From: Pleurostoma richardsiae
Lineage: Eukaryota; Ascomycota; Sordariomycetes; Calosphaeriales; Pleurostomataceae
Reading direction: 5' to 3'
NCBI GenBank assembly: GCA_030052745.1
Contig: JANBVO010000014.1
Span: 558,001 to 622,000 of the forward strand
Length of the DNA: 64,000 bases
Positions 1-64,000 of the stretch are shown one piece after another. Position numbers and translations under genes: made by a program. Each line of letters opens with the position of its first letter. Position 1 is the stretch's first letter. The notes under the pieces were generated by a model. The model had not been told where the DNA came from, did not search any database, and was given only the letters and a program-made list of their open reading frames with translations.

Positions 1-308
1 CGCAGTTGTCACAGCAGTAGTCACCTTGAGGAGCAGAGAAAAGACGGAATGAGGGATAACTAGAAAGATTAAATAAATACTAGTCGTCGCTTCTTCATCA
101 TTTCTCATGATTGCTGTCTCTTATCTCTTTACGGGTCGATCTAGGCTGACTGCTCGCTCATCCGCTCGCCTGCTTGCTAACAGGAAACATAGATACCTAA
201 AGTACCTATTAGAGTAGGTAGGAAAGGTACTTATGTTGCTTTGTGCGCTGCCACCATACGGCATCTCCCACCATCCGCAGAGCCTCCACCTCCATCTCTT
301 CCTCTTCC
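1..308. other. 3' flank of allantoinase gene, no gene seen
   Basis: No coding exon could be supported here. The stretch lies downstream of the minus-strand allantoinase stop codon and probably carries its 3' UTR. Around 195-230 there are several short TACCT/AGGTA units in both orientations, a simple low-information pattern. Open frames on either strand are short or overlap the allantoinase coding strand. Confidence 0.5.
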
Positions 309-2000
309 TCACGCCGTCCTCCGCTCGACAATCGCCTCCCCGGCCGGGGTCCCGCACACGAACCCGCCGTTCTCGCCGCCGTACTCGAACACCTTCCGCC
401 CCCGCAGCCACGTCTCGCGCACCCGCCCCGTGAACGTCCTGTCCTCCCACGGGCTGCACCGGTTCTTCCAGTGCATCCCCCCGCTGCCCAGCGTCCACTC
501 CTCCGCGTCGTCGAACACGCACACGTCCGCGTCCATCCCCGCCCGCAACCCGCCCTTGCGGTGCGACAGCCCCACCTGCTTCGCCGTCGCCTGGCTGCAC
601 AGCCGCACGATGTCCACGATGGACGGCGCCGACGACGCCGACTTCGACCGCTGGAGCGACGACGTGTGGAGGATCGGCAGGCCCAGGCCCACCGATGAGA
701 TGCCGCCCCACGCCGCGAAGAAGTCGCCCTCCTCGACCGCGGGCTGAGCTGCGGCGGGCGCCTTGTGCTTGGCGCGCTCTCCCGCCGGGAGCGTCATGTC
801 GATGCCGGAATCGGAGTGCTTCATCGCCTCCGCCTCTATGATCTCCTCCACGTGCGTGTGCTGGAGGTGGCTCGGGAGCAGCTTAAGCTCCGGCGTGCAC
901 GGCGAGTGGTCCGACACGACGGTGCGGATGACGCTGTCCGGCGCCGCCATCTCGGCCCACAGGCCGTCCTGGTTGACCGCGCTCCGGATCGGCGGGCAGC
1001 ACTTGTGGCGGGTATCGCCGTCGCTGACGTCCTCGGCCGCCAGGCCGAGGTAGTGGAAACACGTCTCCGCCGTGATGTTGACGCCGTTCTTGCGCGCCTC
1101 TTTCAGAAGCGGAATGCACTCCGTCGCCGACAGGTGTACGATGTGGAGGTGGAGCCCCGGCGCGAGGTGCGCGAGCGACAAGATCTCGTCGATGGCAAAC
1201 GTCTCGAAGGCCGGCGGGCGCGACTCGAGGAAGGTCTGGTAGGAGGTGAGCTGGCCGTGGGGCGCCAGGGGTGGCTCGGAGTGTTGCACAGCGTCACCGA
1301 CGGAGTCGGAAATGGGAGGGATCATCTCGGCGTGGAACATGAGGGTTGTCGGGGTGTCCTTGAGGGTGGTCATCGCGAGGGCAATATCGGTCGACGAGAC
1401 GGCGGGGAATTCCTCTACCTGTCAACACGTCAGCACGGCCTCCTGCAGCGGTGATTTGAGAATTATGGTGGAGCGGGTATAGCTTACGCCGGACTCGATC
1501 AAGAAGCCTTTGAAGCCTCGCACGCCCGCTTCCACGAGCGGAAGCAGCTGGTCAGCATTGCCGGGGATGACGCCCCCATAAAAGCCTACATCCACCCAGC
1601 ACTGGCCCTGACTTGCGGCGAGCTTCTCCTTGAGGCCGGAGAGGGTTGTTGTCGGAGGGATGGCATTCAAGGGCATATCAATGACGGTGGTCACGCCTCC
1701 TGACGCGGCCGCCCGTGTGCCGGTGTGGAAACCCTCCCATTCTGTCCGGCCAGGCTCGTTGAGGTGGACATGAGCGTCCACCAGGCCCGGCAGGAGCAGC
1801 TTCGGCGAGTAGTCGATATATGTTGCAGACGGAGGGAACGAGGAGCGCGGCAGTATCGCCGGGACGACCGAAACGATCTTGCCGGTGGCAGAAGAGACGG
1901 AGATGGAGGCAGGGGTGAGGAGCAGGGTGTCGTCAGGGAGGGTGATGACGGCTCTGGTCGACACCAGGACGGTGAGAGGGCCGGTACTTGAGACGGTCAT
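309..2000 (-). CDS. DAL1: Allantoinase
   Basis: Predicted amidohydrolase that opens the hydantoin ring of allantoin to allantoate, a step of purine nitrogen salvage. Two exons, 2000-1488 and 1418-309, are joined by a 69-base GT-AG intron that keeps phase and gives 540 residues, normal for fungal allantoinases. The binuclear metal site of the cyclic amidohydrolase family is visible: H77 and H79 in DAHVHLNEPGRT, the carboxylatable lysine K164 in RGFKGFL, H200 in MFHAEM, H266 in HIVHLS, and D341 in VVSDHSP. The start at 2000 (MTVSSTGPL) is preferred over non-ATG extensions. The promoter has two GATAAG cores about 110-140 bases upstream, which fits AreA/NIT2 nitrogen control. A transporter of the allantoate permease superfamily lies 4.5 kb away. 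Confidence 0.95.
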
Positions 2001-2107
2001 CTTGATCTTTCTGAAGAGACAACCAGGGAAATTAGGGAGCAATCGTGACCGGCAGTCACGGTATGACGCGCAGAGAGCAGTTCAAGTCCCAGTTCACCGG
2101 ATGCGTG

Positions 2108-2140
2108 CTTATCGTCGTGGGTGGGGGGTGGACTGATAAG
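2108..2140. promoter_or_regulatory. Pair of GATA-factor sites upstream of allantoinase
   Basis: CTTATC at 2108-2113 and GATAAG at 2135-2140 are cores of the HGATAR site bound by AreA/NIT2-type GATA factors. They face each other about 108 and 135 bases upstream of the allantoinase ATG at 2000. Paired GATA sites are typical of nitrogen-catabolite-regulated fungal promoters. Function is inferred from motif and position only. Confidence 0.55.
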
Positions 2141-2639
2141 GAGGTGATCACGGCGGAGGGACGCGGAGGGTTGGCGGGGAAGAAGGGTAGAAGGGCAGAC
2201 ACTGCAGCCGGCGAACACGCCTGAGGGTTTATTGTGTCGAGGACTCGAAGTGTGATACGGAAAAGCAGAAAGGAAAGAAGGAAGAAAGAATAGCTCAACC
2301 GAGAAGAAAGAAGCCGAAGGGAACGGCTCGCCTTACCAACAAGGAGATCCACCTACAGCCGAAGGGGCCAGTCCATCCCTCCACCGCCTCGGCCGGGCTT
2401 GGGACCTGGCCGTACGGCAATGACCTGACTCTGCGTGCTCGCTGCGGGCAGGCGTTCCGGCGCGAGAGAAAGGGCCTCTTTTGGTGACAAATTTGGTGCG
2501 AAAGAGCCAAGCCTGTGGGGTGGGTGCAGCCGTCCGCTCGTTATCAACGGGGGCGGCGCGCCTCTGTGTGTGTCTCTCTCTTTTGCGCTGAATCAGACGG
2601 GGACCCTGAAAAGGCTCGTGTCTCCTTTATCGCAGCGCC

Positions 2640-2736
2640 CTGATTGGCCCGTCGGATCCTGGCGCATCCCGATCCTCTCACCCCTCCCTCCGGCGCGCTG
2701 GGACGACCCCTCCGCCTCGGCCGAGCCGCCAATCAG
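2640..2736. promoter_or_regulatory. Inverted pair of CCAAT boxes
   Basis: CTGATTGGC at 2640-2648 and GCCAATCAG at 2728-2736 are perfect 9-base reverse complements, each with a CCAAT core and flanks preferred by the HAP/CBC complex. They lie 640-740 bases upstream of the allantoinase ATG, in a C+T-rich stretch that looks like promoter DNA. The gene they serve is uncertain. Confidence 0.35.
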
Positions 2737-3184
2737 CGCCCGGAATTGGCCTGAGGGTGGGCCTCCGCCGGCGCTGTCAGAGAGGGCCGACTTGTTCCGC
2801 TGTCGGACGCCATCTGATGCTATTTTCGCAATTTGGGAGTTTTGATCGAGTAACTATCAGGTAAACCTTAGCAACCGCCGTCCCTGAGTCGCCTAGCGCT
2901 GCTATAGGCTGCAACTCGCTTCGGGTTTGCCCGTGACGGCCGGGTAGAAGAGGTGCTCCTACTCGTTGTTCTTCAAGCACCGTGAAACGTATCATCGTCT
3001 TCTGACCTGCTGTTATAATACGTGTAAACTATGCAGACAAACTCCTGTAGCTATAATCGACATGCCGGCGACGACTTGCTCGACACTAGCAAGCATCCCC
3101 GGCACACATGGCGAAGAAGTTCTGTGAGGAAAGCACGAACAAGTGATATATCCCTTCATCTTATGCCCGTATCCTTGGCGTCAA

Positions 3185-5748
3185 CTATTCCTCTGCTGCA
3201 AACCCGCGGTGCCTTGAAACCGCTTGTACGCGGTCAACGAGATTCTCTGGCGGAGCGTAGTCATGTGTCGACGTGACAGCCATCTGGCTGTGACGGCGCC
3301 TCCGATCCTCCTCATAAAAGTAGCCGAGATCTATACCTGCTTTCTCCAAAGCCCTCTCCCAAACGTCAAGGCAATCGAACATATTGAAGCAATCTGTGAT
3401 GCTAATACCGTCGTAAACCCTCTCAAATATGTCGACTCCATGGCGAATAAGTCTGACAAGACAAGTTTCAAGCCATGCTTTGTTCTTACAAGAAAAATAC
3501 TGAGTATTGAAACGGACCATGTTCAAAATGCTATCCCCTGCCTCGTCCCTAAAATTAGCTGGGAGGATACCGCTGCGAAATAGTAATTCGAGATAAAGGA
3601 CGTGCAGCCGTCCAGTTGACTCCAGAGGTATCAAGAGACTTATCAAGCGATTCATATATTTCGTGAAATCAGTGATGTCTCTGACGAGTTGGACGCAAGT
3701 CATGGGCCATGCAAGAAAGCTGTCCAGGTCATCCTCCTGGCATTCGGGGCTTAGCAACGTTCGCATTTGTGTTATGGCTCTCTGAGGCACTTACGGCGGT
3801 CGTCAACGGAACGTTGAGCCTGATCCAGGATTTCAACATTCGAAACATTGCCAAAACAGCAATCTCACAAATACTCGCACCGTCGGACAGGCCAGCTAAG
3901 TACCGTATTAGCTGCATCTGCGTTTGAGGGTATACAGGGCCCGTTCCGAGGCTGGCAACTTCATAATTCCAGAGTTCGAGATTTGCAAGTGCATGGTCTA
4001 AAGGTGTACAGGAGTAGCTTTCGGATACGCCGGTCAGCCATGATACCGTACGCGGGTGGGATATGACTTAGATCTGATTACCTACTCGTCTTGTATGGAT
4101 AGGTCCGCGCCGCAGAAGATTAAGGTTTTGCAGCAATCCCCTTCTCCGGCAATAGCAGCCCACTAAACATAGTTGAGTATGGAATCAAAGTGTTAGGAAA
4201 GTATAGCAGCGGTAACTTACATGGAGAGGGGTCCAGCCATATTCATTGCGATCAAATGGGGAAACGCCGCCAGAGTCCAGCATCTCCCGTAACACTTCCA
4301 CCTGCCCATTGTTGAGACAGTCCCAAACAGGGTGATCCTCCGACAGTATCGCGAATGGCCGCAACGAAGGGTTGATCACAGGATAACCCCTAGGGTCGAG
4401 CCGATGCTCATAACTGATATAAATACCGGTTGACAAAAGGCGGCGGCAAGGGATTAGTGTCGCTTTGGCCTTGAAAACCTTCTTCGTACGCCCTTCGAAG
4501 TGACGGGATGACTCAATCGTAAGAGTAATCGACCCAGCCCTAGTGCATTTTCTCCACGTTCTTGACCCTAAAGATACCACAGCTGGTCCTCGATCACTTT
4601 CTAGTTTGGGAGCTTGTAGTGCTTGGTCATCGTGCGTGGCACTGTGGGTGGCATCGCTGCCTGTCCGTCCTTCTGATGTATTGTCAGTATTTTCAAAGTC
4701 TACACGCCGCCGGATGCCCCCGAACGTGTCGGCATGTGACTCCGCGTTGGGGACAACCGGAACTTCGTTGCCGGCGTAGTTCAGCTGCGTCCTAAGAAAC
4801 ACCTGTAAGGACTCCAACTCCTCTCTAACTGTACCTCGAACATCTTTGGACACCTCTTCGAGGAGTGCAGTTACATGAGTCTGCAGGGCCGGCTCGAAGA
4901 GCTGGAAAAAATTGCGTTGGAACTCCTGAACTGATTCGACATGCTGGACGCATTGAGCGTTGAAGTTCGCATTGTCGACTTTGATAGATGCTATTACTTC
5001 GTTAAGACTCGAATACTGTTGGTGAGAGGAGTCCGCGCTAGCAGCAAGCTTGGTTCGTACTGATTGCACCTCGTCACGTGTGTCCTGCAGAGTCTGTCGC
5101 TGTGTCTCCTGCAGGTTCGCGATGCTGGCATCAACATGGTTGGCGAAGTCTCGCAGCTGAGGTCCTAAATCCAGGGCTTGGGACAGACGAAGCTCTAGAG
5201 CCTCGATATCTGCTCTGGTTGCGGAGTTCTTGGCCGTTTCACGTAAAGGCATAAGCATTCTAATCTGTAGTTCATCGCGATAGTACTGGAGCCTTTTCGC
5301 CAACTCATCGATCTCGTTCCCTCTCCATGAAGCCTTAAGTGCTGCCTTTACACGCTTCGTGGTCGTTGTAGAGGATCCCGATTGCAATGCTACCGACTCG
5401 AGCTTATCGATGATCTTGCTAGCAAGGGAAGCGCAACTATCAGCTATGTCAAGAAAGTCCTAGATATTCTATTAGCGTTGGAAGTTGTAAGAAACAGGGG
5501 ATTCAAGGGCGCAATCTCACCGAGCTCTCCGAGGGCAATGCACCATTTTGGCAGACCGCCGATCTGTTGGACTGGACTAAATCCTGAACGATGGTCCTTA
5601 GGTCCCGCGCCAGCCTCAGATAATCGACGTTCACATCCGTGTTTGAGTTGCTCCGCAGCTCTTTAAGGTTGCGGACGAGCTTCCCGCCGAAGTCAACGAA
5701 TTGAACAATACTGGAGGCCAACCCCACAGCCACTGCAGCCTCCATCAT
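3185..5748 (-). CDS. STAND-type N-terminal domain protein with ankyrin repeats
   Basis: Five exons (5748-5521, 5459-4221, 4162-4086, 4017-3795, 3736-3185) join in phase through introns of 58-68 bases and give 772 residues. The N-terminus (MEAAVAVGLASSIVQF) is the fungal helical domain found at the front of many STAND/NLR and ankyrin proteins, with a second part (FLDIADSCASLASKII) in exon 2. Residues about 100-290 are helical and coiled-coil-like with many Gln, Glu and Leu. Around residue 484 an ankyrin unit starts (GWTPLH followed by WAAIAGEGDCCKTLIFCGAD) and runs across two splice junctions into TPLDHALANL. The last 180 residues are helical with no recognised domain. No P-loop was seen, so this is not a full STAND protein. 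The role is unknown; relatives act in self/non-self or stress signalling. An alternative ATG lies at 5745. Confidence 0.82.
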
Positions 5749-6481
5749 CACGTCTAAAGCATGTAGGCGATACTGTAGCCGCAAGACGTGGAAGTGTGAA
5801 GACTCGAGAGAAAAGGGTGGTTGGACTCGATCAGGCTGGGAACAGCGTTATGTCTTACCCTGGGTAATGGGTAAGCTGCATATAAATATTCCTCCTTATT
5901 GGATCGTACTGCACCATCCACGACGCGGTGTTGCCTGAGGTATTTACAATTCAGACTTGTTCATTGAGCATTGTACCTCTCACTATGCCTTGTTGCCTTT
6001 GGCACTGTAGTGCGGATCCTCCACAACTCATCAAGGAGGTGTTGAGCAACGTCGTTTGCATTTAAGACGTCGTAGACATATATCAATAATACAGTGTTAA
6101 TAGTGATAAAAGACGGGGTGAAGAGCAATGCCCTCTTCATATCTTTAGGTCCCTCTAACAGTGGACTGCTTCTTGGCCGTCGACGTGTTTGTGGCGCTGC
6201 CAAGGACAGAAACGAGGCAGACTCCGGACCGCACTGCGAGGCACAATCGTCACCCGATCAATGCATTTCATAGCTTGCTAGCAAAGAAAATGCCTACGAG
6301 AGAGGGCAACAAAACGAGTCAAATGGCTTATCTCTGATTCAACGGGGATTCTATTGGCTCAGAACTGCTTCACTGCACAATCATGGGATTATGCAACTTC
6401 CACCCCTAAGTAGAGAAAACGTACGGATTCACACCGCTTGCCCTTTGGAAGAATGGCTTGGCTCTCTTCCAACATGTAGGC
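5749..6481. other. Intergenic, upstream of the ankyrin gene
   Basis: Both neighbours are on the minus strand, so this is the ankyrin-gene promoter plus the 5' end side of the transporter terminator. An AT-rich TATAAATATT at 5881-5890, about 135 bases upstream of the start, could serve as a TATA element. An 80-codon minus frame at 5961-6203 has no supporting similarity. Nothing else was recognised. Confidence 0.45.
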
Positions 6482-8266
6482 TCAAACCAAGTACCTGAAT
6501 CCCTTGCCCGCAACACCCGCTTGTCCTGCGTTTTCCGCTTCCTGCTCTTCCCTCTCGAGCTTTTTGTTTTCCAGTTTCAGAACAAAATGCAGTACGGTGC
6601 TGGCCAAGATAGCCATCAGAGCCATACCGGCATTCACAGAAAATGCGAGAACAAAGCGTGGACTGGCGTTGCTCGGATATAGGTAGGAGCCATAGATGCT
6701 GCAAAGGGTCGAGAAGGCGTTGTTGAATGCCACCGCAGCGGCTCGCTTACCCGGAGGCCGGTAGATTGTATTGGCGGTCCACACCATAGACATGTTGAAC
6801 CCCGTGTAAATTCCTGGGAGCATGATCATGGCTCCAAAGTAGCGTGGGCCAATACCCTCGGCAGCACAGGCAATGATGAAGCCCACAAGCGATGCTGCCA
6901 GCGGTCCCACGGTATGCCAGTAGCGTTCATTTGTGCGATCTGCGTTCCAGGAAACCAGACCACACACGATGCATGCAAGCAGATACGGCGGAGAAGTAAG
7001 CAGCAGTGTCTCCGTGTTGCTGCGCCCAAAGCTCTCGACCACGGTCGGGAAGAAGCTGTTGATGGAAATTGACGATGCGGCACCGTAAACAATTACGACG
7101 AGGATCCAGTTCTTCGGGTCCTTCATGAGCTGCTTGAACCCGTCGAAGAGCGACTGTGACGACGACGAGACCCAGTCCTCCTCGCCGGCGGCGTCACGCT
7201 CTAGGCGATACATCGCCATCTGCCTCTCCTGGTCTGTTAGCCACTTCGTGGTGGCAGGGAAGTCGGGCAGGATGAAGAAGGCCGCCATAGCAATAGCCAC
7301 TGTTATTGAGCCCTCGATAATGAAGAGCCAGCGCCACGGGCGAAAGCCAGCAGCGCCATCCATGCCGCTGTTGATGCCCGCAGCGATCAACCCCGAGAAG
7401 GCGCCAGAAAGCATGGAGCCGCAGTAGAACAGGCCAGTTCGTATGCTGAGCTCCTTGCGGACATACCATGCACTCAGGGTTGCAAGACATCCTATTTCCC
7501 TCATTAGCCAGTAGGCTTGGTTTGTCAAGGGTAGTCCGTCCACATACCTGGATAGAAGGCGGCTTCGACGAAACCAAGGAAAAATCGAGTGGCTAGGAGC
7601 CCTCCATAACTCTGTGCTGCACCGCTACAGGCACATAATACGCCCTTATATCTGTCGTCAGCTTGTATTCTTAAGCACGTCCTTCGACGACGTCTAAGCA
7701 GAGTTGTTGCTCACCCAGATCCCCATACATATGGTCAGATACATAGACGGCTTTCCGATCTTGTTGAGGAACATGTTCGAGGGAACCTGCATCAGGATAT
7801 ACCCGACGAATAAGATCGATACGCATGTCTGCACTCATACTATGTGTTAGCCCATCATGCCCAGTAGAATGATTCAATTTTATGCTTCTCGTCTCAATCC
7901 TTACCTGAAACTGATTCGCTCCCAGTCCTAGATCATCCTCGAGACCTCCGAGCCGCGCTGCACCGATAGCATTCCTTCCCCCAGGGTCAGCTTGATGGCT
8001 GGTAGCGGCTATACAGACCAAGGCTATGCTTACCTGTCGAGGTAGTTCATGATATAGATAATGATAAGAGTCGGCAGAAGACGCAAGTCGATTTTGCGGC
8101 GAAGCCTTTTCTCACAGGCATCCAACTCCTCAGGCGAAAGGTCTCGCAGCAGAGGCGGAAGTTCCCGGATCACGACATTCGAAACATGTCCTTCATCAAC
8201 CGACTTGTGATCCGGAATATTGCTCTGTTCTTGATTTAGGCCGCTCATTTTGATGTCGGCCGCCAT
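6482..8266 (-). CDS. MFS transporter, allantoate permease / ACS family
   Basis: Five exons (8266-8034, 7974-7905, 7828-7715, 7644-7548, 7491-6482) join in phase to give 507 residues, the usual size of the anion:cation symporter family (Dal5, Tna1 and relatives). Family landmarks are visible: a charged cytosolic N-terminus ending in RLRRKIDLRLLP, the first membrane segment with IMNYLDR, then QVPSNMFLNKIG, the SYGGLLATRFFLGFVEA segment, and the WRWLFIIEG loop between helices 6 and 7. Members import organic anions such as allantoate, nicotinate, ureidosuccinate or pantothenate; the substrate cannot be read from sequence. It lies next to a stand-alone allantoinase region and is divergent from an FAD amine oxidase. 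The ATG at 8266 is chosen because the frame upstream offers only a TTG. Confidence 0.92.
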
Positions 8267-8399
8267 AGTCTCGGTCGCTGTTGGTCTATGGAACGCAGCC
8301 CCTGATTTCAATGGAGCACAAACTGATCCCAGCTGTCGGATGGGCTGATATGTCTGCTGTTCAGACAAGTATACCTCCGCGAATCGGCGTCCATAACTG

Positions 8400-8407
8400 C
8401 TTATATA
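8400..8407 (-). promoter_or_regulatory. TATA-like element of the ACS transporter
   Basis: Reads TATATAAG on the minus strand, 134 bases upstream of the transporter ATG. Called on motif and distance only. Confidence 0.4.
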
Positions 8408-8508
8408 CCAGACATCGCCCGTGGTTGTTGTCCTTGCGCAGGCAATATCGCCTCAAACCTGTCCTGCCAAGGAGAAACCAGCCGCTGCCTCGTCATTCGG
8501 ACAAAGTT

Positions 8509-8541
8509 TTGATAAAGGCATCCCCGCTCTCTCTTTATCAA
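8509..8541. promoter_or_regulatory. Inverted GATA pair
   Basis: TTGATAAAG at 8509-8517 and CTTTATCAA at 8533-8541 are exact reverse complements separated by 15 bases. Each contains a TGATAA core matching the HGATAR site of AreA-type GATA factors. The pair sits 245-275 bases upstream of the transporter start, in the shared promoter with the FAD oxidase. Confidence 0.5.
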
Positions 8542-9247
8542 TCGGCCGCTAAGCAAACTGGCCGGTATTTAGTGCTATCGCCGCCCCTAGGACAATCCTG
8601 CGACCCCTGGGACCCCTATGCAACGTCATAATCGAAGGGCCGCAAGAGGAGCAAGTATGGAGACCTGTAGGCAGACTTCTTCAAGCCATCTTGAAGACCG
8701 ACAGGAACCAGGCATCTACACTAATCTTGCACCTCATGTCTACCCCGCTGAGAGACCTGCACAATGCTCGCCGTTCCGCAGTCCCTATCAGGACCCTCAT
8801 GGCAACATGACAATACTCATTACCCAACGATATTTACATGGCTGTACAGACGGTTTGCTCTACCGGCTTCCGTAGTATGGTAGGATCTACGGACTACAGT
8901 AGCATCCTGCCGGCCACTAAGGCGTCTCGGCCGACGTTGATAACTGCTAAGCTGTGGGTCTATGAGGGGCGTTGCACCAGAGGAAGCTCATCTAGCCAGC
9001 GCTTACATTCCATCGAGGTATTTCTATTTCAATTGACGTATTTCTGGACGCTCGGCGCAGCAGAGGAGACAAATCATTGGCTTGTAGGGCATGAGCCTTT
9101 ATCAGACGAGGACTTCTTCGATATCAAGGCTGGCCCAGTTTGAGTCGTGCTCAATTGAGGATTGCCGGGTAGTAAATCATCCTGTTCTTCTGTCTGCAAG
9201 TCCCGGATTTCCCTCTGTTCCTACTGAGTGTCCTTCTACGGAGGCCC

Positions 9248-9253
9248 TATAAG
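9248..9253 (+). promoter_or_regulatory. TATA-like element of the FAD oxidase
   Basis: CTATAAGAG lies 71 bases upstream of the oxidase ATG at 9319, a usual distance for a fungal TATA box. Motif and position are the only evidence. Confidence 0.4.
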
Positions 9254-9318
9254 AGGAACGACGAGTGACCGACATGTCCCAGGAGTAAAGAAGTCGAGAC
9301 TATACCCAAACGGCAGCC

Positions 9319-10794
9319 ATGGCTCAGCCCAAGATTCTCATCGTGGGAGGAGGTGTTTTTGGCACGTCGACCGCCTACCACCTTTCTACCCGCGGGTATG
9401 CGCATGTCACTGTCGTCGATCGTTTCGATGCTCCGTCAAAAGACTCGGCGGCCTGTGACCTGAACAAGGTCGTCCGCGCTGATTATCCTAACCCTCTCTA
9501 TACCAAGCTCGGTACGGAAGCAATGAGCGTGTGGAAAGATCCCACGTCAATCTTCGCTGGTCTGTACCGCGAGACGGGCTGGATCATGTCTGCCCACGGA
9601 ATGACAAAAGGATGGCTGGAGAGCGCCCGTAAGACAGCAGAGAACGCTAAACGGCAAGGCGTGCAGTACCTGAGCACGGATGAGATCAGGAAGAGGTGGC
9701 CAGCCTTGACAGGCGACTTCCCTGACTGGACCAATCTATGGAGCCCAGCAGCGGGATGGGTGAGTATCACCGCTCCGTGCGCGGCCATGGCAGCAGTTGC
9801 TGATCGCATTGATGGACAGGCACCCTCAGGCCAAGCTCTTCTTCGCATGGCCAATGCCGCCCGAGCGAATGGCGTCAAGTACATTTTCGGCGATGCTGGC
9901 TACATCAAGCGACTCGTATACGACGCGAGCGGCACATGTAAGGGGGCGGTGGCAGCGGACGGTACCGTGTACGAAGCCGACATTGTTCTCTTGGCGAGCG
10001 GCGCCAACACGGGTACACTCGTTGAGGCAAAGCAAGAGGTTGTTGCGCAGTGCTCCGTGATTTGTGTGATGAAGCTAGAGCCCGAAGAGATCCTAAAGTA
10101 TCAGAACATACCTATCATTGACGACTTTGAGCAAGGTAGAGTCACCATCTTGCCTTCACGTACCCATTTACTTATCAGCGAATAGGCATCATCTTCCCGC
10201 CAGACGAGAACGGCCTTATCAAACTATGCAGCTGTCGTTGCCTCACCAACTACAGGAACAAGGCCCTACCTGGGACTTCCCTCCTGCATTCCGTCGGCGA
10301 TTACCCCTACGATGGATGTCCCAAAGAGATCGAGGACGAGATGCGGATATTTGTCCGCGAAATGATCCCAGAATTGGCTGATCGGCCATTTGTCTCTACG
10401 AAATTGTGCTGGTATGTTGAATCTATCAGGTCACGGCTTTCTTTCTCCTGCTGCAACAAAGGCGTTGACCGTATGCATTAGGGATGCCATGGCCGGGGAC
10501 CTCAACTTTCGGATATGTCCGTACCCGAAGACGAAGAACCTCTATGTTGCCACGATCGGGTCAAACCACGGCTTCAAGTTCCTTCCGATAATTGGGAAGT
10601 ATGTCGTCGATATGCTGGAAGGGAAGCTTGGCCAGCAATGGCTGGACCTTTGGGAGTGGAAATACGGAAAGGTGCCCAAGGGGCATCAAGATCCCCATCC
10701 TTGGCCGCTGCGAGATCTTTCAGAGTTGCAGGGGTGGCAGGGAAGACATGCACCCGGTGACGGGAAGCTGCCTTGGACCTGGAGTCGACTGTAG
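9319..10794 (+). CDS. FAD-dependent amine oxidase, sarcosine oxidase / amadoriase family, peroxisomal
   Basis: Three exons (9319-10135, 10186-10411, 10482-10794) give 451 residues. The N-terminus carries the FAD Rossmann motif (ILIVGGGVFGTSTA). Next comes DLNKVVRADYPNPLYTKLG, the segment that fungal sarcosine-oxidase, pipecolate-oxidase and fructosyl-amino-acid-oxidase relatives use near the flavin. Near the C-terminus, CPYPKTKNLYVATIGSNHGF followed by FLPIIGKYVVD is the conserved C-terminal block of that family. The protein ends in SRL, a good PTS1 peroxisomal signal, as in known fungal amadoriases. The reaction would oxidise a secondary amine or amino-acid derivative, releasing peroxide. 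The exact substrate is unknown. It is divergent from the ACS transporter and followed by a Zn2Cys6 regulator on the same strand. Confidence 0.88.
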
Positions 10795-11366
10795 GCCTGT
10801 CTGTCGATAGAATGGACATATGAGACACGAATTCGTGCCTACTCTCAGAGTCGAAGTCCTCAGTGCAGTCACCTTGAACGATACCCCGTAAGCTGGCTAG
10901 CGTCCAGGTTAGAGCCCTCACAGCGCCTCTAACTTACCAAGTCTAGTACGTTTATTGATAGCCAGCTCCATCTTTCCCCGCATGTAGGTGATAACTAGGC
11001 TCCACACAGCCGGTATCTCCTCCCAATGATACCAATGATTTTCCCCTTCGGCGTTTCGAGACGGCTCACCTTAAAATCGCGCAGGAATCCCTCGTATTCT
11101 GCGAACTTCTAGGTGTAGTAGTGTCCCCGGCTTGTCACTCCGACGAACTACCATACCACGCCTCCAGGTCGGTCTGTGCCGACGGTGACATATGCGGAGA
11201 CGGTGGAAATGCTGGGCTAGGATGGAGCATCTGCGCGCCATCTTACGATAAGCCAAGTTCCCATAAGCGTGTTGCTGTGCAGTGCCTCTAGCAGTCAACA
11301 CGGCATCCTTCAGTTCCCACTTCGCCGTTAAGGACTCAGTGAGACGCTTGAGAATAAGGAGTCAAG
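10795..11366. other. Intergenic, upstream of the Zn2Cys6 gene
   Basis: Lies between two plus-strand genes. No coding exon, RNA gene or repeat was recognised. It includes the promoter of the transcription factor starting at 11367. Confidence 0.45.
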
Positions 11367-13788
11367 ATGGGCAAGTACAAAGGGCGCAACGCAGTGGCAT
11401 GTTATAGCTGTCACTCGCAGAAGGTGAAGTGCAGCGGAGGTAGGTCTCTCGGTTCAGTCATGGCTGGAGCAAGAGTGCAGCTGACAATAAAGGAACACCT
11501 TGTCAGCGTTGCCGAACACGCAGTCGCAAATGCTCTTATCCATTGCGAGACCGGATCCTCGCCATCCCAGAGAGCTATTTGCGTGGCCTCGAGATGAGTG
11601 CTATTGATCGGGAGGCTGCACATACGTCCGGGGCAGAAATAATCATTGAAACGTCTCACGACCATGAGGACTGTCTCTCTCCCACGTGCACTACAGAGCA
11701 GAGCCAGCTACTGGATGACTGCAGTGCTGAGAATTTTGTTCAAAAACTTAAAGAGGTCTCTCACCACACATCCGCCAGCTGGGATCAGTGTCCACCCAGC
11801 CACCCAGGGTTGACGTCTCCAGCATCAGCTCGACACACATATTCACGGCTAAGTTTTGAATTTATCCGTGAGTACGCATGGCTATCATCCCATGAGGCGG
11901 TTGTTACTGACTGAGCTCTACAGATCCCGAGATTTCATTCAAATTACCTCCGCGGATGTACACTTTCTACCTACTTCAAATATTCGAGGAAGGCTTCTGT
12001 GACTACCACTGGTTTTTGCGGAAGAACTTCCGCGACCGACTTTCTCTGACATACTCAGACCCCAGTTCGCAGGCAAAAGACAGAAACTGGCTATGTATCG
12101 TTTCTGTAGTATTGGCTCTCGCCGAGTCGTGGAATCAGAGCAGAATGACTATACCATCGTCTCCCGGGGAAGGGTGGGCGCAGAATTATGACGAATCCCG
12201 AACCTTTCAAAATCACCCATCCGCAGCATCCGCTGTTAACTCGGTGTCACAAACTCCACCGGGATTCGAGCTCTTCGAGCAAGCTCTACTGCTTCTGAAG
12301 ATGTCATTAGAGGAGCCGGTAGTGGAGTATGTGCAAGCGTTAAACCTCATTGTTCGTGACTCCGTGCCGATGACCGTGTCTCTCAAGATTGCTGATCATC
12401 CCTACATCTGACAGGCATTTTACTGTTATTCTTTGAACCGAAGGAGGACAGCGTACTTCTATGCGGGCCAGAGCATTCGACTGGCAAGATTGCTGAGGCT
12501 CCATGAGCCGGCTCAGCCAAGTCTTGTGAGCTCTCAAAGCAACGCAGTGTCAGGACTCGAGAGTGAACACAGGAAAAGGATCTGGTGGACATCCTATTGT
12601 ATGGATCAAATGGTCAGCACCGAGCTCGGCCTTGCTTCTTCGTGGAGCAACGACACAACCAGACCATTGTCGTTGCCATCGTCCCATGGCCTCTCCCCAC
12701 TGGACATGGAAGAGTTCTTTAACCCTGATCTCTTAGCCGCACAGGTCCAGCTTTGCTCGATCAAGAGCAAAGTTGTCAAAACTGTTACTCATAACTTTCG
12801 GGCGGGACCTACCTCGCGGCCATTAGAGGTGATCCAACCTTGTTTAGATATGTTGTGGAGATGGAGACAAGGACTTCCCGAGTATATGTCATTCACCTTT
12901 GAAGATGGCATGTCTGCGAGAATGTTGGAACTCCCATTTGTGAGGGTCCTTGCTTCCTTATATCTTCGCTATCACCAGGTAAGAGATTCTCTAGTGTTGA
13001 CCTGGGGACCCTTCCATTGTCTAACTGCTTCCCGCGGCAGTGTTTCATTCTTCTGTTGAGGCCACTCTTCCTCCAAGATCTATCTTCAGGCTCTGGACAG
13101 CAACATGGCATCGAGAGGCTCGAGTCTGATGTGGATGAGGCACCTTTCGCAGGTCCCTATGAAGTTATCGCGTCTATGAAACTTCAATGCCTGCAGGCGG
13201 CGCGCTACAATGCAAAGATTCTTACGGATCTCTGGAAGATCGGGAAAATCGGTACGGTTCTCTACAATTCGACGCCCAGTTTTGCTCGTTTAATCACGTC
13301 AGACGTGGTCGCTCCTAACAACCGAAACAGCGAAGTTTGGCTATTGGGAATCTCTCCATCTCTTCTCCGCTCTCGCAGTGCTTTCCCTATCACAAGTGGT
13401 GATTGATCAGGAGATCATTGATTCTGGGGAGGCCACGAGCGGTATGCTATTCCCCGGAGTAACCCATGGAAAGTCGAGCATGCCTCCTGCTTCAAGTCTC
13501 CCAACTTCAACACAGGACTCAGATCTCTATATCCAGGCCCGCGCCTTGTTGAATGATATGGTCCAGGCAGGAAACTTCGCATCAAAAGACCATAGCGATC
13601 TGCTCTGCGAGGTTGAAGAGATGGTCGCGAAGACTCGGAACAGCAAAGGAAGCTGTGTTCCTCTCCCACGAGAGATGAGCCTTCTTGGAGGGACAGGAGA
13701 CATTCTTGATGGGGTCCTCGACGAGCAAATTTGGCAAAACGTAGACTGGGAGAGTATTTTAAGCGGTTGGATGGAGGGACCTCCTTGA
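11367..13788 (+). CDS. Zn2Cys6 transcription factor with fungal-specific MHR domain
   Basis: Six exons (11367-11439, 11493-11867, 11924-12351, 12415-12978, 13041-13251, 13331-13788) join in phase to 702 residues. The zinc cluster is split by the first intron: ACYSCHSQKVKCSG then TPCQRCRTRSRKC, a normal six-cysteine pattern, followed by basic residues. The middle region matches the fungal transcription-factor domain: VQALNLIAFYCYSLNRR, then AYFYAGQSIRLARLLRLHE, then RKRIWWTSYCMDQM. Intron 3 uses the rarer donor GTTCGT at 12352; phase and the conserved block across it leave no better choice. The C-terminus is acidic (ILDGVLDEQIWQNVDWESIL), a likely activation region. Its targets are unknown; neighbours are the FAD oxidase upstream and the enone reductase with which it converges. 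Confidence 0.9.
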
Positions 13789-14018
13789 ATGATTCTTCTG
13801 ACAAGCAGACATGCTGCCGAAATATCAAGAATAGATACCCAATTGATTAGAAATCACAAGGGGACTCGAAGAGGAACCCGAAAAAGACGCTCCTAGTTAC
13901 GGGTTTGGCTAAACGTGGTCTGCCTCCTGTTCGTCGAAGCGTCTTTGGCACTGCCGATCAGTAGGAACAGGGCAGGCTCCCAGCCACGCCATTTTCACTA
14001 CCTTTAGTTCCACGACCG

Positions 14019-15314
14019 TCAGAGTCTCGGGCCACCTTCCGGGTTCTTCACTTCCACAAGTAGCTTCCCTGATGACTGTTAGATTGAACGGGATAGAGCA
14101 AATGCAGGCACGAAACTCACCGATATTTGCCCCCTTGAAAAGCTCCAAGAGCGCATACTCAGCGGACTTCAGGCCTCCCTTGATAATCGTCTCCTGGCGC
14201 TTGATCTTCCCCTCCGAGAGCCACTTACCAAGCTCCTCCCTCGCCTCTGGAAACCGTGCGACGTAATCGAGGATAATGAAACCCTCCAACCTGTGCCGGC
14301 CATCAGCCATGACTCCCCCATATACGACTTTCGATGCCTACCTTATCCTCCGCGTGATGATGTTGCTGAAGTACCGGCTCTGGAAAGGCGCGCCGGTCGA
14401 GTTGTACCCGCTGATAGATCCGCACATGACAAATCTCGAATGCTGCGCTGCACGTGCCAGCGCCATGTTCAGAATATCGCCGCCCACTGTGAAGCCCAAT
14501 TAGAACCCAATAGAAAAGGCGCGGTCTTCCGAGAGTGTTCTGTCTCGTTACTCACCGTTGTCCCAATACACGTCGATCATGTCCGGCGTCGCCTCCTTGA
14601 ACTTCTTCTTAAAGTCCGCGGCCTTGTAATTCAACGCCTCGTCGAACCCCAGGTCCTCCCTCAACCACCGCACCTTCTCCTCGGTGCCCGCGATGCCCAC
14701 GACCCGCGCGCCCATCAGCTTGGCCAGCTGGCCCGCCACCGACCCCGTCGCGCCCGCGGCCCCGCTGACGACGACCGTCTCGCCGGCGCGCGGCCGCCCG
14801 ATCTCCGTCAGGCCGAAGTAGGCCGTCATCCCCGTGGGGCCCAGCACGCCGAGCAGGTCGGTGGTGTGCGCGCCGGGCGGGAGCCGCATGGGCTCCTCGA
14901 ACTGGCTCTCGCGCGCCACCACGTGCTCGCGCCACCCGGTGAAGGCGCGGACGATGTCGCCGGGCCGGGCCTTGGGCGACTTGGAGGCCAGGACGCGGGC
15001 GATGACGCTGCCGCGCATGACCTCGCCGAGCTTTATGGCGGGGAGGTAGGTTGGGGCTTCTGCATCGGGGTTAGCTTCTCGTGTTCCACAGTGCTGGTGA
15101 ACGCGGCAGGCGATGGCAGGAAGGGGATCTTGCCGTTCATCCATGTGCGCATGGTGGGATCGAGGGAGAGGTAGAGAGTCTCGAGGAGGGCCTCGCCGTC
15201 CTTCAAGTCCTCCGCGGTTGGCGCCTTCTCCAGCTTCGGGCGCAGGGTCTGGCCGGGGATGATGTCCCCGGTCGGCCGCTCAGCGAGCACGTACGAGAGA
15301 CTTTGCTGAGCCAT
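14019..15314 (-). CDS. NADP-dependent enone/quinone reductase (zinc-independent MDR family)
   Basis: Five exons (15314-15134, 15059-14556, 14486-14342, 14290-14121, 14068-14019) give 349 residues, the normal length for the leukotriene B4 dehydrogenase / prostaglandin reductase-like MDR branch (cipB-like in fungi). Signs are LSLDPTMRTWM, LGEVMRGSVIARVLASK, the nucleotide loop VVSGAAGATGSVAGQLAKLM, YWDNVGGDILNMAL, and the C-terminal KLLVEVKN. No catalytic-zinc cysteines are present. The first intron (15133-15060) has a GC-AG border: only this joint restores the conserved reading N-EAPTYLPAIKLGEVM. The enzyme would reduce activated C=C bonds with NADPH; the substrate is unknown. The stop at 14019 depends on the last 3' splice site; skipping it leaves an unrelated tail. 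Confidence 0.88.
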
Positions 15315-15766
15315 GCTGTGAGTTGACAAGGGCGAGATCTATGAAGTTGGAGTTTACCAAGATGCTGCCTCCAGGCCACAGAGGATACCATGTGGAGGTG
15401 ACGGCCTAAGACTTGTATTTGTCAAGCCTCGGCGTGATAGTCACGTTGCACATGCACTAAGTCTGCACAGCGGGGGTTCGTTGAGCATAGCGGTGCCTCC
15501 AGCGCCTCGGCAATGCGCTGGTCCAGGGCCAAGCTCCACTACGATTGCCCCGCGACACGTCCTGAGCCGAGGATCATCATTAGTAATCGTTGAGGCCGTC
15601 GAGTGAACAGCCACGGCAGCCAGCTCGTACGCCTCAGTAACAGGGAGTCAGGGATAGACCCGTCGCTGTGATACATGTTGGAACGGGAAAAGACATCGCT
15701 ATCCCCAGCAAATTACTCCGTTCCATAGACTACCGAGGTAAAGTAGTCGAAATCTCCACCAAGAGC
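15315..15766. other. Intergenic, upstream of the enone reductase
   Basis: Lies between two minus-strand genes and includes the reductase promoter. No gene, repeat or clear regulatory motif was recognised. Confidence 0.45.
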
Positions 15767-17170
15767 TCAGGTAAATTCACCCAAACAGCAGAACCAGACA
15801 CATACATTTACCAAGACCATGGCCGACCACATCGCGGATACTGTTGCTGCTGTTGCTGCACTCGTCTGTGATGACGCGGATGCGGATGGAGTCGCAGTGC
15901 TAGACGTTCCAGTGCCGGACTCAAAGCTAGTCACAGCATCAGGTAGGACGTGCGTGCAATCCGTGAGCTGATTAATATTATTGACACCAAGGAGACTCAT
16001 GCGCACATAAGCTCTTGCGTAGCGCCTGGTCCAGATATCTTGTCCAGTGCTCGAGTCCTTCAAGAGTGTTAGCATTGGGACCTCGATGCGCCTGGGGGAA
16101 GGCATGTTGCCACGAAACCTACCGCGAATGTTGTCAGACTGACGGTCAGTCTGCTGTCAGTCCGCAACGCATCGTCACTTGGGAGCCTGAACAGGCCACT
16201 GAGGTAGTCAGCAGAGACACTCACATTATGCTTTCCAGGAATCCCTTACGAAGGAGAGCTTGAAGACAGAAGCTCGCTATAGAAGTTGGTATCCCAGACT
16301 CCGGGAGTAGAGTCGAGGGGCAGACCGGCCCGAGAAAGTTCGGTGAAGAACTGATGCGCAACAGTGTGTGCTCCAATTAGCGATGCAAGGTCGATAGCCG
16401 AGAAGGTCTTATTTTCAAACAGTCCGACGAGAAAATCGGCATCGCTCTGGGTGCTAGGCACAAGGCCTACAGGCGCCGCCGTGTCATCGTCGTGCCGCCC
16501 GACGTACGTGAGGACCCGCGGCCCGAGAGGGCAGGCTACCGTGGCGACGTTGTGCATGAACTGTACCAGGTCTGCCGCTCCCACTCCGTAGTCCCCGTAC
16601 ACCTCGAGGAAGTCCAATGCTGTCGAGCGGATCGTCTGCAAGCCGCTGTTCTCCGACCGAGAGATTTCGTCAGCGTTGAGCACGATGCTCCCGTCTGCGC
16701 CGCCCCAGCCGCTTGATGTAGACCAGGCACCTGCATCGTGGAAGCCGAGTCGTACCGCGGACCGGGCGAGGTTGTTGCAGGTCCCATTGGTGTCGATGAA
16801 AAGAACCGTGAGGTTTCGTTGAATGTACTCCCATACACAGCATGCATCCGCGCTGCAAGCTTCGCTGTTCAGGTCTCCTGGTGGCGTGTAGGTCTGTTGA
16901 TCATCAGGAATACTCTCTCTTCCCTTCCTTAGTTACCATGGGCGGAAGAGGAGCTCTCACCTTTGGTGTAGAGTTGGTGCAATCCCCGTCTCCTGTTAGA
17001 CAGTCCCTGACTTGTTCTCCTACCCTCGTCGTCGTCCCGTTCACCAAGTCACCAATCATAGGTAGGTTTTGCTGTCGTCGTGCGATTTTACTCGGGAATT
17101 GGGCTCTGCCTGATGTAGCGAGGCCTAAGATGATGGTCCACCAATATGCAAAGCCACTCGAAATCACCAT
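15767..17170 (-). CDS. Class II-like secreted heme peroxidase with hydrophobic C-terminal tail
   Basis: Four exons (17170-16961, 16893-16250, 16198-16123, 16057-15767) give 406 residues. The N-terminus has a signal-like hydrophobic run (FAYWWTIILGLATSGRAQ). The distal heme pocket is ARSAVRLGFHDAGAW with R118, F121 and H122. The proximal side is DLASLIGAHTVAHQFF with H246. GLFRLPSDDAL and YARAYVRMSLLGV are late conserved blocks of the plant/fungal peroxidase superfamily, class II. Several cysteines fit extracellular disulfides. After the catalytic domain comes a Ser/Thr/Ala-rich stalk and a terminal hydrophobic segment (MVLVNVCVWFCCL), which suggests a GPI anchor or membrane tail. It would use peroxide to oxidise phenolic or similar substrates outside the cell. 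The third intron joint was chosen by length (65 bases) and is the least certain. Confidence 0.85.
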
Positions 17171-18390
17171 TGCGACTCTTGGAGGTTACGGCTTGTATTA
17201 GACTCTGCGGAGTGTAATGAAGACAATGACAGACACTGGTTCCCGTCCATGGTACTTAAACCTGTCGCAGCAGCGACCTAAGCCTCGCTCCGGGCTGGAC
17301 AGCAGCGGTGTCCCCTGAGAGTATGAACACACCGTGTCTGGTCATCAACGGGCTGCCAAGACTGCAATTCGTGTTAAGAGAGCATATGCGTCGACGCCAA
17401 GCGGAGATAATGGATAGCGGAGATAGCGGACACAAAAGGGCGTCGAGAACGATCATGTATACTAGTAACTCGGTATGAATCATGCATCTACAAGTCTCAA
17501 TGAACGCAGTATGGAGTATACCTGTGGAGACCAGCCTGGTTGGGAGGCGTTGTGTGCTTGGCTGCTTGCTGCATTGTGCATGACCATGCTCTATCCATGT
17601 CTAGTACATAGCTTGACATCGCTCTGGATGCTAGATGGCCTAGGGTCCCACGGCGAAGAATGGCGATATGACAATATCGCCAGGTAGCTGAACTGGAGGC
17701 CTACGTCAGCACCTCGGGCATCTTTCCTTAGAGTCCGGTACCCATTCCCCGTTCTGCTGGATATGCAGCTGTAATCGATCTGCATTAGCGCCGTTGTAGT
17801 TTTTCAACGGGCCGGACGGAAAGTGGGTGCGCGTGCAACTACGGTAATAATCCAGCTGCATGAGTAGCATTTCAGGGGTTGGAAGTGAAATAGGGCGGCC
17901 TTGGCGATGTCAAGTATCTTCTACTTGTGAAGTAATATGCTTGGACTGAAACACACCGTACGTCTAGACCAAGAAGCACTGGAATGAAAGCGTCGCTACT
18001 CGTGGTCTTCCTGTTGCTGAAGGGCTTGTCGTTGCTGTCTCCGCGGTACAGCCGATGATAGAGCCATGGTTGCAGGGATGAATTACTGAGGGGATTGATG
18101 GCAATCATGGCCGTCTTTGTGGCTTCGGTGCCGACGGGGCAGATCTAGAAGATGAGAGTTACGGCAGATCGGGAAGAGCTGCATTAGCTTCGAGCACTGC
18201 TATGGCATGACATAACGTTAATATGCTATAATCAACTTAGGTGGTCACGACTCGCCCAGGACCTAGTGACAGTATAAATAAAACCAAGTCATGACCTTGG
18301 CTCGATCGAAAATGGAAGTTCTTAGCCACTCCTTGAGCTAAATGTCGCTATCGCGCAAAGCCACGTATTTGTTCACGTTTGCCCAACAAC
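17171..18390. other. Divergent region between peroxidase and aldo/keto reductase
   Basis: This 1.2 kb region separates the minus-strand peroxidase from the plus-strand reductase. No exon was supported on either strand. It contains the TATA element of the reductase at 18273-18280; no other clear site was recognised. Confidence 0.5.
18273..18280 (+). promoter_or_regulatory. TATA box of the aldo/keto reductase
   Basis: TATAAATA followed by an A-rich tract lies 111 bases upstream of the ATG at 18391. Good match to a consensus TATA box at a usual fungal distance. Confidence 0.5.
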
Positions 18391-19425
18391 ATGAAGTACG
18401 TACAGTTTGGCCGCAGCGGCCTGCGTGTCTCCCCCATCGGCGTCGGTTGTATGAGCTTTGGGAATCCCGATGGCCGCTTCAAGTGGTCTATCCCTGAAGA
18501 GGAGGCCCTACCCGTGCTCGATCACTGCTATAAGTCGGGCCTCAACTTCTTCGACACCGCTAACGCCTACTCAAACGGTTTATCGGAGGAGATCCTCGGA
18601 AAAGCAATTAAGAAATACGGCTGGCGCCGCGAGAGCATCGTGATCGCCACCAAGCTGTGGGCTCCAGTTGGTCGAGGCCTAGAACAGCCCATGGCCATGA
18701 CCGACGACGAGAGGGACAACAGCGGCTACGTCAACCAGTACGGTCTTAGCCGCAAGCATATCTTCGAGAGCATTGATGCGAGTCTCAGACGCCTGGGCCT
18801 TGAGTATGTCGACCTCCTCCAGATCCACCGTTTCGATCCCCGGACGCCGCCCAAGGAGACAATGGAAGCTTTGCATGATATTGTCAAGTCTGGAAAAGTC
18901 CGCTACATCGGCGCTTCGTCCATGTGGGCCCATCAACTCCTGGAGTACCAATATACAGCCAGAGCGCATGGCTGGACCGAATTCGTCTCGATGCAGAACC
19001 TGTACAACGCCATCTATCGTGAGGAAGAGCGCGAGATGATTCCATCCTGTGAAAAGTTTGGCATGGCCGTGATCCCTTGGAGCCCTGTAGCTATGGGCTT
19101 CCTTACCCGGCCGTGGAACGCATTTTCGAGCACGCAGCGCGGTAAGGGGCAAGGACAAGGATTCTTGGGTCAGCCAATTTCGGAGTCAGACAAGAAGATA
19201 AATGAGAAGATCGAGGAGATCGCAAAGGCGCACGGTGTCTCTATGGCAGTTGTTGCGATTGCGTGGTGTCTGTCGAAACCTTCCATCACGGCGCCCATTT
19301 TAGGCATGAGCAAGAAGGAGCGGGTGGACGAGGCGATTCAGGCTATTGACTTGGGACTTAGCCCGGAGGAGGTTCAGAGTATCGATGAACTGTATGCTCC
19401 CAAACCTGTTCTGGGTCACAAGTGA
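18391..19425 (+). CDS. Aldo/keto reductase
   Basis: Single exon, 344 residues. The catalytic tetrad of the aldo/keto reductase superfamily is complete: D55 and Y60 in FFDTANAY, K88 in ATKLW, and H146 in LLQIHRFD. The N-terminus FGRSGLRVSPIGVGCMSFG and the late GVSMAVVAIAWCLSKP block fit the fungal group that includes versiconal hemiacetal acetate reductase and aryl-alcohol dehydrogenase-like enzymes. It interconverts carbonyls and alcohols with NADPH. The ATG at 18391 is used; the frame extends four codons upstream only from a TTG. It converges on the Baeyer-Villiger monooxygenase, and the pair plus the esterase would make an alcohol-ketone-ester sequence (inference). Confidence 0.93.
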   Translation: MKYVQFGRSGLRVSPIGVGCMSFGNPDGRFKWSIPEEEALPVLDHCYKSGLNFFDTANAYSNGLSEEILGKAIKKYGWRRESIVIATKLWAPVGRGLEQPMAMTDDERDNSGYVNQYGLSRKHIFESIDASLRRLGLEYVDLLQIHRFDPRTPPKETMEALHDIVKSGKVRYIGASSMWAHQLLEYQYTARAHGWTEFVSMQNLYNAIYREEEREMIPSCEKFGMAVIPWSPVAMGFLTRPWNAFSSTQRGKGQGQGFLGQPISESDKKINEKIEEIAKAHGVSMAVVAIAWCLSKPSITAPILGMSKKERVDEAIQAIDLGLSPEEVQSIDELYAPKPVLGHK

Positions 19426-20157
19426 AATTCTATCAGAGATTGACGTTAGGAATGGACTTATACGGCGCGTTAAGGCTTAAGAGGAGGAAGTCACCGGCTA
19501 AAGGAACGACTCATAGATGGAGAGTATTCATGCCGAAACGTCCGCTTCGGCTGCTTAGAATCAACCTTTTGTCACCCCTTCCTTGTCATTGAACCACACC
19601 CATAAGAATGTCATGCGAGGCTTTGATGCTTAATCGGCGACATTTTGAACTCGGTCAGCCGTTACTATTAGGATATGAAGCTAGCAAGAGAAGCTTACGA
19701 TAATAATGGCTTCATTCCACTTTCTTCCCGTTGCAATTGTCGGCCTCTGGGACTCTGCCTTGATTTATGTCTATCCACCAGGTCTCCCTGACCAGGCGCC
19801 TATAAAGGCCAATTTCAGGCTTCTGCAGAAGACGCCGAAATCAAAGGTCTTTTTGGGCGTGCTTAAGTTCACTGTAGAGATGGCTAATTGAGATGTGAAT
19901 AAGGGCAGAAGATAGGGCATGAAAGAGAGGTTTGGTGAGCCCGATTTCTTTCACTAGTATTCAGATTCTTAAATAACCCAGACGACTTGATTTCGATATG
20001 TAATCTTATGCTAGGAGGTTTCGATATGGGAGCAAGTATTCGAACGAAAGACCATGAACCGATATACGCATTGCCGGCGACGTATTCTCAGGTAACTAAC
20101 AGTCACCGCTCCCCTCCCATTTCTACCAATTCTTATTAGCTGGATAGTCCCTGGACC
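19426..20157. other. Convergent intergenic region
   Basis: Lies between the 3' ends of the aldo/keto reductase and the monooxygenase. A 61-codon plus frame at 19706-19891 has no recognisable feature. No repeat or RNA gene was seen. Confidence 0.45.
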
Positions 20158-22160
20158 TCAAGCCTGAACCACATCGAATCCCTGCATGTCATCCAAGGCT
20201 TTCCGAATCTCGATCTTGTAGGCTGGAATACCACCCGAATAGCAGACTGGCTCCATGATCTTGCCTGGGATGCTGCCGCCCATATAAGTCGATTTGACAA
20301 AGGGGAACAAGGTTTTGTTGTTTAAATCTAGGATGTGCTGCTTCCATGCCTTGGCAGACTCGATCTTGGGGTTGATGTACTTGATCTTTTCTGTCTCCAT
20401 TTTCTGGATCATGTCGGCAATCCAGCGGCCCTGAACCTCAACAGTCGAAGGACCGTTGCTGAGGAGCGTGGGGCCGTGGACGCCGTAGATGTGGAACATG
20501 TTGGGATAGCCGCTGACGGTGGTGCCGAGGTAGGTCGTGGCTCCGTTGACCCACTCGTCCTGGAGGGCGGTCTGGTTGATGCTCTGGAGTCCAAGCTGGG
20601 TCATCACTACGAAAGCAAAGTTAGTAACGTTCAAGACAAGTATCTTAACGCAACATACCTCCCGTGACAATGTCCTACGAGAAGAAAGAATATGTTAGTC
20701 GGAGATGTCACATGAGGTCCGGACAAGGCTTCAGCGATCGAGGACTTACGAAGCCGGTTGCCACCGCAATGACATCGAACTCATGATGCGTTCCATCCTG
20801 AAGCGTGATGCCAGTCTCGGTAAACTCCTTGATAGGGTTGTTCTTGATGTCGACAAGGTCCACAGACGGTCTGTTGAACTGTTCGTAGTAGTCGTACTCA
20901 AGGCAGGGCCTCTTAGTGCCGAAGAAGTGAGGCATCTCAAGCGGCGCAAGGAGATCCCTCAGTCGTGGGTCGCCGATACGCTGACGGACCTTGCTAGCCC
21001 AGAACTTGTACGACTCGCGGTTGGCGTCAGCACTGAACAAGTTGTCCTTGTACAGGGCCACCCAGTATCGGAAGCCCCCATCTTTCCAGACCTGCTCGTA
21101 GAAGGCCTCGCGGTCCTCGGGGCTGTCGTCAAAGGTGTTCTTCTCCGCCCAGTCGTATAGGAAGCCGCCGAAGTTCTTCTCACGGTATCTGAACAGTTCT
21201 GGGTAGAACTTCTTGGCTGACTGCTGCTCCTCTACGGAGAGAGGTCTCTTGCGCATCGGCACAGCAAGGTTAGGGGTACGCTGGAAGACCTTGACCTCGC
21301 CAGCCTCGGGTCCCCACGCTTGAACAATCTGAACGCCAGTGGCACCAGTGCCAATGACAGCGCAGCGCTTGCCCTTAACCTCAACCTTCTCGTCCGGCCA
21401 GAATGACGAGTGGTGGATAACTCCCTTGAACTTGTCCATGCCGGGCCAATCTGGGATGTACCTCCTGGCGGCCTATGCGATAGAACATTGCATAAGTCAG
21501 CCGACAGCTTTCGGTGGCGAATGACATGTGTAACATGTAAATATAGCCAATGTTCATTTCATAGAAGATGGCGTCACTCACAAATCCGGTACCTAGAACA
21601 AGATACTTGGCCTTGGTGGTTCGCCCATCCTCCGTGCGGACAAGCCAACGCCCGAGATTGGGATCAAAGTGGCCACCGACGACGACGGTGTTGAAGGAAA
21701 TATCCTTCTTGATGTTGAGGACCTTGTCGACGTGGTCAAAGTAGGCCCGCAGGTCCTTATAGTTGGGATAGTTGCTGCTCCAGTTCCACGTCTTCCAGAC
21801 CTCGGGCCAGGAGAACTCATACTCAGGGACCTCGGAGTCAACTCCGGCCCCGGGGTAGCAGTTCCATCTCCATGTGCCGCCCGTGTCGTTGCCTGCCTCG
21901 AAGATAACAGCCTTTAAGCCCCGGTCACGGAGCGTCTTGAGCATGAAAATGCCAGCTGAGAGACGGGGGGCCCCTCATTAGCAATAGGACTTTGTAGGTT
22001 CAGGACGATTCTCTGTCATACCAAAACCCGCGCCGACAATAACGGCGTCGACGTCAAGATTCTCAGCATACGGCCCAGTCTTGTCCCTGCTAGTGACAGA
22101 GTAGTCCGTCAGTTCGGTGTTGAACTTCTTGTGGTGAGAAGGAATCTGAGCGTTGGCCAT
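20158..22160 (-). CDS. Baeyer-Villiger flavin monooxygenase
   Basis: Five exons (22160-22022, 21955-21582, 21472-20750, 20674-20659, 20606-20158) give 566 residues. The first FAD motif, GAGFAG at residues 43-48, is formed across the first splice junction. Next come TGGTWRWNCYPGAGVDSE, the complete Baeyer-Villiger fingerprint FKGVIHHSSFWP at 186-197, and the NADPH motif VIGTGATGVQ. The C-terminal block TYLGTTVSGYPNMFHIYG is typical of cyclohexanone/cyclopentanone-type enzymes. It inserts oxygen next to a ketone, giving an ester or lactone. Exon 4 is only 16 bases (encoding DIVTG plus one base) and is needed to keep frame into GVMTQLGLQSI. The gene is divergent from a beta-lactamase-fold esterase. 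Confidence 0.93.
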
Positions 22161-22253
22161 ATTGAAGAGTTTAGAGAGCTGTGTAGTCAAGAGCGTTCGA
22201 TATCGGATTTGTTCCGCTTGCAGAGACGGAGGGAGGACAGAGATGAAGCTGGG

Positions 22254-22261
22254 TATTTATA
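22254..22261 (-). promoter_or_regulatory. TATA box of the monooxygenase
   Basis: Reads TATAAATA on the minus strand, 94 bases upstream of the monooxygenase ATG at 22160. Consensus sequence at a usual distance. Confidence 0.5.
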
Positions 22262-22627
22262 GGAGTTATTGTTGGCAATTGCTATATTCTCCGTCTACCT
22301 GTCGAAAGGCCGCTGTCAAGGCAAGCATCCATGGTGGAAATGCATGTACCGGAATGAGGAGAAGAGTTCTGACGTGGTAGCAATCCGATCCCTCAGGGCA
22401 TGCCAGTAGCAAAGGTAGGTACTCGGCACCTCCGTCAACGCGACTTCTTCACGACATACTGGTGTAACTGGTTGTCCCCTACGCTGCCGCTGCAGCTACC
22501 CAGAAGAATGCGGAGTATCACGCCTCCCGATTCTCATGCTGTGCTTGTCACCAGGCCAGTCTCATCGAGCTCAGCTTGATGTCTCACGTCTGCATCTTCC
22601 GTCGCCCGGTCCCCCGACAGACCTTCT

Positions 22628-22776
22628 CGGATCCGCTTTGTTGTAATTGCGACATGCCCTAGTTCGCTCACGTGCACTCTCATTTGCTACATTCTACTGA
22701 AAGTTGTCACGTTGGGAATCGAGTGCGGATCCGCTCTTGGCTGGGGACTCCGCATTTCGAATCCGTCGATGCGGAG
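22628..22776. promoter_or_regulatory. Candidate Zn2Cys6 operator cluster
   Basis: The palindrome CGGATCCG occurs twice (22628-22635 and 22726-22733), each followed by a similar GCT(C)TTG tail. CTCCGCAT at 22748-22755 and ATGCGGAG at 22769-22776 form a perfect 8-base inverted repeat with a 13-base spacer. Paired CGG/CCG triplets are the usual half-sites of Zn2Cys6 dimers, and a large Zn2Cys6 gene starts 2.3 kb away. Binding is inferred. Confidence 0.45.
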
Positions 22777-23084
22777 CCGCATTCGCGGGGGTTGGGGATG
22801 GCATCACATGGCCATCCTTAAACAATCTAGATACTTGATAAGTTAGTCCTTGACGCTAGGAAGCCAGAAGATCGACAGAGACGTGCCACTGCGCATCCGT
22901 TCGTCCGTTTGTGGACCCCGAGGGACCCTGAGTTGGTTCAATGTGTCAAAGCTGTCCAGGCTATATCAAACCAACGATCCTCAACAGAATCTTGTTAGGT
23001 TGTTTTTATCGAGAAATAAGCGTACCGGCCCCCTCATAAGCCCTAAGAACAACCTGTCTGCATTTGTGCACACTATCAGACAAT

Positions 23085-24471
23085 ATGCCGTTCACTGCAC
23101 AGACCCAGGCGACCTTGCAAGGCTTGGTGGACGCGGCGTGTGCCGACGGTGCGTCCGGCCTTCCCGGTACTACCGTCGTGGTGATCGGCAAAGACGGGAA
23201 TGACTTGTTTGCCCACTCCTCTGGCAAGCGAGGCCTTGCGACAAACGAGCTGATGACACTCGACAACGTGTTCTGGATTGCTTCTTGTACGAAGATGCTC
23301 ACGGGCCTTGCCTGTATGCAGCTTGTCGAGAAGGGCGTACTGAAGCTAGATGACGCAGAACAGCTGGAAGGTCTCTGCCCAGAGCTCAAGACGCTTCAGG
23401 TCTTGCGGCCAGACGGCACATTCGAACCCAAGCGAAATCCCATCACGCTGCGGATGCTGCTAACTCATACTGCTGGCTTCGGCTATTCTTTCTTCAACGA
23501 GAGGCTACGAGACTGGGCATTTCCCGCTGGGATGGATGAGTTTTCAGGTCGCTTCGAAGACTTGAAGATGCCCTTGCTCTTCCAGCCAGGTGAGGGCTGG
23601 GAGTACGGCGTGCGTGAGAGAACTCCTATATCTGCGGATTAGAAACGTCGTGAAAAGCTGACGGACGAGAACAGATCGGGATTGACTGGGCTGGTGTCGC
23701 CCTCGAGAGGGCTACTGGATCTACTCTGAATGATTACCTGCAGAAGAATGTCCTGCATCCCCTTGGCCTCTTCAACATGTCGATGATTCCGGGTGCCAAC
23801 ATGAGGTTGAAATTGGCTTACATGCACGAAAGAGAGAAGGACGGCACTCTTCGGCCGAGGGATCACCTTCTGCGACTGCCCCTAGTTGTAGACACTTCTG
23901 ACAAGGCCGAGGTTGCGCGTGTATTTAATAGCGGAGGTGCCGGAATGTTTGCGAAGCCGCAGGAGTACTGCAGTACGTCGCGTCTATCTGGCCTGGCTCT
24001 AGTTCAGCCTTTCGGGTCCATATCTGAGCTGACCAATGTGCAACAGAGGTCCTCGCAGTGCTGCTCAATGACGGGACTTGTCCGCGGACGGGTGTGCGGC
24101 TCCTACGCAAGGACACCGTCGATGAGATGTTCCGCAACCAGATACCAAACTTCCCCAACGCAAGCCGCCAGTTTATCCCTGCAGCTAAGCCTGACCTGAC
24201 TAACCCCATCCCTGAGCTTTACCCGGTCCCTGGAAACCCGCCGCAGGGCTGGGGACTAACATTCATGCTCAGCAACGGTGGGGCGACGGGCCGTTCCAAG
24301 ACCACGGGGCATTGGGCGGGCCTGCCCAATCTCTGGTGGTGGTGTGACCGTGAGAATGGTGTAGCTGGAATTGTCTGTTCGCAGATTTTGCCGTTTGCTG
24401 ATGCCAAGGTGTTGGGCTTGTGGGCTGGAATCGAGGCTGAAGTGTATAAGGCTCTCGCGCAAAGCAAGTAA
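23085..24471 (+). CDS. Serine beta-lactamase-fold esterase/acyltransferase (EstB/LovD-like)
   Basis: Three exons (23085-23609, 23675-23972, 24047-24471) give 415 residues. The active-site SxxK is present as S67-C-T-K70 in WIASCTKMLTG, and the second-motif tyrosine is probably Y134 in TAGFGYSFFN. The third conserved strand is GRSKTTGHWAGLPNLWWW, the form seen in fungal class C beta-lactamase-like esterases and in acyltransferases such as LovD. There is no signal peptide, so the enzyme is likely cytosolic and acts on esters or acyl thioesters rather than antibiotics. Divergent transcription with a Baeyer-Villiger monooxygenase suggests it cleaves the ester or lactone made by that enzyme. Intron joints all keep phase. 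Confidence 0.9.
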
Positions 24472-25071
24472 GGTAGTCGGGGTGATAGGTAGCCATTCTA
24501 CATTTTGCTATGCATCTATCATCTCCTGTACCTCCCACTAGTGACGGACTGACCCAACTACATATCTACAAACTGTAAAGATCAGCATCATTGTGCCGTA
24601 GAGTTTGCGCCATCCCTGTCTGATTCGCCCTTGATCCAATGGCCCTCATCCCGCCGAATGGCGCCGGAGCTCGGACAAGCCCGTTTGACCGAGACGCCGC
24701 AGTCATTCCTCCCACCGGATAGCCAGTAGAATGTCAGCGGCACCCTGGGTTTGTTGTCGGCTGTCCTGGCAGTGGCTGGCTGGTTGGCTGGCTGCATCTT
24801 GCGTCCCCCGGTGACCCACGTCTCTATTTCCCCGCGTTTCAATCCCAACTCTTTTCTTGGCCACATGCAGTGCGGGGAAACTGGGGAAGCCCCCGGTTGC
24901 TTCGGTGCGGCGGAGTGGCCCATGACATGTACGCACTTGGCTTCCCTATCAGCTCGCCTATGGCGTTTTCCTGCCAATCTCATCCCCACCCTTCGTGCTG
25001 ACAAGCATCGACCGAGGCAACCCAGTAATCTATTCAGAGTCTTGAGAGGCCGCAGTGGCCTTCTGTGCGAA
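24472..25071. other. Intergenic, upstream of the large Zn2Cys6 gene
   Basis: Six hundred bases between two plus-strand genes, holding the regulator promoter. Contains a short GGCT-type microsatellite; no exon was supported on either strand. Confidence 0.45.
24774..24794. repeat. GGCT microsatellite
   Basis: About five tetranucleotide units (GGCT, GGCT, GGTT, GGCT, GGCT) in a row in the regulator promoter. Imperfect and short. Confidence 0.6.
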
Positions 25072-27946
25072 ATGAGACGACAGAACCGCTCGTGCGACCA
25101 GTGTCGGAAGGCGAAGAGAGCCTGTGATGCACCGGCATTGTTCATGAGAGTGGAAACGCGCGTCCCTGGGGCGGACGGCGTTCAGGGAGAGCTCTCTCAA
25201 GACGCGCGTTCTCTCAAAGATGGTACTGATACCCAACCCGGTTCTCGTCTTACACCTCAGTCTCTGCATGCAATTGCTTTGATGAGAAGCTTACCAACCG
25301 ACCTCGTCAGTTTCCGAGATCGTGCCATGCTCTTCCTGCCGGAAGACTAAGAAACGCTGCACCCTGGATTGGGCTCGATCACAGCAACTCATGGTCGCTG
25401 GATCCGCACACTCGCGCTCAGTTGACTCGTTGCGACCAAAGCGCCAGCGTACGACATGTCGTACAATAACGGCAGCGCCTCCAGCACCTGGCGCCGTGCG
25501 CCAACGCCGTGGAGACACCGACAATGGCGCAGCGGCTCATTCCCGCTCTCTCCAACCCCTTTCGCCAGAGAGCCAAGGGAGCATGTCGTCTTTCTGGGAC
25601 TCTGTTCTACCTCCCCTCGAGGTCCCTTTTCTCGACCCACTTGCGGGCCTGCCAGATAATGCACATGGCAGTGTCCCTTCGGGCCAAGGCCTTGTGAGCA
25701 ACGCACTGGACCCTGACGCCGAGTTGCTGGACCTCAACTTTGGTATCGCGACGGCAGTCTCCAGCTATCCCGGTGAAGGCCCCTGCGATGTAGGCTTCGA
25801 TTCCTCAGTGCAGTGGTATCCCCAAGCATCAAGGACAGACAGCGCCAACTTCGACTTCCTTGAAATGTCATCGCGAGCCTATTCGTCCCCCATGACACAG
25901 GCTTCTGCTGTGACCTCTCAAAACACTCCGCCCGAAGGCTTCTCGCAATTTCAAGGGGCAGGAACCCGGCGTCGCTCTGAACGCCGTCCAAGGCCTCCCT
26001 CTTCACTGGGATCTTTATCACAGTCTGCTGCGGAAAGTGTGATGATGACTAGGATGAATAACGATTGCATCTCTGAGAACCTCCTCAAGATATATCATGA
26101 CGTGCTGGAGCATAACTTCTCCTGCTGGGTCACAGAAGAGACTTGCCCCTACACGATCAGCCGTAGAGCGAGGAATGGTTCGAAGGCAACTCACGGGATC
26201 TTGGGCAGCCCCATTGCTATCTCGACGGAGAGGCGTACTCTCCTGTCACGACAGCAACAACAGGAACTGGGACCGCGCTGGTCAAACAGGATCTATCATC
26301 GTGTCATCAAGCTTGATCGAATAGCGCAGGCGACTGGGTTGATCCGTCTAACCCGAACACAAGACCAAGCGGTTCAGAAGACACTTCACCTGGTCATCAT
26401 GGCTTTCGCAACACAATGGGCACAGGGCAGTCGTCGCGAACGAGAGAACTACACGGCCGGCTTCGCGGATAGCTGGCTTCAGGCAGAGCAGCTTGGGACC
26501 TTCGGCAACCTTGCGGAGGAGTTCGACCGCGGCCTTCAGCGATCGATGTGGGAGCAGGCCCGAAAGGCCCTTCAGGACTGCTCGGATATCGAGTCCTATA
26601 GACTTGTATGCGCCGAGCTAATCTTCGGCTTAACACAGCGGCCGTGGGAGGACAGTGATCTCAAGGATTCGGATCTCAACAGTGAAGGGACTCTACGCAC
26701 CGACGGACAGGGCGGCACCGGAGTCCGTGACTCGGCCTTATCGAAGATCACGGAGATTCTGTCACGAGAAGGGCCACCGGTCTTCATGGAGACGGCAGCT
26801 AGGAAGATACGTGCTTTGAAGTTCAGCTTCGACGGCCATGAATCGGACCTGATGCCAGCTGAGAATGAATATCCGAGCCCAAGCGGTCAGGAAAGTTCCA
26901 GGATGGACACGATAAGCGCTGAAGATAAAGAGACAGTTGGCCTGCTATACTGGCTTGCCGTCATGTTTGACACCATTTCGTCATCTATGAACGAACGCCC
27001 CGTCGTCGTGGCAGACGAGGATAGCCAGCACGAAGCTGCCCAAGAGACAGATATTGGAACCAACCCTGGGCGTCTCCCCACCAAGCGCGAAGGCCACCGC
27101 AGTGAGCGATGGCGCATTGACCTCTTCATCCAGGACAACCCCGACGCCTCATCCCACTCCCAGCTTCGCTGGCCCTGCTCGTACGACGAGGCTGCGCATA
27201 TGGTCACCAAGTCGGCACCAGTAAAGGTGCTGCTCTACCGCTACGTCCACTACCTCCAGCACATGATTAGGCATCCTAGGGCGGCCTTCGGCGAGCCCAT
27301 CGAAGAGACCATACGGGACACGTTGGTGGTCTACCGGTACTGGAACGTCACCTACGGCGCCTTCTTCCGGGATCTGATTGAGCAGTGGACCTCTGTTCCT
27401 GCGCGCATCCGGGGCTGGTTCGTCTGCATCGCAGCTCATTGGCACCTGGCTGCACTGATGCTGGCTGATCTGGTCGAGATTATCGACCGTAACGGGCTAG
27501 GACTTCTCGATTGCACCCAGTCTCGTGTGAGCGCCAGCACAGTGTCGAGGATCAGGAAGTCCAACGCTAGGCAGCTGTCCGATCTGGCAAGGGTTGCAAC
27601 ACCGGTCGAGGATATGAAGGCGACGCCTCAGATGCCCGACTTTCACTTCGCTGTCAGCGAAGGTACGATCTTGACGGAGCCCTGGACCATGATCCTCATC
27701 CGGGCTTTCGCCAAGGCCTCCATTTTGTATCTTGGGGAGGTCGACGACCCTGGACCACGCGACCAGGCTGATCTACTGGGTCATGAGAGAGAGGATTGCC
27801 GGGAAGGTTTGCGGAGGTGCGAAGATTGTATACGGGCACTATGGTTTCTCGGGAAGAAGTCGGACATGGCAAGAAATGTGGCGACGGTTCTGTCCAAGGC
27901 ATTGAAGGCGTCAGAAATCGGTATCTCAACATGGTCGTTTCCGTGA
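25072..27946 (+). CDS. Large Zn2Cys6 transcription factor with long zinc-cluster loop
   Basis: Two exons (25072-25222 and 25311-27946) give 928 residues. The zinc cluster is RSCDQCRKAKRACDAP, then a loop of about 34 residues, then VPCSSCRKTKKRCTLDW. Long loops between the third and fourth cysteines are known in one group of fungal regulators whose second half ends in a CTxxW motif. The single intron falls inside this loop, with donor G|GTACTG at 25223; loop length therefore depends on that joint. A Ser/Pro-rich region follows, then a helical fungal-specific domain (SNRIYHRVIKLDRIAQATGL; RHPRAAFGEPIEETIRDTLV). It sits directly downstream of the esterase and near the operator-like cluster, so it may control the monooxygenase/esterase pair. 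Confidence 0.87.
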
Positions 27947-28392
27947 AACAAGGCGGGAGGGGGGAGAACGGAAGGAAAAGGAAAGCAAAATCCGATACAA
28001 TGTCATGTTAGGTAACAAGAGCTTTATGATTTTCGAGGCGAAAAGATCTACAAATTGTCGGAACCAAAAACAGGATTGCTGTCCCGGATTTGTGTCTTTG
28101 TAAGGATCTCTTATTTACGGCTTGAGATCTCGAAGGAGCGCCTGCCGGCGCAAGCCATCTCAAACCCAGCCTTCCTCAGCCTGCTTTTTGAGACGATCAG
28201 CTATGGCTTGGTGACAGCTTGATGTTGAGCAGCACGAGCTCACTTCCCATGATGGAGACGGATATGAGTAGGCCTGAATTGCGTCTCCGAATATGCATGC
28301 TAGTATCATGTGACGAACTCAAGCGAGATTTTGGTTGGCGCGTTTGATCTTTCTGGAAGACCAAATATTCTTTCCTTTCTGCATTAGCCGGA
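27947..28392. other. Intergenic between two plus-strand genes
   Basis: Contains the regulator 3' flank and the promoter of the next gene. No feature recognised. Confidence 0.4.
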
Positions 28393-29851
28393 ATGCTGGA
28401 GCTCACCATGAATCAAGCTCGACGGCCTCGGCCAGGCCCCATCGAAGGACTATCAGTCGAGCTGGTCCGAATGATTCTTTCAGCTCTACTAGACGTCGTA
28501 TCATTACAAGCGGCGGCCTCGTCATGTCCGCTATTCTATCGAGCGTTTCTGGAGGTGGAGACGGCAATCACAGCACAGGTGTTGCTGAACCAGATAGATT
28601 CCAGCGTGTTGCCCGAATCGGTGGCCGCATACGAATCTTCGTTGTTGCGCCCGCATGATACGGAACCTGAAAACGGTGAAGTCATCATGGACTTTGTCAC
28701 TCGAAATCTCCGCCAGAGGCCTATTCCACCCAGATCTTGGTCGCTGCGAAAAGCGCTCCACCTTGGGAGGCTTCATTCTACTGTGGATGGTCTGGCCAAG
28801 AAGTTCGCCATGGAGGCCTTAGCCCAAGGTCCCCTTAATCAGTCCAAATCGAGCGTGACACGCCAGGAGACATGCCGCATCGAACGCGCATTGTACCGGT
28901 TTGAAATCTACTGCAATCTCTTTCGCGAATCCCCGAAGGCGCAATCAATGGTGTATGGAGAACAAAAGCAGCTCTTCTTCGCGAACTTTGCTCCCTGGGA
29001 GAATGAGCAACTTGGCAGTGTCCACGACTTCCTTGTTCGACTCGTCTCACCAGGTCAGTTGCCAAGCACTGTGGTTTGTTGTAAGATCTATAACTAAAAG
29101 GAAGATACCAGGCTTCAATGATATCGCAGAACACGACATTGCTTGGGGCGCATGCCACGTAGAGTACGGCGACGATATTGACTCGCCCTTTATCCAATAT
29201 GTCCTGTCACTCGGATTAAAGAAGCTACATCAAATCGCCGAGGCAGAAACATATGAGGAACGATACCTGCTTCTAGATTCCAACGATTGTCCACGCGCCA
29301 CGGATTCTTTCCTTCGCGAGGGGCTTAAAGGCGCGAACGAACGCCACGACGATATCTTCCTCGATGACTTGACGCCGGAGGATGAAACGCTACATATCAA
29401 ACAACCTTTTTTTACTGACCCAGATCCAGGTCCCGCGGACGTCTGGCGATGGGCGCATCAAGAGGAGAGCTGGGCAAATTGGGTGTACCAAGAGAATCGT
29501 GATAGTCTACGCCAGTGGGGTTATGTCATGTGGGACCGGTCTCGACTGGAGGCGATTGGCGTCTTTCAAAAACCGTGGGAGGATACAGACAGTTCAAGAG
29601 ATTCGCTTCTAGAAGAACAAGAGGCTATGCGGCAACGAGCCTACATGGAGAATTCGTGGGACAAGAGGGAGTGGATCTATATGAGCGGAGGTACCGGTTG
29701 GTGGAGTTGGGGAGATCAAAGTAAGGTGAGATGGCGAGGTGGAGTGACGCCAGGGCAGGGAAAGTCCGTGCCTGCGACTACCGAGCCCAAATCGCTTCAA
29801 GAGGCTCAAGAGTTGTTGACTATGATGAAGCTACCATCGTCAGTCAAATAA
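28393..29851 (+). CDS. F-box-like hypothetical protein
   Basis: Two exons (28393-29053, 29112-29851) joined across a 58-base intron give 466 residues. The N-terminal segment EGLSVELVRMILSALLDVVSL resembles a weak F-box (a Pro-less LPxEx-type helix pair), after which come helical stretches. The C-terminal half is rich in Trp and acidic residues (ADVWRWAHQEESWANWVYQE; WGYVMWDRSRLEAIGVFQKP). I have seen this general layout in unnamed fungal proteins but cannot assign a function. If the F-box reading is right it would recruit a target to an SCF ubiquitin ligase. An internal ATG at 28408 is an equally good start. Confidence 0.7.
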
Positions 29852-30129
29852 TTTCAAGACGGGGCGATCAAACCAGTCTTAAGGTGACGATTCATTGAAA
29901 GGTCGAGGTACATACGTAAAACAGTTCATAGAGCGAGTAAAACAGCATCTCGCTATATAGTACAACTTAGAGGTAGACAACAGCTTATCACCATCTGAAG
30001 CTTTTCTGCAATTCAGGAAGGATCAACACGTTTTCCCCTTGAGCCGATGGTCAAACTTTGCTGCACCACTTATAATAACAACAGCCTTGTCGACTGGTAT
30101 TTATACATGGCTACGTCGAAGTGCCCGAG

Positions 30130-31857
30130 CTATCCTGCTAGAAAGTCTCCAACAGGAGCAAAGGCACCATGCCAAATAAAAGATGCAAACAATGGATCCC
30201 AGTCGGAGAGACTCAGATCCACGTCGCCCAAGTCGACGTCTTCTTGGCTGGGAGTATGCCATACGTTTGCGGTCCACGCCTTTGAGCGAAGCGCCTCGAG
30301 CTTCTCCCATATCGGGTCGGCCTCTTTGAAAAATGTGGAAAAGCACGACTCCACGACGCTGCGCAAGTCGGACGACTCCAGGCTGCCGGCGTGCTGTATG
30401 AGGTCTTGGAGAAGGATGGCACAGGCATGGAAGATGTTGAAGTGGTTGAGGATCCAGCGAAACGGGGCGAAAGGCGGCTCTGACGCCCCAACAGTGAAAG
30501 CGTTGATGTAGTTCTTGCAAGCGTCCAGTGCCTTGCTCCGAGAGCTTTGCGGCCATTGTGCTGAGCGTAGGTATGGTTGATGCAAGACAAACTTCAACTT
30601 CCACAAGCAGCAATTCAGGCTGATGGCGATGAACCGCTCGACTGCACTCAGGTCTGGTGAGTCCACCACTTGCAGCTCACTTGCGCAAAGCTTCTCAACC
30701 TCCTCGCCAAGCCTTTGAAGCACATCTCTAGTAGGCTGCCGGACTCCATAAATATCTTCAAAGACTTTGCAGAGCGTAACGTTAACAAGAGTGATGGTTC
30801 TGAGCATCCTCCGATCTGGTCGTCCTTCGCTCGAGATCATCTGGACGTCAGAGTTAGTCGGGTGCGTTAGAGTCGGCAGGGCGTGAGCCAAAGAGTAACC
30901 GACATCCAAGGCCTGGACCGACCACCATAGCACACGACAAAGATCGGCGTCGTCGGACGATAAGTGCAAGGTCAGTGGCTCGCGGTGAAGACCGAGAAAC
31001 TGTGCTGCACGTACAAGCACACATATCGGCGCTGGGTTTGTGTGGGACGGGAACTCTGTCATATTCCGTAAGGCGAGGAGAAAAGCTGCTCGAAGCGAGT
31101 TGGGGTTCGGGCGCGAAGGGTATCCCGACTTGGCGAGAAACCCCTGTGCTAGATCTCTCCAAGCCGAGGATGCAAGGCTGAAGGCGCTGGTGTCGCGGGA
31201 GGCCTCGGCGGAGCAAGATGCGATGTAACAGACGGCAGCAATCAGAGCCGCCGAGCCAGATGCAGAAGGTCTGTGGTTTCGCAGGTTCTCGAGAGATGCC
31301 ACAGTTTCGGAGAGGTCGACAATTGGGTACCAGAAATGACAGAAGTCTGAGTACCAGCGAATAAGTCTGTCAACTTCGCCGAACGAGACGACACGATCGA
31401 TCTGCTCTGTGGGTATCTCAGCTTCGCCCCGAGCGTCTAGTCCTAGGGACCATCTGGGGCCCGGACTCGCTACTTCTTCCGCCGTCGAGGATGACGCTTG
31501 CTCCCAATCTTCAAGGGCACTGACCCAGGATGCACTTGAATAATACCGAATCTGGTTATTCGTGCTGGACGTCAGATGGCCGACCTGATTTGGCCATATA
31601 TTCTGATTACCAGCATTAGACGGCAATGTCGTAAGGTGCTCAGGTCCGATTTGAGTGTCCTTAGTTGTGTTTCTCTTCGCCCGTTCGAGTTCCTTGGGGG
31701 GTTTAGCCGCGTAGAGACATGGCCGATTATGCTCTAGGCATCTTTGGCACTGAGGCTTCTCCCGACCACATCTTATCTTTCTTATTCGGCACTGTTGGCA
31801 GGCTCGGACCTCTCGCTCTCGTGGAAGCCTTGGGCGGTTTAGGTTGATGCGCTGCAT
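30130..31857 (-). CDS. Zn2Cys6 transcription factor
   Basis: Single exon of 575 residues. The N-terminal cluster ACQQCRIRKIRCGREKPQCQ plus RCLEHNRPC has the canonical C-x2-C-x6-C-x5-C-x2-C-x6-C spacing and is preceded by basic residues. The fungal-specific regulatory domain follows from about residue 160: VDRLIRWYSDFCHFWYPIVD, then LRAAFLLALRNMTEF, then LGLHREPLTLHLSSDDADLC and RVLWWSVQALDVGYSLA. It is convergent with the F-box-like gene and divergent from the broken transporter region. The target is unknown. The intact transporter it might once have controlled could be the adjacent pseudogene, but this is speculation. Confidence 0.92.
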   Translation of the reverse strand: MQRINLNRPRLPREREVRACQQCRIRKIRCGREKPQCQRCLEHNRPCLYAAKPPKELERAKRNTTKDTQIGPEHLTTLPSNAGNQNIWPNQVGHLTSSTNNQIRYYSSASWVSALEDWEQASSSTAEEVASPGPRWSLGLDARGEAEIPTEQIDRVVSFGEVDRLIRWYSDFCHFWYPIVDLSETVASLENLRNHRPSASGSAALIAAVCYIASCSAEASRDTSAFSLASSAWRDLAQGFLAKSGYPSRPNPNSLRAAFLLALRNMTEFPSHTNPAPICVLVRAAQFLGLHREPLTLHLSSDDADLCRVLWWSVQALDVGYSLAHALPTLTHPTNSDVQMISSEGRPDRRMLRTITLVNVTLCKVFEDIYGVRQPTRDVLQRLGEEVEKLCASELQVVDSPDLSAVERFIAISLNCCLWKLKFVLHQPYLRSAQWPQSSRSKALDACKNYINAFTVGASEPPFAPFRWILNHFNIFHACAILLQDLIQHAGSLESSDLRSVVESCFSTFFKEADPIWEKLEALRSKAWTANVWHTPSQEDVDLGDVDLSLSDWDPLFASFIWHGAFAPVGDFLAG

Positions 31858-33120
31858 GCTGAGTGGACTAGACGGTATGCTCGCTCTACGTCACGCTTCG
31901 GGCTTCGTACTATACCATATAAGACTTTACTGGCACCATCCAAGCCTCGAAGCTAGCTCGGTACAGTGGATAACTCCGGCATGCATTTTCGGAATCCGAC
32001 AGAGCTCTGTGTGTGACTCAACTGACGTGACAAAGCAGAGTGATGAGTGCAGCTCATGGCGAAGTTTCGTATGAGATCACAAGAGGCGAAATATCCGGCC
32101 GAAAGACTTGACTCTTTGGGCAATATATGTGGGCACAAACCGACACGCTTGACCATACGCAGCAAGGCGCGCCGGTAATCATGCGCCTGGATTGCTTAAA
32201 TGATTAAAACACTGCCTAATTTTGCAGGATAAAGCGTAAAAGATTCCACAGCGGGTTTGGAATCAATGGACGCTAAATTGTCGTCTCAACATCTGGGACG
32301 GCGGTCCATATGAACCATATCAGACCGCAGCCCTGTTTTTCTCTATTTCATTCTTCTTTTCGCTCTGTGATCTAGCCGTTCTGGGAACTTCTTTCGTGCG
32401 GCTCTGGTCTGTTACTCACCATTACGGAGTGCCTTGTGATGATGGAAACACTTCAAAATGGCAACGGTCCCCCGTTGCGAACATAGTGGGACGCCTCTCG
32501 CAAGTGGTGAAGACATTTATCATACTCACGATTACTCTTTATCATGGGTGCGGCGGCCTTTTTCAGGAACGCACCTCCTGCAGCCTGTCCTCGGACCCTG
32601 TCTCGCGGCCGGATCTTGTAACTACCGCCTATAGCTCTCAAGGTTTCTGCTGGGAACTCAACAGGGGTATCTAGCCGACGGTCGAGCGAATAAAAGAAGG
32701 GTGAAGAAGGCCAACCTTCGGACCAGGAGCAAGGGTCGGGTGTTTAGGAAGACGAATACCTTGTTGCCTAGGAAGGGAAGAATGACTCCGAGAATCCAAT
32801 GAATTTGCTGTGGAAAAATCAGGCCCACAAAGGCTCTCCTAGAATCATCTCTTTATCCTTCTTTCTAGCTACTTCCAACGCTTACTAGAATGGGCCCTAG
32901 AGGACCTGAATTCAGGCTTCAGGAAGAAGCTGAGGATATAAGTAGGAGGCTGGGATCCTGTCAAATAGCCCTAGAACTTAGTCCTGTAGACACAATACAC
33001 CTATCCAACCACACTTTCCCCCCTGCGCAGAACTCCTCATTGGATTCTAGGTGAGGGTACTTCTATCCGAACTTCCATATTCTTTCAGGAACACTACTTA
33101 CACGTTATTGACACAACCAG
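31858..33120. other. Intergenic, upstream of the minus-strand regulator, with a stretch of unusual composition
   Basis: No gene could be supported. From about 32690 to 33050 the text differs from its surroundings, with many AGG, AGA, CTA and ATA triplets and purine-rich repeats such as AGGAAG. It could be worn repeat DNA, but no terminal repeats, target duplications or recognisable coding part were found. Confidence 0.35.
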
Positions 33121-34691
33121 ATTGGTCTTATCACCTTCATCGTCACCGTGCCTTCGTCTATCTACACAAGAGGGACGACGCATTTCATGGAGACCTTCAA
33201 ATGCAGTCCTGCTGTTGCATCTCTCGGACTCGCCACGTTCGTTGCTGGATATGGTTTAGGTCCAGTGGTATGATAACCAACATATAGCACATATCGATCG
33301 ATTTGCTGATTTTACATAGGTTTGGGGTCCATTGCCGGAAATTTCATATGTGGGACGGAACCTCGTTTATAGCCCGACATTGGCGGTCTTTGTATGCCTC
33401 CAGGTGCCAACCGCTCTGGCAGGAAACCTTGAGACTTTCCTTGCCAAGAGGTTTCTTGGAGGCTTCATTGCTAGCCCCGTTATGGCAGTCGGTGCTGCCA
33501 GCGTGGATGACGTGTTCAGACCTGAACACTTACCCTATGTTCTTGGCATCTGGGGAGGCATGGCAGTACTGGGTCCCATGTTGGGGCCATTGTTTGGCGG
33601 TTATGCTTACCAGAATCATGGTTGGCGCTGGACAATCTGGGCAGTGTTATGGATGTCCCGGATTCACACTGGGCCTCGTGTTCTTCTGTCTTCCCGAAAC
33701 GTCTGCCGACAAACTGCTGAGACACAGGGCTGCAAGACTTCGTAAGCAGACCGGCAATCCAAGCTGGAGATCGCTGTCAGAAGTGAAGGATCGTCAATCC
33801 CTCTCAGGCCTTGGCCGGATCTATTTTCTTGGACCTTTCGAGCTATTCCTGCTGAACCCTATAGGCTTGCTGAAAGACGAGCCCCCAATTCTGCAAACTT
33901 GCACAGCTAACCTTCTCTCCAGTCCTCCTTTCTCTCTAATTACCTCGCCATTCTCTACGGATTACAGTACCTTTTCTTTGAAGCGTTCCCATTTGTCTTT
34001 TCCGGACTCTACGGATGGAGTCCCGGTATTACGGGTCTAGGCTTCGTCGGCGTCTTCGCTGGTATTCTCCTCGGCCTTGCATTTCAGATGTGGTTCATTA
34101 GATTCCGCTGTAAGGGGATGTGGCAGCAGCTAGGACATCTTCCGCCTCTGGAGTAGTGGACTATGATGTTTGGCTTGGTATGCGTTTCGATCAGTATGTT
34201 TTGGTTCGGCTGGTCTGCAAAGGTACACACGTTAGTTTCCTAGAGGATTGACATCTTGTTGTTCCTCTTACTTTGACTCAGGCACTGGATCGTCCTCATT
34301 ATCGGGCCTGTTCCGTTTGGATTTGCCTTATTTATATTCTTTGTGAGTCATGAACCGGTTTGCCTGGCCTCCATCTCGACTAACTGGCGCTGTGCAGCAA
34401 GGCATTACGACCTATCTCGCGATGGGCTACACTAACCATGTAGCATCAGTCCTGGCTGCCAATGACTTCCTCCGCTGTGCATTTGCCGCCGCATACATTT
34501 AGTAGCACTTCCATTCTAAGTGTACTCCTGACTGACAAACCGTTCGCAGGTTCCCAATCTTCACGAACGCCATGTACAGCAACCTCAGTGTAGGATGGGC
34601 TAGCAGCGTGCCCGGTTTCATCTCAACCCTCCTCATCCCCATCCCGTTCATTTTTTACAGATACAGCACCAAAGGTTCGAAGCTGGAGTAG
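33121..34691 (+). pseudogene. Broken DHA1-type MFS drug/polyamine transporter gene
   Basis: Coding segments typical of the 12-helix DHA1 family are in order: FKCSPAVASLGLATFVAGYG, VVWGPLPEISYVGRN, TFLAKRFLGGFIASPVMAVG, LGIWGGMAVLGPMLGPLFGG, FFCLPETSADKLL, GPFELFLLNPIGLL, YLFFEAFPFVFSGLYGW, and finally VPGFISTLLIPIPFIFYRY. Several plausible introns remain. One extra base near 33656-33659 shifts the frame inside the loop after WRWTIWAVLWMS, and an in-frame TAG stands at 34154-34156 before the seventh helix. The usual N-terminal cytosolic region is not recognisable upstream of 33121. It therefore looks like a fairly recent loss; sequencing error at one site is possible but would not explain all. 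Confidence 0.78.
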
Positions 34692-35378
34692 CTATGCGGA
34701 TTAAGGCTTGACTTCGACCCTAACGATCCAAAAGCTCTTGGAATCTAAGCATTTACATTGCATGACCATGATACGTATCATAGAGTACTCTCTGGTTATG
34801 ACCCTTAGACTGGACTACTCAGGCAGAGGGTAGAATCTATAGCAACTTATGAATGGAAATCAATGCTTGGCATATATCGCAAGCCCATCCGGCCCTGGGT
34901 GATAACCACACACACTGTCCTCGGTGAACAAGTTGGACGTGGCCAATCCAAAAGTGTTGTCAAACCACCTCTTTTCAGCTGCTGTTCAGTAAACATGTAA
35001 ACGACCGGGGTTGCAGTGATATGAGCTGAGCCAAGCTAGCCGCTATGGAGCCACCTGTGGTCAGCATTTAGAAGGCAGAAACCTCCAGTGCAACCACCCC
35101 TGCATCGGCTGTTCCTCCATTGGCTGGCGCGAGAGATAGGTGGGGTGCCAGCTGCATCGTCTGTCAGCTTAGGATATTTAACGGAGTCTCAGGGGTGGTA
35201 GTGTGACCCATTTGCGTGTTCGTGAACTTCAGGGGAGCAGTAGTTGGGGGCCGAATTCCAGACTGGGGTCTAACCTGCATATTAAAAGCATGGCCTGTCG
35301 CGCCTCTCCCTTTCCGTTTTCCTTTTGTTCTTCGTTATATCTCAACGTACCGAACGATCGTCTCCGCATTCGCCCACG
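34692..35378. other. Intergenic, promoter of the NLR-like gene
   Basis: No gene recognised. TATTAAAAG near 35281, about 98 bases upstream of the ATG at 35379, is a possible TATA-like element. Confidence 0.4.
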
Positions 35379-38300
35379 ATGGCGGCGGCAGTCTATTATA
35401 GCGGTGCTCCTATGGCGCCGGAGCTCACGGACCTCGCAAATCTCTGGAATGGCGCGCTCCAGAAATACCAGGAGGAGAGCGAGACAGAGCTACCGGTGAT
35501 GAACATGAGCATGATTTTGGCCGAGCAGGACCGCCAACTCCTGCTCTTCGGCCAGTTCCGCCACAACAAGGGCAAGCTCGACAAACTTCGGAGCGTGGTG
35601 TCGCGCAATTCGGAGCTGATACAGAGTCTGGCGTCTAACGTTGCGAATGCTGCGAGCACGGCGTTCCCTCCCAGCTCGGCAATCTTAACCGCATTTAACC
35701 TGGTCATGAATGCGTCCAAGGCAGTCTCGGAGGATTACGAGATGATTGTGTCTTTCTTCGACATCATGCATTCATTTCTAGAGCGGATCTCGATGCTGGA
35801 GAAGAAATTGCCTCCGGTAATAGACAAATCCTGCTTTCTGCTATCATGAGAAGATTGAGATGCCAACATGCTTGATAGGAATGGCAATACCAAAACGCGC
35901 TGGTGAACGTGTTTGCGGCGCTTCTCGCCCTCTGCGCTATCGCGCGGAAATACCGCCAGAAGGGTCGCATGATAAAGTGGGCGAAGGCCCTTGTGGATGG
36001 GCAGGATCCCAAACTCAAGGGCGCATTGGGCGCTCTTCATACGCAAATGGAGCGTCTCGAGTCCGCGACCGTGATTGCGACGCTCAAGGTGTCGATTGAG
36101 TCTGGCCAGAAATTAGATAGCATGGGACGAGATATCAAGAGCATCCAGGCTGGCGTCAACCTGTCTCTGGAGCTTGGCCAGCAGAATCTTTCCCTCGGAC
36201 AGCAGAACTACTACCTAGGACTGGAGACTCGCGGTTACGCCAAAGACGCAGCAACTGCTGGCACAGAGATGATCGCCATGATGCATCGCCAAGAGGACGC
36301 CGGTGCCGAGCAGACCGGAAGGCTCAGGAACATCGAGCGCGCGTTGCAGAAGAATTCGAGGGACAAAGGTCCGGTTGACCAGCAGATGGATGCTGGAGCC
36401 AGAAAGTCCGCAGCGCTGAAGCAGGTGCAGAGGCTGCTCTCCTACGACCTGGATGACAAGGCGCAGCTAGGTGATCTCGAGAGCTCCTTTGTAAACGGGA
36501 CATGTGACTGGTTCCGCGGCTCAGACGAATACAACGAGTTCGAGGCGGGTGACATCCCCCTGCTGTGGGTTACGGGGCCCTCTGGAGTCGGCAAATCTAC
36601 ACTCGCATCACGATTGACATCCATTCTACGCGAGGAACTGCAAGGAGAAGCGGGTACTTCGGTCGCCCACTTCTTCTTCAGAGAGGATCTTGAGTCTTTC
36701 AGGTCCGTCGACAGGATGCTGAGATCTTGCGCAGTTCAGATCGCTGTCAACGATATGAAGTACCGGGAGAGCATATTGGCTGACATGCAGCGTGTCCGCG
36801 GCGGCGTCGATACCAGTGATGTGAAAGGGCTCTGGAAACACTTGTTTCAGGGGCGGTTCACGAAGGAGACGAACAGAAGGCTGTTCCTTATTCTGGATGG
36901 AGTTGACGAGGCGGATGTGGGTGTCACTGAGCAGATCATGGAAATCTTCTCGGAGATATCGACTTCGACCGACCTGCAAATCAGAGTAGTATTCACGAGC
37001 AATCCTGACTATTTTGAAAAGGTCGAAAAAGCTGAAAGTCTCAATATCCGACGCTTTGAGATGGATAAGGAGAAGATCAAGCCGGACCTAAAGAAGATTG
37101 CTCTTGCTCGCCTCATGACGTTGAGCAGACTTCGAAAGCTGACGAAGAAGACGAAGCGAAAGATCAAGGACAGGCTCATCAAGCAGGCTGACAGTGAGAT
37201 GACCCACGTTGCGAGTGCCTCCCAGTGTCTAACGGGCTATAGCTATCCGATATCTCGAGCACATGTTGCGGAGATTCAACGCCATCGGGCGAGAGAAGGC
37301 AGTTCTTCGAGAACTAGATAATCTGCCCGCGAACACTAAGGCGCTCTATGAGCTACTCCTTGATGATGCACAGAAGGCCCGCGGTGAAGATGACAAGGAA
37401 GTGCTCCGGAAGCTCTTCGCATGGCTGGCCTACTCCAAGAAGCCTCTTAGTCTCGGCTCCGCCAGCCAGCTGCTTCATTTCATAGCCAAGGATAACAACA
37501 TCAGCATTGACGAGGAACTTGAACATCGTTGTGCAAGGTATACCTAGGACAGTGCGTGAAACAAGGACAGAGCTAACACGGCATACTAGGATCTTACGTC
37601 TGTCTAACGCCGCTCAAGACGGTGATCAAGAGACGGACTCAGATATTGACTCTCAAGAAGACGACAAGAAAACCGATGACGAGGAGGAGTATCCTAATGA
37701 AGACCTGAACGTCCTCCTGGGTTTCCAGGAGCGGGCCGTGCGGAGTTATTTCCGCGAGCCCGACATCAAAGACGGCGGTCTCCGTTCGTGCCCGTCCGTG
37801 GGGAACATGATGATCTTCGAGGTAATGGGTAACATACTCACCGAGGAGAAGAAATCCGACTCGGACGGTCAGTGGAGGCTGTACGACTATGCTGCGAACC
37901 AGTGGCTGCCGCACCTGCTGGAAATCAAACCCGAGGCGCTTACGGAGCCTCAGAAAGCGCGGGTCATAGAAACTCTGTGCAGCATCTTGACAAACAGGTA
38001 AGTTCAGTAGGGAGGGCGCTTCACTCTATGCATGCCCCGCACAATGCTAATCACTGCTGGACCAGGAACGGTGCTCTGAGAACCATTGAAGAGTACTCGG
38101 ATGAGTCGTGGAATAACCCTTCAGTGTTCGGAAACAGTGACGAGTCTCACGAGAAGGCTCTCAAGGCTCTTAAGGACTGGTCCGCAGTTGCGAAAGAGCT
38201 GCCGTCATCCTCGCTCTCTCCATTCACCCTGTCCTGGATCCGGCCCTTTGTCCAGAACCCTAAGACGATCTACATCAAGCTTGCAGACGCCCACGTCAGC

Positions 38301-40502
38301 AATTGGCTGGCCTCGGTAGACATGACTTGGGACGCCTTTTGCGCTATAGCATTTCGCTTCGCGCATCGAGCTCTGGAACTGGGCAAAGACCTGCCGAGCA
38401 TGAAGCAGAATGACGAGCTACGTGCCTATTTTGAGGAAAGGGCCGCGTCCGGCTCGGACGCCTTCACAGAGAAGTCGTTCATGGTTGTGTCGAAAGCGTT
38501 CCTCCATATCGACAAGACGGCGCAGTCTTACAAAAATATCGGCATGGCCTTGAAGTGGGACAATATGGTGGAAGAGGCTCTGAAACAGTTCGAGCTCGGA
38601 CTACGAGTCAGCGACAACGATCGTGACTCGATCCAGCTCTATAGCGAGATGGGGGAAGCGCTGATTCGCCTCGCGAAGGATGCTGAGTTTGAGTCGAAGA
38701 AGCCAGATACCGACGAAGAGCCCGAGACTAAGGAGAGCGACGCTCCCGAAGGAAAGGAAGCAGACAACGCCGCCACCGAAGCCACCAACGGGGAGCTCAA
38801 CGGCACGAAGCCCGACGGCACAAAGCCCGACGGCACAGTGCCTGAGTCCAACACCGAGAAAGAAAAGCCGAAGAAAACAAAAGAGCAATGGGCGCAAGAA
38901 GCGTGCGACATACTCGCCAAAGCTGCTGCCCTGAACCTTACCGTCTCAAAGGCGGAGAATGAAGACAAGGAGGTCCGCAGGGCCGTCATGGACAGCTGGT
39001 CCAACCGCGCCACGGCGGAGTTGCTCCTTGGCAACGCCGAGCACACTGTTGAGTACATCGCGAAGGCCCACGAGGCCAAGACCAAGAGCGAGTACGTGTG
39101 GTGCGACAACATCTTCGAGGTGCTCGCCGAGAAGCAGGAGTGGGCCAAGATGCTGGACCTTCTCCGCCTGCAGGACCACAACGACAAGTGGATCTACCTC
39201 TACGATCACCACGAGCAGGTCCACCGAGCGGCCAAGGCCGCCGGGCAAGCCGACTATGTCATCGAGCTGTACACGCAGTCCGTCACGCAGCGCTACCTCG
39301 GGGTCACGCCGTACCTGTACGCACAGTGGGCCTCCTTCTACCAGAAGGTGCTGGGCGGCGAGCGCATGGCCGAGGCTAAGCCGCTGCTGCACAAGATCAT
39401 GGAGACGTCCGACAGCTCGTCGCTCATCTCGCAGGCGTCCTTCAGCCTCGCCGACATCTTCCTCGAGGAGTTCCGCGCGACGCGCGACCCGGCCCGCAAG
39501 GAGGCCGCGTTCGTCCAGATGCAGGCGCTGGTGCGCCGCATCAAGGAGAGCATGGGCAACGAGTTCGACCCCACGCAGTCGCAGACCACGATCCCCCTGG
39601 CGTTGATGACGCGCCGGCTAAACACGCTCGACTTCCAGCGCGGGCTGGAGGCGACGTTCCGCGGGTGCGTGGAGGCGCTGACGGACGAGGACAGCTGGAA
39701 CGACAGCGTCAGCTTCCGGACGCTGGCCAAGGTCCTGGCGTGCGTGCCCGGGCTGAAGGTCGATGCAGAGATCGCCGCGACGTGTCAGCTGTACATCATC
39801 GACATGGCTAAGTTTGAGAAAGACAATATCACTCCTGGCTCGGCGCCGGCATCTCCGAAGCCGGAGAACAAAGAGTTGGCGGAGGATGGAAGTGAGACGC
39901 ACGAGAAAGACACGGCTGCCGTCAACGGAGCGTCAGATGAACCCGCACATGTCAACGGGACTACTGACGCCGCGGCGGAAGACGAGTCGAAGTGCAAGAC
40001 GGAGACGATCACTAATGGCACATCAGTACAACTTACAAACGGCGACACCAAAGCTGATCTTGCAAATGGGGACAAGAAGCCCGCCGAGAAGGAGGAGCCC
40101 GAGAAGGAGGAGGCCGAGAAGGAGAAGCCAGAGCCGGAAAGCGAGGAAGACCTCGACAACGTCAACGTCTTCCTGTCATGCAACAACTGCAAAAAGGTCG
40201 TTCGGGACTGGCACGACGGCGCCATGTACCTCTGCTACTACTGCACTGAGCTGAACCTGTGCGATAAGTGCTACGAGGAGAAGCTGGAGCGCGAGAGCGG
40301 CAAGCTTCCTCCGGATTGGCGCGTGCTGTGCCCGGCCGGGCACCACCACGTTAAGGCTCCGGTGGCCGGGTGGAAGGGGCTGAAGGGCGGTGTGCTCAAG
40401 TTTGAGGATAAGGAGGTGCCGTTCCAGAACTGGCTGACGGAGCTGAAGGAGAAGAAGTGGGTGGAGGCATGGGATCGGTTCTGGGCTGATGAGATGTGCT
40501 AA
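35379..40502 (+). CDS. NLR-like STAND protein: Goodbye-like domain, P-loop NTPase, TPR-like repeats, ZZ zinc finger
   Basis: Five exons (35379-35816, 35879-37193, 37243-37537, 37590-37997, 38066-40502) give 1630 residues. Residues 15-145 resemble the fungal Goodbye domain (LTDLANLWNGALQKYQEE). A helical linker with repeated LGQQN units follows. The NTPase has Walker A GPSGVGKST at 379-387 and Walker B LFLILDGVDEAD near 481. After it come a winged-helix-like segment (LPANTKALYELLLDDAQ) and an acidic linker. Exon 5 is mostly helical, TPR-like repeats (IGMALKWDNMVEEALKQFEL) broken by low-complexity Lys/Glu/Pro stretches. The C-terminus carries CNNCKKVV, LCYYCTELNLCDKC and a CPAGHHHV end, a ZZ-type zinc finger starting at C1524. 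Fungal STAND proteins act as oligomerising sensors in non-self recognition and cell death; a role here is inferred. Confidence 0.88.
38801..38845 (+). repeat. Three 15-base tandem repeats inside the NLR-like gene
   Basis: Three in-frame units based on CGGCACAAAGCCCGA encode GTKPD, GTKPD and GTVPE. They lie in the acidic linker between helical repeats. The first two units differ by one base, so the array could vary in copy number between strains. Confidence 0.8.
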
Positions 40503-40731
40503 GTAAGGTCTTGGTGTCCGTATATCTTCTCTCAACCCATATCAAGCAAGCGATGCGGTTGTTTAGCTGTAAAGATATTCCCCGTTTGCGTCGTATCAGA
40601 CTGCTCGAAGTGCCCAGCCACCCTTGGAGCCGACCTTGAAACAGGATGGAGGTGTCATACTTCCTTAACAACATGTCCATCATACCCTTTTTGTACGCCA
40701 TGACCCATAGCATTGAAATCCCGTCCTACAT

Positions 40732-42344
40732 TTAGCTCTTCACAACCGCCAGCTTACCCCTCACCGGGACGTTCTCCTGCTTCCCCGTATCCGGGAATCC
40801 CTCGACTTTGACCCCCTTCCGGAACAGCAGCACATGCGTCGAACCCCCGAAGTGGAACATACCCAGTTGGTCCCCCTTCTTCAGGTGCTGGCCCTCTTTG
40901 ACTGTGATCTCGCACGTGCTGACCTCGTCCATGCCAACACCCACAAACGCCATCAGCCCGATGGCTGGATTGTCCGCCTCGATGAAGATCACGGCACGCG
41001 TCGCCAGCGCCGTGAGGTACCCCTGGGCAACGCTGATTCCCCGCGAATCGATGTCGCCGGACCTGTTGCCGGGGTCGCCGATGCCCTCGAACAGCGGCTC
41101 CGAGAAGTAGGTGCCGTCCTCGACGAAGGCGCGGCGCACGGTGCCGGACACGGGGGTGTGCCATCGGTGGTAAGACAGCGCGGACAGAAAGGCCTGGTAG
41201 ACGGTGCCGCCAGTAAACTCGCGCGATAGGGGGTCGTGGCCGAGCATGTCGATGACCGAATAGGGCTGCGCCTTGATGAAGAACTTGTCGCGCAGCTTGA
41301 CGTCGTGCGCGATGTTGAAGACCTTCGACTCGCACGCGTTCGCGATCACGCTGTCATCGTCCGGCGAGGCCACCGGCCGGGCGGTGTCATGGACCTTACG
41401 GGTGAAGAAGTCTGTCGGGAGGTTAGTCGCCGTACGCCAAGCGAATAAAAACCGATCAACAGGGAGCAGGTCTATCCATACCGTCCCAGGACTTGAACCC
41501 GTAGTGTTTCGAGGTCGGATCACAGATAAACATCTCCTCGAACTTGTGGCTGGACTTGTAAGGGGCGTTGGCAACGTGCATGACGTCCTTCAAGCCTGTC
41601 TCGCCAAACCAACCCATCTTGTGATTGCCGAGGACGGCTGCAGATTCAGGTGTCTGGGCGCTGTCAGCAGCACACTCAACCGCACTCTTTTCTGAGGAGA
41701 CGTACCTTCAGGAACTGGCCCCATGTGTTCAAGACCTTCTTCAAGATCCTGTTCACGTCCGGATCCAGGAATGCCGCGTGTCCGCTGCAAAAGCTGTCAG
41801 CAAAGGGATGACATGACCCTCAAAGTCTCCGAAACGCTTCTCACCTAGGAGTCCCCATGGCGTAGTCGAAGATTGCGACCATGGGCACGCCGACCATGCC
41901 GACGTTCTCGGCAGCATCAGACCACTCGGGAGCCCTCGAGAAGACATGGTTAAGGATCTTCAGCATGTGATGATAGTCGCGGACCTGACCGCTGCCGGCT
42001 GGGTCCTTGTTGTAAGGAGGCTTTTTGGGGATCTCATCGAACATCTGAACGAAGTACATGTAGACGCGCGAGTTGCCCTCGATGAACTCCTTAAACTCCT
42101 TCAGCACGGGGATAAGCTCTTTAGGGTTCTCATCGACATGCTTGATGGTGCGCTTCAGCCACTCGCGGTGGATGTTGCTGTCCTCCGGCAGCCATTGCCC
42201 GTGACTGTCTCATGAGTAAGTACGAGTGCTTCTTGCTGGACGATACTAGGAGAAGGGGCATGCAGCTTGCGTGCCGTTGTGATTGACTGCAAGAGAGAAG
42301 CAAGAGAAAAAGCGAATCGCAACATACATGTGACCGTCTCTCAT
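40732..42344 (-). CDS. PsiD-type phosphatidylserine decarboxylase-family protein
   Basis: Five exons (42344-42328, 42204-41845, 41784-41706, 41653-41482, 41411-40732) give 435 residues. The N-terminal domain (WLPEDSNIHREWLKRTIKHV; EFIEGNSRVYMYFVQMFDEI) is the one found with PsiD-like decarboxylases, and the C-terminal domain is the phosphatidylserine decarboxylase fold. The self-cleavage motif is FGGSTHVLLF, with predicted cut before S400, which would leave a pyruvoyl group on a 36-residue alpha chain. A catalytic His is likely in SYHRWHTPVSG. Length and order match PsiD-like amino-acid decarboxylases better than membrane phospholipid enzymes: no membrane segment or mitochondrial signal is seen. 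The substrate may be tryptophan, another aromatic amino acid, or unknown. The first exon is only 17 bases and is the least certain part. Confidence 0.88.
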
Positions 42345-43583
42345 GGTGAAGCTTTGGTTCTTCCTGATATCTCAAAATGCTTCTAACTTATACAGGAGCT
42401 GCAGATAGTTTCACGATGTGAAAGCGCTCAACGCAGTCAAGAACAGAACGGTCGACTCTTGGCAACGTCGATCTCGCAAAGTCTAGGTGTCCTCCCAATA
42501 TATTTTACACAGCAAGGACTGTCAAAGTTCGTTTTCTTGTTCCTGAGCCGGTGCAGCCCCAGTAGCGCGATCGATGATGTAAGGCGCTGGCACCCGACGT
42601 CATACCGGCCTGGGTGAGTTGGCATGACAAGTGAGGGGTCCCTCCGCCTTAACAGCTTCTTCCTTGACAGCTCAATTGCCGTCGCCGTCTAGCAGCAGTT
42701 TGTGGCATGATTGCGACGCGGCCTGTTAGTCACGGCCTGCGGGTGTGATCTTGTCGTCCACCTGCATTGGCTCGACAGAGCCGTGCTCAGTAAGAGCCCC
42801 CGGCGGTGCCGCATCAAGGTTCTCATCCCGGCTGTATCAGGCCATGGCATAGATGTAAACGCCCCCGCATGGAGAAAAATACGTCAGGCAAGTCGAATGT
42901 GAATGAGACGCCGCATTGCATGACTTGATGAGCAAAGAGCAACTTCAAGATACTGCCGGCAGGCGATGCCGCCGATCATGGCAGGCATCCCCGCGCTTCC
43001 CCGTCTTTGCTCGGCCGCCAATGCAAGCCAAGGCCGCCTACCTGGCCCGAGTCTCTGGACATCTCCACGGTGGAGACCAGCCCGGACGCCCAAGATCAAG
43101 GCTGACTTTCGGCTCTCAGTCGTCCCAAGGCGGGACTTTGATGACCAGGGCTCGGCCGGGGTTCGACCTGGACGTCTGGGGCCCGACCATCCTCGTCGAT
43201 TTCGCTTATAGCTTTGCCAAACTTGCTTTGCCCGTGCTAGGGAACCCCTCAGTACCCCGGTGAATGGGCTCGCTGGGACACCGGTGGTTCCGGAGCTTCA
43301 GCTACAGTCAAGATCGAACTTGCAAGAACACTGCATATTTGTGTTACCCATGTAGCCAAGCGGAAATTGATTTCCTCTCACTTCTGCCTATCTTGGAGGA
43401 AGAAGTCGCCAAAATCTGCTTCACTCTCGAGATCTCATGATACAGATCAGCCTCAGTTCAAGCCAAAGATTCCAGGGTATCGCTTCACGCTGGATCAGGT
43501 GTTTGCCCGTCGAAGTGACCTTCAGGCAATGATTGTGTTCATAGCTTCGTAACATCTATCCAAGCGGGGTATCTTCGTATCAT
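42345..43583. other. Intergenic region
   Basis: This 1.24 kb region lies between the decarboxylase promoter and the 3' end of the Eco1-like gene. I searched it on the minus strand for a missing acetyltransferase domain of the neighbour and found none. TATAAG on the minus strand near 42385-42390 may serve the decarboxylase. No other feature. Confidence 0.45.
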
Positions 43584-44554
43584 TCATGTATCCTGTCTTC
43601 CTTTCATCTTGCCTTTGCGAATAATAGCAGCGTGCTGCCGGGCATGGTCTTTGACATCCTTGTCGTGGAGCGTATTATACAGCATGCAGCATTCCTTGCA
43701 CTCCACAAAGCCGCTCTTCTGGCCGAGATCCAGAATCATCTGGGTCATCTCCTTCTTCGGGGCGGCTCGAGCCTTTCGCGCTCGAGAGACACCCTTGTTC
43801 AGGAGGCCCGCCTGGCCTTCCTTGAGCCTCCGTTCTTCACCATCCGGCGAGATCTGCTTAGGCGGCCCATCCTTCGTTCCTTCGTCTAGCCGGATATTTA
43901 TTGCCTCGGCATCCGCCCCTTTAGCCTTTCTTGGTGTTGGATCGGATCCATACTTCCTCCATTCCTCACTTGTACGTCCCAGATCACTGTTGCTGTCGGC
44001 AACCACGATCTCATCACATTGTATGTCTTTGTCGGGGTTTGATATGGTCATGCGTCCTCGTCCTTTTCTATCGGGAACAGGGGGCGAAGAGGGGGGGGAA
44101 GATGCGTTCTGGCCCGCTTCGGATGATGTATGTGACGAATCTGCGGTACTAGGGCTGGAGCTCGATGCGGCTGGCTGGAAGTAGTGCATGATTGAAGTGC
44201 GTGTCGGTTTCGACGGTGTCTGCGATGGAGGCTTCGGCGGCTCTCCCGCATGTGGCATCATATTCGATGTAGGCTGCTTCGTCGGTTGCTTTTGATTTGG
44301 TGGTTGTTCTAGGACCTGGTTGTCACTCATCTGCTCTTCGCCGCGCCTCCGCTTCGTTGCCGGCTCATCCTTCCCTGGCTGGTCTCGTTTGCTGTATGTC
44401 CGGAGCGGACGCTTGGCGGGAACCCGGAAAGTGGTATCGGAGGGACCTGCTTGTTGGAGTGTCGCAGGCCTAGGAGAGAGAGTTGATCAGTCCTGCGCTT
44501 GGGTCAACAGCGCGCGTGGAGAAAGACATACAATGCCGGACAGCTCTGCTGCAT
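43584..44554 (-). CDS. Eco1-like zinc-finger protein without a visible acetyltransferase domain
   Basis: Two exons (44554-44532, 44469-43584) give 302 residues. The N-terminus PLRTYSKR followed by KRRR, and a Ser/Pro-rich disordered region, resemble the front of cohesin acetyltransferase Eco1/Ctf7. TSIMHYFQP may be a loose PCNA-binding motif. The C-terminal part MILDLGQKSGFVECKECCML then YNTLHDKDVKDHARQH is the C2H2 finger characteristic of Eco1/ESCO proteins. In complete Eco1 proteins a GNAT acetyltransferase domain follows, but here the frame stops about 14 residues after the finger, and no such domain was found downstream. Either it is a truncated Eco1, the rest lies in an exon I failed to see, or it is a separate finger-only paralogue. 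Confidence 0.78.
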
Positions 44555-44885
44555 CGCAACAACCAAAAGCGTTCAACAAGATATTTTCGTTCCCGGGACT
44601 ATCGCGACGCGACGATGGCGGTTTCCGATGGGGCGATAACGATTGCGATGGGTCCTGAGCAAGCTTGAATGTTCTGTTGGAGTTACACGGAGTACAGGTA
44701 GAATTTCCGGGGCGGAGGCCCAAATTCGAGATGCTCCAAGGTGGGGGAGCTGGGGCGCGTTCGAAGCGCGTCGACAGGGACACACGCGAATCGCCAGGTC
44801 ATGTGACCCATCACGTGCACCACCAAGGATGAACACGCATTGGTGATGCCGGGAGAAAGAGAATGGAGGATGTTCATTACCGCTG

Positions 44886-45758
44886 TCAGGATGGGCCCTT
44901 TCTTCTTCTTCTCACGTTACTGCTCTCCTCGAGCTTCTCTTTTGAATCCACGGTGATAGCAGCCTTCTCCGAGGCAGCCTCGTCTGCGGGGCCAACCACC
45001 CATGTCTGGACAACTTCTTTGACCTCCTTGAATCCCGTGTCCTTCTTCTTTGCCTCCGAGAGGTGCCATATATATCCCGAGTATATTGCAACTTCTGCAA
45101 TAGCAACGACTAGGCTGCCTCCCATTGTGAGAAAGAGCCTTGCCGGTGTGCTCCACCATCGCGCCAGGATCCACAGCGTCGCCGCGCTCCCAAAAATAGT
45201 GACGAGGAAGTTCAACACCAGCATGAGCTGCCTGTGCACTTCGTTATACGTCACTTCGTCATCTCCGATGTCTGAGGTCTTGGAGGGTTTGTTGACCTCC
45301 GCGAAGGAGTGCGCGAGCGTCGAGGTGGCGGGGAAGCGTCGGGAGGCGGCCTCCGTTGGGGACGGGGGGTTGACCATGCGCTGGTATTGTCGTTCTTCCT
45401 CCTCGCGGCGGAGGCGAGCCATAAGGGCCTTGTACTCGTCGGACTGAACCGTTGTCAATGATACTACCTCAGGAGGGCTGTAGGGGGTTGACCATACGGG
45501 CTCGGGTTTAGGAGGTGGAGGAGGGACGTAGACTCGCGATCCTTGCAGTAGCCGCTCAAGGGTGTACTCAGCATCATGTGCTGCCTTCAGATTCTTCCAC
45601 AAGTCAACGATCTGGCCATGCGATATTGGCCTGCCGACAGCGGCATCATCGAGGGACGGCTCGTCCTCCACGAGCTGTGTCTCCTCTTGCTCCGTTTCCG
45701 TCTCTTTCCGTTTCTTCAGCCCCTCCACAATGGCCACCGTCATTGTAAGAAGCACCAT
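44886..45758 (-). CDS. VMA12: V-ATPase assembly factor Vma12
   Basis: Single exon, 290 residues. The block GSRVYVPPPPPKPEPVWSTP, then EYKALMARLRREEEERQYQR, is the signature of the ER-based V-ATPase assembly factor Vma12/TMEM199 family. Two membrane segments follow (residues about 180-200 and 207-227: LNFLVTIFGSAATLWIL and LFLTMGGSLVVAIAEVAIYS), then a charged, Lys-rich C-terminus. In the ER membrane it helps assemble the V0 sector with Vma21 and Vma22. The start at 45758 (MVLLTMT) fits relatives. It is divergent from the polyprenyl synthase across 406 bases. The gene is a housekeeping one and shows no oddity. Confidence 0.92.
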   Translation of the reverse strand: MVLLTMTVAIVEGLKKRKETETEQEETQLVEDEPSLDDAAVGRPISHGQIVDLWKNLKAAHDAEYTLERLLQGSRVYVPPPPPKPEPVWSTPYSPPEVVSLTTVQSDEYKALMARLRREEEERQYQRMVNPPSPTEAASRRFPATSTLAHSFAEVNKPSKTSDIGDDEVTYNEVHRQLMLVLNFLVTIFGSAATLWILARWWSTPARLFLTMGGSLVVAIAEVAIYSGYIWHLSEAKKKDTGFKEVKEVVQTWVVGPADEAASEKAAITVDSKEKLEESSNVRRRRKGPS

Positions 45759-46164
45759 CGCGACGGTTCCGGCGGCATAGCCACTGTGCAGCTACTGTTA
45801 GAGAAAGGCGCTTTGAATTGTGAATGGGAGGCGAAGAACGCCAGCCTCTTAAGCTCCTTCTAAGCTTCCAGTACCCAGATGTGACAATTGGTGGGGCGCC
45901 ATCGGATGACCGGCTGGCGTCCCACAATTCCAGCTGGCTGTTCCTGATCGAGTGCTGACCCGAACCCTGGAAGAATTCGGAGCAGCTTGACTCGCCGCCA
46001 AAAGTTTTGGAGCCGATCGGCTGAGCCCCATCACGCTTCGCATCCCGTCAGCTCAACGCCCTCAAGCCCGACCACTCCGCTGCCAGAACGACCCTCGATG
46101 CCTCTGTGACGACCGCTGCGACTACTGAGACTCAATTGGCCCTTGCGGAGGAGGATTCGCGGAG
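45759..46164. promoter_or_regulatory. Divergent promoter of VMA12 and COQ1
   Basis: A 406-base gap between two divergent housekeeping genes. The region includes an ATTGG (reverse CCAAT) at about 45888-45892. Function is inferred from arrangement. Confidence 0.5.
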
Positions 46165-47586
46165 ATGCCGCTCCGTCCGGGAGCTTCGATACTGCACGGC
46201 AGCCGTGCGGCCACTCAGACCCTGCCGCGGCGGGCCTGCTCCAAATGCCTATGGACAGAGATGGTTAACGTGAGGATACGGCAGCCCCGGGCGCTGTACC
46301 ATTCGTCGAACCGGCGGTCTTCAGCATGGACTGCAGCTGTCTCAGTGGCTGGGAACATCGTCACAAACGCCATCACTAGAGCGAAGAAGGGCGACATGGC
46401 CATCGACCCATTACGGGTCGTGGCCAAGGAGATGAAGTTCCTGACGGGCAATATCAGAAAACTCCTCGGCTCAGGGCACCCATCTCTCGACCGGGCTGCG
46501 AAATACTACACACAGGCAGAGGGCAAGCACGTCCGCCCCCTGATCGTCCTGCTCATGTCCCGCGCCACGGCCCTCTGCCCCAAGGCGCCGCCTCCCGCCC
46601 AGACACTTCAAGCCTCGGCCGCCGGCATCGACAGCTCCCTCTCACCCATATCTATCCTCCGTGACATCAACCCCTCCGCCAGCGGGCCGCTCGGCTCCCC
46701 CGACTTGGAGCCCGCGCCCGCCGACACCGACATCCTCCCCTCGCAGCGGCGCCTGGCCGAGATCACAGAGCTGATCCACACGGCATCCCTGCTGCACGAC
46801 GACGTGATCGACCACAGCGTGTCGCGGCGCGGCGCTCCATCGGCCAACCTCGAGTTCGGCAACAAGATGGCCGTGCTGGCGGGCGACTTCCTGCTGGGCC
46901 GCGCGTCGGTGGCGCTGGCGCGGCTGCGCAACGCCGAGGTCGTCGAGCTGCTGGCGACGGTGATCGCCAACCTCGTCGAGGGCGAGTTCATGCAGCTCAA
47001 GAACACGGCGCGCGACGAGCGCAACCCGGCCTGGACCGAGGACACTCTCGCCTACTACCTGCAGAAGACGTACCTCAAGACCGCCAGCCTCATCAGCAAG
47101 AGCTGCCGCGCCGCGGCGCTGCTGGGCGGCGCCGACGCGCAGACTGTCGACGCCGCCTACGCTTACGGCAAGAACCTGGGCCTGGCGTTCCAGCTGGTCG
47201 ACGATATGCTGGACTACACGCGCTCCGAGACGGAGCTGGGCAAGCCGGCGGGGGCCGACCTCGAGCTCGGCTTGGCGACGGCGCCGCTGCTCTTCGCCTG
47301 GAAGAGCATGCCTGAGCTGGGGGCGCTGGTGGGGAGAAAGTTCGCTATGGAGGGTGACGTGCAGAGGGTAAGAGAGGCCGTTCAGCAGGTCCTTGCTTGA
47401 GACAATCACTAACAGCATTCATAGGCCCGAGAGCTCGTCCTTCAGAGCAATGGTATCGAGCAGACAAGAGCGCTCGCGCAGGACTACTCCGAGCAGGCGA
47501 TCGCCGCCATCAGCGGCTTCCCCGACAGTGAGGCCAAGGAGGGCCTCATAGAAATGGCCGAGAAGACGATCAAGAGGCGGAAGTAA
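46165..47586 (+). CDS. COQ1: Polyprenyl diphosphate synthase, ubiquinone side chain
   Basis: Two exons (46165-47367, 47425-47586) separated by a 57-base intron give 454 residues. The N-terminus is rich in Arg, Ser and Ala without acids, as for mitochondrial import. Both aspartate-rich motifs of trans-prenyl synthases are present: DDVID at 212-216 (LLHDDVIDHS) and DDMLD at 346-350 (LVDDMLDYT). GKHVRPLIVLLMSRA and NLVEGEFMQLKNT are further conserved blocks. It builds the long isoprenoid tail of ubiquinone in mitochondria. The donor AGG|GTAAGA at 47368 is preferred over a later GTCCTT because it gives the conserved DVQRARELVLQSNGIEQTR. An insert between residues 145 and 195 is Pro/Ser-rich and poorly conserved, as in other fungi. 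Confidence 0.95.
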
Positions 47587-48007
47587 TTTACCCTTCTCGA
47601 CCTTTCTGCTCTGACATTTGTAACATTACGCGTGAACCAAGAAAAAAGACACATTAGACGGGTGTGGACACGCAAAAGTCAGCTCAGCATGTCTATGTAT
47701 TGTATACTGTATGACCGGGCATCGGATACAGATAGGGAGGGTCAGATGTATCAATATGCGCATACATGGTGTGGGAGTATTGGATGTTCTACAATAGACA
47801 CAACTTCTTGATGCTTATTATTGCTTTAATCTTGCTGACCCTCAACCAGGCGGAGATGAGGGCTAGGCGGTCACATTGCGGCCGGTCACCATTAACCATT
47901 TAGTCTAGGTATGACGCTTGCCCTGTCCCCGGCCTATCTTTGTTGTTGGAATCCTCCCAGTACGCCCATCAAGGATAGTCCTGACACCAGAGGGCCACAA
48001 GAGGTGT
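47587..48007. other. Convergent intergenic region
   Basis: Lies between the 3' ends of COQ1 and the hydrophobin-like gene. No gene or repeat was recognised. Confidence 0.45.
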
Positions 48008-48524
48008 CTAGATCAACATCAGCGTTGACCGCTGCAGAGGCACGACACAGGCAGGAGCACTCACCAGCAGGGCCACTTGGCAGCACATCTTGATGCCAGG
48101 GCAGGCATCCAGATTCGAATCGCCTTATTGTTTCAAACAGTGTCAGCACCCGCCATTGTGCCCCTGACCAGTGACTGCATGGCCTCGCTCGCAGTTCTGC
48201 TACAGGTCTCCATCCTGACTCACAGTCAAGCCCGTTGACGTCGTTCGGGTTCAGGTAGTACCCATACGCGGCGGCCAACCAGACGATGGGCTGCAGGTCG
48301 CCCGCGACGGCAGCGCGGCAGCACATTAGCTCGCCGTTGTTGACCGCCGCGCACTCCGGCGAGGGGTTCGTGGTCTTAAGGAGCTCGGGCGGGGGATTGT
48401 TGAGTAGATCGAGGAGCGGTCCGACGACAGGGAGGTCGGTGATGCCGTCTGGTTCAGGGGTCGGGGAGGCAAGCACGATGATGCAGCAGAGAAGCAGGGA
48501 GAGGAGAGAGATTACTCTAAACAT
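48008..48524 (-). CDS. Hydrophobin-like small secreted cysteine-rich protein
   Basis: Two exons (48524-48224, 48123-48008) give 138 residues. A clear signal peptide (MFRVISLLSLLLCCIIVLA) precedes the mature part. The mature protein has eight cysteines in the hydrophobin order C-CC-C-C-CC-C: PEC, MCC, LDC, DAC, MCC and APAC. The cysteine LDC is made by the splice itself (T|GC), which supports the model. Spacings are C-x9-CC-x31-C-x6-C-x5-CC-x10-C: the fourth-to-fifth gap is shorter than in usual class I or II hydrophobins. A hydrophobin would coat hyphae or spores and form films at air-water interfaces. A further intron near the 3' end is possible and would change the last 20 residues. It could also be another small secreted protein. 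Confidence 0.7.
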
Positions 48525-50911
48525 GATTTCTGTCTGGAAAGTCCTACACCAGGGGAATGGAAGCGGTCTGTTCTGGAGGCAAGCTGTCTAACAGCCAGCG
48601 GTGCGTCCTTGAGCGATGGAGACCATGAACAGCATCTTCACAGCCTTTATTCTACGAGGTGCTCCGTGTACACCGGTCATATTCGCCGCTCAACAGAGCA
48701 TCTTCAATCGTCGAGCCATATCAAAAATGCGTGTGACGTCTGGTGTAGAGCAGGTCGTGCCGGCTCCCCGATGTGGATCGACAGGGCACACGGCTCGGGT
48801 TCGCAGCCGTGAACCTAGCGCTTCTGCAACCCCCTGGCTCCCGGACGATCTTTGCACTAGGGGCTGCCCATCACCCAGTCTTGGCAAGCCTCAAGAGGCT
48901 TTGGCCTCGTCTTGTTGTACAAGATTGCGGCAAGCGCTGGCTCTCGGGCACCTCGCTTCCCTAGTCGCCGAATCCCAGGACGTCCCGGCTATGTCGGCTC
49001 GCATGGACTCTCACCGAGTATTGCATTTGGACATTGGCGTAATCACAGGTGTGGAAAGAAAACGTGATGTACGTAGCCAGCCTCGCCAGAAAAGTGTGCC
49101 TGCAGCAGGTTGTCCTTCTGTGCCGTCGTTATCATATGATCACGCGTTTGTTTCAGCGCGGCAGGAGCAACACGGGCGAAGACAAAGGAGTCGACGGCGT
49201 GCATGATCGATCGTATGGCGGCTTCCCGCAACGGCAGCCGATGGGAACGTCCTGTGTATCACACCTCGATCTGACCCCCAGCTTGACTCAGCTGAAACCT
49301 GCAGGCAATGCCAAATTCAGCGACGACTGCATCGGGTACCACCAGATTGAACGGAGCTATCGCCCTTTTGTCACCCGGTGGCGAGGTTAGCCCTTTTGTC
49401 CGGAGCCTCAAGAGCTCTCCCGTCCCGTCTCACCGTTTTGTATCCTGTGCTTCCTTGTCTCGGCTGAAATCTCCCGCGCCAAAAGCCAATGGTTCGCTCA
49501 GCGTGGCTGCAGCAGCCTGCAGGGAGGCAGCAGAAAGGGCGTTGCGCAAGAGGCCAAGAGGTTGGAATAGGCACGATGTGGCGCCGATCACCTAGTGCAT
49601 TCGCTGAGTATTCCCAGCCGCAACAATCGATTGGTCAATGACAATCTCAGCAGCACCTCGAGGACGTGGGGAAAAGCAAAGAAGTAAGGATAGACAGGGG
49701 GGTTGATTTGGAGCTCGATCAACAACAACCGCAGTGGTCTCATACGTGACGGATGTGACCCATAGCGGCATGTCGAAGATCAGCACGAACGTGTTCTTCA
49801 TGCGGATTCGAACCACGCATATGCAACGTAGCCTCGTCAACTTCTTAGTGTCTTGCTTCAGCTGTCCTAATCGAAGCTTGAGATGGAGGCCCGTCGTATT
49901 TCTCCCCGGCCACCGGAGATAATGCTGCTCCAAGATGCCGAGACCTTCAAACCTGCTATGCTACCACGGCCCGAAAAAGCAAGCTGAAGGCGGAGATATA
50001 TCTCCTGGTGGGTTGGTCTGATACCTGAGACATTCCAACGGCGAGGTGCTAGGCACTGCTCCAGCTTCCACTCCCACAACTTCCTCCCTTGCCCGTCTCT
50101 AGATGTCGCCTTTGTGGTGATTTTTTTTTCTTTTCTTTTTGGCCAATATTCCGGCCTTGTACCAGCTACTATCACACCTACTAGTCTCTACGACTACGTA
50201 CCTTTCTTATCTTGTATCCCAAGCAGTCCAGTTGCCATCTTCACTTGGCCCGGCCCCTGATTTCCTTGGAAGGTAGCGGTGTCAAGTAAGCTGTCTGGCC
50301 GGGATGTCAATTCTCAAGCTAGGTGACCCCTGCTCATTAGCGGGTGGCTTTCCTGGAGTCACAGGGGATCTTCGTGACTCTCGGGGCCTTCCTTCTTTTT
50401 CACTGTTCGTCATCTCGATTAGAACTTCATTTTTTTTCAGAAATCGGTCATCGATACAGAAAGGCTAGTCTGGCTGAGGTATCTGACGCGATATATCGAT
50501 ACTTGTGGATGGACTTCAGGTAGTCAAGGGTTTCATTCCACCTTAAGTCGGGTCAGAAGCAGGCTCCCCATGCCGTGCCGAAAACAGACCGTTTCGATGT
50601 TTCCGATGGACTTTATACCGTGAGACATCTCATAAGCTCACCAATAACTGGTCTTTGTGATGCCGATTCCCAGATTCGCGTAACCCATCGAGTCCCGGTC
50701 TTTGCAGAGGGACGGATCCAACACTGCCACCCTCTCCCGTCGCCCCTATAACGAGTCAATCTTGCCACTACCAAGCCCTTGCAAGCTTCACCGAGCAACA
50801 AGACAGAGGCATACCAAAGGAAGAGGACGTACCATCGTTTGTCCACCGCCGCTCTTTGAAATTTAAACGATCCCCGATTCGCTGCTTACGCAAGCGAACA
50901 TTGACGATACC
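48525..50911. other. Gene-poor stretch between hydrophobin-like gene and P450
   Basis: Nearly 2.4 kb without a supported gene. The longest frame (48616-49206, 196 codons) is arginine-rich with no family features and no splice context. A T-rich tract lies at about 50121-50139. A tRNA B-box-like GGATTCGAACC at 49804-49814 was examined and rejected. The last 700 bases probably contain the P450 promoter. Confidence 0.5.
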
Positions 50912-52853
50912 ATGGCGATCATTCTAGGCGGTGCTCTTACACTCTTCATTGATGCGTTCATCATCCTTACAATTGCCACGCCGGTTATCATCCTTGGGAA
51001 TCTCGCTTGCCGTCTGTCGTCGGATGCCTCACTGTCCAAGAACCTGCCATGGGCTGGAGTCGTATCTGCCGGTCCTCTTGCCCGCGCGAGGGCGACGCTC
51101 GCCAGCTTTCTCGGGATGGAGGCTCTGATAACCGAAGGCTACAATAAAGTTGGTAGATCTCCTCTAATATATCGAAACCACTATTAACTTGCTCAAGTAC
51201 TCGAAGAATGGCCGAGTCTACGTCTTACCGCACATACTGACCGGCCCGGAAGTTGTCGTTCCCATGTCACAGGCACGATGGCTCGCAGAGCAACCCGCCC
51301 ACGTTCTTGATCAGACTGAGGTTAACAGGCAGTTCCTCGAGGCTGACCACACCTTTCTCCACCGCAACATCGTCCGCGAGCCCGTTCACCCTGGTGTTAT
51401 TCGTCGTGAGCTCACCCACAAGCTTGCGGGCTTCACCGGCGACATCATCGACGAGCTCGAGAAGGCTCTGGTGGAGAACTGGGGCACAAACACAGAGGAC
51501 TGGAGGGAGATCAGGGTCTACGATACTATGCTAGATGTTATTACTAGACTGTCGACACGAGTCTTTGTCGGCGAAGAGCTGTGCCGGAACAAGGAGTTCT
51601 CCCAAGCTGCGCGCACCTTCGACAAGAACGTAGTTGTTTCAGCAGCAGCTCTCAACCTCTTGCCCGGGTTCCTCAAACCGTAAGCAAACAAAACACTCTC
51701 GCTTTCCGTGGGACAACTCTCAACAGCAGTCGCTAGCGCATGGCATGAAGTTCTGCGTTCAGTGGATTGGTGAAGCTGACTTTGCCCATCTCTAGCATCA
51801 TGGGCCCAATTCTTTCCGCATATGACCACCTGCAGTATCTCAAAATGGCTAAATATGTCGTACCCTTGATCAAGGAGCGCCTAGCGCTGGTGGGACAAGC
51901 CGAAAAGTTCCCATTCTTGCAAGGCAAACCTCGGGTAGGGCGTTCACCCTCCCTCCATGTAGATACGAGCAAGCCTGACATTATCCCTGCAGGACGACTA
52001 CATTCAATGGGCCATCGATCATGGTCGCGCCCACCATGACCCCCTCGAGCTCACTCCCTCTGTCATTGCCCGCCGGCTTGCCTGCCTTTGCTTCGCCGCC
52101 ATCCAATCCTCCGTCATCAGCTTGACGAACTGCCTTTTCGACATCGCAGCCTCGCGTTCCTGTTCTGACGACCTTGCAGCTATGCGGGACGAAGTCCTCT
52201 TCGAAATCAGTCCCGACACTCTCGCATCCGATGCGCACGATATATCGTCAATGTGGTCCAAGGCCGCCCTGGCACGCATGACCCGCGTCGACTCTGCTCT
52301 GCGCGAGAGCATGCGTCTAAACGGCTTCGTCGCCCGCGGCATCATGAAGTTGGTGGTCGCACCAGGCGGCGTGACGCTGCCGGACGGGACACATATACCA
52401 CGGGGTACTAAGGTCGGCGTCCAAGCGTATAGTGTGCACCGGGATGAGGACATCTACCCGGATGCCGAGCGGTACAACGCCTTCCGCTTCTGCCCGACGA
52501 GGTATGAGGGGAGTGTGGGAGGGGATGGTGCACAGGAGAAGGCAAGGACAACGGCACCGCACGCCCTGGTCACGACGAGCCCGACGTTCCTCGCATTCAG
52601 CCATGGGCCTAATGCCTGGTAAGTGCAGTTCTCGCGTTAAAGCTCTTCTTAATACTCTATACTTGGCTTCGACTAACAGCTAGAAAGTCCCGGGCGGTTC
52701 TTCGCTGCCAACCAGCTGAAGCTCGCCCTCGCCCATATCGCTCTTCATTACGAAATCGAACCGATTGCTAGAAGGCCAGAGAATAAGTGGTTCGTAGGGA
52801 GCATGGCTCCGCCCATGTGGGAAACCCTGAGGGTACGGCGGAGGAAGACATGA
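50912..52853 (+). CDS. Cytochrome P450 monooxygenase
   Basis: Five exons (50912-51148, 51198-51679, 51796-51934, 51993-52618, 52688-52853) give 549 residues. An N-terminal membrane anchor (LFIDAFIILTIATPVIILG) is followed by a proline turn. The ExxR helix reads ALRESMRLN, then AERYNAFRF, and the heme motif is FSHGPNACPGRFFA with the thiolate C495, whose codon spans the last intron. The pattern YSKNGRVYVLPHILTGPEVV and TRLSTRVFVGEELCRN is like fungal ent-kaurene oxidase or ascomycete secondary-metabolite P450s. Substrate unknown. The donor of intron 1 is GTTGGT, a weaker site. It is convergent with a reductase-ferredoxin fusion gene that could in principle supply electrons, though fungal ER P450s normally use CPR. 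Confidence 0.92.
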
Positions 52854-53691
52854 GTTGAGGTGTCTGTCCTGTTGGGAACAGCGGCTTGTCATCGACATGC
52901 GCTGCAACTCGGGACAATCATAATGGTAATTTTAGTAGTAGTTTGAAGGCAACCCATTTTCCTAGTTCTCATTACCTCCTCGTAATCTGTATCTAGGGTC
53001 ATGGGACCATCCAATCGGCAGATAACCTCCCTGTTGTGCTGCCTTACGCTCTACGTCTTGTTACCCCGATATAGTGACTACTCCAGGTATTCTCTTCATG
53101 GCTAGAATAAACTGCGAAATAAGTTTAAACTTGTGGTGAGCCGTCCTAGCTCCACGTCTAACTGTACCGGCGGGTTGGCATCGAGGTCTCCCTACTTGAC
53201 TGACAGGCTTGACCTACGTTTTCCCTCCCAGCTTCTCATCCTCATAATCTGACGAAGGATGTCTACGTTAAATACTTAAATCGTAAAACGGACCTTTTCG
53301 GGTACATACGACCATACCCAGCAGAATACACGGGATCCCGTCCGCTCTCCCCTCGTTAAACTGCTGAGGGCCGGATTAGTAGTTGGGTCGGTGACGACCA
53401 GCGAATACCCGGTGTTGTATGTTTTTGCATCCTTTTTCCCCTTCAACAATTTTGCTTCTCTCTTTCTCTCGTGCCTACTATTCCATTTGTCAAGTGTTCC
53501 AATCGTATAGTACCTGTGTAGTCTTGATCAATGACACTAGATGCAGACGCCATAGGCCTCGCTGTCGTGAGCATTACGAGTGGTCTTCTCTTGCCTCTCG
53601 AGTACGCACCATTTGTCAAGACGCCGAAGTCCAGAACACAGCCCAGATGCTGAGAATTTTAAGGGTTCGATCTATGGTAGCTATTGATTTC
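52854..53691. other. Convergent intergenic region
   Basis: Separates the 3' ends of the P450 and the MOSC fusion gene. The 92-codon plus frame at 53419-53697 has no recognised feature. No repeat or RNA gene seen. Confidence 0.45.
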
Positions 53692-55602
53692 TTATAGATC
53701 GAACTCAAGCACCTCGCTAGCGGGTCTAGCAACACACACCCTGACAGTTCCGCCTATCTGCATGCCACCGGCGACTTTCCCGCACTTCAGAGCGGCCTCG
53801 CAGGAGCCACATGAGCCGACGCGACATCCATAGTCTGGCGTCAGCCCGGCTTGCTCGGCCAGCTCCAAGATTGAGGGTCCCATCTCGTCCAACTCTGTGG
53901 AGTCAGCGATGCCGTCCTCTCTTCCAAGCTTTAGAGCCTCCCCATTTGGAATCGGGCTATCCGAATGCAAGTGCTGCAGCAAAGGTTTCCGTCGTTGCCA
54001 AACCAGTTTGCGTTTGGAGCGCAAGAGCCTCACCTCTGCGGTGTCCAGGGGTGGCTTCTCCTGCTGCGATCCGAAGTTCTCACTGAATATCATGGACTTT
54101 TGGATGCCAATCGCGGAGAGGAACTGCCTCATCGTGTGCTCGAAGGCCACCGGACCGCAGAGGTAGACCGTGGAGAAGCGGCCCTCTACTTCGATGGGCT
54201 TTATTTGCAGGGGATCCATGTAGTACGGAGCCCCGAGGAGATCTTTTAGAGTCTCTAGTGTCGGCCGCCCGTTGTAAATAGTCATGTGCTCACTGTGAAG
54301 CATCCGCCCAGGTCCTCTTTCAGCGCGATCGTCTGCTCTCGTGAGGAACAGGACGGCTTGTAGGCCCAGCTCCCGAGCGTTAGGGGTTGATAAGAGGTTG
54401 TGCAGCTCCTTGACGAAGGGAATGTCGTCAACGCTGGGCGAAACGTGGATCCAAACAGCCGGAGCACGCTGCATGACTTGATGCTCGAGATGAGCCTGCA
54501 GCATGCTGAGCATGGGAGTGATGCCAATGCCTGCGGATATATAGACTTGCCGACCAGGGATCGCTGGTGACCAATCCAGGCAGAAGCTGCCCGAGGGTGA
54601 CCGGATGTGGAGGACGGTGCCCATTTCGCAGTTGTTATGCATCCAGGTCGAGGCAGCGCCCGCCATCTTTATACTGATACGGTACTGCGGCGGCGCAGCA
54701 CGGTGCTCATCCGATGTGTAACTCGATATGGACCAACTTCGCAGCAGCCCATTTGGGAGACGGACAGTGAGAAACTGCCCCGGAAGGTACGCAGCTAGAG
54801 GCCGGCCATCCTCACCGTCTGGCACGAGATAAAACGACTTCACGTTCGGGGTCTCAGCCTGCACCCGAGTCACCCGAACAGACCTCCATCCCTTCCACGA
54901 GTTCATCTTCTGGAGAGACCGGTCTCGCAGAACGGATAGCTTTCGCCGAAATATAAGCCTGTTCATATTCAGGAGGTCAGGGTCTTCGGCGAGCAGGTTG
55001 AACGTGTCTCGTGTGGATAGAGAAGCGTCGTAGGCCAGCCTGGTGACAGTCGCGCAGTCTACTGGGGCAACGCCGGTCCGCCTCGACTTAAGCACTGCGA
55101 TGTGGCCAGGGTGTATTCTACCCCCGTGTAGAATCTTGAGGTAGACGCCGCACTTCCCCGTCGCGGCCAGCGCCTGGAGCCATTTATCGCTCTGGCCGCA
55201 GCGCCACGCGAGTTTGAAGCAGGGGACGCGGCTCCCGCAGACTTGCAGAAGCACGTCCGGGCCGATCTGCCAGATATCGCCGATATGGAAGTCGCTCTCC
55301 GATACTGCTGCGTCGTCGCACTGGAACGTGATGTTCTCTCCCCAGTGGCACCAGTCCCAGGCATCCCGAGCAACCCCCAAACGCTGTGTCCAGTAGTCGT
55401 AATGGTGGGCAAAGAAGCCATAGACCTCGCCGTCGTGAGCGGCGGGCTCGTTGCCATGGATTCCCAGGGTCCCTTCCAGAGTTATTGATTCTGATGGGCT
55501 TGTAAGGGGGGAGTGGATGATGGAAGTGGATACTCGCATGCCGTTGATGTCTAGCCATTGTGGCACCGACTGGCTCACTGCGATAACCCTCATAGACATC
55601 AT
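53692..55602 (-). CDS. MOSC domain / ferredoxin reductase / 2Fe-2S ferredoxin fusion
   Basis: Single exon, 636 residues. The N-terminal third is a MOSC domain of the YiiM type (GEVYGFFAHHYDYW; QVCGSRVPCFKLAWR), a fold that binds or passes on molybdenum cofactor. The middle is a ferredoxin-NADP reductase module: FAD-binding RSWSISSYTSDE and nucleotide-binding SAGIGITPMLSMLQ and YLCGP. The C-terminus is a plant-type 2Fe-2S ferredoxin with C593, C598, C601 (CRVGSCGSC) and C623 (VRVCVARP). Electrons would run NAD(P)H to FAD to iron-sulfur to the MOSC centre. By analogy with mARC and bacterial YiiM/YcbX it might reduce N-hydroxylated or similar compounds. The frame is open upstream to 55689 but without ATG; starts at 55602, 55599 and 55593 are all possible. 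Confidence 0.9.
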   Translation of the reverse strand: MMSMRVIAVSQSVPQWLDINGMRVSTSIIHSPLTSPSESITLEGTLGIHGNEPAAHDGEVYGFFAHHYDYWTQRLGVARDAWDWCHWGENITFQCDDAAVSESDFHIGDIWQIGPDVLLQVCGSRVPCFKLAWRCGQSDKWLQALAATGKCGVYLKILHGGRIHPGHIAVLKSRRTGVAPVDCATVTRLAYDASLSTRDTFNLLAEDPDLLNMNRLIFRRKLSVLRDRSLQKMNSWKGWRSVRVTRVQAETPNVKSFYLVPDGEDGRPLAAYLPGQFLTVRLPNGLLRSWSISSYTSDEHRAAPPQYRISIKMAGAASTWMHNNCEMGTVLHIRSPSGSFCLDWSPAIPGRQVYISAGIGITPMLSMLQAHLEHQVMQRAPAVWIHVSPSVDDIPFVKELHNLLSTPNARELGLQAVLFLTRADDRAERGPGRMLHSEHMTIYNGRPTLETLKDLLGAPYYMDPLQIKPIEVEGRFSTVYLCGPVAFEHTMRQFLSAIGIQKSMIFSENFGSQQEKPPLDTAEVRLLRSKRKLVWQRRKPLLQHLHSDSPIPNGEALKLGREDGIADSTELDEMGPSILELAEQAGLTPDYGCRVGSCGSCEAALKCGKVAGGMQIGGTVRVCVARPASEVLEFDL

Positions 55603-56502
55603 AAGACCCCAGTCTGTTATTGTCAGTGGGATTGAATCGTCGTATATACAAGCTCTGGAGTTCAATGGACGGTGTAGGTCTATGACCACGAGCCCTTAGT
55701 ACGATGGGTGGCCTGGGGCGCTTTTCTGTAGTCTACGGAGTATAAGCTCACTATATCAAAGATAACGGAGATGCATTCAATTCTTTTGTAAATCATTGTC
55801 CCTGCTCGATATGCTTAATAGGCAAAGGATTCAGGATTTACTGCTATGCAGGTGGTGACTCGGTAAGAGCATTGAGGAGCGTAGGTAGGTAGTTGGATAA
55901 CCTGCCCTTGCTTGCCCTATCACAACTTCTTGGAGCTAATCGGCCGATACCTAGCATCCGCACTTTGGCAATCATGTCTTCAGTGCTTCACGAAGATATG
56001 GGCAATGGAGCCGCCTCGACATTCAGGGGCTAGCTCGCCGTTGTCTAAGAGGAACTACGGTCAACTCCGCCAATCACGACGTCAACACCCCGATTGTGGA
56101 TCGAGGTCTTATCTCTTGGCCCAGGTCTGCCCTATCTAGCCTCTCCACTTGTCGGCTGATCGATCTTCGCCCCGCGTTGACGGAGACAGACTCACCAGAG
56201 GACGGGATGCATTGCATCCTGCAAAACGCATGCGCTCTAATGGAGCCTTCTCTGGGCGCGAGCCTCGCTCTATTACGGACTACGGACTTCGCTCTCTCGC
56301 TACACTACATTTGATGCCGCTAATATGCGAAGCACCTTGAGATATGTGTGACATTGCTCACTTCCTCTGCTCGGCGCGGCTTTTTCTGGACCATAAACAT
56401 GATATGAAACTGCCCTCGAAGTAGCCGAACACGGGAGGTAGTTGGGCATTCTCCAATCCGCTCACTTCTACTGATAGCATACGCATCTCTGCTGCTGATA
56501 GC
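55603..56502. other. Divergent region between MOSC fusion and Zn2Cys6 gene
   Basis: Nine hundred bases with no supported exon. It holds the promoters of both neighbours. Short frames at 55912-56139 and 56096-56340 show no family features. Confidence 0.45.
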
Positions 56503-58781
56503 ATGCCCGACTCTCACATCGATAGCATATTTACCTCTCCCCTTCAAATTGTCATGGAGAAGCAGGTTCGGCAGCGAATCCGCCAGAGGAGGACGCTCAG
56601 CTGCCTACCCTGCCGCACGCACAAGCTTCGATGTGACCGCGCGGTACCCTGTCAGACATGCTGCCGGTACGGGCGGCAAAGCCAGTGTTGCTTGAATCCG
56701 TCCCCTGCAGGCGCGCTTGGTATGACCGCGCCGAGAGGATCAATCAGTGGTAGCAGCGTAACGACAGCACGTCCTCTACTCGCCCGATCCGGCCGGTCAG
56801 CCTCTGAAACTGTTCCACTCTCGCCCATGAGTGTAGCTACCGCCGACACTGATGAGTCCGGCCATATTGAGCATAACGACCACGCGACGAATGCAGTGGG
56901 CTTTACCGACACCATTTACCTGACCCGAGAGACACATAGCCCTGGATGCTCGTCCCGCTCGAGTATCACATCATCACGGCCTACGGAACCGCACTATCCG
57001 ACTCCTACGTCCTTTACTTTTGCAAGAGATCATAACGGACAGCATGAAGGCGTGTCAGTCGCGTCGTTTGCCATGGCCAACGCCATAGGACCGCGAGAGA
57101 GGACGTTTCTCGAAGATGAAACAATCTACTGGAAGCGGCGGCTGGTCAGTGTGCTACCCAGTCAGAACCAGTGCGACCTGCTGGTCTCGTATTTCTTCGA
57201 GAACATCAATTGGGTCTACCAGGTCATACACGGGCCTTCGTTCCGCGCTGAGTACGCAGCGCTTTGGGCCAAGGATGTCGCGGATGTCGACCTTATCTGG
57301 CTTTCCCTGCTATTCATAATTGTCTGCCTGAGCTCGATGTGCATGCCCGGAGAGATGGCCGAGGCCGTGGGCTTTGAGACTGCAGACATGGAAGGCCTGA
57401 CACGTCGATGGTACCTGGCCTGTCGACAGGCGCTGCAGGCCGGGGGTTATGACGCGAAGCCAACCTTGACCCAGATCCAGGTCTTCCTCATATCTCAACC
57501 CTACTGGTACTCGACGAAAAGCATAGAGACTTTGAACTCGTAGGTCCCTTCCTCTTCCACCCAAAATCATGATACTAACACGCCGTTAGCCACCTCGGAC
57601 AGGCTATCCGGAATGCCCAAGCATTGGGCCTGGACAAAGAGAGTCCTGCGTCAATTACCGACTGCCTTGAGCGAGAGATGCGCCATAGGGTATGGTGGGA
57701 TCTCGTCACCTGTGATACCTTCCAGTCATTCTGTCTGAGCCGCCCACCGCTGTTGCAGTCTCACCTCTCTTCCGTGCCCTTCCCGTCCAACTGCAACGAC
57801 GTCGACATGACACCGACCGGCATCAACGTCCGGCCCCTTTCCGAGCCGACCGAGACGAGCCTGCATCACTTCCGGGCTCGCGTCTTCAAGGTGTTTAACC
57901 GACTGTACATCAACAATTGCGCCAACCTGTCTTCGTACTCGTTTGTCTCCGCCATTGACGACGAGGTCACCGCCATCACGAATGAGTTCCCCTGGTACTT
58001 CGACCTGCCGCGGGAGGGCTTCGTCCCGCCCTGGGAGCGCCTCCCGCCCAACTTCAGCTTCCTCCCCTGGCAGTACCACCTCCTGCACAGCTGCATCAAC
58101 ATCCAGCGCGTGCGCATGTACCGCCCGTTCCTGCACCCGCTCCCCGCCGGCGACTCCTGGGCCCGCTGCGTCGACGCCGCCTCGTCCGCCCTGGCCGCGT
58201 ACCGCGCCATCCGCGCCCGCGACCCGCGCCAGCTGCTGCGCTCGCACAAGACGCGCTCGCAGGCCTACCAGCTCGTCTCGTCGGCCGTCGTCATCGGCAC
58301 GTTCCTGCTCGTCGAGCGCCCGCCCGATCCGGCCCTGTCGCGCATCCGCTCCGACGTGGAGATGATCATCACCGACCTCCGGCGCTTGCAGGGAGTGGCC
58401 ATGGTATCGGACGGGCTCAGGGTGCTGCACCGCATCTTGGCGCTGTACGATGCGCGGAACAGCACCAAGGACAGCCACGTGGCCAGGGAGCGCGTCGCTG
58501 AGGCGCCGACGACGCTCGTGCCGGGGATATTCTCCTTCTTTGGCGGGGAGTCGTCGGCGAGGAAGTATCTAGAGCGGTGTGCCATTGAGTACATCATGAA
58601 CGACCAGAGTGAGGGAGGTTATGGCAGTCCTGGAGAGTCGGGTTCGGCTGGGCCAAGCGAGGGGTTTATGTGGGAAGCATTGCTGGATGTTTCTATCTGG
58701 GGCGAGTCCGGGGATGCGTTCTGGGCCGAGTTGGACTTTAGTGGCGAAGGGGGGATGGGTTTCGATCAGCGGGGTGGATGA
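56503..58781 (+). CDS. Zn2Cys6 transcription factor with fungal-specific domain
   Basis: Two exons (56503-57539, 57590-58781) give 742 residues. The cluster RTLSCLPCRTHKLRCDRAVP followed by CQTCCRYGRQSQC has canonical spacing, with basic residues in front. The fungal-specific domain is strong: LPSQNQCDLLVSYFFENINW, VYQVIHGPSFRAEY, then LGQAIRNAQALGLDKE and EREMRHRVWWDLVTCDTF across and after the intron. The splice TC|GTAGG to AG|C gives NSHLGQA and keeps phase. An internal ATG at 56554 (MEKQVRQRI) is another possible start. The gene is divergent from the MOSC fusion and 0.6 kb ahead of another regulator of the same class. Targets unknown; the P450/MOSC pair is the nearest metabolic candidate. 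Confidence 0.92.
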
Positions 58782-59384
58782 CTGTGATCAGTTGAGCGAT
58801 ACTGCGCCGCTGCAAGTGCTTCCCGGCGATATTCACCTAGAAGAAGGCGTCATTGCCCCAGGAATAGCTGGTCTGGGCGGGCAGCGACTGCTGTGAAACG
58901 TCGAATCCGGTTCTTGGGGCAGAGGTCAGGATGCGAGCCCGCATTAGCGGAGTTCTGGAAAGGTTTCCCGGAGTTCAACTTGAAGGCGCTGAGAGCCCGG
59001 AGAAGTTATGGATCTACTCCGCCGACTTTACGACTTTTCAGGCGCACCCGACCCTCCAGGGGACTGTTATAGAGATGCTTCGACTGTACAACACTTTCTA
59101 TAGCCCGTGGCACTCGATGGGCCATTTGGGTTACTAAGCATAAATGATGCGATTGCCAATGCGTGCGTGGTGTCTCGTGGGACAACACCATGGAAGACGC
59201 ATGATCCCTGTTTCCGCTAACCCAAATGCCTTCTCTTATCGGACCCACCGAGATAACCCGCCGATCGCTCTTTGACTTCGGGGCCCCCTCCATCCCGCTG
59301 TACTCCTCAATGAGTGTACTGGCAACCGGGTATTCGACATATGGGAAGCATCAGCAACGCAATTTCATACAGTCAAGAGAAACA
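58782..59384. other. Intergenic between two adjacent Zn2Cys6 genes
   Basis: Holds the promoter of the second regulator. A 68-codon frame at 58931-59137 has no support. No repeats or duplicated pieces of the neighbouring regulators were seen. Confidence 0.45.
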
Positions 59385-61797
59385 ATGCCTGCCGACGACC
59401 AGCAGTCGCAAACTAGCAGCCATGGTTCGTCTCCGCCGCCATGTTGTTGAAGCTCGAGGCACTGACAGGGAGCAGGATCAAGCCAACGAACGGGACAGGC
59501 CTGCCGAAGCTGTCATCTTCGCAAGGTGAAGTGTGACTTAGCATCGCGCGGGACGCCGCCATGTACCAAATGTCTGGAGTCGGATCTTCATTGCGATCGC
59601 TTCACTAAGAGACGGCGCGTGGGGCGCGTTCTGCAGGCCGTCATGAATCCACAGACAGGGTGGGTGGTGTCCAGCTCTCATAAAAGCTTCTTTTCGCTCC
59701 TGGGAGAAACAACTAACGAATGGGTCCCCTTAGAACGCAAGAAAGGACGAGTAAGGTGCTGGACGTAACAGTCAGGCAACCGCCGCGCTCAATCACGGCC
59801 GTGGAGGAGGTCTCGAGCGCCTTTGATTCTCTGGGAGCAGGGGACGAGCCAAGGCCGCTGGCAGTGTCGGGCATGGCGGACATCTCCAAGCAGACCTCCA
59901 TCCTCGTCGACTTCCTGTCCCAGGACTTCTCACTCAGTCCTATCAACGATTACCAGGTCACGTTCAACGACAACTACTGCAATATCACCCGGGTCCTAGC
60001 GAACGAGTTTGGGCGTGGCTTCACAGAGGGTATCTACCACCACCGTGATGCACCGTTCGTGAAGCGGCACCACGGCGGTGGCATCCCGCGGCCCTTGACA
60101 GGGGCTGAGCGCGCTGTACTGGAGCTACAGGGCGCGTTTGTCCTCCCTAGCCAGCGCATAGCTGACAGCTTTGTAACCGCCTTCTTCGACCGTGTGCAGC
60201 CTATGATGCCCATCATCGACCGCTCCGAATTTCTCAAACACTACTATGCCATGGGCTCGGCATCACCAGGCGTCTCCCTGCTCCTGCTCCAGAGCATCTT
60301 GCTGTCCGGATCGGCGACATACAGGCATCCCGACCTCGCCCTGGACCCGCGTGAGGTATCGTGGCGTCTCTATGTCCGGGCCAAAGCGCTCATGGACAAC
60401 CGATTTGAACAGGATCGGTTGATCCTTGTGCAAGCTCACCTCCTATTTAGCACCTTCGGATCCGATAGCTGCGACGATACCATCCAGAACATGTGGCTCT
60501 CGATAGGGTCTGCAGTGCGGATAGCGCAGGTGGGTCGACATTATCCAGTCAGATTTGAAAAATGCCTATCATTTCGGCTGATGAATATAGGGCTTGGGAC
60601 TCCATCGGGCTTTGGGAAACGCCAATGCAAGCCAGTCGATGCGGAGACAGTGGAAACGCATCTGGTGGACTCTCTTCGTGCATGATGTGAGTTACCCGCA
60701 CGAACCGAGCCTGGTTAGTCGAGAGAGGGGCTAATATGATCTTCACCCACAGACCCTATGCTCCTTCGAGTAGGTGTTCTCTACCCGTCTTCAGGCTCAA
60801 CAGATATACTAATCCAATTTTCGTATTATAGGTGGGGAAGGCCGCGATCCATGTATGTGTGAAGCTCATCTTGATCCCCCGTTTCTGTCGTTCAACCAGC
60901 CGTTAACTGTTTAACAGACACCTGCCCGACAGTGACGTCGACCTGCTCACGGTTTCAGACTTCCAACTTGAAGAAGCCGGCTCTCTACCTTCCTCGGAGC
61001 ATACTCACTTCTTCATACAGCTCTGCGAACTCTGTTTTATCATCAGCGACTGGCTCGACGTGTTTCGACCGGGAGGACCCAGAAGGCGCACTCAATCTGA
61101 GGAGGAACGGAGACAAGAGCGGATCAGGAAAACAAGGAAATGCATCTCTGATCTCACAAACTGGCATCACGACCTCCCCGGGATCATGCAGGCACCTCTG
61201 GCAAACTCGGGCTTTACTCTCTGGACAGCCACTCTCCACATCACCTACTACGCGGCGCAGCTTCGATTCTCTGCGTTGCTTCCCGACAGCACAGATGCTG
61301 TGTATGAAGCGGCTAGCAAGATCACGGATATTTGCGGCGACCTCGACCGTCAAGGACTTCTTCATTCCCTCTGGAACTTCGGCATCCACGAATTTGATCT
61401 CGCGATGGGTCAGCACGCCCGGCAGGTCAATAGCAAGAGCCCGGGGGTCTCTGGCGTTGGCTTCCAGAATCTCCGCCGCGGCCTGCCCTTGATCCAGCAA
61501 CTCTGCAACCGAAGCTTCGTGGCCAGCCAAGGTGCTGTCTTCTACCAGCAGTTGATCGGAAAGTTTGAGAAGCACCTCCAGAGAGGCTCAGAGCACTCGG
61601 ATGTTCACACACAGGGCGCTCCTTCCGACCCAGGGCAGCAGCCAACGACACCGGATCTTCACACAGGCGTGACGCCACCCTGGATGGCCGAGGCAATGGA
61701 GAACTGGGAAAACGGCTTCGAATTTCACGAGCACAGCTTTGCGAACTGGACTGCACAGCAAGCTGGCCAGCCGTGGGGTTGGGACACGGGACTATAA
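59385..61797 (+). CDS. Zn2Cys6 transcription factor with two tandem microexons
   Basis: Seven exons (59385-59424, 59476-59659, 59734-60529, 60591-60686, 60753-60769, 60832-60852, 60918-61797) give 677 residues. The cluster is ACRSCHLRKVKCDLASRGTP then PCTKCLESDLHC, in exon 2. The fungal-specific domain runs through NMWLSIGSAVRIAQ, GLHRALGNAN, RQWKRIWWTLFVHD, TLCSFEWGRPRSI and HLPDSDVDLL. The last pieces are built from exons of 17 and 21 bases, and each joint keeps phase and the conserved GRP motif. Intron 1 uses donor GTTCGT. An aromatic and acidic C-terminus (WENGFEFHEHSFANWT) may activate transcription. It converges on the UNC93-like transporter. Targets are unknown. Confidence 0.88.
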
Positions 61798-62014
61798 ATT
61801 GTATCTTTTCTGTGATATATCATAATGCAGAGTAAGCCACTCATTCATGAGTAAAGGATCGAGACCAGCAGGCCGTCTTGCAATGTGTTAAATTCTCCTC
61901 GTCACCAATTCTACGGCGCTCATAATAATAAGGGGCTATCAGATACGTCACTTCCCATTATACGTCCCGCAAAGACAACAAGTCTTGTCTCCTGTTCGCC
62001 ATACGTACCATAAT

Positions 62015-64000
62015 CTAAGCAGAGATCTCACGTACAGGCCTGGAATCAGTCATCTCAGCTATCTTCTTCCCCTCCGCAATCAACTCCTTCTGGTGCTCAT
62101 GCTCGATGACGTCCTCGGCCACGAGGCCCAACGTGACCGCCTTCTCCTCGATCTTGGCCGGCACGATGACCGAGTCCTCGAGGAAGTAGTTGGTCTCCTT
62201 GACGTAGTACGCAATGACCCAGAACAGGCAGACCAGGCCGAAGCCGTACAGCGCCAGCTGGATGATAACCTGGTTGCGGTAGCTGACGCCCTGGCTGTCG
62301 ATGGTGAAGGAGATGCACATGCCCAGGCTAACGGTGCCTTTGAACGCCCCAGCGTAGCGGGCACACAGCGCCGGGTCGTTGGTCAGTGACGCCATGGTCC
62401 ACTGTACAGCGATCTGGAAGCAGGCGTAGATGATACCGTTGAGCAGATAGAGGATGAAACCGGCAGCGAAGGCAGAATCTGTCCAGTCAACGGCCGGCGG
62501 GTCATTGTCGCCGTTGACGTTGTTGTGAATAACCCAGCCCAACAGACCGGCAGTCGTGGCCATTGTGATAACACCGACGACGGCGGTGCCTATGAGACCC
62601 TTCGTGCGCCGGGACGCGATCCGCGGGTTGTCCATTATCATGGCGAGGCAGATGGGTGCCGGGATCATGATCACCTGGAACAGCAAATTGTTGAGAGACC
62701 GGGTTCGTAGGTTGAAGTAGAAAGCTGCAGACCACACGTTAGTACTCTTACGAGCCATGCTGTGTTGTTTCCACATACCATTTATGCTGCTCGTAACTGC
62801 AAGGTTCATCTCACCGACGAACATGGCGGGAATGAGGATGATTATCTTCGGATCAGTGAGAACTGACAGGATCCCCTTGACCTCCTCGGTGATGCTAGGC
62901 TCCTTGAAGATGGCGATGTGCCGGCCGTCGTCGCGGATAACTTCTCTCGGGTCGACTATGAGGAGAAAGTTCAAAACAATGGCACTGTTGCGGATTTATC
63001 AGCGAACGATGGTAAGAAAGTCAGAGTTGGATAGCTACTTACGCGCACATGATGACGATGAAGACGACGTAGACGGCTGTGGACACGCCGGTTGCCTCTT
63101 CCTTGTTGTGGTTCACGCCGAAAGCAATGATGGCACCGACCGTACTTCCGCACGAAGTGAGAACCCATTGGTAAGTGATGTACTACAGTGTTGTTGTCAG
63201 TTTCTTATGACTTCCGGCAAGTTACTATCGTTAGTCATACCTTTGCTTTGTCCTTCTCTTCGGCGTATGCAAACTGGATAAATCCGGAAGCAGTCCATAG
63301 CATCGCAGCCGTCAAGCCGAGGAAAGCCCCCGCTATAAGTCAAATCTCCATATTAGCATCCATGAGTTTCGTGGGGCCAATGGAGAGTTCAAATACCGAA
63401 GAGAGGGAAGGCTTGATGGCCGATGCGGTCATAGTACCAGAGTGAGCCGACATAGAAGGGGTAACCGAGAGCCCCAAAGGCGCTAGGTGAGGCACAATGT
63501 AAGCGTTTGACACAGCTCGTTATACTCGGTCCAATCTTACATAGTATACTTAGGGCGTAAGAAGTTGAGGGCTGTGCCGCCGCACCAGCCGGCGACGGTG
63601 TAGACGCCGTAGAGAATCCTACTCATTGTGAGTATCCACCGTCTCTGGGCAGAGTCGCCGAGCCGCATTTGAGCATGCTTTTACATACGAGTTAGTCAGA
63701 GACGCAACTCTCTGTGATGATGGCTGGCCACCACCAGCACCAAGGCCAGTGAGTGCCAAGTAGATACCCGGAAGACAGAAGAGGATGCTACAGTAGTACG
63801 TTAGCATCTGGAGATCCTCTATGTTGCACATGGTCCAACACTCACCATCCCATAACGAAGTTCTGGTTGAACGCACGATTCCGTGCAAGCTTTCCGGTGA
63901 GAAGAGCCATGATGGCGACTTGCGTCTTGCAGCTGTCTGCGCACGATCGAGCAATACTTGATGAGTAGTTTGCTGGCTCGATGACTCAGGATGGAGTCAC
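62015..64000 (-). CDS. UNC93-like MFS protein, 5' end beyond the window
   Basis: Eight exons can be read: from the edge to 63846, then 63787-63689, 63618-63541, 63482-63397, 63332-63241, 63182-63043, 62984-62779 and 62724-62015. All join in phase. The reading includes KLARNRAFNQNFVMGCILFC, GIYLALTGLGAGGGQ, ILYGVYTVAGWCGGTALNFL, IAFGALGYPFYVGSLWYYD, FNLRTRSLNNLLF and YLLNGIIYACFQIAVQWTMA, the layout of fungal UNC93/DUF895 proteins with about 11-12 membrane helices. The cytosolic C-terminus is Glu/Lys-rich. Function in fungi is poorly known; animal UNC93 regulates channels or receptors. No ATG lies in frame between 63912 and the edge, so the gene start is outside the window or in an earlier exon. 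Confidence 0.88.

What the first reader, a model, noticed from the sequence alone, without database searches (positions are those of the whole stretch)
35379..40502. NLR-like protein with TPR-like region and C-terminal ZZ zinc finger
The order Goodbye-like domain, P-loop NTPase, winged helix, degenerate TPR-type helices, then a ZZ finger is unusual: fungal STAND proteins mostly end in WD40, ankyrin or TPR repeats. ZZ fingers bind N-terminal histone tails or N-degron-type peptides in other proteins, so the end could be an effector or sensing module. The Walker A and B motifs are intact and all five exons hold phase, so the gene looks functional. This is the best candidate for an undescribed system in the window.
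Basis: partly seen in the sequence, partly recalled or inferred. Interest (0 to 1): 0.75.

Follow-up and report, generated by a model that had tools for sequence, protein, structure and literature searches.

The report
Fungal NLR receptor with zinc-finger end
This is an intact fungal immune-type receptor gene whose end carries a conserved zinc finger that a standard domain database misses; related genes occur in several classes of moulds, and their molecular switch has unusual residues, which makes testable predictions about what they sense and how they fire.

Summary
Window 35379-40502 (+) carries a five-exon gene with GT-AG introns in phase, coding for 1630 aa: Goodbye domain, NACHT-type NTPase, winged helix, TPR-like helices, a disordered acidic linker, and a ZZ-type zinc finger followed by a tryptophan-rich tail. 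The finger scores below Pfam's cut-off (15.3 against 21.4 bits), but a profile of 20 such modules finds ZZ structures in the PDB first; the predicted fold also points to ZZ, weakly.

The gene belongs to a dispersed family. Of 39 relatives recovered, 28 have the eight-ligand Cys/His pattern, in Sordariomycetes, Dothideomycetes, Leotiomycetes and, divergently, Aspergillus/Penicillium. None lists a ZZ in its precomputed Pfam domains. C-terminal ZZ fingers in fungal NLRs are already in print (17 in Sordariales, PMC12258605), so the coarse architecture is not new.

New here are the cryptic family, its conserved ZZ-plus-tail module, and an altered switch: the winged-helix histidine is Glu or Asp in 21 of 21 readable core members (window included), and the sensor-1 arginine is lost in 17 of 22. 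My best model is a tethered ZZ module that reads a conserved N-terminal or linear peptide and releases a Goodbye membrane-active bundle. Ligand and activity are inferred, not shown.

The parts
35379..40502 (+). whole gene, five exons: 35379-35816, 35879-37193, 37243-37537, 37590-37997, 38066-40502; 1630 aa
   Evidence: splicing, phase; relatives align over the full length
35445..35789 (+). Goodbye domain (aa 23-137), putative effector bundle
   Evidence: 58.2 and 53.2 bits, cut-off 24.8
36497..37000 (+). NACHT / NPHP3_N nucleotide-binding domain (aa 353-520)
36575..36601 (+). Walker A, GPSGVGKST (aa 379-387)
   Evidence: sequence; alignment
36884..36910 (+). Walker B, FLILDGVDE (aa 482-490)
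   Evidence: sequence; alignment
36995..37003 (+). sensor-1 position, TSN (aa 519-521); Asn521 where other NLRs of the genome have Arg
   Evidence: controls
37723..37752 (+). winged-helix motif FQERAVRSYF (aa 728-737); Glu730 where other NLRs of the genome have His
   Evidence: controls
38067..39824 (+). TPR-like helical region (aa 820-1405), broken by an acidic disordered insert at 38709-38867 (aa 1034-1086)
   Evidence: AlphaFold model; Foldseek; VIA-align
39819..40145 (+). acidic disordered linker (aa 1404-1512), hardly conserved in sequence
   Evidence: pLDDT under 50; 6-33% identity to core relatives where aligned
40179..40349 (+). ZZ-type zinc finger (aa 1524-1580): likely ligands C1524, C1527, C1542, C1545, C1551, C1554, C1574, H1578 (H1580 not invariant)
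40350..40499 (+). C-terminal tail with GWKGxKxGV, then F-x2-W-L ... W-x3-W-x3-W (aa 1581-1630)
   Evidence: F1605, W1608, W1617 in 20 of 20 modules, W1588, W1621 and W1625 in 19 of 20

Best explanation
An intact NLR (STAND) receptor gene of a conserved, cryptic Pezizomycotina family. Shown: the gene model, its domain order, the conservation of the ZZ-plus-tail module, and the altered sensor-1 and winged-helix residues. Inferred: the ZZ-plus-tail module, on a long disordered acidic tether behind a TPR-like superhelix, is the ligand-reading end. It recognises a conserved linear peptide, most likely a free N-terminus as other ZZ domains do. Ligand binding relieves autoinhibition, the NACHT core oligomerises, and the Goodbye bundle, a relative of the HeLo/MLKL four-helix bundle, acts at membranes and causes cell death or damage signalling. 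Because Glu/Asp replaces the winged-helix His in this family, and most core members also lack the sensor-1 Arg, the switch probably does not use the usual ADP-His lock and ATP-Arg sensing, and may be held off by the C-terminal region instead.
For: Gene and domains. Family: 31 profile hits at E<=1e-20; ZZ ligand pattern in 28 of 39 relatives plus the window. ZZ identity: profile against PDB finds ZZ chains first (Nbr1 3.1e-5, HERC2 1.2e-4, KCMF1 3.1e-4); Foldseek's first 17 rows are all ZZ domains (probability 0.35-0.97, E 0.084 and up). Conservation: in 21 of 21 core relatives of the full alignment the ZZ+tail (27-64% identical to the window) exceeds both helical parts (19-44%) and the C-terminal acidic linker, save that the linker of P0022 is aligned over 2% only. 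Acidic position 1547 is D or E in 19 of 20 modules, and 1549 is D in 14 and N in 2 of 20; by spacing these match p62 D147 and D149, needed for N-terminal Arg binding (PMC6197226, passages). Switch: position 730 is E in 18, D in 3 and a gap in 1 of 22 core members (window included); position 521 is D 10, G 5, R 5, E 1, N 1. Of 30 other NLR loci of this genome, 28 of 28 readable have the sensor-1 Arg and 23 of 23 with a found motif have the His. Goodbye as a HeLo/MLKL relative: PMC9815663 (passages). Roles of the Arg and of the MHD motif: PMC8813719 (passages).
Against: No ligand, expression or cell-death data. At the places of p62 D129, N132 and D149 the window protein has N1525, K1528 and N1549, so a p62-like Arg preference is unlikely. 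The acidic positions may be structural. PMC9815663 calls the functional likeness of Goodbye and HeLo open, because Goodbye has an N-terminal extension. Five of 22 core members keep the sensor-1 Arg, so that change is not uniform. The second Goodbye gene of the genome has Lys there and no His motif was found in it. The ZZ model has mean pLDDT 62.6 and no Foldseek match under E 0.08; a ribosomal chain is second among the VIA-align rows.
Confidence: 0.45

Rival explanations
1. The ZZ-plus-tail module is not the ligand sensor but a regulatory or recruiting part (autoinhibition, dimerisation, or coupling to ubiquitin or autophagy machinery); the TPR-like superhelix senses.
For: C-terminal repeats are described as the ligand-binding or autoinhibitory part of fungal NLRs (PMC4986451, PMC12258605, passages), and here the helical part is less conserved than the ZZ module, as expected of a diversifying sensor. 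The profile's nearest ZZ structures include the autophagy receptor Nbr1 and E3 ligases.
Against: The long disordered tether and the ligand-binding record of ZZ domains favour a peptide reader. The helical divergence was only seen between species, so it does not show diversifying selection.
Confidence: 0.27
2. Integrated decoy: the ZZ copies a host protein that pathogens attack.
For: PMC12258605 describes a kinase domain in Sordariales NLRs as a putative integrated decoy (sections 14 and 20).
Against: No donor was found: the ZZ+tail module finds in the own genome itself, two pieces of a broken relative, and one stretch on C95 that crosses stop codons and looks like chance; the ends of the C65 gene and of an Aspergillus relative find only the C65 gene. 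Two other ZZ proteins of the genome that I read look by eye like an Nbr1-type and an EF-hand-type protein, without this tail; a third was not read. The module with its tail recurs through the family.
Confidence: 0.08
3. A receptor-like protein without an immune role (scaffold or physiological regulator) that no longer switches, because sensor-1 and the winged-helix His are gone.
For: Both switch residues changed in most core members; no near-identical internal repeats of the fast-evolving kind in the gene. A NACHT protein with a secretion role is reported in Penicillium (PMC13311144, abstract start and two passages).
Against: GK[ST] of Walker A is kept in 24 of 24 rows that reach it; Walker B departs from DG-x-DE in four (P0016, P0017, P0018, P0021). 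The gene tree rejects one Sordariomycete clade (p-AU 2.4e-5), so duplication and loss or transfer happened, and a broken relative lies in the same genome, as for turning-over NLRs. Plant TNLs often lack the sensor-1 Arg and work (PMC8813719).
Confidence: 0.2

Closest known systems
ZZ-bearing NLRs of Sordariales (PMC12258605, 2025)
   Same: Fungal NLRs with zinc fingers (17 of them ZZ), in most cases C-terminal; 16 treble-clef fingers lie next to canonical repeats; proposed as sensors.
   Different: Here the finger is below Pfam's cut-off and no relative lists PF00569. Whether any of their 17 belongs to this family is not known: the supplementary tables were not opened. The passages and sections I saw do not mention a W-rich tail or changed switch residues.
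Goodbye-NACHT-TPR STAND proteins of fungi (e.g. Aspergillus flavus 'NACHT and TPR domain protein', P0037)
   Same: Goodbye, NACHT and TPR in one protein, and a divergent ZZ-like end with an F-x2-W tail.
   Different: P0037-P0039 keep the sensor-1 Arg and winged-helix His, and end before the last two tryptophans of the tail.
ZZ domains of p62, HERC2, KCMF1, Nbr1 and plant BIG/PRT1
   Same: Three C-x2-C pairs with an acidic turn between the second and third; profile and, weakly, predicted fold.
   Different: The last ligands are C-x3-H after a 19-residue loop, the following His is Tyr in 5 of 20 modules, and a W-rich tail follows.
HET-S/NWD2 and HeLo/MLKL-like fungal cell-death NLR systems
   Same: NLR with an N-terminal part related to membrane-active four-helix bundles (PMC9815663, passages).
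   Different: The effector bundle is fused in the same protein; no amyloid motif was searched for here; the C-terminus is TPR-like plus ZZ, not WD40 (NWD2's WD40 recalled).

Membership tests
Fungal NLR / STAND receptor | N-terminal effector-type domain | tested here: met
   Goodbye 53.2 bits, cut-off 24.8
Fungal NLR / STAND receptor | NACHT or NB-ARC with Walker A and B | tested here: met
   NPHP3_N 110.4 and NACHT 33.7 bits; motifs
Fungal NLR / STAND receptor | C-terminal repeat superstructure (TPR, ANK, WD40, HEAT) | tested here: inconclusive
Usual fungal NACHT switch | His in the winged-helix motif (as in 23 of 23 NLR loci of this genome with a found motif) | tested here: not met
   Glu730; acidic in 21 of 21 core members with a residue there, window included
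Usual fungal NACHT switch | sensor-1 Arg (as in 28 of 28 readable NLR loci of this genome) | tested here: not met
   Asn521; Arg kept in 5 of 22 core members
ZZ zinc finger (PF00569) | Pfam curated score | tested here: not met
   12.9 and 15.3 bits, cut-off 21.4; 18 of 20 modules, the window's included, match at E<=1, best 1.4e-4
ZZ zinc finger (PF00569) | three C-x2-C pairs | tested here: met
   all six Cys in 20 of 20 modules; the first pair is C-x3-C in the Aspergillus row (input)
ZZ zinc finger (PF00569) | profile relation to solved ZZ domains | tested here: met
   ZZ chains lead the PDB list, best E 3.1e-5
ZZ zinc finger (PF00569) | ZZ fold | tested here: inconclusive
ZZ zinc finger (PF00569) | terminal His pair as last ligands (recalled) | tested here: not met
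   C1574-x3-H1578 conserved; position 1580 is H in 14, Y in 5, D in 1 of 20
N-terminus-reading ZZ domains (p62, HERC2) | acidic pocket | tested here: inconclusive
   E1547 fits p62 D147; N1525, K1528 and N1549 stand at the D129, N132 and D149 places, by spacing with recalled cysteine numbers
N-terminus-reading ZZ domains (p62, HERC2) | binding of N-terminal peptides | not testable with these tools
   needs binding assays
Integrated-decoy NLR | domain resembles a standalone host protein | tested here: inconclusive
   no such gene found in the own genome by single-sequence search; distant donors could be missed

The most novel reading that the evidence does not exclude
A widespread, unannotated class of fungal NLRs senses exposed protein N-termini (protease-made neo-N-termini, degrons or misplaced histone tails) through a tethered ZZ-plus-tail module, and fires without the usual ADP-histidine lock, because its winged-helix His became Glu/Asp and later, in most of the family, its sensor-1 Arg was lost. 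It would be a fungal N-terminus-reading damage or protease sensor with a rewired NLR switch.
Probability: 0.25. Interest if true: 0.78.

Novelty: new variant of a known kind. Interest (0 to 1): 0.45.

Why it matters
Ligands of fungal NLRs are almost entirely unknown (general knowledge). A conserved module of a kind with a known binding chemistry gives a concrete place to look for one. The family also suggests that Pfam-based surveys can undercount ZZ-ended NLRs, and that an NLR lineage has kept Walker motifs while changing residues that sense ADP and ATP in other NLRs, a natural test of how general the switch model is.

Tried and rejected
Rejected: a chance cysteine cluster (ligand spacing nearly fixed in 28 of 39 relatives). 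Rejected: a broken gene. Rejected as chance: the ZZ-like match on C95 (L026), which crosses stop codons and overlaps a long ORF in another frame. Weak Pfam matches HTH_66, KAP and DUF7708 are below cut-off and were not followed. No near-identical repeats of the fast-exchanging kind in the gene; the repeats listed are short and diverged.

Limits: the two C-terminal protein searches found few relatives (9 of 7988 candidates scored; 3 of 40). The whole-protein profile search listed 31 at E<=1e-20 of 7989 scored; weaker or unscored relatives are not seen. Of the 39 relatives, 8 end before the C-terminal module (P0024, P0026, P0027, P0032-P0036), 2 end inside the finger (P0008, P0009) and P0031 has a degenerate finger without tail; these 11 are not counted as carriers. 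P0002 has the finger but its predicted protein departs from the tail. 7 of the 39 have no precomputed Pfam domain at all. The full alignment used 25 rows (24 of 39 relatives plus the window), the first tree 31 rows, the second 19. The Sordariomycete group of the clade test was set after the first tree had been seen, and the window's class is itself inferred from that tree. Of 83 NACHT matches in the genome, 30 of the better-scoring loci were read as controls: L047 gave no row, L039 was not readable at sensor-1, a winged-helix motif was found in 23, and frames were read past stops; Arg and His were counted by eye from that output. The control pattern allowed other residues in place of His. The profile of the module also scores an Nbr1-like protein of the genome (22.9 bits, four ZZ stretches) above the C65 gene (17.9 bits), so that score alone shows ZZ, not the tail; the C65 alignment does run through the tail. 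In one search my pattern for the tail was wrong and returned nothing; tail counts come. One search was a needless promoter scan. Literature: the lists shown were parts of larger hit sets (25 of 71; 15 of 51; 10 of 282).
Full report
What is there. Five exons with GT-AG introns give a 1630-residue protein. Pfam places Goodbye at 23-137 and an NPHP3_N/NACHT domain at 353-520, both above cut-off; TPR and ZZ are below cut-off. Walker A and B are intact.

The family. Protein searches found 39 relatives. 28 of 39 carry the eight-ligand pattern, 25 of them with spacing close to 14-5-19 and three Aspergillus/Penicillium proteins with 12-5-13. None of the 39 lists PF00569 among its precomputed Pfam domains. 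Named carriers include Neoarthrinium, Lomentospora, Cephalotrichum, Fusarium decemcellulare, Thozetella, Diaporthe, Microdochium, Parastagonospora, Plenodomus, Neofusicoccum, Phialocephala and Cadophora. Classes looked up: Sordariomycetes (Diaporthe, Lomentospora, Neoarthrinium), Dothideomycetes (Parastagonospora), Leotiomycetes (Phialocephala); the classes of the other genera are recalled. The gene tree puts the window next to Neoarthrinium moseri (96/95; 94/95) and rejects a single Sordariomycete clade (p-AU 2.4e-5), because Diaporthe groups with Pleosporales; duplication and loss or transfer are both possible.

In the same genome. PF24883 has 83 matches. Goodbye matches two genes, this one and one on C65. 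The C65 gene also ends in a divergent ZZ-like finger and F-x2-W tail (17.9 bits against at most 4.6 for 200 shuffles, though an Nbr1-like protein of the genome scores 22.9), lacking one of the eight ligands by eye, and it resembles the Aspergillus end (E 1.2e-5). A third, broken relative lies on C126 at about 639571-642538 (-), with stop codons, no detected Goodbye or NACHT part, and the motif FQDR.

The switch. In 30 other NLR loci of the genome, 28 of 28 readable ones have Arg at sensor-1 and 23 of 23 with a found winged-helix motif have His. The C65 Goodbye gene has Lys at sensor-1 and no His motif was found in it. In the ZZ family the His position is Glu in 18, Asp in 3 and a gap in 1 of 22 core members (window included); sensor-1 is Asp 10, Gly 5, Arg 5, Glu 1, Asn 1. 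The three Aspergillus/Penicillium relatives keep both. PMC8813719 (passages) says the Arg contacts the ATP gamma-phosphate, that the MHD motif is needed for ADP binding and its mutation causes effector-independent cell death, and that plant TNLs often lack the Arg. The fungal His as equivalent of the MHD His is my inference from the motif position; PMC12258605 (section 11) gives an H-containing consensus for the NAIP-like third domain.

How it may work. Goodbye shares a four-helix core with HeLo and MLKL but has an N-terminal extension, and its function is open (PMC9815663, passages). Fungal NLRs are described as tripartite receptors (PMC4986451, passages). In all 21 core relatives of the full alignment the ZZ+tail is more like the window's than either helical part is; Goodbye and the region behind the NACHT are the parts that match or exceed it in most. 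This suggests a conserved ligand or partner rather than a fast-changing pathogen molecule. Residue E1547 and position 1549 match by spacing p62 residues needed for N-terminal Arg binding (PMC6197226, passages; p62 cysteine numbering recalled), but N1525, K1528 and N1549 argue against the same side-chain preference. Peptide reading and membrane action remain inferences.

What is known. PMC12258605 lists 17 ZZ fingers among 4613 Sordariales NLRs and proposes zinc fingers as sensors. Its supplements were not opened. Searches, judged from their listings and from passages of PMC12258605, PMC9815663, PMC4986451 and PMC13311144, showed no paper on this family; search 21 (NACHT with ZZ-type zinc finger) and one search (fungal NLR with MHD motif or sensor 1) returned no paper. 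Most subscription papers are not in that library.

Verdict. A real, intact gene, correctly read by the first stage. Its coarse architecture is published; the cryptic family, the tail and the altered switch residues are what I would call a new variant of a known kind.

Noticed in passing
L027 (G000 C65:152000-161000), ORFs 3597-6065 and 6082-8127 (+): Second Goodbye gene of the genome, also ending in a divergent ZZ-like finger and F-x2-W tail; Lys at sensor-1.
   Followed up: partly
L025 (G000 C126:637500-646500), about 2072-5039 (-): Broken relative of the window gene with several stop codons and no detected Goodbye/NACHT part.
   Followed up: partly
L025 5770-7488 (+): ORF head-to-head with the broken relative that by eye looks like an alpha/beta hydrolase (SesB-like); no profile was run.
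   Followed up: no
L002 (G000 C49:1346024-1346128 and flanks): ORF with several ZZ fingers and an Nbr1-like part by eye, probably an autophagy receptor.
   Followed up: no
window 40732-41589 (-): Phosphatidylserine decarboxylase ORF about 230 bases downstream, convergent with the NLR gene.
   Followed up: no
window 30130-31890 (-), 44886-45791 (-), 46129-47400 (+): Zn2Cys6 transcription factor, Vma12 and polyprenyl synthetase ORFs around the gene; one search listed no other NPHP3_N match inside the window.
   Followed up: no
P0020, P0025, P0027: Neofusicoccum and Botryosphaeria family members carry the database name 'glyoxalase bleomycin resistance protein dioxygenase', which does not fit their domains.
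   Followed up: no
gene tree: Diaporthe proteins group with Pleosporales, and Fusarium decemcellulare lies inside a Cephalotrichum group: duplication/loss or transfer.
   Followed up: partly
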